From: Comamonas sp. 26
GTDB taxonomy: Bacteria; Pseudomonadota; Gammaproteobacteria; Burkholderiales; Burkholderiaceae_C
Direction of reading: 5' to 3'
Assembly (NCBI RefSeq): GCF_002754475.1
Contig: NZ_PEFL01000002.1
Location: forward strand, 738,881-802,880
DNA length: 64,000 bases
This document shows positions 1 to 64,000 of this stretch, piece by piece. Within the stretch, counting starts at the first letter, position 1. Each line of letters opens with the position of its first letter. The notes below the pieces were generated by a model, which had not been told where the DNA came from, searched no databases, and saw only the letters and a program-made list of their open reading frames with translations. The position numbers and the translations under genes are program-made.

Positions 1-332
1 AAGGCGGCCAGCGCCATGGAAATAAACATCAGCTTGCGCCGCCCGAGACCCTCGGACAGAGCCCCGGCCAGAACAATGGAAACCGCCAGACAAGCCGTGG
101 ACACCGACAGCGCCAGCGCGCTCTGGGCGGGGCTGACCGCAAAGGTGCGCGCCAGCTCGGGCAGCAGCGGCTGCACGCAGTACAGCAGCGAGAAGGTCGC
201 AAAGCCCGCCAGAAACAGCGCCACGCTGACCCGCCAGTAATCGGGAGTCCCACGTTTGATCCAGACAGGAGCAGCCAAGCCTTGAGGCTCGATTGATAAG
301 GGAGTATTCACATCCTGCGGGGAACGGTTCAT
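1..332 (-). CDS. MFS transporter, N-terminal part (runs off the window)
   Basis: The reverse strand from ATG at 332 stays open to the window edge and gives about 110 residues. After a roughly 35-residue cytoplasmic start come two hydrophobic segments (VALFLAGFATFSLLYCVQPLLP and SALALSVSTACLAVSIVLAG) and then the loop motif GALSEGLGRRKLMF, which resembles the DRxGRR signature between helices 2 and 3 of the major facilitator superfamily. The YCVQPLLPELA stretch is typical of YnfM/AraJ-type drug or sugar exporters. The substrate cannot be told. The start is the first in-frame ATG and no strong Shine-Dalgarno is visible. It diverges from prfC. Confidence 0.8.
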   Translation of the reverse strand, partial: MNRSPQDVNTPLSIEPQGLAAPVWIKRGTPDYWRVSVALFLAGFATFSLLYCVQPLLPELARTFAVSPAQSALALSVSTACLAVSIVLAGALSEGLGRRKLMFISMALAA

Positions 333-579
333 GAGTGAAATACGGAAACCTGAGGCGATGCGGCTATTGTGCTCCGCATACCGGCCAGCCAAGACGCGCG
401 GCAAACGGCTCATGCCCGCCCCGTCCCCATGAATTGCCCCTGCCGTTAAAATAAGCGCCCTCAAGCCTTATTCACAGGCCTGCCCTGCATGGGCGCAGGC
501 CTTGTGCAGCCAATCGATTGCTGCACCTTTTTTGTGGTCACAGCCGACATCTCCGGTTGTATTTACAGCTTTCAATACC
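333..579. other. Intergenic region between MFS gene and prfC
   Basis: A 247-base divergent spacer that must hold the promoters of both flanking genes. The only clear structure is a short inverted repeat, aggcctgc (476-483) with gcaggcct (495-502). No convincing sigma-70 boxes or operator were found by eye. Confidence 0.5.
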
Positions 580-2208
580 GTGTCATACGCCCCAGAAACT
601 CAGCGCCGTCGTACGTTCGCCATCATTTCCCACCCGGATGCGGGTAAGACCACGCTGACCGAAAAGCTGCTGCTATTCTCGGGCGCGATTCAGATCGCCG
701 GTGCCGTCAAGGGCCGTAAAGCCAGCCGCCACGCCACCTCCGACTGGATGGAAATTGAAAAGCAGCGTGGTATCTCGGTCGCCTCGTCGGTGATGCAGAT
801 GAGCTACCGCGACCACGTGATCAACCTGCTCGACACCCCCGGCCACAAGGACTTCTCGGAAGACACCTACCGCGTGCTGACGGCCGTGGATTCGGCATTG
901 ATGGTGATTGACGCAGCAAACGGTGTGGAATCGCAAACCCGCCGCCTGATTGAAGTCTGCCGCCAGCGCAACACGCCCATCATCACCTTCGTCAACAAGT
1001 TTGACCGTGAAGTGCGCGACCCACTGGACATTATGGACGAGGTAGAGCGCGAGCTGGGCATGCCCTGCTGTCCCATCACCTGGCCTGTGGGTCAGGGCAA
1101 ATCCTTCGGCGGCATCATCAATCTGCGCACGCAGAGCATGACGGTGTTCACCCCCGGCAGCGACCGCGGCCCCAAGGACTTTGAAGTCATCCCCCTGACC
1201 GAAGCCGATAAGCTGCGCGCACGTTTTGGCCAGGCCTTTGATGACGCCCTCGAAAGCATGGAGCTGGCCGTAGGCGCATCCGCCGAGTGGAGCCATGAAG
1301 CCTTTCTGGCCGGCAAGCTGACCCCCGTGTTCTTCGGCTCCGGTGTGAACAACTTCGGTGTGATGGAAGTGCTGGACGCCGTGGTCGACATGTCGCCCCC
1401 TCCCGGCCCGCGCGTGGCGTTCACGGAAGTGAACCGCGTGCGCGAAGAAAAAATCGTTCACCCCGAGGACAAGAACTTCTCCGGTGTGGTGTTCAAGGTG
1501 CAGGCCAATATGGACAGCAACCACCGCGACCGCATCGCCTTTGTGCGCGTGGCCAGCGGCAAGTACACACCCGGCATGAAGATGAAGGTACAGCGCACCG
1601 GCAAGGAACTGCGCCCTACTTCCGTGGTGACCTTCATGTCGCAACGCCGCGAAGCGGTGGACGAAGCGTTTGCAGGCGACATCATCGGCTTCACCATCCA
1701 CGGCGGCGTGCAGCTGGGTGACTCGATCACTGACGGCCCAAGCCTCCAATTCACGGGCTTGCCTTTCTTCGCGCCCGAAATGTTCATGACCGTGGTGCTG
1801 AAGAACCCGCTGCGCACCAAGCAGCTGCAGCAAGGCCTGATGCAGCTGGGCGAAGAAGGTGCGATTCAGGTGTTCAAGCCCGATGTCGGCGGCAATATGC
1901 TGCTGGGCGCCATCGGTCAGCTGCAGTTTGAAGTGGTGCAGCACCGCCTGAAAACCGAGTACGACTGCGATGTGCGCCTGGAAGGCTGCCAGTACACCAG
2001 CGCCCGCTGGATTACGGCCGACAACGCAGCCGATCTGCGCGAGTTCGAAAACGCCTACCCGCTGCGCCTGGCCCACGATGCGGCCGACACGCTGGCCTAT
2101 CTGTGTACCAGCCCCTACGACGTACGCCTGGCGCAGGAGCGTTTCCCTAAGATCCACTTCCATCCGCTGCGTGAACACGCTGGCCTGTCTCTGGGCTCTG
2201 CAAACTGA
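580..2208 (+). CDS. prfC: Peptide chain release factor 3 (RF3)
   Basis: RF3 is a translational GTPase that removes RF1/RF2 from the ribosome after peptide release. With the GTG start at 580 the protein is 542 residues, close to the roughly 530 of E. coli RF3, and begins with the family's usual MSYAPETQRRRTFAIISHPD. The P-loop HPDAGKTT is at residues 18-25, followed by switch II DTPGHKDF and the guanine-binding NKFD. The C-terminal RF3 domain (GAIGQLQFEVVQHRLKTEY) is intact. An in-frame TTG at 502 would add 26 residues that look unlike the family, so the later start is preferred, although neither start has a good Shine-Dalgarno. A hairpin follows at 2231-2257. Confidence 0.95.
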   Translation: MSYAPETQRRRTFAIISHPDAGKTTLTEKLLLFSGAIQIAGAVKGRKASRHATSDWMEIEKQRGISVASSVMQMSYRDHVINLLDTPGHKDFSEDTYRVLTAVDSALMVIDAANGVESQTRRLIEVCRQRNTPIITFVNKFDREVRDPLDIMDEVERELGMPCCPITWPVGQGKSFGGIINLRTQSMTVFTPGSDRGPKDFEVIPLTEADKLRARFGQAFDDALESMELAVGASAEWSHEAFLAGKLTPVFFGSGVNNFGVMEVLDAVVDMSPPPGPRVAFTEVNRVREEKIVHPEDKNFSGVVFKVQANMDSNHRDRIAFVRVASGKYTPGMKMKVQRTGKELRPTSVVTFMSQRREAVDEAFAGDIIGFTIHGGVQLGDSITDGPSLQFTGLPFFAPEMFMTVVLKNPLRTKQLQQGLMQLGEEGAIQVFKPDVGGNMLLGAIGQLQFEVVQHRLKTEYDCDVRLEGCQYTSARWITADNAADLREFENAYPLRLAHDAADTLAYLCTSPYDVRLAQERFPKIHFHPLREHAGLSLGSAN

Positions 2209-2230
2209 TCTCCGCTCAATGAGCGACACA

Positions 2231-2267
2231 GCCCGCATCTGCAACGCACATGCGGGCTGATTTATTT
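2231..2267 (+). terminator. Possible terminator after prfC
   Basis: A perfect 8-bp inverted repeat gcccgcat (2231-2238) and atgcgggc (2250-2257), followed by the moderately T-rich tgatttattt. It lies just before the HAD gene start, so it may only attenuate read-through. Confidence 0.5.
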
Positions 2268-2277
2268 GGATAGAACT

Positions 2278-3078
2278 GTGAGCCAAGAATTTCTGCGCCC
2301 CTTGTCTGAACTGCAGACCCCCGCCCCGCTGCTGGGCGTGCTGACCGATATCGACGACACGTTGACCACCGATGGCGTGGTGCCAGACCACGTGGTGTCC
2401 GCCATTGCCCGCCTCAAAGACGCGGGCCTGAAGGTTGTACCCATCACCGGCCGCCCCGTGGGCTGGAGCGTGCCTTTTGCATCGGCCTGGCCCGTGGACT
2501 CCATCGTGGCCGAAAACGGTGCTGTGGCCCTGCGCCGCAATGCGCAAGGCAGTCTGGACAAGCTCTACCAGCAAAACGCCGAAGAGCGCGCCAGCAACTT
2601 TGCCAAGATGCAGACAGTGCTGGAGCAGATCGAAGCCACCGTACCCGGTGCCGCCCGTGCCACAGACTCTGCGGGCCGCGAGTGCGACATCGCCGTGGAC
2701 CACAGCGAGTTCACCAACATGCCCCAGGCGCAGATCGACCAGTGCGTGGCCATCATGAAGGCCGCAGGCATGAACGCGACTGTCAGCTCCATTCATATCA
2801 ACGGCTGGTTTGGCGAGCACAACAAACTGGAAGGCGCTCGCTGGATTGTTCGTGAACTATTCGATATCGACCTGGACGCCACGCTAGGCCAGTGGGTCTA
2901 CATCGGCGACTCCACCAATGACCAGCTGATGTTCCAGCACATGCCCCACAGCGTGGGCGTGGCCAACATCGAGCGCTTTGTGCCCCAGCTCAAGCACCTG
3001 CCCCGCTATGTCACCACCGCCGAGCGCGGTGATGGCTTTGTACAGCTGGCTGATCAGTTGCTGGATACTCAAAAATAA
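2278..3078 (+). CDS. HAD-IIB family phosphatase
   Basis: A 266-residue haloacid-dehalogenase superfamily hydrolase. Motif I is LTDIDDTLTTDG near the N terminus, with the nucleophile and acid/base aspartates. Motif II is VPITGRPVGW and motif IV is YIGDSTNDQLMF. The large alpha/beta cap inserted in the middle and the overall size fit the IIB/Cof and sucrose- or mannosyl-glycerate-phosphate phosphatase group, so a sugar phosphate is the likely substrate, but which one is not readable. The GTG at 2278 has GGA seven bases upstream; a TTG at 2266 is the alternative. It follows prfC by 69 bases on the same strand and ends before a strong terminator. Confidence 0.8.
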   Translation: MSQEFLRPLSELQTPAPLLGVLTDIDDTLTTDGVVPDHVVSAIARLKDAGLKVVPITGRPVGWSVPFASAWPVDSIVAENGAVALRRNAQGSLDKLYQQNAEERASNFAKMQTVLEQIEATVPGAARATDSAGRECDIAVDHSEFTNMPQAQIDQCVAIMKAAGMNATVSSIHINGWFGEHNKLEGARWIVRELFDIDLDATLGQWVYIGDSTNDQLMFQHMPHSVGVANIERFVPQLKHLPRYVTTAERGDGFVQLADQLLDTQK

Positions 3079-3112
3079 TAGCTGCTTGCGCCTGCTTTTA
3101 GTGCGATATGCA
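3071..3112. repeat. Dispersed palindromic repeat, copy 1
   Basis: Overlaps the end of the HAD gene and contains atagctgcttgcgc (3079-3092), the core shared with copies near 24372, 29810, 31991 and 48307. In the rest of the 297-base gap up to 3375 only the terminator at 3165 is recognised. Confidence 0.5.
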
Positions 3113-3164
3113 TTGATATCCCGCTGAAGTTCAAACAGAGTCAGCGCTAAACGCTCATCTTTTT

Positions 3165-3194
3165 AAAGGCCTGCAAGCTATTCGCAGGCCTTTT
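3165..3194 (+). terminator. Rho-independent terminator after HAD gene
   Basis: A perfect 10-bp stem aaaggcctgc (3165-3174) and gcaggccttt (3184-3193), with a 9-base loop and a T tract running into the stem end. Confidence 0.8.
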
Positions 3195-3375
3195 GCGCTT
3201 CTGTAGTCCGGGCATCCTTCCCCCCAAACCTCTAACCCGCCAGCTTTTCATGCACGCCATCGCAAACCGCGATGAGCCAGCGCGTACAAGACGACCACCT
3301 TATCCGTACAAACCCATGGTTGGCACTCACTACAATTTTTGGTTCATTTCAAAACATTTCAGAGAGACCTAAACC

Positions 3376-4362
3376 ATGCGCATGATCCGCCGCACTTTTG
3401 TCGCCACGGCCGTGGCCGCCACTGCAACGCTGGCTGCCGGCACTGCTTTTGCTCAGGGCAAGGAAGTCAAGATTGGCTATGCGCTGGCGATCAATTCGCA
3501 CTACGGTGCAGCCGCCAACGCCTGGGGCGAAGGCGTGGAAAAAGGCACGAACGGTGCCTACAAGTTCAAGCAATTCCCTGCATCCGCGCTGGGCGGCGAA
3601 CGCGAGCTGATCGAAGGTCTGCAGCTGGGCACTGTGGAAGCGGCCATCGTCTCCACCGGCGCACTGAGCAACTTTGTGCCTGACGTGGGCGTGGTGGATA
3701 TCCCCTTCCTGTTCCGTGACACACAACATGCACGCGCTGTGATGGACGGTGCTTTTGGTCAGGACCTGCTGGCCAAGTTCCAGAAGCGCGGTCTGATCGC
3801 TCTGGCCTGGGGCGAGCAAGGCTTTCGCCACCTGAGCAACAACAAGCATGCCGTCAATGGCGTGGCCGACCTCAAGGGTCTGAAGATTCGCGTGACCGAG
3901 AACCCCGTGCACATCACGGCCTTCCGCACACTGGGCGCATCGCCCACCCCCATGTCCTGGCCCGAGGTGATCGGCGCTCTGCAGCAGGGCACGATCGACG
4001 GCCAGGAAAATCCTGTGTCCGTGCTGGTATCCGCCAAGCTGTGGCAAGTACAAAAGCACCTGACTCTGACTTCGCACGTCTACGCCCCCATGGCACTGAT
4101 CGTGTCGCCCTCGTTCTGGGGCTCACTGAACGCCAGCCAGAAGGCCGCCTTCACCGAAGGTGCCAAGAAGGGTGCCATCGCATCGCGCGGCTTTGTGGAC
4201 ACCGTGGAGAAAAAGGGCGTTGAAGAAGCCAAGGCCAACGGCATGAAGGTCGTTGAAAAGGTGGATCAGGCCGCCTTCCGCACCGCGCTGGAGCCCGCCT
4301 ACAAGGAATACGCCAAGAAGTTTGGCCAGAAGACTCTGGACTCCATCACCAGCGTGAAGTAA
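3376..4362 (+). CDS. dctP: TRAP transporter solute-binding protein (DctP family)
   Basis: Periplasmic binding component of a tripartite ATP-independent transporter, which delivers organic acids to the DctQM membrane pair. The 328-residue length is normal. A Sec signal peptide with an Arg-rich start and hydrophobic core ends at about AFA (residue 26). The family pattern is clear: ALGGERELIEGLQLGTVE, the arginine-containing LKGLKIRVTENP that clamps the carboxylate in this family, and the GTIDGQENP motif. The ligand is unknown; 'dctP' is used in the family sense and does not imply C4-dicarboxylate. It is first of the PQM set, separated from the permeases by a hairpin at 4383. Confidence 0.9.
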   Translation: MRMIRRTFVATAVAATATLAAGTAFAQGKEVKIGYALAINSHYGAAANAWGEGVEKGTNGAYKFKQFPASALGGERELIEGLQLGTVEAAIVSTGALSNFVPDVGVVDIPFLFRDTQHARAVMDGAFGQDLLAKFQKRGLIALAWGEQGFRHLSNNKHAVNGVADLKGLKIRVTENPVHITAFRTLGASPTPMSWPEVIGALQQGTIDGQENPVSVLVSAKLWQVQKHLTLTSHVYAPMALIVSPSFWGSLNASQKAAFTEGAKKGAIASRGFVDTVEKKGVEEAKANGMKVVEKVDQAAFRTALEPAYKEYAKKFGQKTLDSITSVK

Positions 4363-4382
4363 TTCGCGTCTGAGTCCTTACA

Positions 4383-4404
4383 GCCGGTGGCTTGCGTCAC
4401 CGGC
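4383..4404 (+). terminator. Intra-operon hairpin between dctP and dctQ
   Basis: Inverted repeat gccggtg (4383-4389) and caccggc (4398-4404) followed by a weak ttctcc. Such structures after the binding-protein gene commonly stabilise or attenuate the message so that P is made in excess over QM. This function is inferred. Confidence 0.5.
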
Positions 4405-4525
4405 TTCTCCATCTGAGTGCCATGCGCATCAGACGTTAAGGACTGCGGGCACCCCGAATGGAAACTCATGCCTTGCGCGGCATGATGACCTCATCTCTTT
4501 TCTGCTCTTCAACAAGGCACTCACC

Positions 4526-5068
4526 GTGCACGCTGTTGACGCCCCATTTCCTATGCTTGATCGTATCGAACGCACTCTTGTCGCCGGCAACCGCTGGCTG
4601 CTCATCGTGCTGTTGCTGGCCATGGCCTGCATCGTTTTTGCCAATGTGGTGCTGCGCTACACCACGGGTGACTCCATTGTCTGGGCCGAAGAAGTGGCTC
4701 GTCACATGATGATCTGGGTCACCTTTCTGGGTGCCGGTCTCGTGCTGCGCTTTGGCGGCCATGTGGCCATCGACAATCTGCACCGCAGCGTCAGCACCCG
4801 CAGCGCCCAGTACATTCGCGGCTTTGTCGTCATCAGTCTACTCGTGTTCTTTGCCGTGATGACCGTCGCGTCTTCGCAGTATGTCTATGCCACGCGCTTC
4901 CAGACCACGGCGGCCACGGACATCCCCATTTCTTATATCTACGGCGCCATGCCTGTGGGCTTTGTGCTGATGTTTGTCCACCTGCTCTTCATTGCCCGTG
5001 GCTATATCAAAGCCGGCGACTTTGCCGAGTCCGACGAAATGGACGCCGACGCAGCCGCGTCCATCTAA
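4526..5068 (+). CDS. dctQ: TRAP transporter small permease (DctQ family)
   Basis: A 180-residue inner-membrane protein with four hydrophobic segments: LLIVLLLAMACIVFANVVLR, MMIWVTFLGAGLVLRFGGHV, FVVISLLVFFAVMTVAS and YGAMPVGFVLMFVHLLFIA. The signature VVLRYTTGDSIVWAEEVAR after helix 1 is characteristic of DctQ. The GTG at 4526 has an aagg about eight bases upstream. An in-frame ATG at 4553 would remove nine residues and is possible. It sits 21 bases before the large permease and is almost certainly co-transcribed with it. Confidence 0.87.
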   Translation: MHAVDAPFPMLDRIERTLVAGNRWLLIVLLLAMACIVFANVVLRYTTGDSIVWAEEVARHMMIWVTFLGAGLVLRFGGHVAIDNLHRSVSTRSAQYIRGFVVISLLVFFAVMTVASSQYVYATRFQTTAATDIPISYIYGAMPVGFVLMFVHLLFIARGYIKAGDFAESDEMDADAAASI

Positions 5069-5089
5069 GACAGCGCAGGTTCACACATC

Positions 5090-6376
5090 ATGGGTATCAC
5101 TTTATTTATTGCCATCATCGTCCTGCTGGTGCTGGGCTTTCCGGTGGCTTTTGCGCTGGCTATCTCGGCCGCTCTGGCAGTCTTCGTTGGCGGGCGCTAT
5201 CCCCAGCTCATCGTCTTCAAGGAAATGTTCACGGGAATCGACAGCTTTCCGCTGATGGCCGTGCCTTTCTTCATTCTGGCGGCCGAGCTGATGTCGGGCG
5301 GCGCTCTCACGGCCGTTCTGCTGCGCTTTGCGGCGCAGTTTGTCGGTCATCTGCGTGGCGGTCTGGGTTATGCCAACGTGCTGTCGCTGACCATGTTCTC
5401 GGGTATTTCCGGCTCGGCGCTGGCCGATGCTGCCGGCCCCGGCTCCATGATGGTCAAGATGATGGACAAGGCCGGTTATGGACGCCCCTACGCCGCCGCG
5501 CTGACGGCCAGCACCGCCATCGTCGGCCCCATCATTCCGCCTTCGGTGAGCATGATCATCTATGCGCTGCAGGATGAAAACGTGTCCGTGGGCGGCCTGT
5601 TCATGGCGGGCTTCATCCCCGGCATCCTGATTGCGCTGGCCATGGCGGCCGTCAACTGGTGGGTCTGCAAAAAGCGTGACTACCGCTCGACCGAGCCCCG
5701 TCCTTCGGCGCGCGAAATGTGGGTCAACAGTTTCAAGGCCATTCCCGCGCTGATGCTCATCGTGCTCATCGTCGTCGGTATCCGCTTTGGCATCTTCACG
5801 CCCACGGAAGCCTCTGTCGTGGCCGTGTTCTACGCACTGGTCTGCGGCAAATGGGTGTACCGCACGCTGCAATGGTCGGCACTGCCCGGCATTCTGGCGC
5901 GCTCGGCCATGCTCACGGCATCGGTGCTGCTGGTGATGGCGACTTCCGCAGCCTTTGCCTGGGTGCTGACGGTGGAAGGCATTCCGCAATACCTGTCCGA
6001 GCTGATCGTGAGCTGGCAGCTGTCGCCCGTCATGTTCCTGATCGCCGTGAACATTCTGCTGCTGGTCTTCGGCATTTTCATGGAGCCACTGCCCGGCGTG
6101 ATGATTCTGGTGCCCATTCTGGCCCCCATCGCTTTCAGCCTTGGCATTGATCCCACACACTTTGCCATGGTGGTGATCGTCAACCTCACGCTGGGCATGA
6201 TTACGCCGCCCGTGGGTGGCCTGCTGTTTGTGACCTCGGTCGCCACACGCGTCTCGATTACCGACCTGACGCGCGAGATGCCGCTGTTCCTGCTGGCGCA
6301 CTTTGTCGTGCTGTGCATGCTGACCTTCATTCCGCAACTGTCCACCTGGTTGCCGCATATGCTGGGCTTCCAGTAA
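5090..6376 (+). CDS. dctM: TRAP transporter large permease (DctM family)
   Basis: A 428-residue polytopic membrane protein of the ion-coupled transporter group, the Na+-coupled translocation subunit. Recognisable family stretches are LMAVPFFILAAELMSGG, LTMFSGISGSALADAAGPGSMM, ALTASTAIVGPIIPPSVSMI and the C-terminal LTLGMITPPVGGLLFVTS. The length is typical. It completes the P-Q-M order and ends before a strong terminator. Confidence 0.93.
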   Translation: MGITLFIAIIVLLVLGFPVAFALAISAALAVFVGGRYPQLIVFKEMFTGIDSFPLMAVPFFILAAELMSGGALTAVLLRFAAQFVGHLRGGLGYANVLSLTMFSGISGSALADAAGPGSMMVKMMDKAGYGRPYAAALTASTAIVGPIIPPSVSMIIYALQDENVSVGGLFMAGFIPGILIALAMAAVNWWVCKKRDYRSTEPRPSAREMWVNSFKAIPALMLIVLIVVGIRFGIFTPTEASVVAVFYALVCGKWVYRTLQWSALPGILARSAMLTASVLLVMATSAAFAWVLTVEGIPQYLSELIVSWQLSPVMFLIAVNILLLVFGIFMEPLPGVMILVPILAPIAFSLGIDPTHFAMVVIVNLTLGMITPPVGGLLFVTSVATRVSITDLTREMPLFLLAHFVVLCMLTFIPQLSTWLPHMLGFQ

Positions 6377-6395
6377 TCGTCAAAATTCGAATCAA

Positions 6396-6429
6396 AGGCT
6401 GCCCAATCGCAAGATTGGCAGCCTTTTTT
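6396..6429 (+). terminator. Rho-independent terminator after dctM
   Basis: A 12-bp stem with one bulged C: aggctgcc-c-aatc pairs with gattggcagcct around a gcaa loop, followed by tttttt. The A run on the other side would also serve the convergent PPTase gene. Confidence 0.85.
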
Positions 6430-6544
6430 CATGGTGCTTACTGAACTAGAAAAACCACCCGGACTCTGCAAAATGCGCTACTTCCCATTCAGGCGAAAGC
6501 CATGAAACAGTCCGGAGCGTCCACACCAAACGCAGCGACTGGAT

Positions 6545-7192
6545 TCAGTGATCTACGTAGTCTGAATGCAGATGCCATGCAACAGCGGCTGCATAGCCAT
6601 CCGCCATGGCCACGGGTGTGCAATGCACGCATGCCAGAGAGGACTCGAGTTCTGCACTCCACTCAACCAGCCCTACACCCGCGCATTTCAAACGTGCTTC
6701 CTGCGCGGCCCATGCGCTTGCAAATGCTTTGAAAAACAGAGCATCTTGCGCAAAACCATCAAGCGCTTGGGCCATATTTGGTGCTAAAAAAATCTGAGCC
6801 ACTGCCTGTAATTCATGGCGTGATGCTCCAGCGTCCACTGCCTGAATATCCACGCCCACCGGCCCGCCACCATGCCAGGCCAGCAGAGCCAGCCCCGGCG
6901 CATGGCTGATGGAGCAAAAGGGCTGTGCAAGCCTCTCGCCACACAGCCACAGCTGCGGTGCCTCGTTGCGCTGGCTGCTGATCTGCAAAGCATCTTCAGG
7001 GCAACCCAGTTCCTTGGTTAGACAGCTGCGCAAGGCCGCACGGGCCTGCAATCGCGCCTGCTCTCTGTCATGGCTCAGGCCCTGCACCAGCCGCAACTGC
7101 GGGGCACTCTGCAGCGCTCCGCCCTCCACAACGCAGTGCTGAACCTGCACCGGCTTATGCCCGCTTGAGCGGCACGGGCGATGCAGGTGCAC
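6545..7192 (-). CDS. 4'-phosphopantetheinyl transferase (Sfp-type)
   Basis: This enzyme moves phosphopantetheine from CoA to a serine of carrier proteins. The ACPS-superfamily pair of motifs is present: GVDIQAVD with the Mg-binding aspartate, and FASAWAAQEARLKCAGVGL matching the W-x-x-K/Q-E-A signature. HAPGLALLAW matches the preceding conserved block. The reading frame from GTG at 7192 gives 215 residues and overlaps the end of the upstream NRPS-like gene by 38 bases. A GTG at 7150, just after the NRPS stop, would give 201 residues and is equally plausible. The overlap implies translational coupling, and the obvious substrate is that protein's carrier domain. Confidence 0.85.
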   Translation of the reverse strand: MHLHRPCRSSGHKPVQVQHCVVEGGALQSAPQLRLVQGLSHDREQARLQARAALRSCLTKELGCPEDALQISSQRNEAPQLWLCGERLAQPFCSISHAPGLALLAWHGGGPVGVDIQAVDAGASRHELQAVAQIFLAPNMAQALDGFAQDALFFKAFASAWAAQEARLKCAGVGLVEWSAELESSLACVHCTPVAMADGYAAAVAWHLHSDYVDH

Positions 7193-10100
7193 CTTGCCAG
7201 TGCGTGGCCGCAGGCAAAGCCTCGCCCTTCATCACTAATGTCAGCGGCCCCAGCTGCACGCCGTCGCCCACCGTTGCGCCATACAGCACGGTGCAGCGGG
7301 CACCCATGGTCACGCGGCTACCTATGAGTACCTGGTCGATCTTCATCACCCGGTCTTCAAACAGATGCGTCTGCGGGCAGCAAAGTGCATTGAGTTCGCT
7401 GTGCTCACCGATCTGCACACAGTCGTGCTCGGTGATGTCGGTGGTATCGAGCCAGGCACTGGAAGCAATGCGGCTGCCCATCAGGTTCAGGGCAAGCGGC
7501 AGCCAGGGCGTGCCGCGCAGATAGCGCAGGAAGTTGGGAACCGCCAGGCCTTCATACAGATTGGTAACCGCTTCAGAGAGCCAGACAAATGGCGTCCACA
7601 TGGGCACGGCTGTCTTGCTGTAGCGGCGCACGGCCAGCCATTTGAAGAGCGCCACCAGCACAAAGACCACCATGCCAAAGATCACCCCTGAAATAGCCAG
7701 ATCCAGCACCACAGCACCCCAGCGATCGGCAGAGGCCAGAGGCATAGCATCCAGCACCACTGCGTAACCCACGGCAATCACCAGCGCATGGGGCACGGCG
7801 ATGCGGAAGGCCTCCACCAGCCCGCGCCCCACGCGCCGCCACAGCGATGGCGCAAACGTCAGATGCTCAGGGTAGCCTTGAGCCACCTCGCGTGCAGGCA
7901 GGTTGATGGCGGGTGAACCCAGCCAGGTATCGCCACTCTGCATATCGGCATTGCGCGGCACGGCCGTCATCACGCCGACGAGCACGTTCTCGGGGATGGT
8001 CGATCCATCAGGCACATAAGCCCCGTTGCCAATAAAACTGCGACGCGAAACGACCGTGGGTTTGACCGTCATCCAGCCGCCGTCGATATGTTCATCGCCC
8101 AGCATCACCGCATCGGCCACAAAGCATTCATCGCCCAGCGTCAGCATGTCGGGCACCACGCCCAAAGCGGTAGACAACTCCGTCTGCTTGCCCACCTTGG
8201 CACCCAGCAGCCGGTACCAGGTCGATGAATACACCGTGGCATAAATGCCGTGCAGCGTACTCAGGCTGGCCTCCTGAATCTGGTTGACCATCCACTTGCC
8301 CAGATAGCGGCGACTGTGAATGGACCAGGTGCCCGCCTTGGTGCGTGGCAAAAACAGATAGCGCACCAAGGCCGCTACCAGCACCGTGCAGGCCACCAGC
8401 ACCGCGCTGGCAGGCAGGGCCAGCAGGAAGAATTTAATGAAGCGCAGCACAAAGGCACCGCCCGCATCGACAATGCCTTGCTCCAGCAGCGGCCTGACCG
8501 AGATTTCTTCAATATCCAGAATATCGATCAGCATGAAGGTCGGGAAAACCGGCATGAAGAACAGCGTGGCAACCAGCAGGCCGCCAGTCAGATAGACCAG
8601 CATTTCGACGGCCTTGCGCAGGCGACCCACCAGGTGGCGCGGCTGCAGGCTGGCAGGATCGAAACGACCCACTTCTCGCGCGGGCGACCCCGCCCACACG
8701 CTGCGCGCAGGCAACACCGTGCCATCGGCCAGTGCGGACTGGCCTTCCAGATGCGCCCAGTCCTCCAGCCGCGTATTGCCTTCAATCACCACATAGGAGC
8801 CAATGCAGACTTCATTGCCAATGTCGATGCGGCCCAGCACCAGCTCGCCGCCTTCAACGCGGGCATTTTCAAGACTGACCGCATTGCCTATGCTCGCACC
8901 GTCGCCAATGCGCAGCAGATCAGGGGCACGCACCGTCATCGAACCCAGATTGCACTCATGCCCCACCTTCGCGCCCAGCATGCGCAGCCACATCGGGTGC
9001 AGTGATGAGCCGGTGATCATGGCCGAAGGCACGGCGTCCACCAGCCTGTCGGCCAGCCACCAGCGGAAATACGTCAAACCCCACAGCGGGTAGCGGCCCG
9101 GCTTCAATCGCCCTGCGATCAGCCACTTCCCGGCACCGGCAATCGCGAATTCGGCCAGCGTGGCAATGGCAAATGCCAGCACCGACATGGCGACGGCAAA
9201 CGGCACGGAGTCCATCTCATCGCCGGTGAAGAAATGGTAGGTGAAAAACGGCGCCAGCCACTGGGCCATCTTGATCAGCACCAGCAGCGGAATCACCAAT
9301 GCCTGCGCCGCCCCGCAGCGCCAGCGTCGCCATGCGGAGTGAATGCGGAAAGGTCGCTCCTGCGCCGCAGCATCTCCCGCCAACATGACCGCCTGCAAGG
9401 CCTCGGCAATCAAACCGATTTTGCGCTGCTGATAAATCGTGCTCACGGTCGCCTGCGCAAAGCGCGGGTCAGCGCGCAGCTGCGAAATCAAACGTGCGGC
9501 AAACAGCGAATGCCCGCCAAGATCGCTGAAAAAATCCAGCCCACGGCGCACTGGCTGTCCGGGGAAAAGTTGAGCCAATGCGGCAAACAGCAGCTCCTCT
9601 GCTGGAGTCTCTGGTGTATCGGAATCAGACAAGTCCACCGCCGTGGACAAGGGCATGGCCTTGAGCGCCTTTCGGTCGATCTTGCCCGAGGTCAGGCGCG
9701 GCATCTCGCTCAAGGCATCAAAGCGGGCGGGCACCATATAGGGCGGCAGCCGCTCGGCCAATGCGCTGCGCAGCGCCGATGACGTTGGCGGCTCATCGGT
9801 GGGCACGTAAAAGGCCACCAGTTGATCCATGCCATCATCTTTGCGCAGCAGCACCGCCGTGGTGCCCACGCCCGGTTGCTGCGCCAGCACGGCTTCAATC
9901 TCGCCCAGCTCCACGCGAAAGCCGCGAATTTTGACCTGATCGTCGGCCCGGCCCAAGCAGTGAATCTGCCCCTGTTCATCAATGCGAGCCAGATCACCCG
10001 TGCGGTACAGGCGCGCGTCCTGCGGTCCGTTCGCCCAGGGGTTGAGCAGAAACTTCTCGGCCGTCAGTTCTGGCCGGCCCAGATAGCCTGCCGCCACACC

Positions 10101-11285
10101 GGGGCCGGTAATGCATAGCTCGCCCACCTCGCCCTGCGGCAGACCGTACAGCGCGGGTGCTGTGCCTGCGACAAAGCTGTCCGCCTCAATCACCTGCACC
10201 ACCAGCATGGCGTAATTGGGCAGGGGCGAGCCAATCGTCACGGGCTCGCCCGCCTTGAGTTCAGCCAGACTGGCCGATACCGTGGCCTCGGTAGGCCCGT
10301 AGGTGTTGAACATCTGACGGGACGCATTGGCCCAGCGCACCACCAGTGTTTCAGGGCACATCTCGCCGCCCAGATTGATGAGACGCAGACTGGGCACGTC
10401 CTGAGCGAACAGCGCCAGCAGCGTGGGCACGGCATGCAGCACCGTGACCTGCTGCGCAATCAGCGCCTGGGGCAGGGCCTCGGGGTCGCCAGCAATCTCG
10501 CGCGGAGCCAGCCACAGAGTCGCGCCCACCAGATAGCTGATCCAGATTTCCTCAAACGACATGTCAAAGGCCACCGAGAAGCCTTGATACACCTTGTCGC
10601 TCTGGCGCACGCCAAGGCGTGCATTCTCACTGCGCAAAAAATGGCAGATGCTGCCCTGCGTGATGGCAATACCTTTGGGCTTGCCCGTGGAGCCGCTGGT
10701 GTAGATCACATAGGCAGGGTGACTTGGCAGTGCTCCCTCACGGCGGCGCAGATCAACACCTTGGGGCAATGCCGTAAGCAGATCCACTTCTGAAAATATC
10801 TGCGCCGTAATGCTCTGCTGCGCCTGTACTGCGTGCGTATGCTGCTGCGCAATCAATAGCGCCTTGGCTTGTGCATCTTCAAGGCAGGTGGCAATGCGCT
10901 CCAGCGGAGTTTCAGCATCAAAAGGCAGCCAGGCCGCCCCCGTCTTGGCAATGGCCAGTTGCAGGGTCAACAGCTCAATGCCGCGCGGTAGCCACAGGCC
11001 CACCATGTCACCGGGGCGTATGCCGGCCTCGATCAGCCGGTGGGCCGCAAGGCTGGCCTCTGCATCCAGCTGAGCATAGCTGCGTTGGCGCAGCTGACTG
11101 CCCTGGCCCTCAATCAGCACAATCTGCTCAGGGTGGGCAGCAGCCGTTGCTTCAAAAATATCTGCCAGCACCTCATGGCGCAGCAAGTCCGGCCTTTCAG
11201 GCCCGCGCAAGACAACCGTTTCAGACATGGGTTCAGCAGCAACCCCGGATGCAACCACACACCCGGACACCGTGGTGCCACTCAT
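7155..11285 (-). CDS. Pls-type single-module NRPS-like membrane synthetase
   Basis: A 1376-residue protein with adenylation domain, carrier domain and a membrane C-terminal half, but no condensation or thioesterase domain. Adenylation motifs run from about 30 to 540: YTSGSTGKPKG near 195, FNTYGPTEATV, YRTGDLARIDE, GRADDQVKIRGFRVELGEIE and the A10-type LTSGKIDRKALK. The carrier serine is in DLGGHSL near 591. Then come six hydrophobic helices in three pairs (about 645-720, 890-975, 1165-1220), alternating with three hexapeptide-repeat (left-handed beta-helix) domains. This is the layout of epsilon-poly-L-lysine synthetase Pls, in which the C-terminal domains join residues one after another. The A-domain pocket read by hand begins D-M-E, as in ornithine-type codes, suggesting a basic amino acid. 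The start at 11285 has GGAG close upstream. Confidence 0.85.
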   Translation of the reverse strand: MSGTTVSGCVVASGVAAEPMSETVVLRGPERPDLLRHEVLADIFEATAAAHPEQIVLIEGQGSQLRQRSYAQLDAEASLAAHRLIEAGIRPGDMVGLWLPRGIELLTLQLAIAKTGAAWLPFDAETPLERIATCLEDAQAKALLIAQQHTHAVQAQQSITAQIFSEVDLLTALPQGVDLRRREGALPSHPAYVIYTSGSTGKPKGIAITQGSICHFLRSENARLGVRQSDKVYQGFSVAFDMSFEEIWISYLVGATLWLAPREIAGDPEALPQALIAQQVTVLHAVPTLLALFAQDVPSLRLINLGGEMCPETLVVRWANASRQMFNTYGPTEATVSASLAELKAGEPVTIGSPLPNYAMLVVQVIEADSFVAGTAPALYGLPQGEVGELCITGPGVAAGYLGRPELTAEKFLLNPWANGPQDARLYRTGDLARIDEQGQIHCLGRADDQVKIRGFRVELGEIEAVLAQQPGVGTTAVLLRKDDGMDQLVAFYVPTDEPPTSSALRSALAERLPPYMVPARFDALSEMPRLTSGKIDRKALKAMPLSTAVDLSDSDTPETPAEELLFAALAQLFPGQPVRRGLDFFSDLGGHSLFAARLISQLRADPRFAQATVSTIYQQRKIGLIAEALQAVMLAGDAAAQERPFRIHSAWRRWRCGAAQALVIPLLVLIKMAQWLAPFFTYHFFTGDEMDSVPFAVAMSVLAFAIATLAEFAIAGAGKWLIAGRLKPGRYPLWGLTYFRWWLADRLVDAVPSAMITGSSLHPMWLRMLGAKVGHECNLGSMTVRAPDLLRIGDGASIGNAVSLENARVEGGELVLGRIDIGNEVCIGSYVVIEGNTRLEDWAHLEGQSALADGTVLPARSVWAGSPAREVGRFDPASLQPRHLVGRLRKAVEMLVYLTGGLLVATLFFMPVFPTFMLIDILDIEEISVRPLLEQGIVDAGGAFVLRFIKFFLLALPASAVLVACTVLVAALVRYLFLPRTKAGTWSIHSRRYLGKWMVNQIQEASLSTLHGIYATVYSSTWYRLLGAKVGKQTELSTALGVVPDMLTLGDECFVADAVMLGDEHIDGGWMTVKPTVVSRRSFIGNGAYVPDGSTIPENVLVGVMTAVPRNADMQSGDTWLGSPAINLPAREVAQGYPEHLTFAPSLWRRVGRGLVEAFRIAVPHALVIAVGYAVVLDAMPLASADRWGAVVLDLAISGVIFGMVVFVLVALFKWLAVRRYSKTAVPMWTPFVWLSEAVTNLYEGLAVPNFLRYLRGTPWLPLALNLMGSRIASSAWLDTTDITEHDCVQIGEHSELNALCCPQTHLFEDRVMKIDQVLIGSRVTMGARCTVLYGATVGDGVQLGPLTLVMKGEALPAATHWQGAPASPVPLKRA

Positions 11286-11361
11286 TTCTCCACGCTGATT
11301 ATTCGGAGCAGCGTGGAGTTTCTGTGTAGTGCTTCAACTCTTGCACAATATTTTTATGGCA

Positions 11362-14300
11362 TCACTGCCGTGCCAGAACCGGAGCCAATGCCTTGCCTGT
11401 GTGGGTACCGATCCTGACCAGCTCCTCTGGCGTGCCCTCAGCCACGATGCGGCCGCCGTCATTGCCGCCTTCGGGGCCCAGGTCAATGACCCAGTCCGCC
11501 TCGGCAATCACGTCCAGGTCATGCTCGATGACGATAACGCTATGGCCACCATCCACCAGTCTGTGTAGCACGTGGATGAGCTTGTCCACATCCGCCATGT
11601 GCAGGCCGACTGTCGGCTCATCCAGCACATACAGCGTATGCGGTGCCTTCTGGCCCCGGCGACCCACTTCGTCGCGCACCTTGGTCAGTTCGGTCACCAG
11701 CTTGATGCGCTGGGCCTCTCCACCGCTGAGCGTAGGCGATGGCTGGCCCAGCGTGAGATAGCCCAGCCCCACATCCTTCAGGAGTTGCAGCGGCTGCGCA
11801 ATGGAAGGCATGGCGGCAAAGAACTCCACCGCCTCATCGACCTCCATCTGCAGCACATCACCGATGTTCTTGCCGCGCCAGGTCACGGCCAGCGTCTCGG
11901 GGTTAAAGCGTGCGCCGTGGCAGACCTCGCAAGCCACTTTCACATCGGGCAAAAAGCTCATTTCGATGGTGCGCACGCCCTGACCTTCACAGGCCGGGCA
12001 GCGGCCTTCGCCGGTGTTGAAGCTGAAGCGCCCCGCCGCATAGCCTCGCGCCTTGGCCTCCAGCGTCTCGGCAAACAGCTTGCGAATCGTGTCCCAGAAA
12101 CCGATATAAGTGGCCGGGCAGGAGCGCGGCGTCTTGCCAATCGGTGTCTGATCGACTTCCAGCACCCGGTCCACGGTCTCGAAGCCCTTGATCCCCTTGC
12201 AGCCGACCAGCTTGGGCGACTGTCCCGCATCCATGGCATCGCGCCCGGCCTTGGTCGATCGCTGCTGCACCCAGGCCGCCACATTGGTCAGCAACACATC
12301 ACGCGCCAGCGTGGACTTGCCTGAGCCAGACACGCCCGTCACAGCCACCAGTCGCTTGAGCGGCACGCGGGCATCGACGTTCTGCAGATTGTGCAGATGA
12401 GCCCCAAGCACGCTGAGCCAGCGCAGTGCATTGCTGTCCTCAGCCACTACATTTTCAATAGCTGCGACCGCCTTCTTTTTCTTGGCTTTAGATGGTTTTA
12501 TCTCTGAAACCGCTACATCAACGACGCTAGCAGCTTCTGCATTGATAGAAGACGACTCTGCAGCCGGTGCTGCTGGCGGCTCGCCCTCGCCCACCCACAG
12601 TCGTGGCTTGAAGGGGTGGCGCATGGCGTGCAGCAGGTAGCGGCCGGTGACGGATTCCTCGGCGGCCATGATGTCGGCCACCGAGCCTTGAGCAACCAGA
12701 CGGCCGCCACGAATACCGGCACTGGGGCCGATATCGATGATGTGATCGGCACGGCGAATCGTGTCCTCGTCATGCTCCACCACCACCAGCGTATTGCCTT
12801 TGTCGCCGAGCTTGTGCAGGGCGTTGAGCAGGATCTGGTTGTCGCGTGCATGCAGGCCAATCGTGGGCTCATCCAGCACATAGCAGACGCCCTGCAGATT
12901 GCTGCCCAGCTGGGCGGCGAGGCGAATACGCTGCGCCTCGCCGCCACTGAGCGTAGGCGCGCCACGGTCCAGCGTCAGATAGTTGAGGCCAACCTCTTCG
13001 AGGAATTCAAGACGGCTCTGAATTTCAGGAATCAGGTCGCGTGCAATATCACTTTCACGACCCGACAGCGCCAGCTGCTGAACCCAGCGGCGCACATCGG
13101 TCACCGAGAGCTGCGCCACATCGGTAATACCCACGTCGTGAAATTTCACGGCCCGCGCCGTGGGGTTCAGTCGCGTGCCATGGCACTTAGGGCATGCCAC
13201 CTCGGCGAGATCTTCCACTTCCTGGCCCTCGAACTTCACTTCGCGGCCCCGGTTGTCTTCGGCCAGCAAGGTGTCGTCATAGACCTTGCGCTGATCCTTG
13301 GTCAGCTTCACGCCCGTGCCCACGCAGTCGGGGCACCAGCCGTGTTTGCTGTTGTACGAGAACAGACGCGGGTCCAGCTCGGCATAGCTGGTGGCACAAA
13401 CCGGGCAGGCGCGCTGGGTGGAGAACACCTGCAGCGCACCAATACCCGCCGTGCTCTGCCCGCCCTGCATGGCATCGGCCAGATTTTCCAGGCCTGACAG
13501 CACATGCAGCACGCCCTTGCCGATCTCCAGCGCCTGACGCAGATGAGCGCGCAGCTCTTTCTCGGTGGCAGCAGTCACCGCCACGCTGGCCACGGGCAGC
13601 TCGATCGTGTGCTCCTTGAAGCGGTCGATGCGCGGAAAGCCCGTGGTCGGCAGAAACTCGCCATCCACCCGCAGATGGGTGTAGCCCTTGGGTCTGGCCC
13701 AGTCGGCCAGCTCGGTATAGACGCCCTTGCGGTTGACGACCAGCGGCGCCAGCAAGCCAATGGTCTGACCACGGAAGTTCGTCATCAGCTGCGCGGCAAT
13801 GCTTTCCTCGGTTTGCGGCTGCACGACGGCATCGTCGTGAATACAGTGCTGAATGCCCAGTTTGACGTAGAGCAGGCGCAGGAAATGCCAGACCTCGGTG
13901 GTTGTGCCCACCGTGGACTTGCGCCCACCGCGTGACAGACGCTGCTCAATCGCCACCGTGGGAGGAATGCCATACACCGCATCAACTTCGGGCCGGCCTG
14001 CGGGCTGGACGATGGAGCGTGCATAGGCATTAAGCGATTCGAGATAGCGGCGCTGGCCTTCGTTGAACAGAATGTCGAACGCCAGCGTGGACTTGCCCGA
14101 GCCGGAAACACCCGTCACCACATTGAACTTGCCACGCGGAATATCCACGCTCAGCGACTTGAGGTTGTGCTCTTTGGCGTTGACGATTTCAATCGCATTT
14201 TTGGCCTGTGGCGCTTGTGCAGCCTTGGCTCTGCGCTCTGGTTTGTAGAGCATGGGCGCGACTTCACGCACCGCCTCGCCGCCCACCCCCATGGCCAGGT

Positions 14301-17300
14301 CGTATTCACGCAGGGCCTGCGCCGTGTGCGAAGCCTTCACATGGCGCACATCTTCAGGCGTCCCCTGGGCGACGATCAGACCGCCACCGTCGCCGCCTTC
14401 GGGGCCCAGATCAATCAACCAGTCGCTGGCTCGAATCACGTCCAGGTTATGCTCGATGACGATCAGCGAATGCCCGGCTTCGAGCAGCTTGCGCAGCGCA
14501 CGCATGAGCTTGGCGATGTCTTCAAAGTGCAGGCCCGTGGTGGGCTCGTCAAACAGGAACAGCGTGCCTTTTTTGGCCAGCGACTGCTTGCTTTTGGACT
14601 GCGCCTTGGCGGCCTCGGCCAGAAAGCCTGCCAACTTCAAACGCTGGGCTTCGCCGCCCGACAAGGTAGGCACGGGCTGGCCCAGCTTTACGTACTCCAG
14701 CCCCACATCAACAATGGGCTGCAGCGCACGAATCACATCACGGTCCTGCGAAAACAGCAAGGCCGCTTCGGCGACGGTCAAATCCAGCACATCGGCCACA
14801 TTCAAGGACTGACCGTTACGCTCGATTTTCACTTCCAGAATTTCGGGGCGATAGCGTGTGCCATTGCAGTCGGGACAGCGCAGATACACGTCCGAGAGAA
14901 ACTGCATCTCCACATGCTCAAAGCCCGAGCCACCGCAGGTAGGGCAGCGCCCGTCACCGCTGTTGAAGCTGAACTTGGAAGCGGTGTAACCGCGCTGGCG
15001 CGACAGCGCTGCCACGGCAAACAGCTCGCGCAGCGCATCCCAGGCGCCCACATAGCTGACCGGGTTGGAGCGCGCCGTTTTACCAATGGGCGACTGGTCG
15101 ACAAACATCACATCGGCCAGATGATCCGCCCCCATCAGGCGTTCAAATGCGCCTGCCGCATCGGTGGGTTTGCCAAAGTGGCGCATCAGTGCGGGCACCA
15201 GCACATCCTGAATCAGCGTGGATTTGCCAGAGCCTGAAACGCCAGTAATCGTCACCAGGCGCTGCAGCGGGAAGTCCACGCTGATGTCTTGCAAGTTGTG
15301 CTCGCGCGCACCTTCCAGAATCAGACGCGGCGTGGAATCAAGCACCATGCGCTTGAGCCCGAAACCGACTTGCTTGCGCCCCCCCATATAGGCACCGGTC
15401 AGGGTGTCAGCAGTGCGCAGCTCATCGGGTGTTCCGTCAAACACGATATTGCCGCCGCGCGCACCCGGGCCGGGGCCCATGTCGATCACGCGGTCAGCGG
15501 CAAACATGACGGCCGGGTCATGCTCCACCACCACCAGCGTGTTGCCTGCATCGCGCAGGCGCTGCATGGCTTCGGTAATACGTTCCATGTCGCGCGGATG
15601 CAGGCCAATGGACGGCTCATCAAGCACAAATAACGTGTTGACCAGCGAGGTGCCCAAGGCCGTGGTCAGGTTGATACGCTGCACCTCACCGCCGCTGAGC
15701 GTACGGCTCTGACGGTCCAGTGTGAGATAGCCAATACCCACGTCGCACAGATACTGCAGGCGCGTCATGACTTCTGCGTGCAGCATTTTGAGCGCCTGCG
15801 CCTCGCCATCGTTCTTATCGGCATCGGCGCTTGGCGCCAGCTGAGCAAAGAATTCGCGCAGCCGCGTAATGGGCAGTCGCATCAAATCATGGAGGCACAG
15901 GCCAGGTAGACCTTCGAGTTGCTCACGGCTCCAGTTCACGCCCTGCGGCATAAAGCGCTGGTATCGGCCACTGTCATCATGGGCGGGAAGCACGGCATCA
16001 GCAGCCTGCTTGCCACCGATGCGCCAGAGCAAGCTCTCGGTCTTTAGGCGTGCGCCGCCGCAAGTGGGGCATTCGGTGTAGCTGCGGTACTTGGACAGCA
16101 GCACCCGGATATGCATCTTGTAGGCCTTGCTTTCCAAATATTCAAAGTAGCGGCGAATGCCGTACCAGGTCTGGCTCCACTTGCCGTTCCAGTTGGGTGA
16201 GCCTTCTATCACCCAGTCTTTTTGTTCTTTGGTCAGCTTGGCCCAGGCGGTATCGCGCGGAATGCCTTCGGCCTCGGAGTGGCGCATCAGGTCATCCTGA
16301 ATTTCCTTCCACGCCGGGGTCTGAATCGGCTTGATGGCACCCGTGCGCAGCGTGAGCTTGTCGTTAGGGATCACCAAGCCCCAGTCCACCCCGATCACGC
16401 GGCCAAAACCGCGGCAGGCATCGCAGGCGCCCACCGCCGAGTTGAAGGAGAACAGCGAGGGAATGGGCTGCAGGTAAGTCAGATTGCTTTCGGGGCAATG
16501 CAGGCCTTGCGAGAATTTCCACAACTCAGGTTCGGCCTCGACTCCACTCTCAGGTAGCACATAGACCGTGAGACGGCCACTGCCACGCTTGAGACCGACT
16601 TCAATCGCCTCCATGGCTCGCACACGCTCCGCCTTGCTGAGGCGAAAACGATCAGCAATCACGTCCAGCACCTTGATTTTTTCAGGTGCCGCTTTGGTCT
16701 TCTTGCCCTTGGCGGGAACGTCCTCACCCGCTGGCAAAGCACGCTCTACCTCTCGCTCGGCCTGAACCTTGGTGAAGCCGCTGGCAGACAGCCATTGCTC
16801 CACTTCTTCTGCAGTCGTATTGGCAGGCAGCTCGACCGGAAAGGTGATGGCAATACGCGGGTCGCCCGCCGCTTCGCAGCGCTGTGCCAAGGCGGCATAA
16901 ATGGTGTCTGCCGTATCCTGGCTGACGGGCAGTGCCGTCTCTCGGTCAAACAGACTTCCAGCACGCGCAAACAGCAGCTTGAGGTGGTCGTTAATCTCCG
17001 TCATCGTTCCCACGGTAGAGCGGGAGTTACGCACGGGATTGGTCTGGTCAATCGCAATCGCGGGGGGTACGCCTTCGACCTTGTCCACCGCAGGTTTGTC
17101 CATGCGATCCAGAAACTGGCGCGCATAGGCCGAGAAGGTCTCTACATAGCGGCGCTGGCCCTCGGCGTACAGCGTATCGAACACAAGGCTGGACTTGCCC
17201 GAGCCGCTGGGGCCCGTGACCACGGTCAGCTCACCGGTGCGGATATCGATGTCCAGATTGCGAAGATTGTGCTGGCGAGCACCACGGATACGAATCAGGC

Positions 17301-17310
17301 CCTGCGTCAT
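11362..17310 (-). CDS. uvrA: Double-length excinuclease ABC subunit A
   Basis: UvrA is the damage-recognising ATPase of nucleotide excision repair. This protein is 1982 residues, about twice the usual 940. It contains two complete UvrA units: Walker A motifs at about 33 (GPSGSGKSS), 690, 1067 and 1658 (GVSGSGKST), and four ABC signatures LSGGE(V/A)QR near 537, 885, 1455 and 1860. Zinc-finger pairs are present in both halves (CPTCGG, CPDCNG, CPACEG, CEVCHG). The junction is near residue 1040. A low-complexity linker rich in Ala, Ser and Lys (about 1585-1640) precedes the last ATPase lobe. Long UvrA forms like this are known in betaproteobacteria and are often called UvrA2. A separate normal uvrA elsewhere in the genome is likely but not visible here. 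Confidence 0.9.
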   Translation of the reverse strand: MTQGLIRIRGARQHNLRNLDIDIRTGELTVVTGPSGSGKSSLVFDTLYAEGQRRYVETFSAYARQFLDRMDKPAVDKVEGVPPAIAIDQTNPVRNSRSTVGTMTEINDHLKLLFARAGSLFDRETALPVSQDTADTIYAALAQRCEAAGDPRIAITFPVELPANTTAEEVEQWLSASGFTKVQAEREVERALPAGEDVPAKGKKTKAAPEKIKVLDVIADRFRLSKAERVRAMEAIEVGLKRGSGRLTVYVLPESGVEAEPELWKFSQGLHCPESNLTYLQPIPSLFSFNSAVGACDACRGFGRVIGVDWGLVIPNDKLTLRTGAIKPIQTPAWKEIQDDLMRHSEAEGIPRDTAWAKLTKEQKDWVIEGSPNWNGKWSQTWYGIRRYFEYLESKAYKMHIRVLLSKYRSYTECPTCGGARLKTESLLWRIGGKQAADAVLPAHDDSGRYQRFMPQGVNWSREQLEGLPGLCLHDLMRLPITRLREFFAQLAPSADADKNDGEAQALKMLHAEVMTRLQYLCDVGIGYLTLDRQSRTLSGGEVQRINLTTALGTSLVNTLFVLDEPSIGLHPRDMERITEAMQRLRDAGNTLVVVEHDPAVMFAADRVIDMGPGPGARGGNIVFDGTPDELRTADTLTGAYMGGRKQVGFGLKRMVLDSTPRLILEGAREHNLQDISVDFPLQRLVTITGVSGSGKSTLIQDVLVPALMRHFGKPTDAAGAFERLMGADHLADVMFVDQSPIGKTARSNPVSYVGAWDALRELFAVAALSRQRGYTASKFSFNSGDGRCPTCGGSGFEHVEMQFLSDVYLRCPDCNGTRYRPEILEVKIERNGQSLNVADVLDLTVAEAALLFSQDRDVIRALQPIVDVGLEYVKLGQPVPTLSGGEAQRLKLAGFLAEAAKAQSKSKQSLAKKGTLFLFDEPTTGLHFEDIAKLMRALRKLLEAGHSLIVIEHNLDVIRASDWLIDLGPEGGDGGGLIVAQGTPEDVRHVKASHTAQALREYDLAMGVGGEAVREVAPMLYKPERRAKAAQAPQAKNAIEIVNAKEHNLKSLSVDIPRGKFNVVTGVSGSGKSTLAFDILFNEGQRRYLESLNAYARSIVQPAGRPEVDAVYGIPPTVAIEQRLSRGGRKSTVGTTTEVWHFLRLLYVKLGIQHCIHDDAVVQPQTEESIAAQLMTNFRGQTIGLLAPLVVNRKGVYTELADWARPKGYTHLRVDGEFLPTTGFPRIDRFKEHTIELPVASVAVTAATEKELRAHLRQALEIGKGVLHVLSGLENLADAMQGGQSTAGIGALQVFSTQRACPVCATSYAELDPRLFSYNSKHGWCPDCVGTGVKLTKDQRKVYDDTLLAEDNRGREVKFEGQEVEDLAEVACPKCHGTRLNPTARAVKFHDVGITDVAQLSVTDVRRWVQQLALSGRESDIARDLIPEIQSRLEFLEEVGLNYLTLDRGAPTLSGGEAQRIRLAAQLGSNLQGVCYVLDEPTIGLHARDNQILLNALHKLGDKGNTLVVVEHDEDTIRRADHIIDIGPSAGIRGGRLVAQGSVADIMAAEESVTGRYLLHAMRHPFKPRLWVGEGEPPAAPAAESSSINAEAASVVDVAVSEIKPSKAKKKKAVAAIENVVAEDSNALRWLSVLGAHLHNLQNVDARVPLKRLVAVTGVSGSGKSTLARDVLLTNVAAWVQQRSTKAGRDAMDAGQSPKLVGCKGIKGFETVDRVLEVDQTPIGKTPRSCPATYIGFWDTIRKLFAETLEAKARGYAAGRFSFNTGEGRCPACEGQGVRTIEMSFLPDVKVACEVCHGARFNPETLAVTWRGKNIGDVLQMEVDEAVEFFAAMPSIAQPLQLLKDVGLGYLTLGQPSPTLSGGEAQRIKLVTELTKVRDEVGRRGQKAPHTLYVLDEPTVGLHMADVDKLIHVLHRLVDGGHSVIVIEHDLDVIAEADWVIDLGPEGGNDGGRIVAEGTPEELVRIGTHTGKALAPVLARQ
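12455..12550. repeat. Repeat-like sequence inside the uvrA linker
   Basis: Contains caatagctgc (12459-12468) and cgctagcagc (12528-12537) flanked by attgataga. These resemble the core halves of the dispersed repeat seen in intergenic regions. The stretch encodes the low-complexity linker of the last UvrA lobe in frame. The similarity is judged by eye and the element is degenerate. Confidence 0.3.
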
Positions 17311-17412
17311 GTTCTGCGGTCTTTTCTATGGAGGCCAAACATTCTAGGCAGTCCTGACATGTACCGCAGATCTGCACGTGCATTACGGCTTTGAAAAATC
17401 ACGAAGTCGCCC

Positions 17413-17445
17413 AAAAGAAAACCCCGACTTGCGGGGCTTTCTTTT
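17413..17445 (-). terminator. Terminator after the 45-residue ORF
   Basis: GC core ccccg/cgggg around acttg, flanked by A-rich and T-rich arms (aaaagaaaa / ctttctttt), so it can act on either strand. It lies 14 bases past the stop of the small gene at 17459. Confidence 0.75.
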
Positions 17446-17458
17446 GATATCAGGCTTC

Positions 17459-17596
17459 TCACTTGGTTTCTGCCGGAGCAGAGATGGCGTCTGCGCCATG
17501 CTTTTCACCACTCATATCCACCTTGTCACCCGCCTTCATGATGACGAACAGCGACACCGCTGCAAACACGATAAATCCAACCACCAGCTTCCACAT
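17459..17596 (-). CDS. Small single-pass membrane protein, 45 residues
   Basis: ATG at 17596 is preceded by GGAGACAAGC, a strong Shine-Dalgarno. The product starts MWKLVVGFIVFAAVSLFVIM, one clear transmembrane helix, then a hydrophilic tail KAGDKVDMSGEKHG that ends in Thr-Lys. The gene has its own terminator and sits alone between uvrA and the porin gene. No known family was recognised. A longer frame from 17674 exists but lacks a ribosome site. The tail side (periplasm or cytoplasm) is not certain. Confidence 0.65.
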   Translation of the reverse strand: MWKLVVGFIVFAAVSLFVIMKAGDKVDMSGEKHGADAISAPAETK

Positions 17597-17714
17597 GCTT
17601 GTCTCCAGTCTTTTGATGTTGTCGCGAACGGCTGCACTTCCCATGCTCTGATCGCTATCCATTGAAACCGGCACACATTTCTCGGAGCTTACTGACGCAA
17701 GCCGAATGCATAAG

Positions 17715-17743
17715 AAAAAACCCCATGTCTTTCGACATGGGGT
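17715..17743 (-). terminator. Rho-independent terminator of the porin gene
   Basis: A perfect 9-bp stem ccccatgtc (17721-17729) and gacatgggg (17734-17742) with loop tttc, and an A6 run at 17715-17720 that is a U tract in the minus-strand transcript. Confidence 0.9.
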
Positions 17744-17812
17744 ATGAACTTGGAGTAATGGTCTGCATTATCAGCTGCAGCTGCTGGAGACACCGCTTAC
17801 GCGGTGCACACA

Positions 17813-18826
17813 TTAGAAGTTGTGGCGCACGCCCAGAGCGAAGGAGCTGAAGTCTGTGCCAGCAGAGCCGGTCATGTAGTTAGCACCCTTGCTGTTGTTC
17901 ACCTTGGTGTAGTAACCGTAAACCTTGGTGCGCTTGCTCAGGTTGTAGTTGTAGCCCAGGGTCCACTGCGTCGCAGCGGAATCATCGATATGGCTCCACT
18001 TGTTGGCACGACCCACGTTAGCATGGAATTCCGAAGCGCCCAATGCATACATGGCCGACAGACGGAAATTGTTGCGCGAGCCGGCACCAGTTGCCGTGAT
18101 CTTGTCGTCGTCCTTGTTACGCTGATAGTAAGCACCCAGAGTCACTTGACCAAATGTGTACAGACCGCGCAGAGCCGCTTGCCAGTTACCACCGACCTTG
18201 CTGTAGCCAGCACCCAGGTGCAGAGGACCTGTGGCGTAGTTGGCAGCCAGATCGTAACCGTTCTTGCGAGGACCGACCGTGGGATCCTTCTCATGCAGGG
18301 ACACCGAAGCATCCACAGTCAGGCCGCCGAGGCTCGGAGTGCGATAGCCAACCTTGTTCTTGGTGCTCAGACCGCCGAACCAGACGGGATCGTAGTACAG
18401 GGCATCGGAAGAGGAGCCTGTATCGTGGTTGTGCATGCTGATGTAGTCAGCCGTGGCGTAGTAGGACTCGGGAACGAAATTGCCCAGACGGATCATGCCG
18501 AAGCCGCCAGACAGGTTCACTTCGCTCTGACGAGCAAAGGACATGCCAGTGGTTGGGTGGGTCCAGGCAGAGCCAGTACCTGTATCGGAATTGAAGCCAC
18601 TTTCCAGAGTGAAGCCGGCCTTCAGACCGCCACCCAGATCTTCGGTACCGCGAACGCCCCAGCGGGAGGCATTGTTGTACAGGCCAGACACCGATTGGTC
18701 GCCAATCTTTTGGCGCTCAACCGTGGTGTTGATACGGCCATACAGCGTCACGCTGCTCTGTGCCATTGCGGTCGTTGCGCCCATCACAGCCAATGTGGCC
18801 AGTGCGATGCGAGTCATCTTGGTCAT
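17813..18826 (-). CDS. Outer-membrane porin (Omp32-like, Gram-negative porin family)
   Basis: A 337-residue porin that forms a trimeric 16-strand barrel in the outer membrane for small, usually anionic solutes. The signal peptide cleaves at about AMA|QSS (residue 22), then SSVTLYGRINTTVE begins the first strand. The constriction-loop region has RQSEVNLSGGFGMIRLGNF, and the chain ends in GVRHNF, the C-terminal phenylalanine needed for Bam-mediated insertion. Length and motifs match betaproteobacterial porins such as Omp32 of Delftia acidovorans. It is monocistronic, with a clear terminator at 17715. Confidence 0.93.
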   Translation of the reverse strand: MTKMTRIALATLAVMGATTAMAQSSVTLYGRINTTVERQKIGDQSVSGLYNNASRWGVRGTEDLGGGLKAGFTLESGFNSDTGTGSAWTHPTTGMSFARQSEVNLSGGFGMIRLGNFVPESYYATADYISMHNHDTGSSSDALYYDPVWFGGLSTKNKVGYRTPSLGGLTVDASVSLHEKDPTVGPRKNGYDLAANYATGPLHLGAGYSKVGGNWQAALRGLYTFGQVTLGAYYQRNKDDDKITATGAGSRNNFRLSAMYALGASEFHANVGRANKWSHIDDSAATQWTLGYNYNLSKRTKVYGYYTKVNNSKGANYMTGSAGTDFSSFALGVRHNF

Positions 18827-19004
18827 TCAATGCTCCTGTATCTTGAGATAGTGTTTTTTGCACCGCATTGGCTGTAGGTTTGATGCCTTACCGCGGCTAG
18901 GGTCGATTCTAGGGGGGGCACTCGAAAAAGCTTGATCTGCGTCTCAAAAAATCGAAGCGATGATGCTTTGTTGCCACACCTTTGTCACAACTTCTTACTA
19001 GGTA

Positions 19005-19045
19005 AAAACGATAATGCCCGCGCGGCATAAGGCCTTGCGGGCATT
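19005..19045 (-). terminator. Terminator of the MHS transporter gene
   Basis: A 9-bp stem aatgcccgc (19013-19021) and gcgggcatt (19037-19045), with an A-rich run on the lower side that becomes a U tract in the minus-strand transcript. The rest of the 18827-19085 gap carries the porin promoter region, with no box assigned. Confidence 0.7.
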
Positions 19046-19085
19046 GAAAAGGGCGCTGCGTAAATTGCAGCACCCGTCAAACAAA

Positions 19086-20768
19086 TCAGTCTTCTGCGTA
19101 GATGTCGCGGTCCTTGGTTTCGGGCACGAACAGCGTACCGATCACGGCGGTCACGCCCGCGATGATGATGGGGTACCAGAGGCCGTTATACATATTGCCA
19201 GTCTGCGCCACGATGGCGAACGACATGGTGGGCAGCAGACCGCCAAACCAGCCATTACCAATGTGATAGGGCAGGCTCATCGAGGTGTAGCGAATGCGTG
19301 TGGGGAACAGCTCCACCAGCATGGCTGCGATAGGGCCGTAGACCATGGTCACCAGCAGCACCAGATAGAACAAGATGGCGACCATCAGGGGCTTGTTCAT
19401 CTTGCTGGGGTCTGCCTTGTCAGGGTAGCCATCCTTCTTCAGGGTCTCGGTCACGGCCTTGTTGAATGCAGCACCCTTAGCCTTCAGCTCGTCGCCACTC
19501 AGGCCAACCAGTGAATAGCCGGGGATCGTGTCGCTGCCGATCTTGATGACCGCAGGCGTTCCGGCAGGTGCATCTTCACTTTCATAGCTCACAGAACGGT
19601 TAGCAAGTGCTTGCTTGGCCACGTCACAGGAACTGGTGAACTTGGAGGTCCCGGTCGGGTTGAACTGGAATGAGCATTCCGCAGGGTCAGCAACAATGAC
19701 AACCTTGTTCTTGGCCTGTGCTGCAGCCAGATCAGGGTTGGCCGCTTCGGTCAGTGCCTTGAACGCGGGGAAGTAGGTAAGCACCGCCAGAATGCAGCCC
19801 AGCATGATGATGGGCTTGCGACCAATCTTGTCCGACAGCGTACCGAAGATCACAAAGAAAGGCGTGCCGATCAACAGCGCTGCAGCAATCATCAGATTAG
19901 CGGTTACCGCGTCGACCTTGAGCTGCTGGGTCAGAAAGAACAGCGCGTAGAACTGTCCCGTGTACCAGACCACGGCCTGGCCTGCAGTCAAACCGACCAG
20001 CGCCAGAATCACGATCTTGAGATTCTTCCACTGACCGAAGGATTCGGTCAGTGGCGCCTTGGACACCTTGCCCTCGGCCTTCATTTTCTGGAAGGCAGGC
20101 GATTCAGACAGCGTCATGCGAATCCACACGGAAACCGCCAGCAGCAAGATGGACACCAGGAACGGAATGCGCCAGCCCCAGTCCGCAAAAGCCTCTTCGC
20201 CCAGGGATGTGCGCACACCCAGAATCACCAGCAGCGACAGGAACAAACCCAGCGTAGCCGTGGTCTGAATCCAGGAGGTGTAGGCACCGCGCTTGCCGTC
20301 CGGCGCATGCTCGGCCACATAGGTAGCAGCACCACCGTACTCACCGCCCAGCGCCAGACCTTGCAGCATGCGCAGCACGATCAAGATGATGGGTGCAGCC
20401 ACGCCAATGCTGGCATAAGTTGGCAAGATGCCCACGATGAAAGTGGACAGGCCCATGAGCAAAATCGTCACCAGAAAGGTGTATTTTCGCCCGATCATGT
20501 CCCCCAGGCGGCCAAACACCAGTGCACCGAATGGACGCACGATGAAGCCCGCCGCAAAGGCCAGCAGCGCGAAGATAAAGGCGGAGCCTGAATCCAGACC
20601 ACTGAAGAATTGCTTGGCGATGATGGCCGCCAGCGAACCGTACAGATAGAAGTCATACCACTCGAAAACCGTTCCGAGTGATGACGCAAAGATGACTTTG
20701 CGCTCTTCCGGGGTCATCGGCCGCGGTGCCGATTTACCTCCTACATTTGCTGTCGCGTTGATGGCCAT
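19086..20768 (-). CDS. MHS-family MFS transporter with a periplasmic insert
   Basis: A 560-residue metabolite:H+ symporter-type MFS protein. ATG at 20768 has GGAG six bases upstream. It begins MAINATANVGG, then shows SSLGTVFEWYDFYLYGSLAA, the family's first-helix signature, FGRLGDMIGRKYTF between helices 2 and 3, and LRMLQGLALGGEYGGAATYVAEHAP. Ordinary MHS members are about 430-450 residues. The surplus is a roughly 110-residue soluble stretch (about 344-456) between helices 9 and 10 on the periplasmic side, with two cysteines that could form a disulfide. The substrate is unknown; organic acids or compatible solutes are typical. It diverges from the DUF485-actP pair. Confidence 0.87.
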   Translation of the reverse strand: MAINATANVGGKSAPRPMTPEERKVIFASSLGTVFEWYDFYLYGSLAAIIAKQFFSGLDSGSAFIFALLAFAAGFIVRPFGALVFGRLGDMIGRKYTFLVTILLMGLSTFIVGILPTYASIGVAAPIILIVLRMLQGLALGGEYGGAATYVAEHAPDGKRGAYTSWIQTTATLGLFLSLLVILGVRTSLGEEAFADWGWRIPFLVSILLLAVSVWIRMTLSESPAFQKMKAEGKVSKAPLTESFGQWKNLKIVILALVGLTAGQAVVWYTGQFYALFFLTQQLKVDAVTANLMIAAALLIGTPFFVIFGTLSDKIGRKPIIMLGCILAVLTYFPAFKALTEAANPDLAAAQAKNKVVIVADPAECSFQFNPTGTSKFTSSCDVAKQALANRSVSYESEDAPAGTPAVIKIGSDTIPGYSLVGLSGDELKAKGAAFNKAVTETLKKDGYPDKADPSKMNKPLMVAILFYLVLLVTMVYGPIAAMLVELFPTRIRYTSMSLPYHIGNGWFGGLLPTMSFAIVAQTGNMYNGLWYPIIIAGVTAVIGTLFVPETKDRDIYAED

Positions 20769-21061
20769 GGTTGTCTCCTTGATTTTTGAAATATCAGGTG
20801 CTGCCAACTCACCTGCTTGCCCAATATCAAAGCGGCAACTGACCGCTAACTTACAAAAATTCGCTTTCCAAAATTTCAAGACAGGGCTTTACCCGACCCT
20901 CTCCGCACTTACCCGGATCCATTTTTCCCCGATGTGAAAAACCGGGTGGAAACACCGATAACGTAAGTAAGGAGGCGGTCAGACGGGCTTCTCAGAATGC
21001 ACCGACCAGCAAGCCATTCGCACTGGATCGCTGGCTGTAAATATTCGAAGGAGACAACGCT
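20769..21061. promoter_or_regulatory. Divergent promoter region between MHS transporter and actP operon
   Basis: A 293-base spacer between two divergent transport genes, both with good ribosome sites (GGAGACAACC on the minus strand, aaggagacaacgct on the plus). A short inverted repeat acccgg (20911-20916) with ccgggt (20942-20947) is visible. Promoter boxes could not be assigned with confidence. Confidence 0.4.
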
Positions 21062-21370
21062 GTGAGAGACCCGGTGATAGAGACCATCCAAAACAACCCC
21101 GCCTACAAGGAACTGCGCCGCAAACGCAATCGCCTAGGCTTTTCGCTGACCTTGTTGATGCTGGTCGTGTACTACGGCTATGTCGCGCTGATCGCATTCG
21201 ACAAAGAGCTACTCGCCACACCCATTGGCGCTGGCGTGACCACGGTGGGCATTCCCATCGGCATGGGCGTCATCATCTTTTCCGTGATCATTACCGGCCT
21301 CTATGTGCGCCGCGCCAACAACGAGTTTGATCAGCTCACACACGACATTCTCAAAGGCGTCAAGTCATGA
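21062..21370 (+). CDS. yjcH: DUF485 membrane protein partnered with ActP
   Basis: A 102-residue inner-membrane protein. GTG at 21062 follows aaggagacaacgct. Two helices are visible: [20 protein letters not shown] and a long segment [20 protein letters not shown], ending [17 protein letters not shown], the DUF485 C-terminal signature. In enterobacteria yjcH lies between acs and actP, and the same pairing is kept here. The stop overlaps the actP start by four bases (ATGA), which argues for coupled translation. Its molecular role is not established. Confidence 0.88.
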
Positions 21371-23100
21371 AGCAGCGCAACTCTTTGCAATGGCTGGCAG
21401 GCGCTGCGGCGTTGGCGGCTGCCGCTCCCGTGCTGGCAGCCGGTGGCGATGTGGGCAATGCCGCCAAGCAGGCCACCAACTGGACGGCCATCATCATGTT
21501 CACCGCCTTTGTGCTGGCCACTTTGTGGATCACCAAGTGGGCAGCAGGCCGCACCAAATCCGCTTCGGACTTCTACACCGCTGGCGGCGGTATCACCGGC
21601 TTTCAGAACGGTTTGGCGATTGCGGGCGACTATATGTCGGCCGCCTCGTTCCTGGGTATTTCCGCTTCCGTCATGGCCAGCGGTTATGACGGCCTGATCT
21701 ACTCCATCGGCTTTCTGGTCGGCTGGCCTTTGCTCACCTTTTTGCTAGCAGAACGTCTGCGCAATCTGGGTCGCTTCACCTTTGCCGACGTGGCTGGCTA
21801 CCGCTTTGCACAAGCACCCTTCCGCATCTTCGCAGCCTGCGGCACGCTGGTCGTTGTGGCGTTCTACCTGATTGCCCAGATGGTCGGTGCGGGCCAGCTC
21901 ATCAAGCTGCTGTTCGGCCTGGACTACTGGATTGCTGTGGTGCTGGTCGGCGGCCTGATGATGGTCTACGTGCTGTTTGGCGGTATGACAGCCACCACCT
22001 GGGTGCAGATCATCAAGGCTTGCCTGCTGCTGGCCGGTGTGACCTTCATGGGCTTCATGGTGCTGGCCAAGTACGGCTTCAGCCCCGAGGCACTGTTTGC
22101 CGAAGGCGTGAAGGTGCGCACCCAGATTGCGGCCAATGGCGGTGCCGAGCCGTCCGTAGCAGAAAAGCTGGGCCTGGCCATCATGGGCCCGGGCGGCTTT
22201 ATCAAAGACCCCATCTCCGCCATCAGCTTCGGCATGGCTTTGATGTTCGGTACGCTGGGCCTGCCCCACATCCTGATGCGCTTCTTCACCGTGCCTGACG
22301 CTAAAGAAGCGCGCAAGAGCGTGTTCTGGGCCACCACCTGGATCGGCTACTTCTACGTGCTGATCTTCATCATCGGCTTTGGTGCCATCACACTGGTGCT
22401 GACCAACCCCGAAATGGCCGACACGGCCAAGGGCATCATTCACGGCGGTGCAGGCACGGCCAATATGGCGGCTGTGCTGGTGGCCAAGACCGTGGGTGGC
22501 GATGTGTTCTACGGCTTCATCTCGGCCGTGGCTTTTGCGACCATTCTGGCCGTGGTGGCGGGCCTGACCCTGTCGGGTGCCTCCGCCGTGTCGCACGACC
22601 TGTACGCCACAGTGGTCAAGAAGGGCAAGGCTGACAGCGCTTCCGAACTCAAGGTCTCGCGCATCACCACGCTGTGTCTGGGCGTTGTCGCTGTGCTGCT
22701 GGGCATTGTGTTCGAGAAGCAGAACATTGCCTTCATGGTCTCGCTGGCCTTTGCTGTGGCAGCTTCCGCCAACTTCCCGCCACTGCTGCTGTCCGTGCTG
22801 TGGAAAGACTGCACCACCAAGGGTGCCGTGATCGGCGGCTTCATGGGTCTGGTTTCATCCGTGGGCCTGACCGTTGTGTCGCCCTCGGTGTGGGAAGGCA
22901 CGCTGGGCAACCCAGCTGGCTCGGCCTGGTTCCCCTACGCCTCTCCCGCACTGTTCTCCATGGCGATTGGCTTCTTCGGCGTGTGGCTGTTCTCGGTGCT
23001 CGACAAGAGCGCACAAGCCGCCAAGGAGCGTGAGGCTTTCGCCGCGCAGCAAGTGCGTTCGGAAACTGGTCTGGGCGCAGCCGGAGCATCGGGTCACTGA
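21367..23100 (+). CDS. actP: Cation/acetate symporter
   Basis: A 577-residue member of the sodium:solute symporter family, for uptake of acetate and other short monocarboxylates. A signal-like N terminus ([12 protein letters not shown]) is followed by many helices. Family blocks are [49 protein letters not shown] and [13 protein letters not shown]. Length and sequence fit E. coli ActP (549 residues). The acs gene often found beside it is absent here. A perfect 13-bp terminator follows. Confidence 0.92.
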
Positions 23101-23171
23101 TGACGAACTGGTCCGGTGCAACGCCGGGCCTTTGAGCTTAATTACGCCAACGGAGCTTTGAGTTCCTCGAA

Positions 23172-23209
23172 TGGCCCGCAGAAAACGCTGCTGTTTCTGC
23201 GGGCCAATT
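23172..23209. terminator. Bidirectional terminator between actP and the LysR gene
   Basis: A perfect 13-bp stem tggcccgcagaaa (23172-23184) and tttctgcgggcca (23194-23206) with a 9-base loop, in the 109-base gap between convergent genes. Confidence 0.7.
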
Positions 23210-24130
23210 TCATGGCGCGCCCAGTCCGTCGTTCTCCGCCAGCTCAAACAGCAGCTCTCTTGCCCACTGGTGCCCGGGCGAGCGATGCGTGCGCTCATGC
23301 CATGCGGCCGTCTTGGTGAAACCTGGGATCTCAAGCGGCGGCTCCAGTACCACCAAACCCGAATTCGGCCTGACCAGTCGCTGCGGCACGACGGCGATCA
23401 GATCGCTGCTGCGCAGTATCTCGGGCAGCACCAGAAAACTGGTGACCGATAAGGCCACACGTCGCTGGCGACCCAGACGCTCCAGCGCCTCATCCGTCAC
23501 GCCGCGAAAGCTGCCACCGCCGTAAGAAACCAGTGCATGGTCGAGTTCACAAAAGCGCGCCAGCGACAAGCAGCGCCTGCGCGCATCCGGATGATCGGCT
23601 CGCATCACGCAGACATAGCGTTCGTCGAAAAGGCGGCGCGCATGCAGATCCGGAGCCGTGTTCTCCGGCGTGATCAGCGCCAGATCGATATCGCCGCGCT
23701 CCAGCCGCTCGTGCAGCGGCAGATGCTGGGCCGGCACCACGGCCACGCAAACTCCGGGGGCGCGCTTTCGCAACTCGGCCAGAAACGGCAGGACCACGGC
23801 CTGAAGCGCGTAATCCGTGGCAGCGATGCGCAGCGTCATATGCGCCGTGGCCGGATCGAAGCCCTGAGGGCGCAGCAATGCCTCGGCATTGCACAACAGC
23901 TCCTTGAGCGGCCCTGCCAGCGCCTGGGCGCGCAAGGTGGGGGCAATGCCGCGCTGCGTTCGCACAAACAGCGGGTCGTCAAAGCTCTCGCGCAGCCGCG
24001 TCAGCATGCCGCTGACCGCAGGCTGGGTCAGCGACAGGCGCTCGGCGGCACGCGTCACGCTGCGCTCGTCCAGCAGCGCGTCCAAGGCCTTGAGCAGATT
24101 CAGATCCAGATTTTTGATATTAGTTTGCAC
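23210..24130 (-). CDS. LysR-family transcriptional regulator
   Basis: A 306-residue regulator. The N-terminal winged helix-turn-helix is NLDLNLLKALDALL, then RSVTRAAERLSLTQPAVSGML and LRESFDDPLFVRTQRGIAPT. The rest is the two-lobed substrate-binding-like effector domain. The GTG at 24130 gives MQTNIKNLDLNLL, the usual LysR opening; a TTG at 24145 would add five residues. It is convergent to actP and divergent from the old-yellow-enzyme gene 393 bases away. An inverted repeat tttttgat/atcaaaaa (24111-24118, 24141-24148) spans the start and could be an autoregulatory site. Target and effector are unknown. Confidence 0.9.
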   Translation of the reverse strand: MQTNIKNLDLNLLKALDALLDERSVTRAAERLSLTQPAVSGMLTRLRESFDDPLFVRTQRGIAPTLRAQALAGPLKELLCNAEALLRPQGFDPATAHMTLRIAATDYALQAVVLPFLAELRKRAPGVCVAVVPAQHLPLHERLERGDIDLALITPENTAPDLHARRLFDERYVCVMRADHPDARRRCLSLARFCELDHALVSYGGGSFRGVTDEALERLGRQRRVALSVTSFLVLPEILRSSDLIAVVPQRLVRPNSGLVVLEPPLEIPGFTKTAAWHERTHRSPGHQWARELLFELAENDGLGAP

Positions 24131-24523
24131 GATTTCATAAATCAAAAATATCGATTGGATTTATTTCAACACAAGCGCGATGATTAATCCCTTCCTATCC
24201 ACCAAACCCCTGCTTGCATTGTCTTCATTGACCCACCTACCATTGCCGCCCCGACCAGAAACCTTGCCTACTTTGACAAGAAGGTTGGCCCCGCGATGAC
24301 CGGCTAGACGACCAATAGCGCGCAGCAGGCAAATTTTGCAGCCCACTTACCCCCGGCTTAACCTTTACATTTTGATAGCAGCTACCGTTTGCAAAGCATC
24401 GCTTTGATATGCAATTCATTCCTTAGACAAGGAATGAGTGGCATCTGGCGCTATCAAATTTTCTATGAATGCCCGCAACAAGCTGGGCATTCGGCAAACC
24501 ACCCTCCCCCCAAGCTTTTCACC
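24131..24523. other. 393-base gap between LysR and OYE genes
   Basis: Holds the divergent promoters and a copy of the dispersed repeat at 24372-24458. Apart from that and the inverted repeat at the LysR start, nothing codes convincingly here. The open frame reaching upstream of the OYE ATG (from 24389) runs through the repeat and is not thought to be translated. Confidence 0.5.
24372..24458. repeat. Dispersed palindromic repeat, copy 2 (MITE-like)
   Basis: The 87-base element has perfect 9-bp terminal inverted repeats, tttgatagc (24372-24380) and gctatcaaa (24450-24458). The inner part includes cagctacc and a short palindrome around attccttagacaaggaat. The ends match the core found in the other copies. 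Confidence 0.55.
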
Positions 24524-25645
24524 ATGTCTGCACTCTTTAGCCCTTTCACTCTCAAAAGCCTCACGCTGCGCAACCGCATCGCCATTCCGCCAATGTGCCA
24601 GTACAGCGCCACCGATGGTCTGACCAATGACTGGCACCAGACTCACTACACATCTATCGCGCGGGGTGGTGCTGGGCTGGTCATCGTCGAAGCCACAGGC
24701 GTCTCGCCCGAAGGCCGCATCTCGCCGGACTGCACCGGCCTCTGGAACGATAGCCAGATCGAAGGCATGTCCCGCATTGCCGCCGGTATCAAGGCCGCAG
24801 GCTCCGTGCCCGGCATCCAGATCGGCCATGCCGGACGCAAGGCCAGCGCCAACAATCCCTGGGAAGGCGACGAGCACATTGCCGAAGGCGATGCACGCGG
24901 CTGGCAACCCATCGCGCCATCGGCCATCGCCTTTGGTGGCGGTCTGCCACGCGTGCCCCGCGCCATGACGTTGGAAGACATCGCCCGCGTGCAGGCCGAC
25001 TTTGTGGCCGCTGCCCGCCGCGCGCTGGAGGCTGGCTTTGAATGGCTGGAGCTGCACTTTGCCCACGGCTATCTGGCGCAGAGCTTTTTCTCGGCCCACA
25101 GCAACCAGCGCACCGACGCCTACGGCGGCAGCTTCGACAACCGCGCACGCTTTCTGCTGGAGACTGTGGCCGCCGTGCGCCAAGTCTGGCCTGAGCATCT
25201 GCCACTGACGGCACGTTTCGGCGTCATCGAATACGACGGCCGCGACGAGCAAACTCTGGAGGAATCCATCGCTGTCACCAAGCAGATGCGCGAGCGCGGG
25301 CTGGACCTGCTCAACGTCAGCGTCAACTTCGTGATTCCCGATGTGAAGATTCCCTGGGGCACGCCCGCCTTCCTCGCCCCAATTGCCCAGCGCGTGAGCC
25401 GCGAAGCCGGCATTCCCGTGGCATCGAGCTGGGGCATGGATGACCCGCAAACGGCAGAGCACATCGTGGCGGATGGTCAGGTTGAACTGGTCATGATTGG
25501 CCGCGCCCATCTGGCCAACCCGCATTACACGTACCAGCTGGCCCAGACTCTTGGCGTGGATCGTCCTGACTGGACATTGCCCGCACCCTACGCTCACTGG
25601 CTGGAGCGTTACCGCGGCGCAGGCAAGCTGGCCACCGCGAAGTAA
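24524..25645 (+). CDS. NADH:flavin oxidoreductase, old yellow enzyme (YqjM-like)
   Basis: A 373-residue FMN enzyme that reduces activated C=C bonds using NAD(P)H. ATG at 24524 gives MSALFSPFTLKSLTLRNRI, the standard start. PPMCQYSA holds the regulatory cysteine of the thermophilic-like/YqjM class, HAGRKA and HFAHGYLAQSFFS contribute to the FMN and substrate pocket, and NQRTDAYGGSFDNRARF is the class signature. The C-terminal phosphate-binding part is VELVMIGRAHLANP. The physiological substrate is unknown. It is convergent with the isomerase-like gene, with a hairpin between. Confidence 0.92.
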   Translation: MSALFSPFTLKSLTLRNRIAIPPMCQYSATDGLTNDWHQTHYTSIARGGAGLVIVEATGVSPEGRISPDCTGLWNDSQIEGMSRIAAGIKAAGSVPGIQIGHAGRKASANNPWEGDEHIAEGDARGWQPIAPSAIAFGGGLPRVPRAMTLEDIARVQADFVAAARRALEAGFEWLELHFAHGYLAQSFFSAHSNQRTDAYGGSFDNRARFLLETVAAVRQVWPEHLPLTARFGVIEYDGRDEQTLEESIAVTKQMRERGLDLLNVSVNFVIPDVKIPWGTPAFLAPIAQRVSREAGIPVASSWGMDDPQTAEHIVADGQVELVMIGRAHLANPHYTYQLAQTLGVDRPDWTLPAPYAHWLERYRGAGKLATAK

Positions 25646-25656
25646 CTGACTAGAAA

Positions 25657-25680
25657 GAGACCTGCAGCGCAGCAGGTCTC
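25657..25680. terminator. Hairpin between convergent genes
   Basis: Perfect 9-bp stem gagacctgc (25657-25665) and gcaggtctc (25672-25680). It has no T tract on the plus side, so it may act mainly as an mRNA 3'-end stabiliser. Confidence 0.5.
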
Positions 25681-25690
25681 AGTGTCTGCC

Positions 25691-26326
25691 TCAAATCAGG
25701 CCTGACTCCACATGGGCCACCGCCTGCCAATGCGCATCAAACCAGCTATCACCCTCAAGATAGCTGCGCAGCATGGGCAGTGCATCCAGCCCCCAGAAGA
25801 CATGGCCATCCACCTCCCATGCGGGCACGCCAAACACACCGGCCTTGCTCGCTTGCTCGGTATTGGCTCGCAGCCATTGCTTTACTTCGTCACCGGCTTC
25901 ATCGTGGTGCTTCTGTTCCTGTAGCAGGGTGCGTAGGCTCTGCAAGCGCTGCGGGTCATTTGCATCCTCACCACCCACCCAGACATGCTGCATGACCGCC
26001 TGTGCCACAAAGCGGTTAATTCCGCCATCACGCCCATGAGCCAGCGCCAGCCGCAGCAAAGGTGTGGGCTTGAATGGGTGCTGCGCCGGCATCTGCAAGC
26101 CAATGCCCAGCGAATGTCCCAGCCATGTCGCATGCCGGTAAGTCCACAGCCTCTTGTCCGGAATACCTGCCGGTCCGGGGTTGGCATTGCCCTGCAGCAA
26201 CGCACCCAGCAGCACCGGGCGATATTCCACGTGATAGCTGAGGCCCTGCAAAGCCTTGGGCATCTGCTCCAGCGCCAGCCAGGCATAAGGGGAAACAAAG
26301 TCCAGATAACAGGTGATGTGCTTCAT
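25691..26326 (-). CDS. 2-hydroxychromene-2-carboxylate isomerase family protein
   Basis: A 211-residue DsbA/GST-kappa-fold protein. It starts MKHITCYLDFVSPYAWLALE, the family hallmark in which serine replaces the DsbA cysteine pair and can bind glutathione. The helical domain follows, then GVFGVPAWEVDGHVFWGLD with the cis-proline loop. NahD of naphthalene catabolism is the best-known member, but no aromatic-degradation genes lie nearby, so a general glutathione-dependent isomerase or oxidoreductase is the safer description. An ATG four codons upstream (26338) is possible; neither start has a clear Shine-Dalgarno. Confidence 0.82.
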   Translation of the reverse strand: MKHITCYLDFVSPYAWLALEQMPKALQGLSYHVEYRPVLLGALLQGNANPGPAGIPDKRLWTYRHATWLGHSLGIGLQMPAQHPFKPTPLLRLALAHGRDGGINRFVAQAVMQHVWVGGEDANDPQRLQSLRTLLQEQKHHDEAGDEVKQWLRANTEQASKAGVFGVPAWEVDGHVFWGLDALPMLRSYLEGDSWFDAHWQAVAHVESGLI

Positions 26327-26357
26327 GCCGGCTCGCATTTTGAGAACGGGTTAATCA

Positions 26358-26657
26358 TCAGATTTCAGATTCGCGAGGGTCTTTCAAGCCAGCGCGTTGC
26401 AGCAGCTGTCCCCAGGTCTGCAGACGCAGCTCGCTGTCGCCCTTGGACCAGGCACGAATTTCATCAATGGTTCTGAAGCAGCCCTTGCAGTGGCTGCGAT
26501 CTTCCGTCATGCGGCAGACATTGATACAGGGCGATGCCACGGGTTGATCGGCCTCGGCCCAGACCAGGGCCACCTCGGCCTTGTTAGCCAGCTGCACCAG
26601 TTGTTGCGCTTGCTGTTCTTGCAGCGCTTGCTGCTCTTGAAGAAGTTCTGTACTCAT
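26358..26657 (-). CDS. DUF1289 small cysteine-motif protein
   Basis: A 99-residue protein whose centre, SPCINVCRMTEDRSHCKGC, is the diagnostic four-cysteine block of DUF1289, possibly a metal or Fe-S site. FRTIDEIRAWS follows, as in the family. The N terminus is Gln-rich (LLQEQQALQEQQAQQLVQL) and helical. The ATG at 26657 is preferred; a TTG at 26681 would add eight residues inside the upstream gene. It follows the YbaK gene directly, with a two-base gap, so the two are probably one transcript. Function is unknown. Confidence 0.82.
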   Translation of the reverse strand: MSTELLQEQQALQEQQAQQLVQLANKAEVALVWAEADQPVASPCINVCRMTEDRSHCKGCFRTIDEIRAWSKGDSELRLQTWGQLLQRAGLKDPRESEI

Positions 26658-26659
26658 GC

Positions 26660-27151
26660 CTACACCACCACATCCGACCAAGGCGCATCCGTCAGTTGCT
26701 GCAACTGATCAGGAGACGCGGGGAACACACCATAAGGATGCCCTGCGGCAGCCCACACCGTATCAAAGCGCTTAAGCTCGGCATCCATCAAAGTGACGAC
26801 CTTGCTGGCATGGGCCACAGGGCTTACGCCGCCAATCGAAAAGCCGGTGCTGGTTTTGACAAAGTCTGCATCAGCACGCCCCACAGGGCCGACCAGCGCG
26901 GCGACTTTTTTCTCATCGACACGCTTGTCGCCCGATGTCACCACCAGCACGGCCACGCCATCCATACGGCGCTTGAAGATGATGCTCTTGGCCACCTGCC
27001 CAACCAGAATGCTGAGCTGATCGGCGGCCTCCTGCGCAGTGCGCGCAGCGCCATCCAGCATCTGCGGCGCATGGGGATGGCCGGCATCCTGCAAAAAGCG
27101 ACTGACGCGCTGCACACCTTCCGGCAGCGCATGAAGTTCTGACCCACACAT
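26660..27151 (-). CDS. YbaK/EbsC family aminoacyl-tRNA deacylase
   Basis: A 163-residue protein of the family that hydrolyses mischarged tRNA, such as Cys-tRNAPro for YbaK. The conserved lysine is in QVAKSIIFKRR, followed by VLVVTSGDKRVDEKKVA and the family block TGFSIGGVSPVAH. ATG at 27151 is preceded by AGGA about ten bases upstream. It is paired tightly with the DUF1289 gene. The specific tRNA cannot be deduced. Confidence 0.88.
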   Translation of the reverse strand: MCGSELHALPEGVQRVSRFLQDAGHPHAPQMLDGAARTAQEAADQLSILVGQVAKSIIFKRRMDGVAVLVVTSGDKRVDEKKVAALVGPVGRADADFVKTSTGFSIGGVSPVAHASKVVTLMDAELKRFDTVWAAAGHPYGVFPASPDQLQQLTDAPWSDVVV

Positions 27152-27200
27152 TGTTTTGTTTTCCTGGAAATAGCGCCGCACCCAAGCAGCGCCCTAGCCT

Positions 27201-27737
27201 CTACTGTGCCAGTTTGAATTTGAGCTGCACCAGCTCCAGCTGCAAATCACGCAGGTCTTTCTGGACATAGGCGATATGGCTGGCACTGTTCTTGGCCTCC
27301 CGAGCCTCGCGTAATTCTTTTTTCTTGGCGCTGATGCGGCGCTCCAGCTCGCTCGCATGCTCCTTGGCTTCAAGGATTTCACGCGCGGGGCTATAGCCTT
27401 GCAAAAAGGCCCCCTCGACCTGAGCGGGACAGTAGCCGTACTGATACTTGTTGCCCGCCTCGGCATAGGCCTTGCCGCTTTGGGGTGTGCAGAAGTCCCG
27501 CAGACCGCGCATCCAGCCTTGCTGATAGGCGCGAGCATCCATCTGCACGCCTTGGTCCTTGCAGGCTCTGAAATGGCGCTTGGCTCGGGTGTTGATATCT
27601 TGCTTGCCATCCATGGCGTCAAGCTGCCCCAGATAGGCCCAGTCAGTGTCTTTGCACTCCTGTGCATCCATGGTGCTGCAGCCCGACAGCAACAGCACAA
27701 AACACAGCGCCAGAGAAAAACGAAATCTTGCTTGCAT
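27201..27737 (-). CDS. DUF2799 lipoprotein
   Basis: A 178-residue predicted lipoprotein. From ATG at 27737 the chain begins MQARFRFSLALCFVLLLSGC, with lipobox LLSGC and the acylated cysteine at 20. The body has WAYLGQLDAMDG, AYQQGWMRGLRDFC and KYQYGYCPAQVEGAFLQGY, the DUF2799 pattern of paired aromatic/Gly motifs. The C-terminal third (about 120-178) is a charged Lys/Glu-rich segment with heptad-like leucines, probably a coiled coil. Function is unknown. Confidence 0.83.
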   Translation of the reverse strand: MQARFRFSLALCFVLLLSGCSTMDAQECKDTDWAYLGQLDAMDGKQDINTRAKRHFRACKDQGVQMDARAYQQGWMRGLRDFCTPQSGKAYAEAGNKYQYGYCPAQVEGAFLQGYSPAREILEAKEHASELERRISAKKKELREAREAKNSASHIAYVQKDLRDLQLELVQLKFKLAQ

Positions 27738-27779
27738 GGGCCTGATGGTAACAACGCCCATGCGGCTTACGTCACACTA

Positions 27780-28688
27780 TCAGCCTGCGCGTTTGGCCAG
27801 CAATGCTCTGGCTACGCGCGACTGCGTGGGGCGGCCCAGATGCTCGCTGATGAACTGGCCTGCATCGATCAGCTTATCAAGGTCGATGCCCGTCTCAATG
27901 CCCATGCCGTGCAGCAGATAGACCACGTCTTCGGTCGCCACATTGCCCGTAGCCCCCTTGGCGTATGGGCAGCCACCCAGCCCTGCGACCGAGGATTGAA
28001 AGTTCCACACCCCCAGCTCCAGCGCCGCCAGCGTGTTGGAGAGTGCCTGGCCGTAGGTGTCATGAAAATGGCCAGACACCTGATCAATCTCGAAATGCGC
28101 CAGCGTGGCCTGCAACGCCTTTTGCACCTTGATGGGCGTGCCCACGCCAATGGTGTCGGCCACATCCACGCGCTGCACGCCAATGCTCTTCATCAGGCCT
28201 GCCACATAGCCCACTTTTTCAGGCGCAATCTCACCCTCATACGGGCAGCCCACGGTGCAGCTCATGGCTCCGCGCACGGCAATGCCCGCATCCAGCGCGG
28301 CCTGGACCACGGGGGCAAAGCGCTCAATGCTTTCAGCAATCGAGCAGTTGATGTTTTTCTGGCTGAAAGCCTCGCTGGCCGCGCCAAACACCACGATTTC
28401 ATCGGGCTTACTCGCCAGCGCTGCCTCAAAGCCTTTGAGATTGGGGGTGAGAACCGAATAAAGCACTCCGCTCTGACGCGTAATGCCCGCCATGACGGAG
28501 GCAGCGTCCGCCATCTGCGGCACCCATTTGGGCGACACATAGCTGGTGACTTCGATCTCTTTGAGGCCCGCGTCCTGCAGGCGCTGTACCAGATCGATCT
28601 TCACGGCGGCTGGCACAGGCTGCTTTTCATTTTGCAGGCCGTCGCGTGGCCCTACATCGATGAGTTTGACGCGTGCGGGGTACTTCAT
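27780..28688 (-). CDS. mvaB: Hydroxymethylglutaryl-CoA lyase
   Basis: Splits HMG-CoA to acetyl-CoA and acetoacetate, the last step of leucine breakdown. It has 302 residues, normal length. VKLIDVGPRDGLQNEKQPV carries the metal- and substrate-binding Asp-Gly-Leu-Gln. HFHDTYGQALSN supplies metal histidines, and VAGLGGCPYAKGATGNVATED holds the catalytic cysteine of the lyase signature. ATG at 28688 follows GGAGAACGAA. It is last on the strand in the minus-strand leucine-catabolic cluster. Confidence 0.93.
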   Translation of the reverse strand: MKYPARVKLIDVGPRDGLQNEKQPVPAAVKIDLVQRLQDAGLKEIEVTSYVSPKWVPQMADAASVMAGITRQSGVLYSVLTPNLKGFEAALASKPDEIVVFGAASEAFSQKNINCSIAESIERFAPVVQAALDAGIAVRGAMSCTVGCPYEGEIAPEKVGYVAGLMKSIGVQRVDVADTIGVGTPIKVQKALQATLAHFEIDQVSGHFHDTYGQALSNTLAALELGVWNFQSSVAGLGGCPYAKGATGNVATEDVVYLLHGMGIETGIDLDKLIDAGQFISEHLGRPTQSRVARALLAKRAG

Positions 28689-28771
28689 TTCGTTCTCCTA
28701 TCGTTTCTTTACGCTGACTATTGAACAAGCACACCCCTTGCAAGAGACGCCTAGCAAGGGCCACCCCGCAG

Positions 28772-28819
28772 CGTTGGTGTAATCCCCCTTTCCGAAGAGA
28801 AAGGGGGACGACACCAACG
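28772..28819. repeat. Compound inverted repeat between HMG-CoA lyase and hydroxyacid dehydrogenase genes
   Basis: Two nested perfect arms: cgttggtgt (28772-28780) with acaccaacg (28811-28819), and ccccctttc (28784-28792) with gaaaggggg (28799-28807). The RNA would fold into a long hairpin with one internal loop. It has no clear T tract. It may be a repeat-type element or a transcript-stability structure. Confidence 0.6.
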
Positions 28820-28830
28820 ACTCAGGGGGT

Positions 28831-29754
28831 TCAATATCCTTTTTTAAGGTCTACACGCCCGGTCACAGCTTCACCCCGGCTCATGGCGGCCACCTTGCCC
28901 ACGATCTGGGCAATGCTGTCAGCCGCCAGAGTGCGGGCCGAGGTATGGGGCGTGAGGATGATCTTGGGGTGCTTCCAGAATGGATGATTGTCCGGCAGCG
29001 GCTCCTCGCGGAACACATCCAGCATGGCACCGCTGACATGGCCCGCATCCAGCTGCGCGATCAGGTCTGCGTCCACCACATGACCGCCGCGGCCCACATT
29101 GATCACATAGGCACCGGTGCGCAACTGGCTCAGCGTGTGGGCGTTGATGATGTTTTCGGTTTCTGCATGCAAGGGCAGCAAGTTGACGAGGATGCGGGTC
29201 TCGCTCAAAAAAGCATCCAGCTGATCCATGCCGCCAAAGCACTTCACGCCCTCCATCTCGCGCAGCGATCGGCTCCAGCCATTGACGGGGTAGTCAAACA
29301 CCGTCAGCGCCTTGGCCACGCGCTCGCCCATCTTGCCCAGGCCCATCACGCCCACGGGGTAGTCCACCCGTTTGGGGTTGCGCTGGTGCTGCCACACGCC
29401 CTGCGCCATATCAGCCTCGTACTGATCCAGCCCACGGAAGAAGCGAATCACGGCCTGCGCCACATACTCGGCCATCTGCACGGCCATGCCCGCGTCTTCA
29501 AGCCGGTAAACGGGCAGCGCAGCGGGAATGGTCAGCGGCAGCAGCGCATCCACACCGGCGCCGATGTTGAACATGGCCTTGAGGCCTGTGGCCTGCTCAT
29601 CAATGAACTGCTGGGGCGGAGCCCAGACCAGCGCATAGTCGGCCTGAGCCGCGCCCGGCTCCCAGATGCTGATGTCTGCACCCGGCAGCGCATCATGCAA
29701 ACCTTTGAGCCAGGGTTCTGGCCGCGTATCGTCACAGCAAAATGTTACTTTCAT
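28831..29754 (-). CDS. ghrA: D-2-hydroxyacid dehydrogenase (glyoxylate/hydroxypyruvate reductase A-like)
   Basis: A 307-residue NAD(P)-dependent reductase for 2-oxo acids such as glyoxylate and hydroxypyruvate. The nucleotide-binding Rossmann loop is VGVMGLGKMGERVAKAL. The substrate arginine is in VINVGRGGHVVD, and the catalytic Glu/His pair is in DVFREEPLPDNHPFW and ILTPHTSA. The size and the diverged N-terminal half match GhrA rather than SerA. It lies inside the leucine cluster but has no known step there; handling of a side-product 2-oxo acid is a guess. Confidence 0.87.
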   Translation of the reverse strand: MKVTFCCDDTRPEPWLKGLHDALPGADISIWEPGAAQADYALVWAPPQQFIDEQATGLKAMFNIGAGVDALLPLTIPAALPVYRLEDAGMAVQMAEYVAQAVIRFFRGLDQYEADMAQGVWQHQRNPKRVDYPVGVMGLGKMGERVAKALTVFDYPVNGWSRSLREMEGVKCFGGMDQLDAFLSETRILVNLLPLHAETENIINAHTLSQLRTGAYVINVGRGGHVVDADLIAQLDAGHVSGAMLDVFREEPLPDNHPFWKHPKIILTPHTSARTLAADSIAQIVGKVAAMSRGEAVTGRVDLKKGY

Positions 29755-29809
29755 GGGCGTGAAGCCTAATGGTTTGGCGCTGGCATTGCAGCGCCGCCTG
29801 AATCAATTT

Positions 29810-29910
29810 TGCTATCAATAAAGAAGCTTCTGGCGCTTGTCATCATTCGGTTTCAGCATGAAAAGACTCTTAAATCCATACATGACAAGCGCAAGCTGCT
29901 CTTTTTGCAA
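29810..29910. repeat. Dispersed palindromic repeat, copy 3
   Basis: Occupies the 177-base gap between ghrA-like and MCC alpha genes. Two arms, gcgcttgtcat (29833-29843) and atgacaagcgc (29881-29891), are perfectly inverted, and each is flanked by an agctt/agctgc segment like the core of the other copies. Confidence 0.55.
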
Positions 29911-29931
29911 AACAGTTCAACCCACTCGCAA

Positions 29932-31959
29932 TCAGGCCGCGACTTCGATGCGCAGCAGCTCCGCACCCTCGCTGACCTGATCGCCGGGGGTGTAGAGCAG
30001 CTCCAGCACCACGCCATCGCCGGGGGCGGCAATCGTATGCTCCATCTTCATGGCCTCCATGACCGCCAGCGGCTGGCCCTTGCTGACCTTGTCGCCCGCC
30101 TTGACATTGAAGGACACGACCTTGCCCGGCATGGGTGCCGTCAGGCGGCCACCTTCATGGCCGGTGTCGCCAGCATGGGCCAGCTGATCCACCACGGTGA
30201 TCTGGGCACTGCCCGCCTCGGTGAAGATGGACAGTTGCTCGCCTTGCGCGTGGACCACGGCCACCGTGCGCTTGCCGCCCAGGTTCAGCTCCAGCCTGCC
30301 ATCAGGCAGAGCACGCCACTGCAGCGTGGCTTCGGTGCGGCTGTCGCCCTCACCTACGCCGACCTGGTATGTCTGACCATCACGGCCATAAGCAAGACCT
30401 GCGCTGAACTCTTCACCCCGGTATGCAAAGCCGAACGAGCGCTCATAGCGGCCCGATATGCGCCAGCCATCGCGGCGGCTAAAGGGGTCAGCGCCTTGCG
30501 CGGCCTGCTCGCGCTGCAACTGCCAGGCCATGGCGGCAGCTACGGCCAGATCGCGGCCCACAAAGTCTTTGCCAAACAAGGCATCGCGTTCGCGCTCGAT
30601 CAGCGCGGTATCGAGCTGCGCATTGCTGAACGCCTGACTCTTCACCACCTGACGCAAAAACTGCACATTCGTCGTCAGCCCCACGATATGGGTCTGAGTC
30701 AGCGCCGCATCGAGTCGCGCCAGCGCCTGCGCTCGGTCATCGCCATGGACGATGAGCTTGGCGATCATGCTGTCGTAGAAGGGGCTGATGGCATCGCCCT
30801 CGCGCACGCCGTCATCCACACGCACATCGCTGATCTCAAAGCTGGTGCACACAGGCTTGCGATATACGGCCAGTGTGCCGGTGGCGGGTAGGAAATTGTT
30901 CTCAGGGTTCTCGGCGCAGATACGCGCTTCAATCGCATGGCCGATGATTTTCAGCTCGCTCTGCAGCTTGGGCAAAGGCTTGCCAGCCGCCACTTGCAAT
31001 TGCCACTGCACCAGGTCTTCGCCGGTGATGGCTTCGGTCACCGGGTGCTCCACCTGCAGGCGGGTATTCATCTCCATGAAGTAGAACTTCATGGCCTCGG
31101 GCTGGCCGTAACCGCCGGGCTGCTCAACGATGAATTCCACCGTGCCTGCGCCCACATAGTTCACAGCCTTGGCGGCGGCTACGGCCGCTTCACCCATCTG
31201 CTTGCGCAGCGCTTCGGTCATGCCGGGCGCAGGCGCTTCTTCCAGCACCTTCTGATGGCGGCGCTGCACCGAGCAATCGCGCTCGAACAAATACACGCAG
31301 TTGCCATGCGTGTCGCCAAACACCTGAATTTCGATATGGCGCGGGCGCAGCACGTATTTTTCAATCAGCACGGCATCGTTGCCAAAGCTGTTGATGGCTT
31401 CGCGCTTGCAGCTTTCCAGCAGAGCGGCGAAGTCTTCGGACTTCTCCACCAGTCGCATGCCCTTGCCGCCACCACCAGCGCTGGCCTTGATGAGCACGGG
31501 GTAGCCAATGCGGTCGGCCTCTTTGTGCAGCATGGCCGGGTCCTGGCCTGCGCCGTGGTAGCCAGGCACCAGAGGCACGCCAGCTTTTTCCATCAATTGC
31601 TTGGATTCGGCCTTGAGTCCCATGGCGCGAATGGCACTGGCAGGCGGGCCGATAAAGACCAGCCCCGCCGCCTTGCAGGCGTTGGCAAAGTCTTCGTTCT
31701 CAGACAGAAAGCCGTAGCCGGGGTGAATGGCCTCGGCACCCGTAGCCTTGGCGGCTTCCAGAATGCGCTCCCAGCGCAGATAGCTGTCTTTGGGTGCGCT
31801 GCCGCCGATGTGCACGGCCTCATCGCAGGCACCCACATGCTTGGCCAGCGCATCCGCATCGGAATAGACGGCAACGGTCTTCACACCCATGCGGCGGGCG
31901 GTAGCGGCTACGCGGCAGGCGATTTCACCGCGATTAGCAATCAGAATTTTCTTGAACAT
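29932..31959 (-). CDS. mccA: Methylcrotonyl-CoA carboxylase, biotin-carrying alpha subunit
   Basis: Carboxylates biotin with ATP and bicarbonate for transfer to 3-methylcrotonyl-CoA in leucine catabolism. The 675-residue length fits MccA/LiuD. Biotin carboxylase domain (about 1-450): KASAGGGGKGMRLV ATP-grasp loop, FERDCSVQRRHQKV, EMNTRLQVEHPVTE. The middle linker domain follows. The C-terminal biotinyl domain has VMEAMKMEHT, with the biotinylated lysine near residue 640. ATG at 31959 follows GGAGACGAT. The beta subunit gene lies upstream at 34574, with the hydratase between, the classic liu order. Propionyl-CoA carboxylase alpha looks similar; the neighbours favour MCC. Confidence 0.92.
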   Translation of the reverse strand: MFKKILIANRGEIACRVAATARRMGVKTVAVYSDADALAKHVGACDEAVHIGGSAPKDSYLRWERILEAAKATGAEAIHPGYGFLSENEDFANACKAAGLVFIGPPASAIRAMGLKAESKQLMEKAGVPLVPGYHGAGQDPAMLHKEADRIGYPVLIKASAGGGGKGMRLVEKSEDFAALLESCKREAINSFGNDAVLIEKYVLRPRHIEIQVFGDTHGNCVYLFERDCSVQRRHQKVLEEAPAPGMTEALRKQMGEAAVAAAKAVNYVGAGTVEFIVEQPGGYGQPEAMKFYFMEMNTRLQVEHPVTEAITGEDLVQWQLQVAAGKPLPKLQSELKIIGHAIEARICAENPENNFLPATGTLAVYRKPVCTSFEISDVRVDDGVREGDAISPFYDSMIAKLIVHGDDRAQALARLDAALTQTHIVGLTTNVQFLRQVVKSQAFSNAQLDTALIERERDALFGKDFVGRDLAVAAAMAWQLQREQAAQGADPFSRRDGWRISGRYERSFGFAYRGEEFSAGLAYGRDGQTYQVGVGEGDSRTEATLQWRALPDGRLELNLGGKRTVAVVHAQGEQLSIFTEAGSAQITVVDQLAHAGDTGHEGGRLTAPMPGKVVSFNVKAGDKVSKGQPLAVMEAMKMEHTIAAPGDGVVLELLYTPGDQVSEGAELLRIEVAA

Positions 31960-31990
31960 ATCGTCTCCAAATATTTATGCCGAATCGCCC

Positions 31991-32031
31991 GCTAGCGCCT
32001 ATCAATCAAGCGCAAGCAGCTATGTTTTTTG
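31991..32031. repeat. Dispersed palindromic repeat, copy 4
   Basis: Includes gctagcgcctatcaatcaag and gcgcaagcagctatg, the same core in the opposite order. It fills the short gap between the DUF4126 gene and mccA. Confidence 0.5.
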
Positions 32032-32619
32032 CACTACATCCTGCACAGCCGTATCGCCACGCAGGCGTCTGAAAATCGCCTTGAGAAAACGCCACAGCGC
32101 CCAGATCACCAGCCACATCACGACCACCACCACCACCAGCACGCCGCCAAACACCAGCGGGTTGGCCAGCGCCAGCCAGACGGCACCCAGCGATACCGTG
32201 TCCTCCGCCAGGCTGGCACCCACGTTGGAGAAAGGTTCTGGCGAGGTGTTGATGAGTGCCCGCGTTGTGGTCTTTGCCGCCTGACTGGTAGCAGCCAGCG
32301 TGCCGCCCATCAGCGCGGCAGCCATGGCCATGGTGGTGTTGTCCGCACCAAAGACCGAAGCGGCCAGCGCCGCACCGGCAGGAATGCGCAGCACGCTCTG
32401 AAACATGTCCCAGACCGAATCGACCACGGGAATCTTGTCCGCAAAGAACTCCACAAACAGCAGCCCGCCGCTGATGACCAGCACCATGGGATGGGCCAGC
32501 ACATGCAAGCTACCGGGCAGGGGCATCACGCCCGTGACGCCCAGCATGCCCACCACAAACACCACGGCATAGAGCCTAAAGCCGCTGGCCCAGCCCAGTG
32601 CGGCGGCCAGCGCCAGCAT
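32020..32619 (-). CDS. DUF4126 membrane protein
   Basis: A 199-residue inner-membrane protein starting MLALAAALGWASGFRLYAVV, the DUF4126 opening. Further hydrophobic segments are MVLVISGGLLFVEFFADKIP and VFGGVLVVVVVVMWLVIWAL. VVDSVWDMFQSVLRIPAG and the glycine/alanine-rich middle are family-typical. Its ATG at 32619 has no proper Shine-Dalgarno, while a different frame just upstream (32771) does, so the true gene may start there and be broken by a one-base shift near 32620. Function is unknown. Confidence 0.75.
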   Translation of the reverse strand: MLALAAALGWASGFRLYAVVFVVGMLGVTGVMPLPGSLHVLAHPMVLVISGGLLFVEFFADKIPVVDSVWDMFQSVLRIPAGAALAASVFGADNTTMAMAAALMGGTLAATSQAAKTTTRALINTSPEPFSNVGASLAEDTVSLGAVWLALANPLVFGGVLVVVVVVMWLVIWALWRFLKAIFRRLRGDTAVQDVVQKT

Positions 32620-32771
32620 GGCCCCATGTCCATCTGGCCCACAGCCTGGCCTGCCTTGGCGGCGACGTCGCCCACCTGCGTGGCAGCATCGCCCACGGCT
32701 TGCGCCGTTTCGGGGTCAATGTGCAGGCCCGAGCGGTGCAGCCAGCTGATGATGGTTTGCCAGATATCCAT
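32620..32771 (-). pseudogene. Probable 5' part of the DUF4126 gene in another frame
   Basis: ATG at 32771 follows AGGAAACACACC, a good ribosome site. It encodes MDIWQTIISWLHRSGLHIDP and then AATQVGDVAAKAGQAVGQMD before reaching the DUF4126 start. Past that point this frame only gives Trp/Pro-rich shadow sequence to 32526. A single inserted base around 32620 would join it to the DUF4126 protein as about 250 residues. It could also be a separate 81-residue overlapping gene, which is less likely. Confidence 0.5.
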
Positions 32772-32846
32772 GGTGTGTTTCCTTATGCAGAGGCGAAACT
32801 CTAAAACGACTCTGGCACAAGGTTTGTCAGTTCAGTCCTGCTCCGC

Positions 32847-33629
32847 TCATCCGGGCAGCCAGCTGGGCTTGCGTTTGTTGAGAAAGGCCTGAACGCCTTC
32901 GCGCCCCTCGTTGCTGGCGCGAATGTTGGCAATCGACTCCACGGTGGTGGCAATCAGCTGCTCATTGATTTCTCGCTCGGCCACATCCAGCACCAGTCGC
33001 TTGCAGGCGCGAACCGCCGCCGGGCCTGCGCTGAGCAGATGTTTAAGCCAGCCGTCGACCACGGAATCCAGTCCATCAACATCCACCACCTCGTGCACAT
33101 AGCCGATGCGGTGCGCCTCTTGCGCCGAAAAGCGCTCGCCCGTCAAAAAGTAGCGGTGCGCCGCCCGCGCACCCATGGCGCGCAGCACATAGGGGCTGAT
33201 GGTGGCGGGGATGAGGCCAATCTTCACCTCGCTCAGGCAAAAGCCTGCGGTATCCACCGCCACCGCCATGTCGCAGCAGGCCACCAGGCCCATGCCGCCG
33301 GCATACACATCGCCCTGCACGCGCGCAATCGTGGGCTTGGGGCATTCGTAGATGGTGCGCAGCATCTCGGCCAGCAGGCCGGCGTCCACGCGGTTTTCAT
33401 CGCGGGAGTAATCGGCCATGCGGCGCATCCAGTTCAAATCGGCACCCGCACAAAAAGCCGGGCCTTCTGCCGCCAGTACCACGGCGCGCACATCGGCGCG
33501 CTCACCCACTTTGTGAAAGGCGGCGGTAATTTCGGCAATGCCGGTATCGCTGAAGGCGTTGCGAATCTCGGGCTGGGCCAGCGTGATGCGGGCAATGCCA
33601 CCGTCCACGGTCAAGGTCAAAGCGGTCAT
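32847..33629 (-). CDS. liuC: Enoyl-CoA hydratase family, likely methylglutaconyl-CoA hydratase
   Basis: A 260-residue crotonase-fold enzyme. In the liu pathway it hydrates 3-methylglutaconyl-CoA to HMG-CoA. The oxyanion hole is formed by AFCAGADLNWM and YAGGMGLVACCD, and the substrate/catalytic loop is LSEVKIGLIPATISPYV. The GADLNWM sequence and the position between MCC alpha and beta genes point to LiuC rather than a generic fatty-acid hydratase. ATG at 33629 follows GGGAGACAAACC and overlaps the hydrolase stop by four bases. Confidence 0.88.
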   Translation of the reverse strand: MTALTLTVDGGIARITLAQPEIRNAFSDTGIAEITAAFHKVGERADVRAVVLAAEGPAFCAGADLNWMRRMADYSRDENRVDAGLLAEMLRTIYECPKPTIARVQGDVYAGGMGLVACCDMAVAVDTAGFCLSEVKIGLIPATISPYVLRAMGARAAHRYFLTGERFSAQEAHRIGYVHEVVDVDGLDSVVDGWLKHLLSAGPAAVRACKRLVLDVAEREINEQLIATTVESIANIRASNEGREGVQAFLNKRKPSWLPG

Positions 33630-34552
33630 GGTTTGTCTCCCATCGAGTAATTGCTTTGCAGTGCAGCCGTCGCTGTGGCCGGCATTTGCTGCGCGAGGAA
33701 TTCACGCACCTGCGGCAGCCATTGGTCTATGTTGGCTGGCAGATCAAAAAAGCGATGGCCTTCATGCCCGCTGGGCGGCACAAAAACCAGCCTCAGAGGG
33801 TGTCCGGCCTGTTGATAACTTTGAGCCATCTTACGCACCAGTGGCGGGCGGAAGTAGCTATCGTTTTCTGCATAAATCCACAGCTGCGGCACACGGCTGG
33901 TGGCGGCAAAACGGGTCACGGTTTTCAGCAGTTCAGGCTCGCCGCACACGCTGCCTTTTTCACGCATCTGCGGCTGGGCACCACGCCCGCCAGCAAAATT
34001 GATCACACCGCGCAAACCCGCAGGCTGCTGCGCGGCCAGCGCCAGCGAGGCAAAGCCCCCGGCAGACTTGCCCAAGAGCACCACCTTGGCCGCATCCACA
34101 TCGGGCAGCTTCTGGCCATAGACCATGATGGCCGCCACATCACGCGCGGCCTCTTGCGCAGCATGGATGTAATCCGGCGCATCGCAGCGGCCATAACGGT
34201 CGGCCAGCGGCCCATCAGATGCGCCATAGCCCCGGCGCAAACCCGTCACCACCACATAGCCCAGTGCTGCAATGGCGCGGGCTTGCGGGGCATAGCGCTC
34301 CGTCAATGCCTCGCGGGCCTCTTTGCCGCTGGGTGTGCCGTGGCTGAGCACCACCAGCCCCCACGGACCGACAGCCTGTGGCCGGTAGATATGGCCTGCA
34401 AGCTCTGCGGTGTGCGCGGGCGATGCACCAGCAGCAGGCACGGCGACGGGAATACGCACATCCACTTGCTGCACAGCAAGCTCTGCCCTTGCCGCCATGG
34501 GCAAAGCCAGCAGCAGTGACGAGAGAGCGATGAAAAAATGGTGGCGCATCAT
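33626..34552 (-). CDS. Exported alpha/beta-hydrolase (dienelactone hydrolase-like)
   Basis: A 308-residue secreted or periplasmic hydrolase. A signal peptide MMRHHFFIALSSLLLALPMA ends at about ARA. The hydrolase core has VVLSHGTPSGKEARE for the oxyanion region, nucleophile elbow VVLLGKSAGGFASLAL (GKSAGG), then NDSYFRPP for the acid and PSGHEGHRFF for the catalytic histidine. Translationally coupled to the hydratase gene (ATGA overlap) inside the leucine cluster, yet an exported protein has no obvious job there. The substrate is unknown. Confidence 0.83.
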   Translation of the reverse strand: MMRHHFFIALSSLLLALPMAARAELAVQQVDVRIPVAVPAAGASPAHTAELAGHIYRPQAVGPWGLVVLSHGTPSGKEAREALTERYAPQARAIAALGYVVVTGLRRGYGASDGPLADRYGRCDAPDYIHAAQEAARDVAAIMVYGQKLPDVDAAKVVLLGKSAGGFASLALAAQQPAGLRGVINFAGGRGAQPQMREKGSVCGEPELLKTVTRFAATSRVPQLWIYAENDSYFRPPLVRKMAQSYQQAGHPLRLVFVPPSGHEGHRFFDLPANIDQWLPQVREFLAQQMPATATAALQSNYSMGDKP

Positions 34553-34573
34553 GATCTGTAACTCGGCGTTTTT

Positions 34574-36181
34574 TTACATGCGGAAGACGCCGAACCGGGT
34601 GTCTTCAATCGGTGCGTTGCGCGATGCCGCCAGGCCCAGCGCCAGCACGCGGCGCGTGTCAGCCGGGTCGATCACGCCGTCATCCCACAGGCGGGCCGTG
34701 GCGTAGTAAGGATGACCCTGGTCTTCATACTGCTGGCGAATCGGGGCCTTGAAGCCCTCTTCCTCCTCGGCGCTCCAGCTGCCGCCCTTGGATTCAATAC
34801 CGTCGCGTTTGACGGTGGCCAGCACGCTGGCGGCCTGCTCGCCGCCCATGACGCTGATGCGCGCGTTTGGCCACATCCACAAAAAGCGCGGCGAATAAGC
34901 GCGACCGCACATGCCGTAGTTGCCCGCGCCAAAGCTGCCGCCAATGATGATGGTGAACTTGGGCACCGCCGCCGTGGCCACAGCCGTCACCAGCTTGGCA
35001 CCGTGGCGGGCAATGCCTTCGTTCTCGTACTTGCGGCCCACCATGAAGCCGGTGATGTTCTGCAAAAACACCAGCGGCACCTTGCGCTGGCAGCACAGCT
35101 CAATAAAGTGCGCTCCCTTGACGGCCGATTCGCTGAACAAAATGCCGTTGTTGGCAATGATGCCGACCTGCATGCCTTCAATGCGCGCAAAGCCGCAAAC
35201 CAGCGTGTTGCCAAAGCGCGCCTTGAATTCATCGAACTGGCTGCCGTCCACGATGCGCGCAATGATCTCGCGCACATCAAAAGGTTTGCGGGTATCGACG
35301 GGGATCACGCCATACAGCTCATCGCTCTCAAAAAGAGGAGCTGCTGGCGCTTGATCTGCGTTGGCTTGCGGCTTGTTTCTATTCAAATTGGCAACGGCCT
35401 GGCGTGCCAGCGCCAGCGCGTGCAAATCGTTCTCGGCCAGATGATCGGCCACGCCAGACAGGCGCGTATGCACATCGCCGCCGCCCAGATCCTCGGCGCT
35501 GACCACCTCGCCCGTGGCGGCCTTCACCAGCGGCGGGCCACCGAGAAAAATTGTGCCCTGATTTTTGACGATGATGGACTCGTCGCTCATGGCCGGCACA
35601 TAGGCGCCACCGGCCGTGCAACTGCCCATGACCACCGCGATCTGCGAGATGCCCTGCGCGCTCATATTGGCCTGGTTGAAGAAGATGCGGCCAAAGTGTT
35701 CGCGGTCGGGGAAGACCTCATCCTGATTGGGAAGGTTGGCACCGCCCGAGTCCACCAGATAAATGCAGGGCAGATGGTTCTGTGCCGCAACTTCCTGCGC
35801 GCGCAGGTGCTTCTTCACCGTCATGGGGTAGTAGGTTCCGCCCTTCACGGTAGCGTCGTTGCAGACGATCATGCAGTCCACACCGCTGACGCGGCCTACA
35901 CCGGCGATAACGCCCGCACCCGGCGCATCGTTGCCGTACATATTGAGCGCAGCCAGTGGCGAGAGCTCCAAAAACGGCGTACCCGCATCCAGCAGGCGCT
36001 GCACACGCTCGCGGGGCAGCAGCTTGCCGCGTGCCACATGCTTGGCGCGGGCAGCTTCATTGCCGCCCAGCGCGTTCAGGTCGCAGCGCGCATGCAGATC
36101 ATTCACCAGCGTCTGCATGGCGGCGGCGTTGGCCAGAAAGTCCGCAGAACGCGAATTCAGTTGTGTCCCCAGAATGCTCAT
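34574..36181 (-). CDS. mccB: Methylcrotonyl-CoA carboxylase, carboxyltransferase beta subunit
   Basis: Transfers carboxyl from biotin to 3-methylcrotonyl-CoA. ATG at 36181 gives 535 residues, the usual MccB length. CoA- and biotin-binding carboxyltransferase lobes are seen as [54 protein letters not shown] and [15 protein letters not shown]. The lobe-connecting stretch (about residues 258-285, [18 protein letters not shown]) is unusual. Its DNA resembles the dispersed repeat core (agctgctggcgcttgat at 35339), so a repeat may have been absorbed in frame. Confidence 0.94.
35328..35390. repeat. Repeat-like sequence inside mccB
   Basis: Contains agctgctggcgcttgatc and a following ggcttgcggcttgtttctatt, similar to halves of the intergenic copies. 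It is in frame and encodes the variable interlobe linker. Similarity was judged by eye. Confidence 0.3.
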
Positions 36182-36256
36182 TGCTTGCCTTTTGAAGGTT
36201 GGGCTCTCAGAGCGATCACGCTCCACTAGCTTGTTTTTTCTGCCCCTGCTTGTCGC

Positions 36257-37975
<1,719 letters not shown>

Positions 37976-38060
37976 CACGGGTCTCCTCGGCACCGAATTC
38001 AGCCCAGAATAAGGGCAAGCCCTGTTCAGATAAAGTCAGACAGGTTGCAATAATTGCCAA

Positions 38061-39137
38061 ATGCTGACGCCTTCACTGATCAAGACTCCACTGCCACACC
38101 ATGCCAGTTCCGTGCTCAAATCGCACCCGGCAATTACCCCCATGGCGTTTGTTCAACCCATCGTCCGGGCCTATGAGCAAAGGCAGATGTCGCCGCTGGC
38201 TGCACTTGAAAAGGCACAAATCCCGCCAAGCCTGGTAAACAATGCGAGCGAGTGCATCACGGCCTTGCAGATGGAGGCCCTTTCAGACGCCGCCATGCGC
38301 GAGCTGGACGATGAAGGACTGGGCTGGTTCGAGCGCCGCCTGCCCTGGGGCAGCTACGGCATGCTGGCGCGCGCCAGCATCAGCGCACCCAATCTCGGTC
38401 TGGCTCTGGCGCGCTGGTGCCGCCACCACGGGCTGATTACGGGCGACATTCAGCTGCAGCTCAGCGAGCAGGCTGGTACGGCCACACTCACCCTGCATGA
38501 AAGCCGTGCGCTGGGTGCCATGCGCGAGTTCTGCATGGTGTCAGTGCTGCGCAATATTCATGGTTTTGCCAGCTGGCTCATCAACGAACCCATCAGCCTG
38601 CAGCACGCCAGCTTTCCGTTTGCCACACCGGCCCATGCCAATGTCTACAAGGTGCTGTTTGCGCCGGGCAGCATCGGGTTTGATGCGCCGGTTGCCAGCC
38701 TGCAGTTTGAGGCGCGCTGGCTGCAGGCCCCGCTGGCGCGCGATGAGGCCGCGCTGAACCACATGCTGCAGCGCGCACTGCCCATACAGGTACGCCCCTA
38801 TCAGCGCGAGAAAACACTGGTGCAGCGCGTGCGCCAGCTGCTGGCCGCCGGTGGTGAAGAGCAGCAGACGGCCGAGACACTCTCGCGCCAGTTGCATCTG
38901 TCGCAGCGCAGCCTGCACCGCCAGCTCAAAGAAGAGGGTATTTCGCTGCAGGCGCTGAAGGATGACATTCGACGTGAGCGTGCGATTGCACTGCTGCTGC
39001 GCACCAGCCGTCCCATCAAGCGCGTGGCGCAGGCATGCGGCTTTATGAACGACAAAAGTTTTATCCGCGCCTTTAGGCTGTGGACGGGACTATCGCCCTC
39101 AGAATTTCGCAAGACCGCCGGTCAACGCGCCGCATAA
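38061..39137 (+). CDS. AraC-family transcriptional regulator
   Basis: A 358-residue regulator with the long N-terminal arabinose-binding-like domain (MSPLAALEKAQIPPSLV and RLPWGSYGMLARASISAPNLG) and a C-terminal double helix-turn-helix: ETLSRQLHLSQRSLHRQLKEEG and IKRVAQACGFMNDKSFIRAF. Divergent from the acyl-CoA ligase at the head of the leucine-type operon, so it probably activates that operon, with the pathway substrate or its CoA ester as inducer (inferred). No Shine-Dalgarno is visible at 38061; an in-frame ATG at 38142 is an alternative. The 85-base spacer contains cctgt/acagg arms around ttcagataaagtcag. Confidence 0.88.
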   Translation: MLTPSLIKTPLPHHASSVLKSHPAITPMAFVQPIVRAYEQRQMSPLAALEKAQIPPSLVNNASECITALQMEALSDAAMRELDDEGLGWFERRLPWGSYGMLARASISAPNLGLALARWCRHHGLITGDIQLQLSEQAGTATLTLHESRALGAMREFCMVSVLRNIHGFASWLINEPISLQHASFPFATPAHANVYKVLFAPGSIGFDAPVASLQFEARWLQAPLARDEAALNHMLQRALPIQVRPYQREKTLVQRVRQLLAAGGEEQQTAETLSRQLHLSQRSLHRQLKEEGISLQALKDDIRRERAIALLLRTSRPIKRVAQACGFMNDKSFIRAFRLWTGLSPSEFRKTAGQRAA

Positions 39138-39151
39138 GCCAAGGAGCCAGC

Positions 39152-39847
39152 ATGCAAGAGTCCACAGAGAAATGGCAAGCCATCACAGATGGGGTATGGA
39201 GTCTCCACTATCCATTTACCAATGCAGGAATGAAGGTCAGCACGCGCATGACCGTGATACGACTGGCTGATGGCAGCCTGTTCTCGCACTCCGCCGTGCC
39301 GCTGTCGCCAGCACAAAAAGCGGCGCTCGACGCCATCGGGCCGCTGCGCCACATCGTCGCCCCCAGCGCCATGCACCATCTGTTTGTTGGCAAGCTGGCC
39401 AAACTTTATCCACAGGCCCGGCTCTATGGAACAGCGGGCGTGCTGCGCAAGCACCCCGATCAGCCACTGCTGGAGCCATTACCCGCCAACGACGAAGCGC
39501 CCTGGGCGGGCGAGCTGCAATGCATTTATCTGGACGGCTTTGCGCTGCTGGATGAAACGCTGTGGTTTCACCCCGCCAGCGGCAGCCTGATTGCCACCGA
39601 TGTGCTGCAATGCTGGCAAGGGCCGCTGAGCCTGCCGGTGCGCATGTATCTGGGGCTGACGGGCGGGCATGAGCGCCTGACCGTGCCACGCACCGTGCGC
39701 CTGCTGGTCAGGGACAAAGCCGCCATGCGCACGTGGGTCCAGCAGGTCAAAAACCTGCCCGTGCAGCGCGTAATACTGCTGCACAACAGCGTTATTGATG
39801 ATCAGCCCATGCAGCGCCTGCGCGAGGCGCTATCAATCTGGGACTGA
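39152..39847 (+). CDS. DUF4336 protein (metallo-beta-lactamase-like)
   Basis: A 231-residue protein. ATG at 39152 follows aaggag, ten bases after the AraC stop, so the two may be co-transcribed. The sequence shows TRMTVIRLADGSLFSHSAVP, IVAPSAMHHLFVGKLAKLYP with the HH pair where beta-lactamase-fold enzymes bind metal, and a final RVILLHNSVIDD. DUF4336 members look like degenerate metallo-beta-lactamase-fold proteins with unknown substrate. It is convergent with the next HAD gene, 13 bases apart. Confidence 0.83.
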   Translation: MQESTEKWQAITDGVWSLHYPFTNAGMKVSTRMTVIRLADGSLFSHSAVPLSPAQKAALDAIGPLRHIVAPSAMHHLFVGKLAKLYPQARLYGTAGVLRKHPDQPLLEPLPANDEAPWAGELQCIYLDGFALLDETLWFHPASGSLIATDVLQCWQGPLSLPVRMYLGLTGGHERLTVPRTVRLLVRDKAAMRTWVQQVKNLPVQRVILLHNSVIDDQPMQRLREALSIWD

Positions 39848-39860
39848 TCAACGATCTGCT

Positions 39861-40586
39861 TTACTGGATTTCGTGCTCGTAGCCATCGCCCGCAAGCATG
39901 CTGGCCGCGCTCTTGCGCACCGCATCAAACATGGCGGGCAAGTCGCCCATGTCGCCAAACACGCAGGCAGCACCGGCCTCCAGCAATTGCTCTGCCGATG
40001 CGTGCCCCTGATCCGCAGGGAAGTAACCCCAGACGGTTGCGCCCGCAGCGACGCCCGCCTGCACGCCCGTCACCGTGTCTTCCACAACCAGGCACTTGGC
40101 AGGGTCTGCATCCAGCGCCTTGGCTGCTGCCAGATACACATCGGGGAAGGGCTTGCTGCGCGGCATCTCATGGCCGCTGTAAACATGGCCTTCAAAGTAC
40201 CCAGCCATACCGACCTTGGCCAGCTGCATCTCCACCTTGGCGCGGTCTGCACCCGAGGCGCAGGCAATACGCCCATTGCACATCGCATGCAACTGCTTGA
40301 CTGCCTCCAACGCGCCATCAATCGCCACCAGCTCGGCATTCAAGGCGGCGTTGCGGCGGTCGTAAAACTCGGCCATCCATGCATCGGTCAAAGGCTTTCC
40401 GGTGTGGGCTTCGATCACCGCTGCCTGGCTGCGCACCGTCTTGCCGATGAAGTCACGCGTGCACTGCTCCTGGCTGATGGCCCAGCCCGATTCGTTGAGC
40501 ATGGTGCACAGCACGCGGTTGGTGATGGATTCGCTGTCGACCAGCACGCCATCACAGTCAAAAAGCACAGCATCAAAAGCAGTCAT
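39861..40586 (-). CDS. HAD-IA hydrolase (beta-phosphoglucomutase / GS1-like)
   Basis: A 241-residue HAD phosphatase with a small helical cap. From ATG at 40586 it begins MTAFDAVLFDCDGVLVDSES (motif I). Motif II is ACASGADRAKVE, the lysine is in PRSKPFPDVYLAA, and motif IV is LVVEDTVTGVQAG. This pattern is shared by phosphoglycolate phosphatase, beta-phosphoglucomutase and various sugar-phosphate phosphatases, and no finer assignment is safe. Confidence 0.85.
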   Translation of the reverse strand: MTAFDAVLFDCDGVLVDSESITNRVLCTMLNESGWAISQEQCTRDFIGKTVRSQAAVIEAHTGKPLTDAWMAEFYDRRNAALNAELVAIDGALEAVKQLHAMCNGRIACASGADRAKVEMQLAKVGMAGYFEGHVYSGHEMPRSKPFPDVYLAAAKALDADPAKCLVVEDTVTGVQAGVAAGATVWGYFPADQGHASAEQLLEAGAACVFGDMGDLPAMFDAVRKSAASMLAGDGYEHEIQ

Positions 40587-40614
40587 GGAAACATCACCAG
40601 CGCATCGTCGGATG

Positions 40615-40638
40615 CAAAAAAGGCGCCCAGCGGCGCCT
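40615..40638 (-). terminator. Terminator of the repeat lipoprotein gene
   Basis: Stem aggcgcc (40621-40627) and ggcgcct (40632-40638) with loop cagc, and an A run just below that becomes a U tract on the minus strand. Confidence 0.7.
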
Positions 40639-40687
40639 CGGATCAAGAAACTGAGGGCAATATTATGCGCTCACGCCCTTTTCAAGT

Positions 40688-41767
40688 TCAGGGGAAGGAC
40701 ACTCCGGCCAGCGGATGAATCATCCACGCGCTATTCTTGACGTAGATGGTGCTGGTCTTATTGTCGGCGGTCATGATGCCGCTGAAGTAGAAAAAGCCTT
40801 TAGCCGCATTGGCATTCATATTGCTCAGCTGGGTCGTGAGCGCGTCATTGACTGACGATGCCTCGACCAGATATTCAATGGCACCGTTCTGTGCCGAGCT
40901 TTTCTCGAAGACATCCACATAGTTCATGTTCATCGGGTCGCTACCCAGCCCCTGCGTGCCGCGAATGAACCAGCCGTCCGCACCCTTTTGGGCCAGGCTC
41001 GTTCTCATTGCTGCAGCATCGGCAGCCGAGGAAGGGCTGCTGAGTTTGTCGACCTGGTAGCTGTAGGTAACGCTGTCATTGCGCTTGGCATACAGACTGA
41101 ACAGTTCGTTGTTGATGATCTGAGGACCCAGATAACGATAGCCTTCGGCGCCTTGGCTGTTCAGCTCTGCGGCAAAGTCTTCGGCGGTCGTTCCCACAGG
41201 TGTCACCGCTCTGTAGCTGAACTGGTCGCTACGGCTGTTGTCCTTGACATAGACGCTGCGGATGTCGCTGATATCGCTGAACACCGCATCGGACTTGTAC
41301 ATATAGCCGCTGCTGCCCTGTTGATTCAGCTGTGCCAGAAAGCCGATGCGCGATGGCTGCGCCGCAGGATTGACATAGCTGAACTTGCGCCCTGCATGCG
41401 CAGTATCTGTAAGGTAGAAGTCGCCGATCTCCGCGCCGGTCGCAGAAATCGAGCCCGCCAGCGAGCTGAACAGCGCATAGCCGTCGGCACCCATGCTGTT
41501 GGCGGCATCCAACATCTGCGCATGGCTGCTAGCGGTCTGGCCGCCCAACTTGTAGGTCCCCGTGACGGCCTGATTGCCAGTGCCACCACCATTACCGCCT
41601 CCGTTATCGCCTCCACCGCTGCCTCCGCCAGAGTTGCCGCCCGATCCCCCATCCGAACCACCGCCAATGGCCCCTCCGTCATTCCCGCCGTCACCACCAC
41701 CGCAGGCGGCCAGGCTAGCTAGCATCAGCAAGGCTGCGCTTCTACGGGTCAGTTGGACTGATGTCAT
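40688..41767 (-). CDS. Glycine-rich lipoprotein with five internal repeats
   Basis: A 359-residue predicted lipoprotein: signal with lipobox LAAC (lipidated Cys22), then a Gly/Asp/Ser linker of about 45 residues, then a globular part. That part is five diverged repeats of 50-60 residues. Each has a beta-rich start, a helix with LNxQGAxGY-type motif, and a closing strand ending YVK-like. Helix motifs: MLDAANSMGADGYALF (85), LAQLNQQGSSGYMY (144), FAAELNSQGAEGYRY (198), MRTSLAQKGADGWFI (254), QLSNMNANAAKGFFY (313). The GADGW/GAEGY form recalls DUF4177 domains. Function is unknown. It diverges from a LuxR-type response regulator. Confidence 0.8.
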   Translation of the reverse strand: MTSVQLTRRSAALLMLASLAACGGGDGGNDGGAIGGGSDGGSGGNSGGGSGGGDNGGGNGGGTGNQAVTGTYKLGGQTASSHAQMLDAANSMGADGYALFSSLAGSISATGAEIGDFYLTDTAHAGRKFSYVNPAAQPSRIGFLAQLNQQGSSGYMYKSDAVFSDISDIRSVYVKDNSRSDQFSYRAVTPVGTTAEDFAAELNSQGAEGYRYLGPQIINNELFSLYAKRNDSVTYSYQVDKLSSPSSAADAAAMRTSLAQKGADGWFIRGTQGLGSDPMNMNYVDVFEKSSAQNGAIEYLVEASSVNDALTTQLSNMNANAAKGFFYFSGIMTADNKTSTIYVKNSAWMIHPLAGVSFP

Positions 41768-41860
41768 TTATGCTCTCCTCGTACTTATTTCAGAACGTAA
41801 AACCGGCTACAGGACACCGGTTGCCCCGCCACAATTGTCTGAATCCAGACACAACGGCGT

Positions 41861-41880
41861 TACCCCTCCCAAGGGGGGTA
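41861..41880. promoter_or_regulatory. Palindrome in the lipoprotein/response-regulator spacer
   Basis: TACCCCTCCC followed by AAGGGGGGTA is an imperfect 20-base palindrome (outer six pairs perfect). It lies 57 bases before the response-regulator start and 94 bases from the lipoprotein start, a position suiting a shared operator. Which protein binds is unknown; the neighbouring LuxR-type regulator is the natural candidate. Confidence 0.4.
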
Positions 41881-41937
41881 TTTGTTACCGCTTACCGATT
41901 TCTGTACTGACAGATTCGCTCCGATAAAGCACAAGAC

Positions 41938-42639
41938 ATGTCCCAGACGGCTTCCTCTGCAATGTTTTCTCAAACGACTTCACAGGCCTACGCACTGGTG
42001 ATCGACGACCACCCCCTCGTCGCCCAAGGGGCCCGGCATATGCTGCTGCAACTGCCTCACTTCAAGCGTGTGCTGACGGCCGAAAGCGGCAATCAGGCCC
42101 TGACACTGATGGCCAGCGAAGGAGCGCCGCTATTGACCGTGGTCGATTTCTGGCTGGATGAAGACGACGCCACACGTTTCATCAAAGACATGCTGAGCCT
42201 GGCTCCGGCCACGCGCATTCTGATGACCAGCGGAGACAGGCATCCGGCCATCGCCAGCAAAGCCCGTGCAGCCGGGGCGCACGGCTTTGTGGCCAAAGCG
42301 CGGTCCACAGATGATTTTTTGGCCGCCGTGCAGGCGCTGTTGTCCGGCGGTCAATGGTTCGAAATGCCCGAGCACCTTCGTCCTGCTAGCGCCGAGACCC
42401 ACCCGCTTCGAATGACGGCCAGAGAACTCGGCATCACCGCCCGCCAGGCCCAGGTACTAACCCTCGTGCTGCGAGGCAAACCCAATCGTGCGATTGCGCA
42501 AGCCCTGAGTCTGTCGGAGCACACGGTCAAGGAGCATGTGACGGCGGTCCTGCAACGGCTTGGGGCGGCCAACCGGGTCGAGCTGTTCACCAAGCTGCGC
42601 GGGGTGGAGCTCAGCGACGATCAGGCATTGGACAGCTGA
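41938..42639 (+). CDS. LuxR/NarL-type response regulator
   Basis: A 233-residue two-component regulator. The receiver has acidic pair LVIDDHPLVAQG, phospho-acceptor aspartate in TVVDFWLD (about residue 70), and the lysine in GFVAKARSTDDF. The DNA-binding LuxR domain (about 165-225) reads TARQAQVLTLVLRGKPNRAI then LSEHTVKEHVTAVLQRLGA. It overlaps the 3' end of the convergent hybrid kinase gene by 19 bases, and the two very likely form one signalling pair. The input signal is unknown. Confidence 0.92.
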   Translation: MSQTASSAMFSQTTSQAYALVIDDHPLVAQGARHMLLQLPHFKRVLTAESGNQALTLMASEGAPLLTVVDFWLDEDDATRFIKDMLSLAPATRILMTSGDRHPAIASKARAAGAHGFVAKARSTDDFLAAVQALLSGGQWFEMPEHLRPASAETHPLRMTARELGITARQAQVLTLVLRGKPNRAIAQALSLSEHTVKEHVTAVLQRLGAANRVELFTKLRGVELSDDQALDS

Positions 42640-44465
42640 GCAAAGCAACGCGCGAGGATGGCGTGCAACTCCTGTGGTTGCAATGGCTTGGGCAATACCA
42701 GATAGCCTTGCTCCTGTGCCTGCTCCAGTGCAGCCATGTCGCCACTCATGAGGGCACCGCTGGCCTGCGGCAGACCATCCAGCACTTGCTGCAGCACATC
42801 AAACCCCTGTTCGCTACCGTCCAGTTGCTGGTCGCACAACACGAAGTCCGGCAACCAGCCGCTGCCCAGCACTGTCCACACCTGCCGACCCGAGCGCACC
42901 CAGCGCACCTCAACACCCCATGCCTGCAGAATGCGCTCCATGGCCTGACCCACTAGTGCCTCGTTGTCCAGCACCAGGCAGCGCCCCTGCAAACGGGCCA
43001 GTTTTCCAGCTCCCGTACGGCCATCCAGACTGCTGGCATCAACGACTGCAGGCATCTCTGGCTGCTGCGGCCAGTGCAACCAGAAACAGGAACCGCTTTC
43101 CAGACGGGACTGCACACCATAGTCCACTCCCAGATATTCTGCCGCCAACGCCACCACGGACAACCCAAGACCATGCCCACGCAAACCTGGCGGCAAACCA
43201 GGGTGCGATTCATGCTCCTGACTGGAGGAAGCACGATAGTGACGGCTGAAGATCCTGGTCTGCTCCTCAGCCGCTATGCCTGACCCTGTGTCCCAGACCT
43301 GCAGCTGCCAGCGTCCCTGTCTGCGCCGACAGCCCAGCAGCACGCCGCCACTGGCCGTATAGCGCAAAGCGTTCTGCACCAGGTTGAACACCATCTGCCG
43401 CAGCAAGGCCGGATCGGCATGCAGCACTGCCGCTTGCCGCCGGGGCGTGAAGATGGAAAGTGTCAATCCGCGTTGGGCCGCGTCATGGGCGAACATACGT
43501 CGCGCCTCTTCAAACACCTGAGCCACTGCGACAGCCTGCGGGTGCTGGACAAAGGTGCAACTTTCGAGACGCGACAGATCCAGCAAGTCATTGAACATGC
43601 CTCCCAGATCACGGGCGCAATCCTGAACATCATCCAGCAAACCCGCTACTTCGGCATCGCAATTGCGCTGACGGGTGGCTTCCAGCATCAGTCCCAGGGC
43701 ATGCAGAGGTTGGCGCAGGTCATGGCTGGCTGCAGAGAGAAACCAGTTTTTCTCGGCCAGCGCATTCTCCGCGTCGACCTTGGCGACTCTGTAGCTGTCG
43801 GCCAGGGCCTGGCGCTCACGCTCATGGGCGAGTTGCTGGCGCACAAACTGCCTGGCCCCCCAGGCGTGGCGGCCAATCGTCAGCCCGAACAACAGCAGCA
43901 GGGGCAGCAGATAATTGCCCTTGCTCGGAAAATACCACGCCGCCGCAGCCAACATAGGCACGTAGATGCCCGTGAAAAATCCGCCAAAAACAAGGGGCAC
44001 CGGGGCCAGAAAGGTTGTACCGGACGCCAGCACACCGACCAGAACCAGATAGACAAACAGTCTGAGATCGACATGGCTGGGCGGCCATGTAAACCAGATT
44101 GCAGTGGCCCACATCAAACCGTTGATCAGCCCGGCCAACGCCAGCTGGCGCTCCCAGCGCCGCAGCAGGCGCGCATCGGCCTCGTGCCCCTCGAGCGCCC
44201 GCCACTGTCGCCGCAGATGCAAACGAAAGCCCATCAACCCCATGGCCATGACCGCCATGAGGCCCCACCAGACCAGCAGCGGAGTCACCAGCGCCGGAGC
44301 GCTGCGTGTGGCAAGCCAGAGGATGGCCGGAGGAATCAACAGCGCCGCAATTTCCGAGGAGCCACGCGAAGTCAGCGATTGCAGCAAGCGCAGCCGCGCT
44401 CTCAGGTCCACAGTCGTCACGGCGAGCTGATCCACTGACACCTGTATATCAGAACTGGTCGCCAT
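42621..44465 (-). CDS. Hybrid sensor histidine kinase
   Basis: A 614-residue membrane kinase. The N-terminal third has about six hydrophobic helices, e.g. [20 protein letters not shown] and [20 protein letters not shown]. The H-box is [19 protein letters not shown] (His near 242), the N-box [14 protein letters not shown], and the G-box [19 protein letters not shown]-terminal receiver (about 490-614) starts [12 protein letters not shown], with phospho-acceptor VLCDQQL near 543 and LPKPL lysine. ATG at 44465 gives [13 protein letters not shown]; upstream extension to 44573 overlaps ychJ coding and is unlikely. It probably phosphorylates the convergent LuxR-type regulator. Confidence 0.9.
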
Positions 44466-44862
44466 CCACGTAATACCAGCGCCCGGCCTCGCGCACAAAG
44501 CGGCTGCGCTCATGCAGGCGCACGGCGCGGCCAGAGATGCGGTAGCGGGCAACGAATTCAACCTCGGCTGCATCCTTACCCGTCACTTTGAACTTCTTGA
44601 CCTCCAGCCCCAGCCATTTGGTAGAGGCATCAAAATCCAGATCAGCCGGGCGCTGACTTTCATGCCAGGTCGCTTGCAGATAGTTTGGGTTCTCACGCAC
44701 GAATGCGCTGTAGCGCGAGCGCATCAGCGCCTCGGCATCAGGCGCGGGTTGCATATCCCAATGATCCATATAGCGACCGCAGCAATCGGCATAGGCCAGC
44801 AACTTACCTTTGGCATTTTTACGTCCGCAGGGACAGTCCAGCTTGTTTTCGACTTCTTTCAC
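44449..44862 (-). CDS. ychJ: YchJ family (UPF0225) protein
   Basis: A 137-residue protein of the NTF2-like YchJ family. The N terminus [20 protein letters not shown] is the SEC-C-like zinc motif. [25 protein letters not shown] and the final [18 protein letters not shown] match the family core. Its last 17 bases overlap the start of the histidine kinase gene, so the two may be transcribed together. Function is unknown. Confidence 0.9.
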
Positions 44863-44995
44863 AACACCTCGTTCTCTGCCCTGAAATGAGCTTGGGTCAG
44901 CAACGCGATATTGTCAGCCCAATGCGGAGCATGCAGGCTTCGCTTGCGCAGACCCGCACGCAAGCGCAAAGTGCTCGCAGTTCAAAGGAGTATCT

Positions 44996-45487
44996 ATGTT
45001 GGCCATGGCGGTTCCCTGGTGGGAGTTTGTGGTTCGCGGCGTCGCCGTCTATCTGTTTTTGCTGGTGTTTCTGCGCATCACCGGCAGGCGCCAGACGGGG
45101 CAATACGCCCCCTTTGATCTGGTGCTGCTGCTGATACTTTCCAACGCGGTACAGAACTCCATGAATGCAGGGGATAACTCGCTGATTGGCGGCCTTATCA
45201 GCGCCAGCACGCTCATCGCCTGCCATGCCCTGCTCTCGCGCCTGACTTATCACTTTGCCAGTCTGCGCAAACTGGTGAACGGCAAACCCAAGGTCTTGAT
45301 TCACCAGGGCTTGGTACAGCCCAACCTGATGACGCAAGAGCAGATTACGGCCGAAGACTTGGCGGCCGCCCTTCGTTCCAATGGCTGCCTGAACGCCCAT
45401 GATGTAGAACGCGCCACCATCGAAACCAATGGTCAGATCACCGTGGTTTTGCGCAAGCGCAGCGCGGCGGACCTGGGCGAAGCCTGA
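44996..45487 (+). CDS. DUF421 (YetF-like) membrane protein
   Basis: A 163-residue protein. ATG at 44996 follows aaaggag. Three membrane segments (FVVRGVAVYLFLLVFLRITG, FDLVLLLILSNAVQN, LIGGLISASTLIACHALLS) precede the soluble DUF421 part with GKPKVLIHQGLVQPNLM and DLAAALRSNGC. FLRITGRRQTGQYAPFDLVLLL is the family's strongest signature. The biological role is unknown. It is convergent with the alpha/beta-hydrolase gene, two bases away. Confidence 0.88.
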   Translation: MLAMAVPWWEFVVRGVAVYLFLLVFLRITGRRQTGQYAPFDLVLLLILSNAVQNSMNAGDNSLIGGLISASTLIACHALLSRLTYHFASLRKLVNGKPKVLIHQGLVQPNLMTQEQITAEDLAAALRSNGCLNAHDVERATIETNGQITVVLRKRSAADLGEA

Positions 45488-45489
45488 GT

Positions 45490-46281
45490 TCAGTGCAACT
45501 GATCCAGAAACTGCTGGATGGAGGCATTCACAGGCTCTGGGTGCGTGAGATTCGCGGCATGGCCTGCGCCCGCCACATCCATCCACTGGGCATTGGGCAA
45601 GGCCTTGAACATGGCCCGCGCACGCTCTACGCTGATCGCCGCATCTTTATCACCATGAATGACCAGCGCAGGCACCTTGATCTCGGCCAGACGCGGACTG
45701 ATGTCATCACGCAGCGCCAGCGCCACAAAGCTCTGCCCCAGATTGACGGGTGAAGCCTGCTTCCATTTGGCACGCCACTCCGCAGCGCCCTCCCAGCCCT
45801 GGCCCAGAATAATCTGCTCCACCGTGCTTGCCATATCGTCTGAAAGGCCATGCTCCATCCACGCTTTGAGCAAGGCCTCGTGATGCGGCAGCAACTCGGG
45901 GTCTTCCAGCATGGCTTGCGTGTCTATCAACACCAGCGCACCCACTACCTCAGGGTGAATCAGTGCGCAGCGCAGCGACAGATAGCCGCCTTGCGACATG
46001 CCCACCAGCACGGCTTTTTCCACGCCCAAATGCTTGAGCAGCGCCGCCAGATCATCGGCAGAGTCGTAATAGGTGAACGACTCGCAATGCTCGGGATCCG
46101 CCGTCTGCCCATGGCCACGCTCGTCCCAGCTGATGCAGCGGTAGCGCCCCTGCAACGCCTGTATCTGCGGCTCGAACATGGAGTGATCCATGAGCAAGCC
46201 ATGCGAGAACACCAGCGCCGGGCCACGCCCTCCTGTGTCTTCGTAGTAGATGTTCTGGCCATTGACCTGGGCAAAAGGCAT
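45490..46281 (-). CDS. Alpha/beta-fold hydrolase
   Basis: A 263-residue hydrolase of the haloperoxidase/ester hydrolase type. ATG at 46281 follows AGGAGTCCAGCGC. MPFAQVNGQNIYYEDTGGRG opens the fold, LVFSHGLLMDHSMFEPQI forms the oxyanion region, VLVGMSQGGYLSLRCAL carries the nucleophile serine (GMSQGG), ALVIHGDKDAAI the acid and AGHAANLTHPEPVN the histidine. The substrate is unknown; 3-oxoadipate enol-lactonase-like enzymes share this pattern. Confidence 0.87.
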   Translation of the reverse strand: MPFAQVNGQNIYYEDTGGRGPALVFSHGLLMDHSMFEPQIQALQGRYRCISWDERGHGQTADPEHCESFTYYDSADDLAALLKHLGVEKAVLVGMSQGGYLSLRCALIHPEVVGALVLIDTQAMLEDPELLPHHEALLKAWMEHGLSDDMASTVEQIILGQGWEGAAEWRAKWKQASPVNLGQSFVALALRDDISPRLAEIKVPALVIHGDKDAAISVERARAMFKALPNAQWMDVAGAGHAANLTHPEPVNASIQQFLDQLH

Positions 46282-46459
46282 GCGCTGGACTCCTGCTTCA
46301 AATGGTGGAAACCCTTGGGACACATCGTAGAAGATCGGTCCCGCTGATCACATCCTAGGCAGGCCTTGTGACATCGGCAACCGGCTTGGCCCTAGAGCAC
46401 CACAATACCGCCCCTGGCGGTTGACAAGTGTGGGCATTTGCGCGCAGCCCGCTTGCAAA

Positions 46460-47590
46460 TCAGGCCAGCGCGCGCTGGATAAGGATTTTTTGCACGTCAC
46501 TGGTCCCTTCATAAATCTGGCACACACGTACATCGCGGTAAATGCGCTCCACGGGGAAGTCGTTCACCACGCCATAACCACCCAGCGTCTGGATGGCAGC
46601 GCTGCACACACGCTCGGCCATTTCGCTGGCAAACAGCTTGGCCATGGCCGCCTCCTTCAAGGATGGCAAACCCGCATCGCGCAGGCTGGCCGCATGCCAG
46701 ATGAGCTGCCGTGCCGCTTCAATTTGTGTAGCGCATTCAGCAAGCCTGAATCCAACGGCCTGATGATTGAAGATGGGTTGACCAAAGCTCTCGCGCTCTT
46801 TGCTGTATTGCAGAGCACATTCAAATGCGGCACGCGCCATGCCCACGCTTTGGGCGGCGATGCCAATGCGCCCGCCTTCCAGGGCGCTCAGGGCAATCTT
46901 GTAGCCCTCGCCTTCCGCACCAATCAAGTTGGCAGCGGGAATACGGCAGTTTTCAAAGTTGATCTGCGCCGTATCACTGCTGTGCTGGCCCAGTTTTTCT
47001 TCCAGCCGCGCGACCTGATAGCCGGGGTTGCTGGTGGGCACGATAAAGGCGCTCATGCCCTTCTTTCCTGCGGCCTTGTCCGTCACGGCAATGACGATGG
47101 CCACATCGCCATTCTTGCCGCTGGTGATGAATTGCTTGACGCCGTTGATGACGTAGTCGTCTCCATCACGCACGGCCGTGGTGCGCAATGCCGAAGCATC
47201 TGAGCCCACATGCGGCTCGGTCAGGCAGAAAGCTCCCAGCATCTTGCCTTGCGCAAGAGGGCGCAGCCAGAACTCCTGCTGCTGGGCATTGCCGTATTTC
47301 ATCAAGATAGCGTTGACCGGGCAGTTGGTCACGCTGATGACGGTGCTGGTGCCGCCGTCGCCCGCTGCAATCTCTTCCAGCACCAGCGCCAGGCTCAGAT
47401 AGTCCATGCCCGCGCCGCCCAGTTCCTCAGGCACGCAGATGCCGTAAGCGCCCAGTGCGGCCAGCCCCTGATGCACATCTTTGGGAAACTGATGCTCCTT
47501 GTCCCAGCGCGCGGCGTGCGGAGTGATTTGCTCACGCACAAAGTCGCGCATGGCATCGCGGATCATTTCCTGGTCCTGGTTCAGCAGCAT
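46460..47590 (-). CDS. Acyl-CoA dehydrogenase (short/branched chain type)
   Basis: A 376-residue FAD enzyme that introduces the alpha-beta double bond in acyl-CoA, passing electrons to ETF. ATG at 47590 follows GGAGACATTC. The FAD/substrate motif is GAFCLTEPHVGSDASAL, and the C-terminal signature is QTLGGYGVVNDFPVERIYRD and QIYEGTSDVQKILIQ, with the catalytic glutamate of the short/branched-chain class in EGTSD. It differs from the isovaleryl-CoA enzyme at 54124. It may act on butyryl- or 2-methylbutyryl-CoA (inferred). Confidence 0.9.
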   Translation of the reverse strand: MLLNQDQEMIRDAMRDFVREQITPHAARWDKEHQFPKDVHQGLAALGAYGICVPEELGGAGMDYLSLALVLEEIAAGDGGTSTVISVTNCPVNAILMKYGNAQQQEFWLRPLAQGKMLGAFCLTEPHVGSDASALRTTAVRDGDDYVINGVKQFITSGKNGDVAIVIAVTDKAAGKKGMSAFIVPTSNPGYQVARLEEKLGQHSSDTAQINFENCRIPAANLIGAEGEGYKIALSALEGGRIGIAAQSVGMARAAFECALQYSKERESFGQPIFNHQAVGFRLAECATQIEAARQLIWHAASLRDAGLPSLKEAAMAKLFASEMAERVCSAAIQTLGGYGVVNDFPVERIYRDVRVCQIYEGTSDVQKILIQRALA

Positions 47591-47636
47591 GAATGTCTCC
47601 GATATTGATAGCTGGATGCCTATGTTCTACCCTGGC

Positions 47637-48308
47637 TCAAGCACCCAAAAGCTCTGTTTTTGTGCCGTCGTAGCGCCATAAGCTGCCACGGTCTTCGGGC
47701 TGCACCTGCGCCAGCACATTCATCAGCCCCTTGACGCTATCCGCCAGAGGTACGGTGGCACCGGGGCCGCCCATGTCGGTCTGCGTCCAGCCGGGGTCCA
47801 GCGCCAGCAAGGTCAGGCCCGGCCATTGCTGGCAGGCAGAGGCCACCGCCATATTGAGCGCCGCCTTGCTGACGCGGTACAGCCATGCGCTTTCGTCGGC
47901 ACTTCCGAGCAAAGACATCTCGCTGGAGAACGCGGCAATCACGCCGCCTGTTTCTTGCACCATGGGTGCAATCTGCGGCAGGGCCTGCATAAAGCCCAGC
48001 ACATTGCTGTGCATGACTTTGTCAAACTGCTGCTGTGTGGGCGGCACGCCTGCGGCGTGACCATCCCAAACGCCCGCCACATACAGAGCGAGATCTATGC
48101 TTTTGCCATCGAGCTGCCAGGCCAGACCGCTGACGCTGGCGGGGTCGGCCAGATCGACCTTCAGCACCTGTGCACCCAGCGCTTGCAGCGGGGCCATGTC
48201 TTCGCTCTTGCGCACGGTGGCAATCACGCGCTGGCCCTGTGCCAGATAGGCCTCTGTCAAAGCCCGCCCCAGCCCGCGTGAGGTGCCCAAGATCAGTATT
48301 GATTTCAT
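47637..48308 (-). CDS. Short-chain dehydrogenase/reductase
   Basis: A 223-residue SDR. The nucleotide-binding turn is ILGTSRGLGRALTEAYLAQG. The catalytic pair is in YRVSKAALNMAVAS (Tyr-x-x-x-Lys), with an upstream serine in AFSSEMSLLGSADE. VKVDLADPASVSG and VAGVWDG complete the Rossmann pattern. The YRVSKAALN form is common in C-factor-like SDRs. The substrate is unknown. The gap downstream to the acyl-CoA dehydrogenase is short (46 bases), so co-transcription is possible. Confidence 0.87.
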   Translation of the reverse strand: MKSILILGTSRGLGRALTEAYLAQGQRVIATVRKSEDMAPLQALGAQVLKVDLADPASVSGLAWQLDGKSIDLALYVAGVWDGHAAGVPPTQQQFDKVMHSNVLGFMQALPQIAPMVQETGGVIAAFSSEMSLLGSADESAWLYRVSKAALNMAVASACQQWPGLTLLALDPGWTQTDMGGPGATVPLADSVKGLMNVLAQVQPEDRGSLWRYDGTKTELLGA

Positions 48309-48393
48309 AGCTGCTTGCGCTTACTGAAAATGGATTTCAATGTTGTTTTCATAAAAATTCCTTTGGAATAAAACGCTATCCGCTATCAAGTTT
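48307..48393. repeat. Dispersed palindromic repeat, copy 5
   Basis: Begins atagctgcttgcgcttact and ends gctatcaagttttc, the same core as copy 1 and the same end as copy 2. It fills the gap between the SDR gene start and the flavoprotein gene end. Confidence 0.55.
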
Positions 48394-49015
48394 TCTTCAG
48401 TTCCTCGGCTGCGATCAGGGCCTTGTAGCGGGCGACCATCAGATCCTGTGCTTCAGGCTCGGTGGTGATGCCCATCTGCGACTGAATAATCTGATTGAGC
48501 GAAGGCATGACATTGCGTGACACCTGTGCCTCGGCGCTCCACAGCTTGGATCGCATCAGCGCCTTGGCACAGTGCAGATAGGCCTCTTTCACATTGACTT
48601 CAATGACCAGCTTGGGCCGAAAGTAATCACTGGCAAACAGCGCTGTGTAATGCGCCTCATCGCGTAACTGGGCCGTGCCGTTGACGCGCAGGGTCTCGTC
48701 AAAGCCTGGTACAAAAAACAGCAAACCCAGACGCGGGTCGTCGACCAGATTACACAGACTATCCAGTCGGTTGTTGCCACCCGCATCGGGGATGAGCAGC
48801 GTATTGGAGTCTGCGGCCTTGACGAAGCCTGGCTTGCCGCCACGCGGCGACGCATCCAGCAAACTACCGTTGCAACCACCCGTGGACATGACCAGAAATG
48901 GCGACAGGGCGATAAAGCGCAGGCAGTAACGGTCAAGCTCCCACTGCTGCTTGAGCAGAGCCCGCTCCGCAGGCGCTGCATAAAGCTGCTGCAATTGCTC
49001 ACGCGAAGTGATCAT
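48386..49015 (-). CDS. Pyridoxamine 5'-phosphate oxidase-like FMN protein
   Basis: A 209-residue split-barrel flavoprotein. LSPFLVMSTGGCNGSLLDAS, RGGKPGFVKAADSNTLLIPD and NNRLDSLCNLVDDPRLGLLF match the PPOX-type family annotated as MSMEG_1061-like. The later half has VNVKEAYLHCAKALMRSKLW, which in these proteins contributes to FMN/F420 contact. Function is unknown. ATG at 49015 overlaps the stop of the upstream gene as ATGA, so the two genes are translationally coupled. Confidence 0.85.
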   Translation of the reverse strand: MITSREQLQQLYAAPAERALLKQQWELDRYCLRFIALSPFLVMSTGGCNGSLLDASPRGGKPGFVKAADSNTLLIPDAGGNNRLDSLCNLVDDPRLGLLFFVPGFDETLRVNGTAQLRDEAHYTALFASDYFRPKLVIEVNVKEAYLHCAKALMRSKLWSAEAQVSRNVMPSLNQIIQSQMGITTEPEAQDLMVARYKALIAAEELKKT

Positions 49016-50124
49016 GAAACGAGCTCCTCCTGCTGGCGGTCATTGCGATGAACAGCGGCGTACAGCGACAGATATTCGTTCCACGAAGGATCAAAAATCA
49101 CCGACAACTGCGGCTCAAGTCCCGACGCATTCTGCTTGGCCAGTTGCTGCGCCAGTTGCATGGCATGGGCTGGGTCTTCCACATAGTAAGTGGCAACGCG
49201 CGAGCGCATGTCTTCAATGCGCGAGAACGCCAGAATGCCGCGCTGCTGGCTGCTGAGCTGTTCATCCAGCGCGTCCTGCGCATCGCGCACGCCGTCCAGC
49301 TCTTCCTGACTGGCAAAGCGCATGCGCCACTCCAGAAAGTGCGACAGATCGGCACGCGTGGCCACGGCATTGGCACCGTCGTGAAAGGTCAGAATATCGG
49401 GCGGTGAATCTTCAGCAGCGCCGTGGGCACGGACTTCCAGAGAAATCCAGCGGTCGGTATCTTCTTGCGGGAACTCGTAGCTGCGCCCCAGTTGCTCGCG
49501 AATGAAAGCATCAAAAATGGGGGGGAAGTCAGACAGCAGCGCCGTGCCATGCACATCATCAGCCGCTTCATCAACAAACTCGACCGGACCTACGCGCACT
49601 GAAAAATCCCACTCACCCAGCACATGGTCCAGCATGATGAAAGTCATGTGTTGCGCTTGCTCCATCATGTCTGGCGCAATGCTTTTCTCAAACGAGAGCT
49701 TGAGTCCGGTGATACCGCCCGCATTGAAGTAGCCCACGCGCACATCGGAGCAGGCCAGCTCGAAGCCGTCCATGCGCATGCCAAAGTTGCTGCCCAGCGC
49801 GCGGCTGCGAAATGCCTGCACGCTGTAGTGCTCAAAATGCGGCGCTTTGCGCACCATGGCCTGAGCATTTTCAAACTGGGCAGTATTGCCATGGGCAGAA
49901 ATCACCAGCTTGGAGCTCGCCTCCTTGAGCTTACCCTCCAGTTCCAGACTCAGACCCGGCGCGTATTGCTGCAGCACTTCATTGGCGCGCTCCACAAACT
50001 CGTGGCCATCCAGTGCCTCCAGCTGGCTCAGCTGACTGGAAAAATCGCTCCAGAAGGCGTCAATCTGCTGCGGGGCCAGCGGCTGCTCCGTGTCACTGTG
50101 CTCGTGTGGAAGGTCTGCGCTCAT
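49012..50124 (-). CDS. Hypothetical protein, 370 residues
   Basis: From ATG at 50124 the product starts MSADLPHEHSDTEQPLAPQQ. It is acidic and soluble, with no signal peptide or membrane helix. Blocks that look conserved include FWSDFSSQLSQLEALDGHEF, GMRMDGFELACSDVRVGYFN, MMEQAQHMTFIMLDHVLGEW and a C-terminal segment SVIFDPSWNEYLSLY. I do not recognise a family. The four-base ATGA overlap with the flavoprotein start indicates the pair acts or is regulated together. A longer frame to 50205 lacks a ribosome site. Confidence 0.75.
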   Translation of the reverse strand: MSADLPHEHSDTEQPLAPQQIDAFWSDFSSQLSQLEALDGHEFVERANEVLQQYAPGLSLELEGKLKEASSKLVISAHGNTAQFENAQAMVRKAPHFEHYSVQAFRSRALGSNFGMRMDGFELACSDVRVGYFNAGGITGLKLSFEKSIAPDMMEQAQHMTFIMLDHVLGEWDFSVRVGPVEFVDEAADDVHGTALLSDFPPIFDAFIREQLGRSYEFPQEDTDRWISLEVRAHGAAEDSPPDILTFHDGANAVATRADLSHFLEWRMRFASQEELDGVRDAQDALDEQLSSQQRGILAFSRIEDMRSRVATYYVEDPAHAMQLAQQLAKQNASGLEPQLSVIFDPSWNEYLSLYAAVHRNDRQQEELVS

Positions 50125-50232
50125 GGGTGATTTCCGCAAAATGATCTGCACGCATTCACAAACGAATGCGTGCAATCCGTTGAACATGCGATCACTGTAG
50201 ATCAATCCAGTGACCGTTTAACCCAAACAGCG

Positions 50233-51417
50233 TCAGATCAGCTCAATCGCCATGGCCGTGGCTTCACCGCCACCAATGCACAACGTGGCCAGACCTTTTT
50301 TCTTGCCACGCGCCTGCAGCGCATGGATCAAGGTGACCAGAATACGCGCACCGCTGGCTCCAATGGGGTGACCCAGAGCGCAGGCTCCGCCATTGACGTT
50401 GACCTTGTCGTGCGGCACCTTCAAATCGGCCATCAATGCCATGGGCACGACGGCAAAAGCCTCGTTGATTTCCCACAGGTCCACATCAGCCACCGTCCAG
50501 CCGGCCTTCTTCAGCGCCTTCTCGGTGGCGCCCACAGGGGCCGTGGTGAACCACTCAGGTGCCTGCGCAAACGAGGCGTGAGAGACGATGCGCGCCAGCG
50601 GCTTGCAACCCAGTTGCTTGGCGGTGGATTCACGCATCAGCACCATGGCAGCCGCGCCGTCGTTGATGCTGGAACTGGAAGCGGCAGTGATGGTGCCGTC
50701 CTTCTTGAACGCTGGCTTGAGGCTGCTGATCTTTTCTGGCTTGGCCTTGGCCGGGCCTTCGTCAACGCTCACCGTCACATCGCCCTTGCGGGTTTTGACG
50801 GTGACAGGCGTGATTTCAGCAGCAAACGCACCGCTTTCTGTGGCCGCCTGAGCGCGCTGCACGCTGGCGATGGCAAAGGCGTCTTGTGCCTCGCGGGTAA
50901 AGCTGTATTTGGCAGCGCAGTCTTCGCCAAAAGTGCCCATGGAGCGACCCTCTTCATAGGCGTCTTCAAGACCGTCCAGCATCATGTGGTCGAAGATCTT
51001 GTCGTGACCCATGCGGTAGCCACCACGGCCTTTTTTCAGCAAATAGGGCGCGTTGGTCATGCTTTCCATGCCACCGGCAACCATCACGTCACGACTGCCA
51101 GCGATGAGCTGATCGTGCGCCAGAAGCGTTGCCTCCATGCCCGCGCCGCACATTTTGGAGAGCGTTACCGCCCCCGTGCTTTGCGGCAGGCCGCCTTTGA
51201 AGCCCGCCTGGCGCGCAGGCGCCTGACCTTGTCCAGCCATCAGGCAGTTGCCAAACAGCACTTCCTCTACCAGCTCGGGCTTGATGCCTGCGCGCTCGAC
51301 AGCGGCCTTGATGGCCGCGCCACCCAGGTCATGGGCGGCCAGATCGGAAAAATCACCTTGAAACGCGCCCATGGGTGTGCGAGCGGCGCTGACGATTACT
51401 ACGGGGTCTTGATGCAC
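50233..51417 (-). CDS. Acetyl-CoA acetyltransferase (thiolase)
   Basis: A 394-residue thiolase, making acetoacetyl-CoA from acetyl-CoA or the reverse. GTG at 51417 follows GAAGGAGACAAACC. The nucleophile Cys90 is in LSKMCGAGMEATLLA. NGGACALGHPIGASGARI holds the active histidine, and the second catalytic cysteine is in CIGGGEATAMA. In this neighbourhood its role is probably closing the leucine/ketone-body route: acetoacetate, once activated, is cleaved to two acetyl-CoA. Other thiolases with wider chain length share these motifs. Confidence 0.92.
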   Translation of the reverse strand: MHQDPVVIVSAARTPMGAFQGDFSDLAAHDLGGAAIKAAVERAGIKPELVEEVLFGNCLMAGQGQAPARQAGFKGGLPQSTGAVTLSKMCGAGMEATLLAHDQLIAGSRDVMVAGGMESMTNAPYLLKKGRGGYRMGHDKIFDHMMLDGLEDAYEEGRSMGTFGEDCAAKYSFTREAQDAFAIASVQRAQAATESGAFAAEITPVTVKTRKGDVTVSVDEGPAKAKPEKISSLKPAFKKDGTITAASSSSINDGAAAMVLMRESTAKQLGCKPLARIVSHASFAQAPEWFTTAPVGATEKALKKAGWTVADVDLWEINEAFAVVPMALMADLKVPHDKVNVNGGACALGHPIGASGARILVTLIHALQARGKKKGLATLCIGGGEATAMAIELI

Positions 51418-51458
51418 GGTTTGTCTCCTTCAAAAATGGACAGGTACGGTCTGCCTCT

Positions 51459-53306
51459 TCAGTTGAGGCTATTAGCGGAAATATTGACAGTGTTAGTGTC
51501 CAGCCCGGCATCGCCTTCATGCAGAAAGCGGCTGCGCTCATACGGGAACACATCGACAAAGTGACCATCGCGAATGCGGCTCTGGTGAGCGAGCCAGAAA
51601 TCGCTCTCCAGCAAGTCAGCGTGATGACGTATGAAGATGTCACGCACGGCGGGGTGGCCCAGCAAAAACGGCCCAAAGGTTTCAGGAAACACATCCTTGG
51701 GCCCGACCGAATACCAGATGTCGCCAGACATTTCCTCTTCCTCATTGCGCGGCTCAGGCACATTGCGGAAGTTGCAGTCCGTCAGGTATTCAATCTCGTC
51801 GTAGTCGTAGAAAACCACCTTGCCACCACGCGTCACGCCAAAGTTCTTCCATAGCATGTCGCCCGGAAAAATATTGGTGGCGACCAGATCCTTGATGGCG
51901 TTGCCATACTCAAGAATGGCGCGCTCCATGGCGGCGCGGCGGGCCGGTTTGGTGTCAGACTCGGCCAGACACTCCATCAAAAACAGGTTCAGTGGCACCA
52001 GTCGCCGCTCAATGTAGAGGTGGCTGATGATGACTTCTTCCTGGCCATCACCATCGCGGTCACTGATCTCGATTTGATCAGGGGCCTGCGCCTGCAGCTC
52101 GGCCAGCAGTTCTTCACTGAAGCGGCTGCGCGGGAAGGAGACAAGGCTGTACTCCATGGTGTCTGCCATGCGGCCACCACGGTCATGCTGTTTGACCAGC
52201 TGGTACTTGGCCTTGACCTGCGCACGGGTCACATCTTTGCTGCTGGCGATGCGGTCTTTGATGAGCTTGAAGACGTAGGGGAAACTGGGCAGGTCAAAAA
52301 CCAGCATGACTAGCCCTTTGATACCGGGCGCAATACGCAACTGATCACTGGAGTGGCGCAGATGGTGCAGAAAGTCGCGGTAGAACAGCGTCTTGCCCTG
52401 CTTGGCCAGCCCCAGCGCGTTGTAAATCTCGGCACGCGGCTTGCGCGGCATGAGACTGCGCAGAAAGCTAACATACGCACTGGGCACTTCCATATGCACC
52501 ATGAAGTAAGCCCGGGCAAAGCTGAAAAGCGCATGCAGGTCATCTTCACCAAACAAGGCGGCGTGCAAGATGAGCTGGTCTTGATTGCCATGCAGAATGG
52601 GAATGGCCAGAGGCAGCTCCGTATAGCCGGTGATGATCTTACCCACCAGATACGCGCCCTTGTTGCGATAGAAAAGATTGGAGAGCAGCTGTATCTGGAA
52701 GTTGGCACGCAGCGTCAGCCCGGCCAGCTTTTCACGCACGCGCTCAGCCAGCAGATGCACATCTCGCGGCAAATCTTCAAAGGGACCAAGCAACTGCAAC
52801 TGCTCTAACGCGGTTTGCAGCGCGCCTTCCAGTTGCTCAAGGTTGACTGGGTAATAGACCTGATAAGTCGGTACAGCACCCGGCACAGGGTTCTCTAAAT
52901 ACTCGGTACTGACCGCGGCACGCACGAAGATGAAGTCGTTCTGAAAGTGCGTGCGGTGCAGAATTTTGGTGGTGACGGAGTTAAAGAAAGTTTCGGCCAG
53001 ATCAGGCTGCAGATGATCGACCATCAAGCCGATGTAATGCAGCTTGACTTGCTGCCATACCGCCATGGACTGCTGGCTGGTTGCGAATTCGCCCTCGAGT
53101 CTTTCAATGCAGGCGCGCACCTGCAGGCCATAAAGCTCTATTCGCTCTCGCTGGGCCTGCTGCTGACTCTGCCAGTCCATGGACTCAAAGCGCTGCTTGG
53201 CGTTGGCAGCCACCGCATTGAACATGCGGTAGTAGAGGTTGAAGCCATGCATGAGAGCCTGCGCAATGGCATAGGCCTCGGGGGCATCCAGTCGTTGCGG
53301 AAACAT
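51459..53306 (-). CDS. aceK: Isocitrate dehydrogenase kinase/phosphatase
   Basis: AceK phosphorylates and dephosphorylates isocitrate dehydrogenase and so divides carbon between the TCA cycle and the glyoxylate shunt. It has 615 residues, slightly longer than the 578 of E. coli. Family blocks: FQNDFIFVRAAVSTEYLEN, GIKGLVMLVFDLPSFPYVFK around the ATP site, FYDYDEIEYLTDCNFRNVPE with the metal-binding aspartate, and SVGPKDVFPETFGPFLL. In enterics it follows aceBA; here it stands between a thiolase and carbonic anhydrase, with no aceA in view. Confidence 0.94.
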   Translation of the reverse strand: MFPQRLDAPEAYAIAQALMHGFNLYYRMFNAVAANAKQRFESMDWQSQQQAQRERIELYGLQVRACIERLEGEFATSQQSMAVWQQVKLHYIGLMVDHLQPDLAETFFNSVTTKILHRTHFQNDFIFVRAAVSTEYLENPVPGAVPTYQVYYPVNLEQLEGALQTALEQLQLLGPFEDLPRDVHLLAERVREKLAGLTLRANFQIQLLSNLFYRNKGAYLVGKIITGYTELPLAIPILHGNQDQLILHAALFGEDDLHALFSFARAYFMVHMEVPSAYVSFLRSLMPRKPRAEIYNALGLAKQGKTLFYRDFLHHLRHSSDQLRIAPGIKGLVMLVFDLPSFPYVFKLIKDRIASSKDVTRAQVKAKYQLVKQHDRGGRMADTMEYSLVSFPRSRFSEELLAELQAQAPDQIEISDRDGDGQEEVIISHLYIERRLVPLNLFLMECLAESDTKPARRAAMERAILEYGNAIKDLVATNIFPGDMLWKNFGVTRGGKVVFYDYDEIEYLTDCNFRNVPEPRNEEEEMSGDIWYSVGPKDVFPETFGPFLLGHPAVRDIFIRHHADLLESDFWLAHQSRIRDGHFVDVFPYERSRFLHEGDAGLDTNTVNISANSLN

Positions 53307-53407
53307 GGCGGGCCAGTCGCTCCAGTATCAATTAGGCAGTACAGCCAGGCTGGATGCGACCAAGGCTCACATCCAGCGCTGCAGCACTATTGCGCGCAGG
53401 GCAGCAA

Positions 53408-54070
53408 TCAGGCGCGCTTGCGGGTTGCGACTTTTTCAATCGCCTGGTTATAGACTTCTTCCATGCCACCCACGTCAGGCACCGTCATTTCGAGGTTGGT
53501 AATGTGACCATTGTTAAGGCCATAACACCAACCGTGCAGCGTGACCTTCTGACCACGCGCCCAGGCATCCTGCATCACCGTTGATTGGGCCACATTGACC
53601 ACCTGCTCAATAGCGTTCAGCTCGCACAGCGCATCGTGACGGAACTGGGTGGATATGCCTTCCAGCAGCTTGATGTGCTTGTCACGCACGTCACGCACGT
53701 GGCGAGTCCAGTTATCCACCAGACCCAGACGCAGGTTATTCAGTGCGGCATACACGCCGCCGCAGCCGTAATGGCCGACGACCATCAAGTGCTCAATCTT
53801 CAGGTGATCGACGGAGTATTGAATGGTTGACAGGCAATTCAGATCGCTGGGAACCACCACGTTGGCCACGTTACGGTGCACAAATACCTCGCCAGGCTCC
53901 AGACCTGTAATCTGGTTCGCTGGGACGCGGCTGTCAGAGCAACCGATCCACATGTACTTGGGCTTTTGCTGCGCCATCAGTCCGGTAAAGAAACCAGGAC
54001 GATCACGCTCCATCTGGTCTGCCCATTCGCGGTTGTGGACAAACAATTCTTCGATGGAGGTCGTTGTCAT
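53408..54070 (-). CDS. can: Beta-class carbonic anhydrase
   Basis: A 220-residue enzyme that interconverts CO2 and bicarbonate. The zinc ligands are visible: MWIGCSDSRVPANQITGLEP gives Cys and the Asp-Arg pair, and VVGHYGCGGVYAAL gives His and the second Cys. EVFVHRNVANVV is between them. The length matches E. coli Can (220). Placed next to isovaleryl-CoA dehydrogenase, it could supply bicarbonate for methylcrotonyl-CoA carboxylase (inferred). Confidence 0.95.
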   Translation of the reverse strand: MTTTSIEELFVHNREWADQMERDRPGFFTGLMAQQKPKYMWIGCSDSRVPANQITGLEPGEVFVHRNVANVVVPSDLNCLSTIQYSVDHLKIEHLMVVGHYGCGGVYAALNNLRLGLVDNWTRHVRDVRDKHIKLLEGISTQFRHDALCELNAIEQVVNVAQSTVMQDAWARGQKVTLHGWCYGLNNGHITNLEMTVPDVGGMEEVYNQAIEKVATRKRA

Positions 54071-54123
54071 GAAGCTATCCTTCTTTTTTTGGTGGTTGAA
54101 AGAATGGCGCAGCTCTTGCTTTT

Positions 54124-55311
54124 TCAGCAGGTTTCAGCAAACAATTCGCGCCCAATCAACATGCGGCGAATTTCGCTGGTGCCGGCACCAATCTCATAGA
54201 GTTTCGCATCTCGCCACAGTCGGCCGAGCGGATACTCGTTGATATACCCATTGCCACCATAGATTTGTACGCCCTCGCCAGCCATCCAGGTGGCCTTCTC
54301 GGCACACCAGAGAATGACGCTGGCGCAGTCTTTACGGACCTGACGGACATGGTCAGTTCCCAGAAGATCGAGATTTTTAGCGACCGTATAAGCAAAAGAT
54401 CGGCCCGCTTGCAGCACGGTGTACATGTCTGCCACCTTGCCCTGGATGAGCTGAAACTCTCCAATACTCTGGCCAAATTGCTTGCGGTCATGGATGTAAG
54501 GAACCACGTTATCCATCACGCTTTGCATGATTCCCAGTGGTCCGCCTGTGAGCACGGCACGCTCGTAGTCCAGTCCGCTCATCAGCACCTTGGCCCCCAT
54601 GTTCAGGCCGCCAAGGATGTTTTCAGCCGGCACCTCCACGTTCTGGAACACCAACTCACCTGTGTGGCTGCCACGCATACCCAGCTTGTCAAGCTTTTGC
54701 GCAACCGAAAAACCGGGCATGCCCTTCTCGATCAAAAAGGCCGTCACTCCGCGCGCGCCCATTTCAGGTTCACTCTTGGCGTAGACCACCAGCGTGTCTG
54801 CGTCGGGGCCATTGGTAATCCACATCTTGCTGCCATTGAGCAGGTAATAGCCGCCCTTGTCCTCAGCCTTGAGCTTCATGCTGATGACATCTGAGCCAGC
54901 ACCCGGCTCGCTCATAGCCAGAGCGCCCACATGCTCGCCGCTGATCAGCTTAGGCAGGTACTTGGCTTTTTGCGCTTCAGTGCCGTTACGGTTGATCTGG
55001 TTCACACACAAATTGCTGTGCGCGCCATAGGACAGGCCCACGGAAGCACTGGCACGCGAAATTTCCTCCATCGCAACCATGTGGGCGAGATAGCCCATAT
55101 TGGCGCCGCCATACTGCTCCGAGACGGTGATGCCCAGCACTCCCAGCTCACCAAACTTGCGCCATACATCCATGGGGAACTGGTCAGTACGATCAATTTC
55201 AGCCGCACGCGGCGCAATCTCGCTCTGCGCAAAGTCACGCACGGCATCGCGCAGTGCATCAATATCTTCACCGAGCTGAAAGTTCAGTCCTGGCAAATTG
55301 GCAAGGCTCAT
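54124..55311 (-). CDS. liuA: Isovaleryl-CoA dehydrogenase
   Basis: Oxidises isovaleryl-CoA to 3-methylcrotonyl-CoA, the step before MCC. It has 395 residues. ATG at 55311 follows GGAGACAACC. The FAD region is [17 protein letters not shown] and [12 protein letters not shown]. The catalytic glutamate sits at the family-specific place in [16 protein letters not shown], as in isovaleryl-CoA dehydrogenase and unlike other acyl-CoA dehydrogenases. The C terminus [20 protein letters not shown] then [16 protein letters not shown] is typical. It is separate from the rest of the leucine pathway by about 17 kb. Confidence 0.95.
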
Positions 55312-55358
55312 GGTTGTCTCCTGTAGGTATTAGTCTGGCTGGTCTCAGTTGTGAATCT

Positions 55359-55817
55359 CTAGTTATTGATGCCCTCACGATGCTGTACACACATCAAGGT
55401 GCAACTCATCGTGGCAATCAATTTTTCTTTTCCCTGATCAATGGCAAACGCTTTGCCCTCAGATACGGTGATCGTGCGCCCCGGCTTGATAACGCGGCCT
55501 TCCATGCGAAAGCGCTGGCCCTTGGCAGGTGCCAATAAATTGATTTTGAATTCGATCGTAAGCACCGCTGCATCGGCGGGCATCAGCGTCAGCCCTGCAT
55601 AGCCGCAGGCTGAATCCAGCGCGGTGGACACCATGCCGGCGTGTAAAAAGCCATGTTGCTGGGTCAAGCCGGACGCCCAGTCCAGACAGATATCCACAGT
55701 GCCAGGCTCGATACGGGTCAGCTCGGCCCCAAGTGTGCCCATGGCTCCTTGGCAGGAAAAGCTTTCCCTCACCCGGCTAGCGAAGTCCAAAACCTCATCC
55801 GCACCCAAAGCTGACAT
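55359..55817 (-). CDS. PaaI-type hotdog thioesterase
   Basis: A 152-residue hotdog-fold acyl-CoA thioesterase. From ATG at 55817 it opens MSALGADEVLDFASRV. LTQQHGFLHAGMVSTALDSA carries the HGGxxxxLxD-like helix with the catalytic aspartate. TIEFKINLLAPAKGQRFRMEG is the second family block. It lies between liuR and liuA on the same strand, probably in the same transcript; release of CoA from branched intermediates is a plausible role. Confidence 0.87.
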   Translation of the reverse strand: MSALGADEVLDFASRVRESFSCQGAMGTLGAELTRIEPGTVDICLDWASGLTQQHGFLHAGMVSTALDSACGYAGLTLMPADAAVLTIEFKINLLAPAKGQRFRMEGRVIKPGRTITVSEGKAFAIDQGKEKLIATMSCTLMCVQHREGINN

Positions 55818-55847
55818 TGGCAACTCCCAGCAGCAACGCTTTATCAA

Positions 55848-55869
55848 TTTACGTTTACGTAAACGTCAA
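55848..55869. promoter_or_regulatory. Candidate LiuR operator upstream of the thioesterase gene
   Basis: tttacgtttacgtaaacgtc contains a perfect tttacgtaaa palindrome and the repeated acgt spacing of the LiuR motif. It lies about 30 bases before the thioesterase start, so repression of the thioesterase-liuA unit is likely. Confidence 0.65.
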
Positions 55870-56271
55870 TTATGCGGTATTTTTGCTCTCACTCTTCTTC
55901 AACAAGCTACGCGCCTCTTTCTCCTGCTCACGCACCTCTTCCAGCGTCACCTGCAGATCAGCCATCTGCCCTTCAAGCTGTTTGCGGTGCACAGCCAGCA
56001 CATCCAGAAATTTGCGCAACTGCACGCCTGTATCGCGCGGGCTGTCATACATATCGATGATTTCCTTGGCCTCGGAAAGCGACAAGCCCAGTCGCTTCGC
56101 TCGCAAGGTCAGGCGCAGACGTGCGCGGTCTCGGGCCGAATACACACGATTACGCCCGCCAGTTCCAGAGCGTTCGGGCTGCAGCAAGCCCATATCCTCA
56201 TAAAAACGAATCGCCCGCGTGGTGAGATCAAACTCTTTGGCAAGATCGCTGATGGTGTAACTGGTCAACAT
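55870..56271 (-). CDS. liuR: MerR-family regulator LiuR
   Basis: A 133-residue MerR-type repressor of branched-chain amino-acid catabolism. The helix-turn-helix is YTISDLAKEFDLTTRAIRFY and EDMGLLQPERSGTGGRNRVY, then a wing with RARLRLTLRAKRLGLSLSEA, and a C-terminal coiled coil rich in Glu/Lys/Leu. No metal-binding cysteines are present, as in LiuR-type regulators. Located at the end of the liuA cluster, with operator-like palindromes on both sides. The ligand is presumably a pathway CoA ester (inferred). Confidence 0.9.
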   Translation of the reverse strand: MLTSYTISDLAKEFDLTTRAIRFYEDMGLLQPERSGTGGRNRVYSARDRARLRLTLRAKRLGLSLSEAKEIIDMYDSPRDTGVQLRKFLDVLAVHRKQLEGQMADLQVTLEEVREQEKEARSLLKKSESKNTA

Positions 56272-56349
56272 GATTCTGTCTGGGTGAAGTCTTGCATCAC
56301 TCAGGCGACTGCAAAGAGTGGCCCGGTCCCTAAAATGCTTTTATAAAAC

Positions 56350-56370
56350 TGACGTTTACGTTAACGTCAA
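56350..56370. promoter_or_regulatory. Candidate LiuR operator between liuR and the MBL-fold gene
   Basis: gacgtttacgttaacgtc (within 56351-56368) contains a perfect gacgttaacgtc core and resembles the site at 55848. Lying between divergent liuR and the plus-strand gene at 56392, it could control both. Confidence 0.6.
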
Positions 56371-56391
56371 TGCTAAACGATATCCTGCACC

Positions 56392-57477
56392 ATGAAATCA
56401 AGCCACGAATCCGCACTCCACTACCCTCTGGGTGACACCTTGCCAGGCCTCGCTGAAACCATCGAGGTAGCTCCCGGCATCAAATGGATTCGCATGTCCC
56501 TGCCGTTTGCGCTGGACCACATCAACCTGTGGCTACTACGTGATCGACAAGTCGACAAGCACGGCGAGATGCGCGAAGGTTGGACTGTTGTGGATTGCTG
56601 CGTCAACCGCAGCGAAGCACGTCAGCAATGGGAACAGATCTTTGCGACCCAGCTCGAAGGCTTACCCGTTCTTCGCATCATCGTCACACATATGCACCCA
56701 GACCATATCGGCTTGGCCGGATGGCTTAGCCGGCATTGGGATGCCCCCCTGTGGATAAGTGCTACTGATTACAACGTAGCCCGTGTCGCCATGAAAGACC
56801 AAGATGGCTTCGGCGGCGAATCCGGTGCGGATTTTTACAGCCTGCATGGGCAAAGAAACGAAGAATTTCTCCAGCATGTACGCACCCGCAGCAGCTATTA
56901 CTCCTCGCTGGTTGCCCCCATTCCAAACACCTATCACCGCATCATGGATGGCTTGGACATCGATATCTGCGGTCGTAACTGGAAATGCATCGCAGGCTAT
57001 GGCCACGCCCCCGAGCACATGGCCTTATTCTGCCCAGACCTCAACCTACTCATCAGCGGCGATATGGTGCTACCACGCATATCAGCCAACGTCAGCGTTC
57101 ACTCCACCGAACCTGAAGCCAATCCGCTTCAACTTTTTCTCACATCACTGCAGCGCTACTTTGCACTGCCCATGGATACCTATGTACTGCCATCGCATGG
57201 CAAACCATTTACAGGTCTCCATCAACGAATTCAGCAGCTGCTAGATCACCATCAAGAACATCTGAACGACATCATGGAGGCCGCACAAACCCAGTCTCTC
57301 AGCGCCGCAGACATTTTGCCCATCCTCTTCAAACGCCAGCTAGACACACACCAGATGACATTTGCCATGGGCGAAGCTCTGGCCCACCTCCACTACCTGT
57401 GGTTCAGCAAACAGTTGGAGCGCAGAGTAGATCAGCAAGGTGTTCTTCGCTTCCAACTGCCCTCTACGGCTCAATAA
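56392..57477 (+). CDS. MBL-fold metallo-hydrolase
   Basis: A 361-residue protein of the metallo-beta-lactamase superfamily. The metal-binding motif is VTHMHPDHIGLAGWLS. Further ligands are likely in GYGHAPEHMALFCPD and NLLISGDMVLPRISAN, and the terminal histidine motif is YVLPSHGKPFTGL. The C-terminal helical region (about 280-340) is as in other long members. It shares a divergent LiuR-like operator with liuR, suggesting a link to acyl-CoA metabolism, perhaps a thioester hydrolase, but this is inferred. A strong terminator follows. Confidence 0.87.
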   Translation: MKSSHESALHYPLGDTLPGLAETIEVAPGIKWIRMSLPFALDHINLWLLRDRQVDKHGEMREGWTVVDCCVNRSEARQQWEQIFATQLEGLPVLRIIVTHMHPDHIGLAGWLSRHWDAPLWISATDYNVARVAMKDQDGFGGESGADFYSLHGQRNEEFLQHVRTRSSYYSSLVAPIPNTYHRIMDGLDIDICGRNWKCIAGYGHAPEHMALFCPDLNLLISGDMVLPRISANVSVHSTEPEANPLQLFLTSLQRYFALPMDTYVLPSHGKPFTGLHQRIQQLLDHHQEHLNDIMEAAQTQSLSAADILPILFKRQLDTHQMTFAMGEALAHLHYLWFSKQLERRVDQQGVLRFQLPSTAQ

Positions 57478-57486
57478 CTTCTTTAT

Positions 57487-57515
57487 AAAAAGAGAGCGCT
57501 ATGCGCTCTCTTTTT
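57487..57515 (+). terminator. Rho-independent terminator after the MBL gene
   Basis: A perfect 13-bp stem aaaaagagagcgc (57487-57499) and gcgctctcttttt (57503-57515) with a 3-base loop and T tract. Confidence 0.9.
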
Positions 57516-57615
57516 ATGGGTTTGCAGGTTGTTAGGCTCTGGAGCCCAATCACAGCCAGCACAAGCTGCTCTGCTTTTTGATGACCCAGTCTTCAACGCT
57601 TTTGCATTCCGCAAA

Positions 57616-57652
57616 TAAAAAACCCCGTAATCTTTCGATTACGGGGTTTTTC
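57616..57652 (-). terminator. Terminator of the first rrn operon
   Basis: A stem of about 15 bp, aaaaaccccgtaatc (57618-57632) with gattacggggttttt (57637-57651), around loop tttc, just past the 5S gene. Symmetric A and T runs make it functional on both strands. Confidence 0.9.
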
Positions 57653-57661
57653 TCTGTAAGA

Positions 57662-57776
57662 GCCTGACGATGACCTACTTTCACACGGGAACCCGCACTA
57701 TCATCGGCGCTAAGTCGTTTCACGGTCCTGTTCGGGATGGGAAGGAGTGGTACCAACTTGCTATGGTCATCAGGCA
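57662..57776 (-). rRNA. rrf: 5S ribosomal RNA
   Basis: The minus strand reads from TGCCTGATGACCATAGCAAG to GTAGGTCATCGTCAGGC, the standard betaproteobacterial 5S ends, about 115 bases. It carries the loop CCATCCCGAACAGG. Frames called on this strand are rRNA shadows. An identical copy lies at 63420. Confidence 0.95.
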
Positions 57777-57954
57777 TAAACTTTTTGTCAGATTGATCGC
57801 TCTTCGATTAACTTCTTAATCAAAGCTCACTTTCAATCCAACGAATTCATAGAGTCTCGATCAGCTTATTCGATTGCGCCTTTTTGGCATAACTTGAATG
57901 ATCACTTGCATGATTCATTCTGTCTTTTCATTTCTGAGCTAAACCCAAAGTTAT
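57777..57954 (-). other. 23S-5S spacer of the first rrn operon
   Basis: An A/T-rich transcribed spacer. The side next to 23S includes half of the 23S processing stem (57946-57963). The same sequence is present in the second operon. Confidence 0.7.
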
Positions 57955-60834
<2,880 letters not shown>

Positions 60835-61252
60835 CTATAACTTTGACGTCTCTTGCGAAACACAAAGCTCTAGATTTCAAAGACTGGTGAGGTCTTGCAC
60901 CTCACGCGTTATGCCGTAATGTGAATATCTTTGGCTGTATCTTTCGATACAGCTTAGAGAATATTCGTCATTACTAAATATCTTTGCTTTCGCAAAATAT
61001 TTGTTTTGACGCAATCAAAAAGTTGCTGATGGCACGGTGCACAAACCTTGGTTTGCGCTTTCCACCAGCAACGCTGATTTCGACTCTATGAATTTTTAAA
61101 GAACAGCCTATTGATCAAAGATCAATATAAAAGCAGTCTGCTTCAGACTGCTTTTATATTGAATTTCTGTTTTCTTGCTTCTCAACCTCATGCCTTGCAA
61201 CATCTGCTGAGCCAACGATTATAGCACCTTCAGGCGCTATCATTTTTAAACT
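60835..61252 (-). other. Spacer between tRNA-Ala and 23S
   Basis: A 418-base transcribed spacer. On the minus strand it carries a perfect 18-bp hairpin (61123-61161, loop ctt), a boxA-like TGTTCTTTAAAAATTC near 61089-61104, and the upstream half of the 23S processing stem (60828-60845). No protein gene is supported. Confidence 0.7.
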
Positions 61253-61328
61253 TGGTGGAGGATGACGGGATCGAACCGACGACCCCCTGCTTGCAAAGCA
61301 GGTGCTCTCCCAGCTGAGCTAATCCCCC
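61253..61328 (-). tRNA. tRNA-Ala (anticodon TGC)
   Basis: 76 bases on the minus strand: acceptor GGGGGAT, D-arm TAGCTCAGCTGGGAGAGC, anticodon loop TTTGCAA, T-arm GGTTCGATCC and CCA encoded at the 3' end. Usual position in the rrn spacer. Confidence 0.97.
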
Positions 61329-61357
61329 AGGATCCTCTTGCACTGGCATTGGAATCT

Positions 61358-61434
61358 TGGTGGGTCTAGTTGGGCTCGAACCAACGACCCCTGCGTTATC
61401 AACACAGTGCTCTAACCAGCTGAGCTACAGACCC
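61358..61434 (-). tRNA. tRNA-Ile (anticodon GAT)
   Basis: 77 bases: acceptor GGGTCTG, D-arm TAGCTCAGCTGGTTAGAGC, anticodon stem-loop CTGTGTTGATAACGCAG, T-arm GGTTCGAGCC and encoded CCA. It precedes tRNA-Ala in the 16S-23S spacer. Confidence 0.97.
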
Positions 61435-61534
61435 ATTCCTCAACACAACAAGCAAGTTTCCTTGCCTATCAAGCTTTGGCTTGTTCCAACAACCGATAAG
61501 TGTGGACGTTCAATTTAAAGCAGCATTTTTCCAG

Positions 61535-63067
<1,533 letters not shown>

Positions 63068-63382
63068 GATCTTGAATTTAAAGTCTTTCGACTGCTCACT
63101 CACTTGACGGAATCAAGAAGAATAAATTCTTCAATAATTACTGTTTTTGTGAGCGCTTGATACTCCGAAGAGTTTTGTTCCGAAGAACTGGCTGCTTGCC
63201 ATCAAACGCCCACGCTTATCGGCTGTATTTTTTTAAGGAACCGAGAACTCAAAACCGGCAGAACCACTTTTGAATTTCGTTGCTTGCTGTGATCAGCGAA
63301 GCCTTAGATTTTAGCACTGTTTTGCAGCACTTTAAAAACGTTTTTGCGTTTTCTTCTCACCCCTCTTTCGAAGAGAGAGAAG
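63068..63382 (-). promoter_or_regulatory. Leader and promoter region of the first rrn operon
   Basis: The likely P1 promoter on the minus strand has -35 TTTAAA (63331-63336) and -10 TAAAAT (63308-63313) with a 17-base spacer. Downstream is a boxA-like TTCCTTAAAAAAATAC, then the left half of the 16S processing stem (63202-63222). The -35 is imperfect; an upstream AT-rich stretch could act as an UP element. Confidence 0.55.
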
Positions 63383-63410
63383 AAAACGCCTGGCGTGAGC
63401 CAGGCGTTTT
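63383..63410 (-). terminator. Terminator of the second rrn operon
   Basis: A perfect 12-bp stem aaaacgcctggc (63383-63394) and gccaggcgtttt (63399-63410) with loop gtga. Its sequence differs from the terminator of the first operon. Confidence 0.85.
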
Positions 63411-63419
63411 GGCGTAAGA

Positions 63420-63534
63420 GCCTGACGATGACCTACTTTCACACGGGAACCCGCACTATCATCGGCGCTAAGTCGTTTCACGGTCCTGTTCGGGATGGGA
63501 AGGAGTGGTACCAACTTGCTATGGTCATCAGGCA
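63420..63534 (-). rRNA. rrf: 5S ribosomal RNA, second operon
   Basis: Same sequence as the 5S at 57662 as far as I can compare, displaced by 5758 bases. It marks the 3' end of another rrn operon in the same orientation. Confidence 0.95.
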
Positions 63535-63712
63535 TAAACTTTTTGTCAGATTGATCGCTCTTCGATTAACTTCTTAATCAAAGCTCACTTTCAATCCAAC
63601 GAATTCATAGAGTCTCGATCAGCTTATTCGATTGCGCCTTTTTGGCATAACTTGAATGATCACTTGCATGATTCATTCTGTCTTTTCATTTCTGAGCTAA
63701 ACCCAAAGTTAT

Positions 63713-64000
63713 AGGGTCAAGCCGCTCGGGCAATTAGTACTGGTTAGCTTAACGCATTACTGCGCTTCCACACCCAGCCTATCAACGTCGTGGTCTACAA
63801 CGACCCTTCAGGGGGCTCAAGGCCCCGGCAGATCTCATCTTGAAACGAGTTTCCCGCTTAGATGCTTTCAGCGGTTATCTCTTCCACACTTAGCTACCCT
63901 GCGATGCCACTGGCGTGACAACAGGTACACCAGAGGTGTGTCCACTCCGGTCCTCTCGTACTAGGAGCAGGCTTCCTCAAATCTGCAGCGCCCACGGAAG
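63713..64000 (-). rRNA. rrl: 23S ribosomal RNA, second operon, partial
   Basis: The 3' part of a second 23S gene, identical by eye to 57955-58242, running off the right edge. The spacer between 5S and 23S (63535-63712) is also the same as in the first operon. Confidence 0.93.

Follow-up and report, generated by a model that had tools for sequence, protein, structure and literature searches.

Organization of the locus

The stretch of Comamonas sp. 26 DNA analysed here (64,000 nucleotides, hereafter the window) carries on its minus strand a two-gene unit, made of a 1376-codon ORF (7155-11285) followed by a 215-codon ORF (6545-7192), which encode a synthetase of the Pls/PosA family and a phosphopantetheinyl transferase, respectively (Table 1). 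The source genome amounts to 4.7 Mb in 3 contigs; the nearest named relatives of the window are Comamonas records (80-87% identity), and other genomes placed in its genus reach up to 97% identity. The unit lies between uvrA and a TRAP transporter set, the latter made of genes for the substrate-binding protein and the large permease, between which lies a 180-aa ORF. We set this transporter aside as a component of the system on account of its convergent orientation, though it is near in some relatives. In L181, L184 and L185 the end of the transporter set comes after uvrA, at about 1 kb.

The uvrA product has 1982 aa, about twice the usual length. Another part of its frame matches the C-terminal 399 residues at 49%, which gives it the look of two fused UvrA units. 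In 48 of the 53 genus genomes there is again a frame of about 2000 codons, and a separate UvrA-like frame of 1031 codons is also found in the source genome (G000:C3:251790). Between 54000 and 64000, the GC content drops from about 60% to about 50% toward the right end of the window.

Table 1. Features of the synthetase/transferase locus and its surroundings (window coordinates; residues are those of the 1376-codon ORF).
Feature	Position	Strand	Basis or remark
TRAP transporter set	3376-6376	+	downstream, convergent with the transferase gene
4'-phosphopantetheinyl transferase	6545..7150	-	201 aa from GTG 7150 (probable start); longest ORF 6545-7192; PF01648
PosA-type poly-amino-acid synthetase, likely true extent	7155..11228	-	1357 aa from Met20; TIGR02353, 772 bits; start from relatives
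Beta-helix domain 3	7167..7481	-	residues ~1269-1373; repeat homologous to repeat 1, E 3e-12
Membrane helix pair 3	7629..7844	-	residues 1148-1185, 1189-1219; hydropathy and model
Beta-helix domain 2	7923..8207	-	residues ~1027-1121; repeat homologous to repeat 1, BLASTP E 7e-15
Membrane helix pair 2	8352..8624	-	residues 888-910, 941-978; hydropathy and model
Left-handed beta-helix domain 1	8640..9020	-	residues ~756-882; model
Membrane helix pair 1	9114..9335	-	residues 651-685, 694-724; model and hydropathy
Carrier (PCP) domain, approximate limits	9426..9644	-	DLGGHSL motif, phosphopantetheine Ser593 at 9507-9509
Adenylation domain	9681..11156	-	residues 44-535, code DMEHILTVSK
uvrA	11362-17310	-	76 bases upstream of the synthetase ORF

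Domains and start of the synthetase

The C-terminal NRPS_term_dom profile of the Pls/PosA family (TIGR02353) matches the 1376-aa product at residues 660-1368, well over its curated cut-off (772 bits for 423.1, E 5.6e-232), which bears out the Pls-type layout proposed by the first-pass annotation from the letters of the sequence. The whole architecture is that of the family, with an adenylation domain, a carrier and three membrane/beta-helix repeats. Indeed, Pfam reported PF00501 (residues 44-402), PF13193 (462-535) and hexapeptide families in the C-terminal part, and neither a condensation nor a thioesterase family was among the 7 families found at E ≤ 1, in keeping with the earlier reading of a single adenylation and a single carrier domain. 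The carrier is recognized through its DLGGHSL motif, whose Ser593 is kept in 138/138 aligned loci; the PF00550 carrier model was unreported for this protein at E ≤ 1 and was reported for the A. baumannii homologue.

The start of the gene was placed with the help of relatives. In three of the twelve compared (L006, L007 and L012), a stop stands one codon ahead of the residue aligned with Met20, the 95% identical L003 has no ATG at the upstream start position, and the conservation among relatives holds from Met20 on (MSETVVLRGPERPDLL and its like). The start is therefore most likely at 11228 rather than at 11285, although a GGAG shortly ahead of the ATG at 11285 speaks against this choice.

The adenylation pocket

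By alignment, the specificity code reads D241 M242 E245 H284 I303 L305 T328 V336 S337, plus K535, which is exactly the D-M-E-H-I-L-T-V-S(-K) that had been aligned by hand. All ten residues are identical in the A. baumannii homologue (L141), whose identity to the window protein is 53.1% overall, rising to 60.9% for the A-core and to 75.5% for the A4-A5 stretch. When the PDB was searched, the best among the matches listed were 8g95/8g96 and 8g97/8g98, whose label is 'Dimodular nonribosomal peptide synthase' only, and which we take to be the A-domain of PosA from Acinetobacter baumannii. PosA is the delta-poly-L-ornithine synthetase. In the 8g97 alignment the pocket residues are the same as those of the window enzyme, and the A4-A5 stretch of 8g97 is that encoded by L141. 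Ornithine, whose code the first three residues had already been said to resemble, is thus better supported than could be known at that time, since all ten residues match a homologue whose A-domain matches these PDB chains, and ornithine appears from these alignments to be the leading substrate. Lysine was set aside as first-choice substrate because the pocket of 7wew (the Pls A-domain, presumably of Streptomyces origin), hand-read as DAESLVTVVK through alignment with the Streptomyces homologue L145, differs at 5 of the 9 read positions.

Asp241 (10563-10565) and Glu245 (10551-10553) are kept in 138/138 aligned loci while other pocket residues vary, so that the presence of the acidic residue is not enough to settle the substrate, and an enzyme of the same kind could make a polymer from arginine or from a diamino acid other than ornithine (lysine, 2,4-diaminobutyrate). 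We consider this rather unlikely, in view of the code identity with the A. baumannii homologue, of the positions at which 7wew differs and of the DLED-type codes found in the sister clade (see below). That the enzyme belongs to the Pls/PosA family and that its pocket serves a basic amino acid, as was first predicted, agrees with independent tests, namely the TIGR02353 match, the computed code, its identity in A. baumannii and the tree. Even with an identical code, the acceptor could be a different one, or a side-reaction could take place. Other pocket codes are found in the family members L158, L174, L144 and L147 (DVEA, DSEC, DFEY and DFEA, respectively), which may use other substrates.

The C-terminal membrane and beta-helix assembly

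Hydropathy revealed six hydrophobic regions in the C-terminal half of the synthetase and one more, weak, inside the adenylation domain. AlphaFold2 modelling of residues 644-1376 (pLDDT 83.3 and pTM 0.87 for the best of five models, 79.2 to 67.6 for the other four) predicted helix pairs at model residues 8-42/51-81, 245-267/298-335 and 505-542/546-576, with short strands after each. Hydropathy, the model and the homology of the repeats converge on the six helices and three hexapeptide-repeat domains described at the outset. The best structural matches of the first beta-helix domain, among the matches listed, were hexapeptide acetyltransferases. The third domain was modelled with lower confidence; it contains Gln1305-x-His1307, and the His (7365-7367) is a His in 135 of the 138 rows, with 3 gaps. 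Among the matches listed in the PDB and structural comparison, none was a solved structure of the complete C-terminal assembly of PosA or Pls.

A membrane-embedded assembly whose first unit is predicted to have an acyltransferase fold would also suit an enzyme that passes a single ornithine, or a few of them, to some other acceptor (a membrane lipid, a polysaccharide or a polyamine, for instance), with no free homopolymer being made. Pls and PosA make free homopolymers, and as the same TIGR02353 assembly is found in these enzymes, we regard such a transfer as highly unlikely.

The phosphopantetheinyl transferase and its pairing with the synthetase

The product of the second gene passes the PF01648 cut-off (28.9 bits for 25, profile positions 1-68 of 111), which makes it a member of this superfamily, and it carries a WAAQEARLK motif. 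The transferase gene noticed early on at the 3' end of the synthetase thus stands as an adjacent PF01648 gene, but the overlap ascribed to the two genes probably does not. Indeed, this overlap of 38 bases holds for the longest ORF, whereas the frames of L002, L005 and L031 read V/M-Q-V/I where the window has the GTG at 7150 (VQI in L003, less clear in L017). A start at this GTG, four bases past the synthetase stop, is therefore more likely, and we set the overlap aside. Among the predicted metal ligands, the Asp of GVDIQ and the Glu of WAAQEA are present, and the third position is a Gln; of 89 downstream frames, 2 have Glu as the last residue of their first GxDxx match, and 6 have no match of this kind.

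Transferase genes were searched for in the 2.6 kb downstream of the synthetase on the same strand, less sequence being available for some loci. With L148 and L159 left out there are 111 DMEH-type loci, 108 of them with at least 800 bases downstream. A transferase gene follows in 87 of these 108, directly adjoining the synthetase gene in 83, and in 26 of 38 after dereplication. It was not found within the stretch searched in 21 of the 108, which include A. baumannii, three Variovorax, three Collimonas and two Undibacterium. Outside the DMEH-type set, matches were obtained in 2 of 27 rows, one of which (L150, hence outside the count of 87) is devoid of the W-x3-E-x3-K motif.

The source genome gives three matches to PF01648. 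One is full-length and falls in a 134-aa frame (AcpS-like), another is partial and falls in a frame of 135 aa, and the third is the window transferase. No condensation domain was detected in this genome at E ≤ 0.001, the control giving matches in 4 of 14 genomes. No peptide synthetase other than this one is therefore evident in the genome, which makes it the natural candidate for the transferase's partner.

Distribution and phylogeny

The first-pass annotation had called the synthetase an orphan. This is apt within its genome, where it is the sole match above the TIGR02353 cut-off and where no condensation domain was detected at E ≤ 0.001, but the enzyme is not taxonomically orphan: a scan of a genome collection confirmed 570 stretches as encoding a relative. 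The best 80 of these 570, which were examined, include members of Comamonas, Janthinobacterium, Massilia, Undibacterium and their relatives; the weaker ones beyond them may be ordinary synthetases. The TIGR02353 cut-off was passed in 26 of 398 evenly drawn Pseudomonadota genomes, the source genome included, and in 1 of 14 control genomes.

Within the genus, the distribution is patchy. Of 53 genomes, 25 carry the synthetase whole or almost whole (split over two contigs in G046), and one more, G015, carries part of it; it was also found in 1 of the 47 non-genus genomes of the same survey. By coordinates, the synthetase and the long uvrA are less than 7 kb apart in 14 of these 25 genomes; in the other 11 they stand on different contigs or at a great distance from each other (about 300 kb in G008, for instance). 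G013 has a gap of about 1 kb between uvrA and the end of the transporter set (L188, 518-1501), in which nothing matches the window over more than 100 bases. It is an apparent site without the synthetase/transferase pair, and would be consistent with either gain or loss of the pair. Both this site and the patchiness could point to a decayed or silent gene without product; we hold this to be very improbable, as the frame is open, the catalytic motifs are intact and the protein is kept at 95% and 97% identity in two other genus genomes.

The exact ten-residue code is present in 108 of 139 aligned rows, query included. Several loci were excluded before this count, namely L027-L030 as partial or ordinary NRPS, L111-L140 as short loci surrounding family matches (26 of these places were refetched with more sequence under L149-L174), L175-L177 because they are transferase loci, and L146 and L157 because their frame length falls outside 1200-1750. 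Furthermore, L001 is the window's own genome, L025 and L156 are the same gene, and many species seem to occur twice among L002-L026 and L031-L110, once from each of two collections, so that the dereplicated tree gives a fairer count.

This tree (61 rows, built with a quick method and rooted on L145) has long branches outside the main clade that leave the deep order unsure. A clade of 40 rows with an SH-aLRT of 100 brings together beta- and gammaproteobacteria, including the query and A. baumannii, all of DMEH type. The window enzyme is thus placed together with the A. baumannii protein and away from L145, the Pls-like row of Streptomyces. The sister clade (12 rows, including Azospirillum and Rhizobium) is of DLED type. 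Two DMEH rows, L148 and L159, fall outside the 40-row clade, and the DMEH label needs three changes on the tree; the four-letter code alone therefore does not mark the clade.

Proposed function

We consider it likely, from sequence comparison, that the two genes encode a PosA-type synthetase, that is an orthologue making delta-poly-L-ornithine, together with its activating transferase. The architecture, the intact catalytic motifs, the code identity with A. baumannii, the common clade and the frequent pairing with a transferase were observed directly. As this kind of enzyme is already known from Acinetobacter, the find is sound but mostly expected.

In such a system, the transferase, presumably the neighbouring one, would load phosphopantetheine onto Ser593. 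The adenylation domain would activate L-ornithine, with Asp241 holding its alpha-amino group and Glu245 its side-chain amine, and the ornithine would then be carried as a thioester. This thioester would be attacked repeatedly by a delta-amine, either that of the growing chain or that of another ornithine, with the help of the membrane-embedded C-terminal beta-helix repeats. It may be on the beta-helix domains that the chain grows, the invariant Gln1305-x-His1307 of the third domain being a possible site. The product would be a poly-L-ornithine, putatively delta-linked, made without condensation or release domains and probably exported.

More broadly, delta-poly-L-ornithine could be a common and overlooked product of Betaproteobacteria, made by a self-contained cassette of synthetase and dedicated transferase even in species without another evident peptide synthetase, and having a general role in the cell envelope or against competitors; to this proposal we give even chances. 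If the proposed function is right, environmental Comamonas, Janthinobacterium, Massilia, Undibacterium and their relatives could be turned to for a cationic polymer that may be antimicrobial, and expression of the pair would be easy thanks to the adjoining transferase gene. The many natural variants would also serve for asking how the membrane-bound beta-helix assembly builds and ends the polymer, a question that concerns the whole Pls/PosA family.

Comparison with known systems

Sfp- and HetI-type transferases share with the window transferase a PF01648 match over the cut-off and the W-x3-E-A-x2-K motif. Sfp has a third acidic metal ligand; in contrast, the window transferase has a Gln, not a Glu, two residues past the conserved Asp, and its match to the HetI profile is weak (34.5 bits for a cut-off of 370).

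Among the synthetases, the epsilon-poly-L-lysine synthetase Pls belongs to the same family, TIGR02353 being found in the Streptomyces homologue L145 as well, but its pocket differs (DAESLVTVVK in 7wew, DMEHILTVSK here) and L145 is only 29.2% identical to the window enzyme in the C-terminal part. The Pls/PosA proteins of Azospirillum and Rhizobium (L142, L143) are also of this family and form part of the sister clade, but have DLED-type codes. The A. baumannii record shows a 361-aa protein without Pfam match at E ≤ 1 (L141:10430-11515) after the synthetase gene. No transferase gene was found next to the synthetase in the A. baumannii record examined, unlike in the window. PosA itself is a close counterpart, in that it has in common with the window enzyme the whole architecture, the TIGR02353 assembly, the ten specificity residues and a supported clade.
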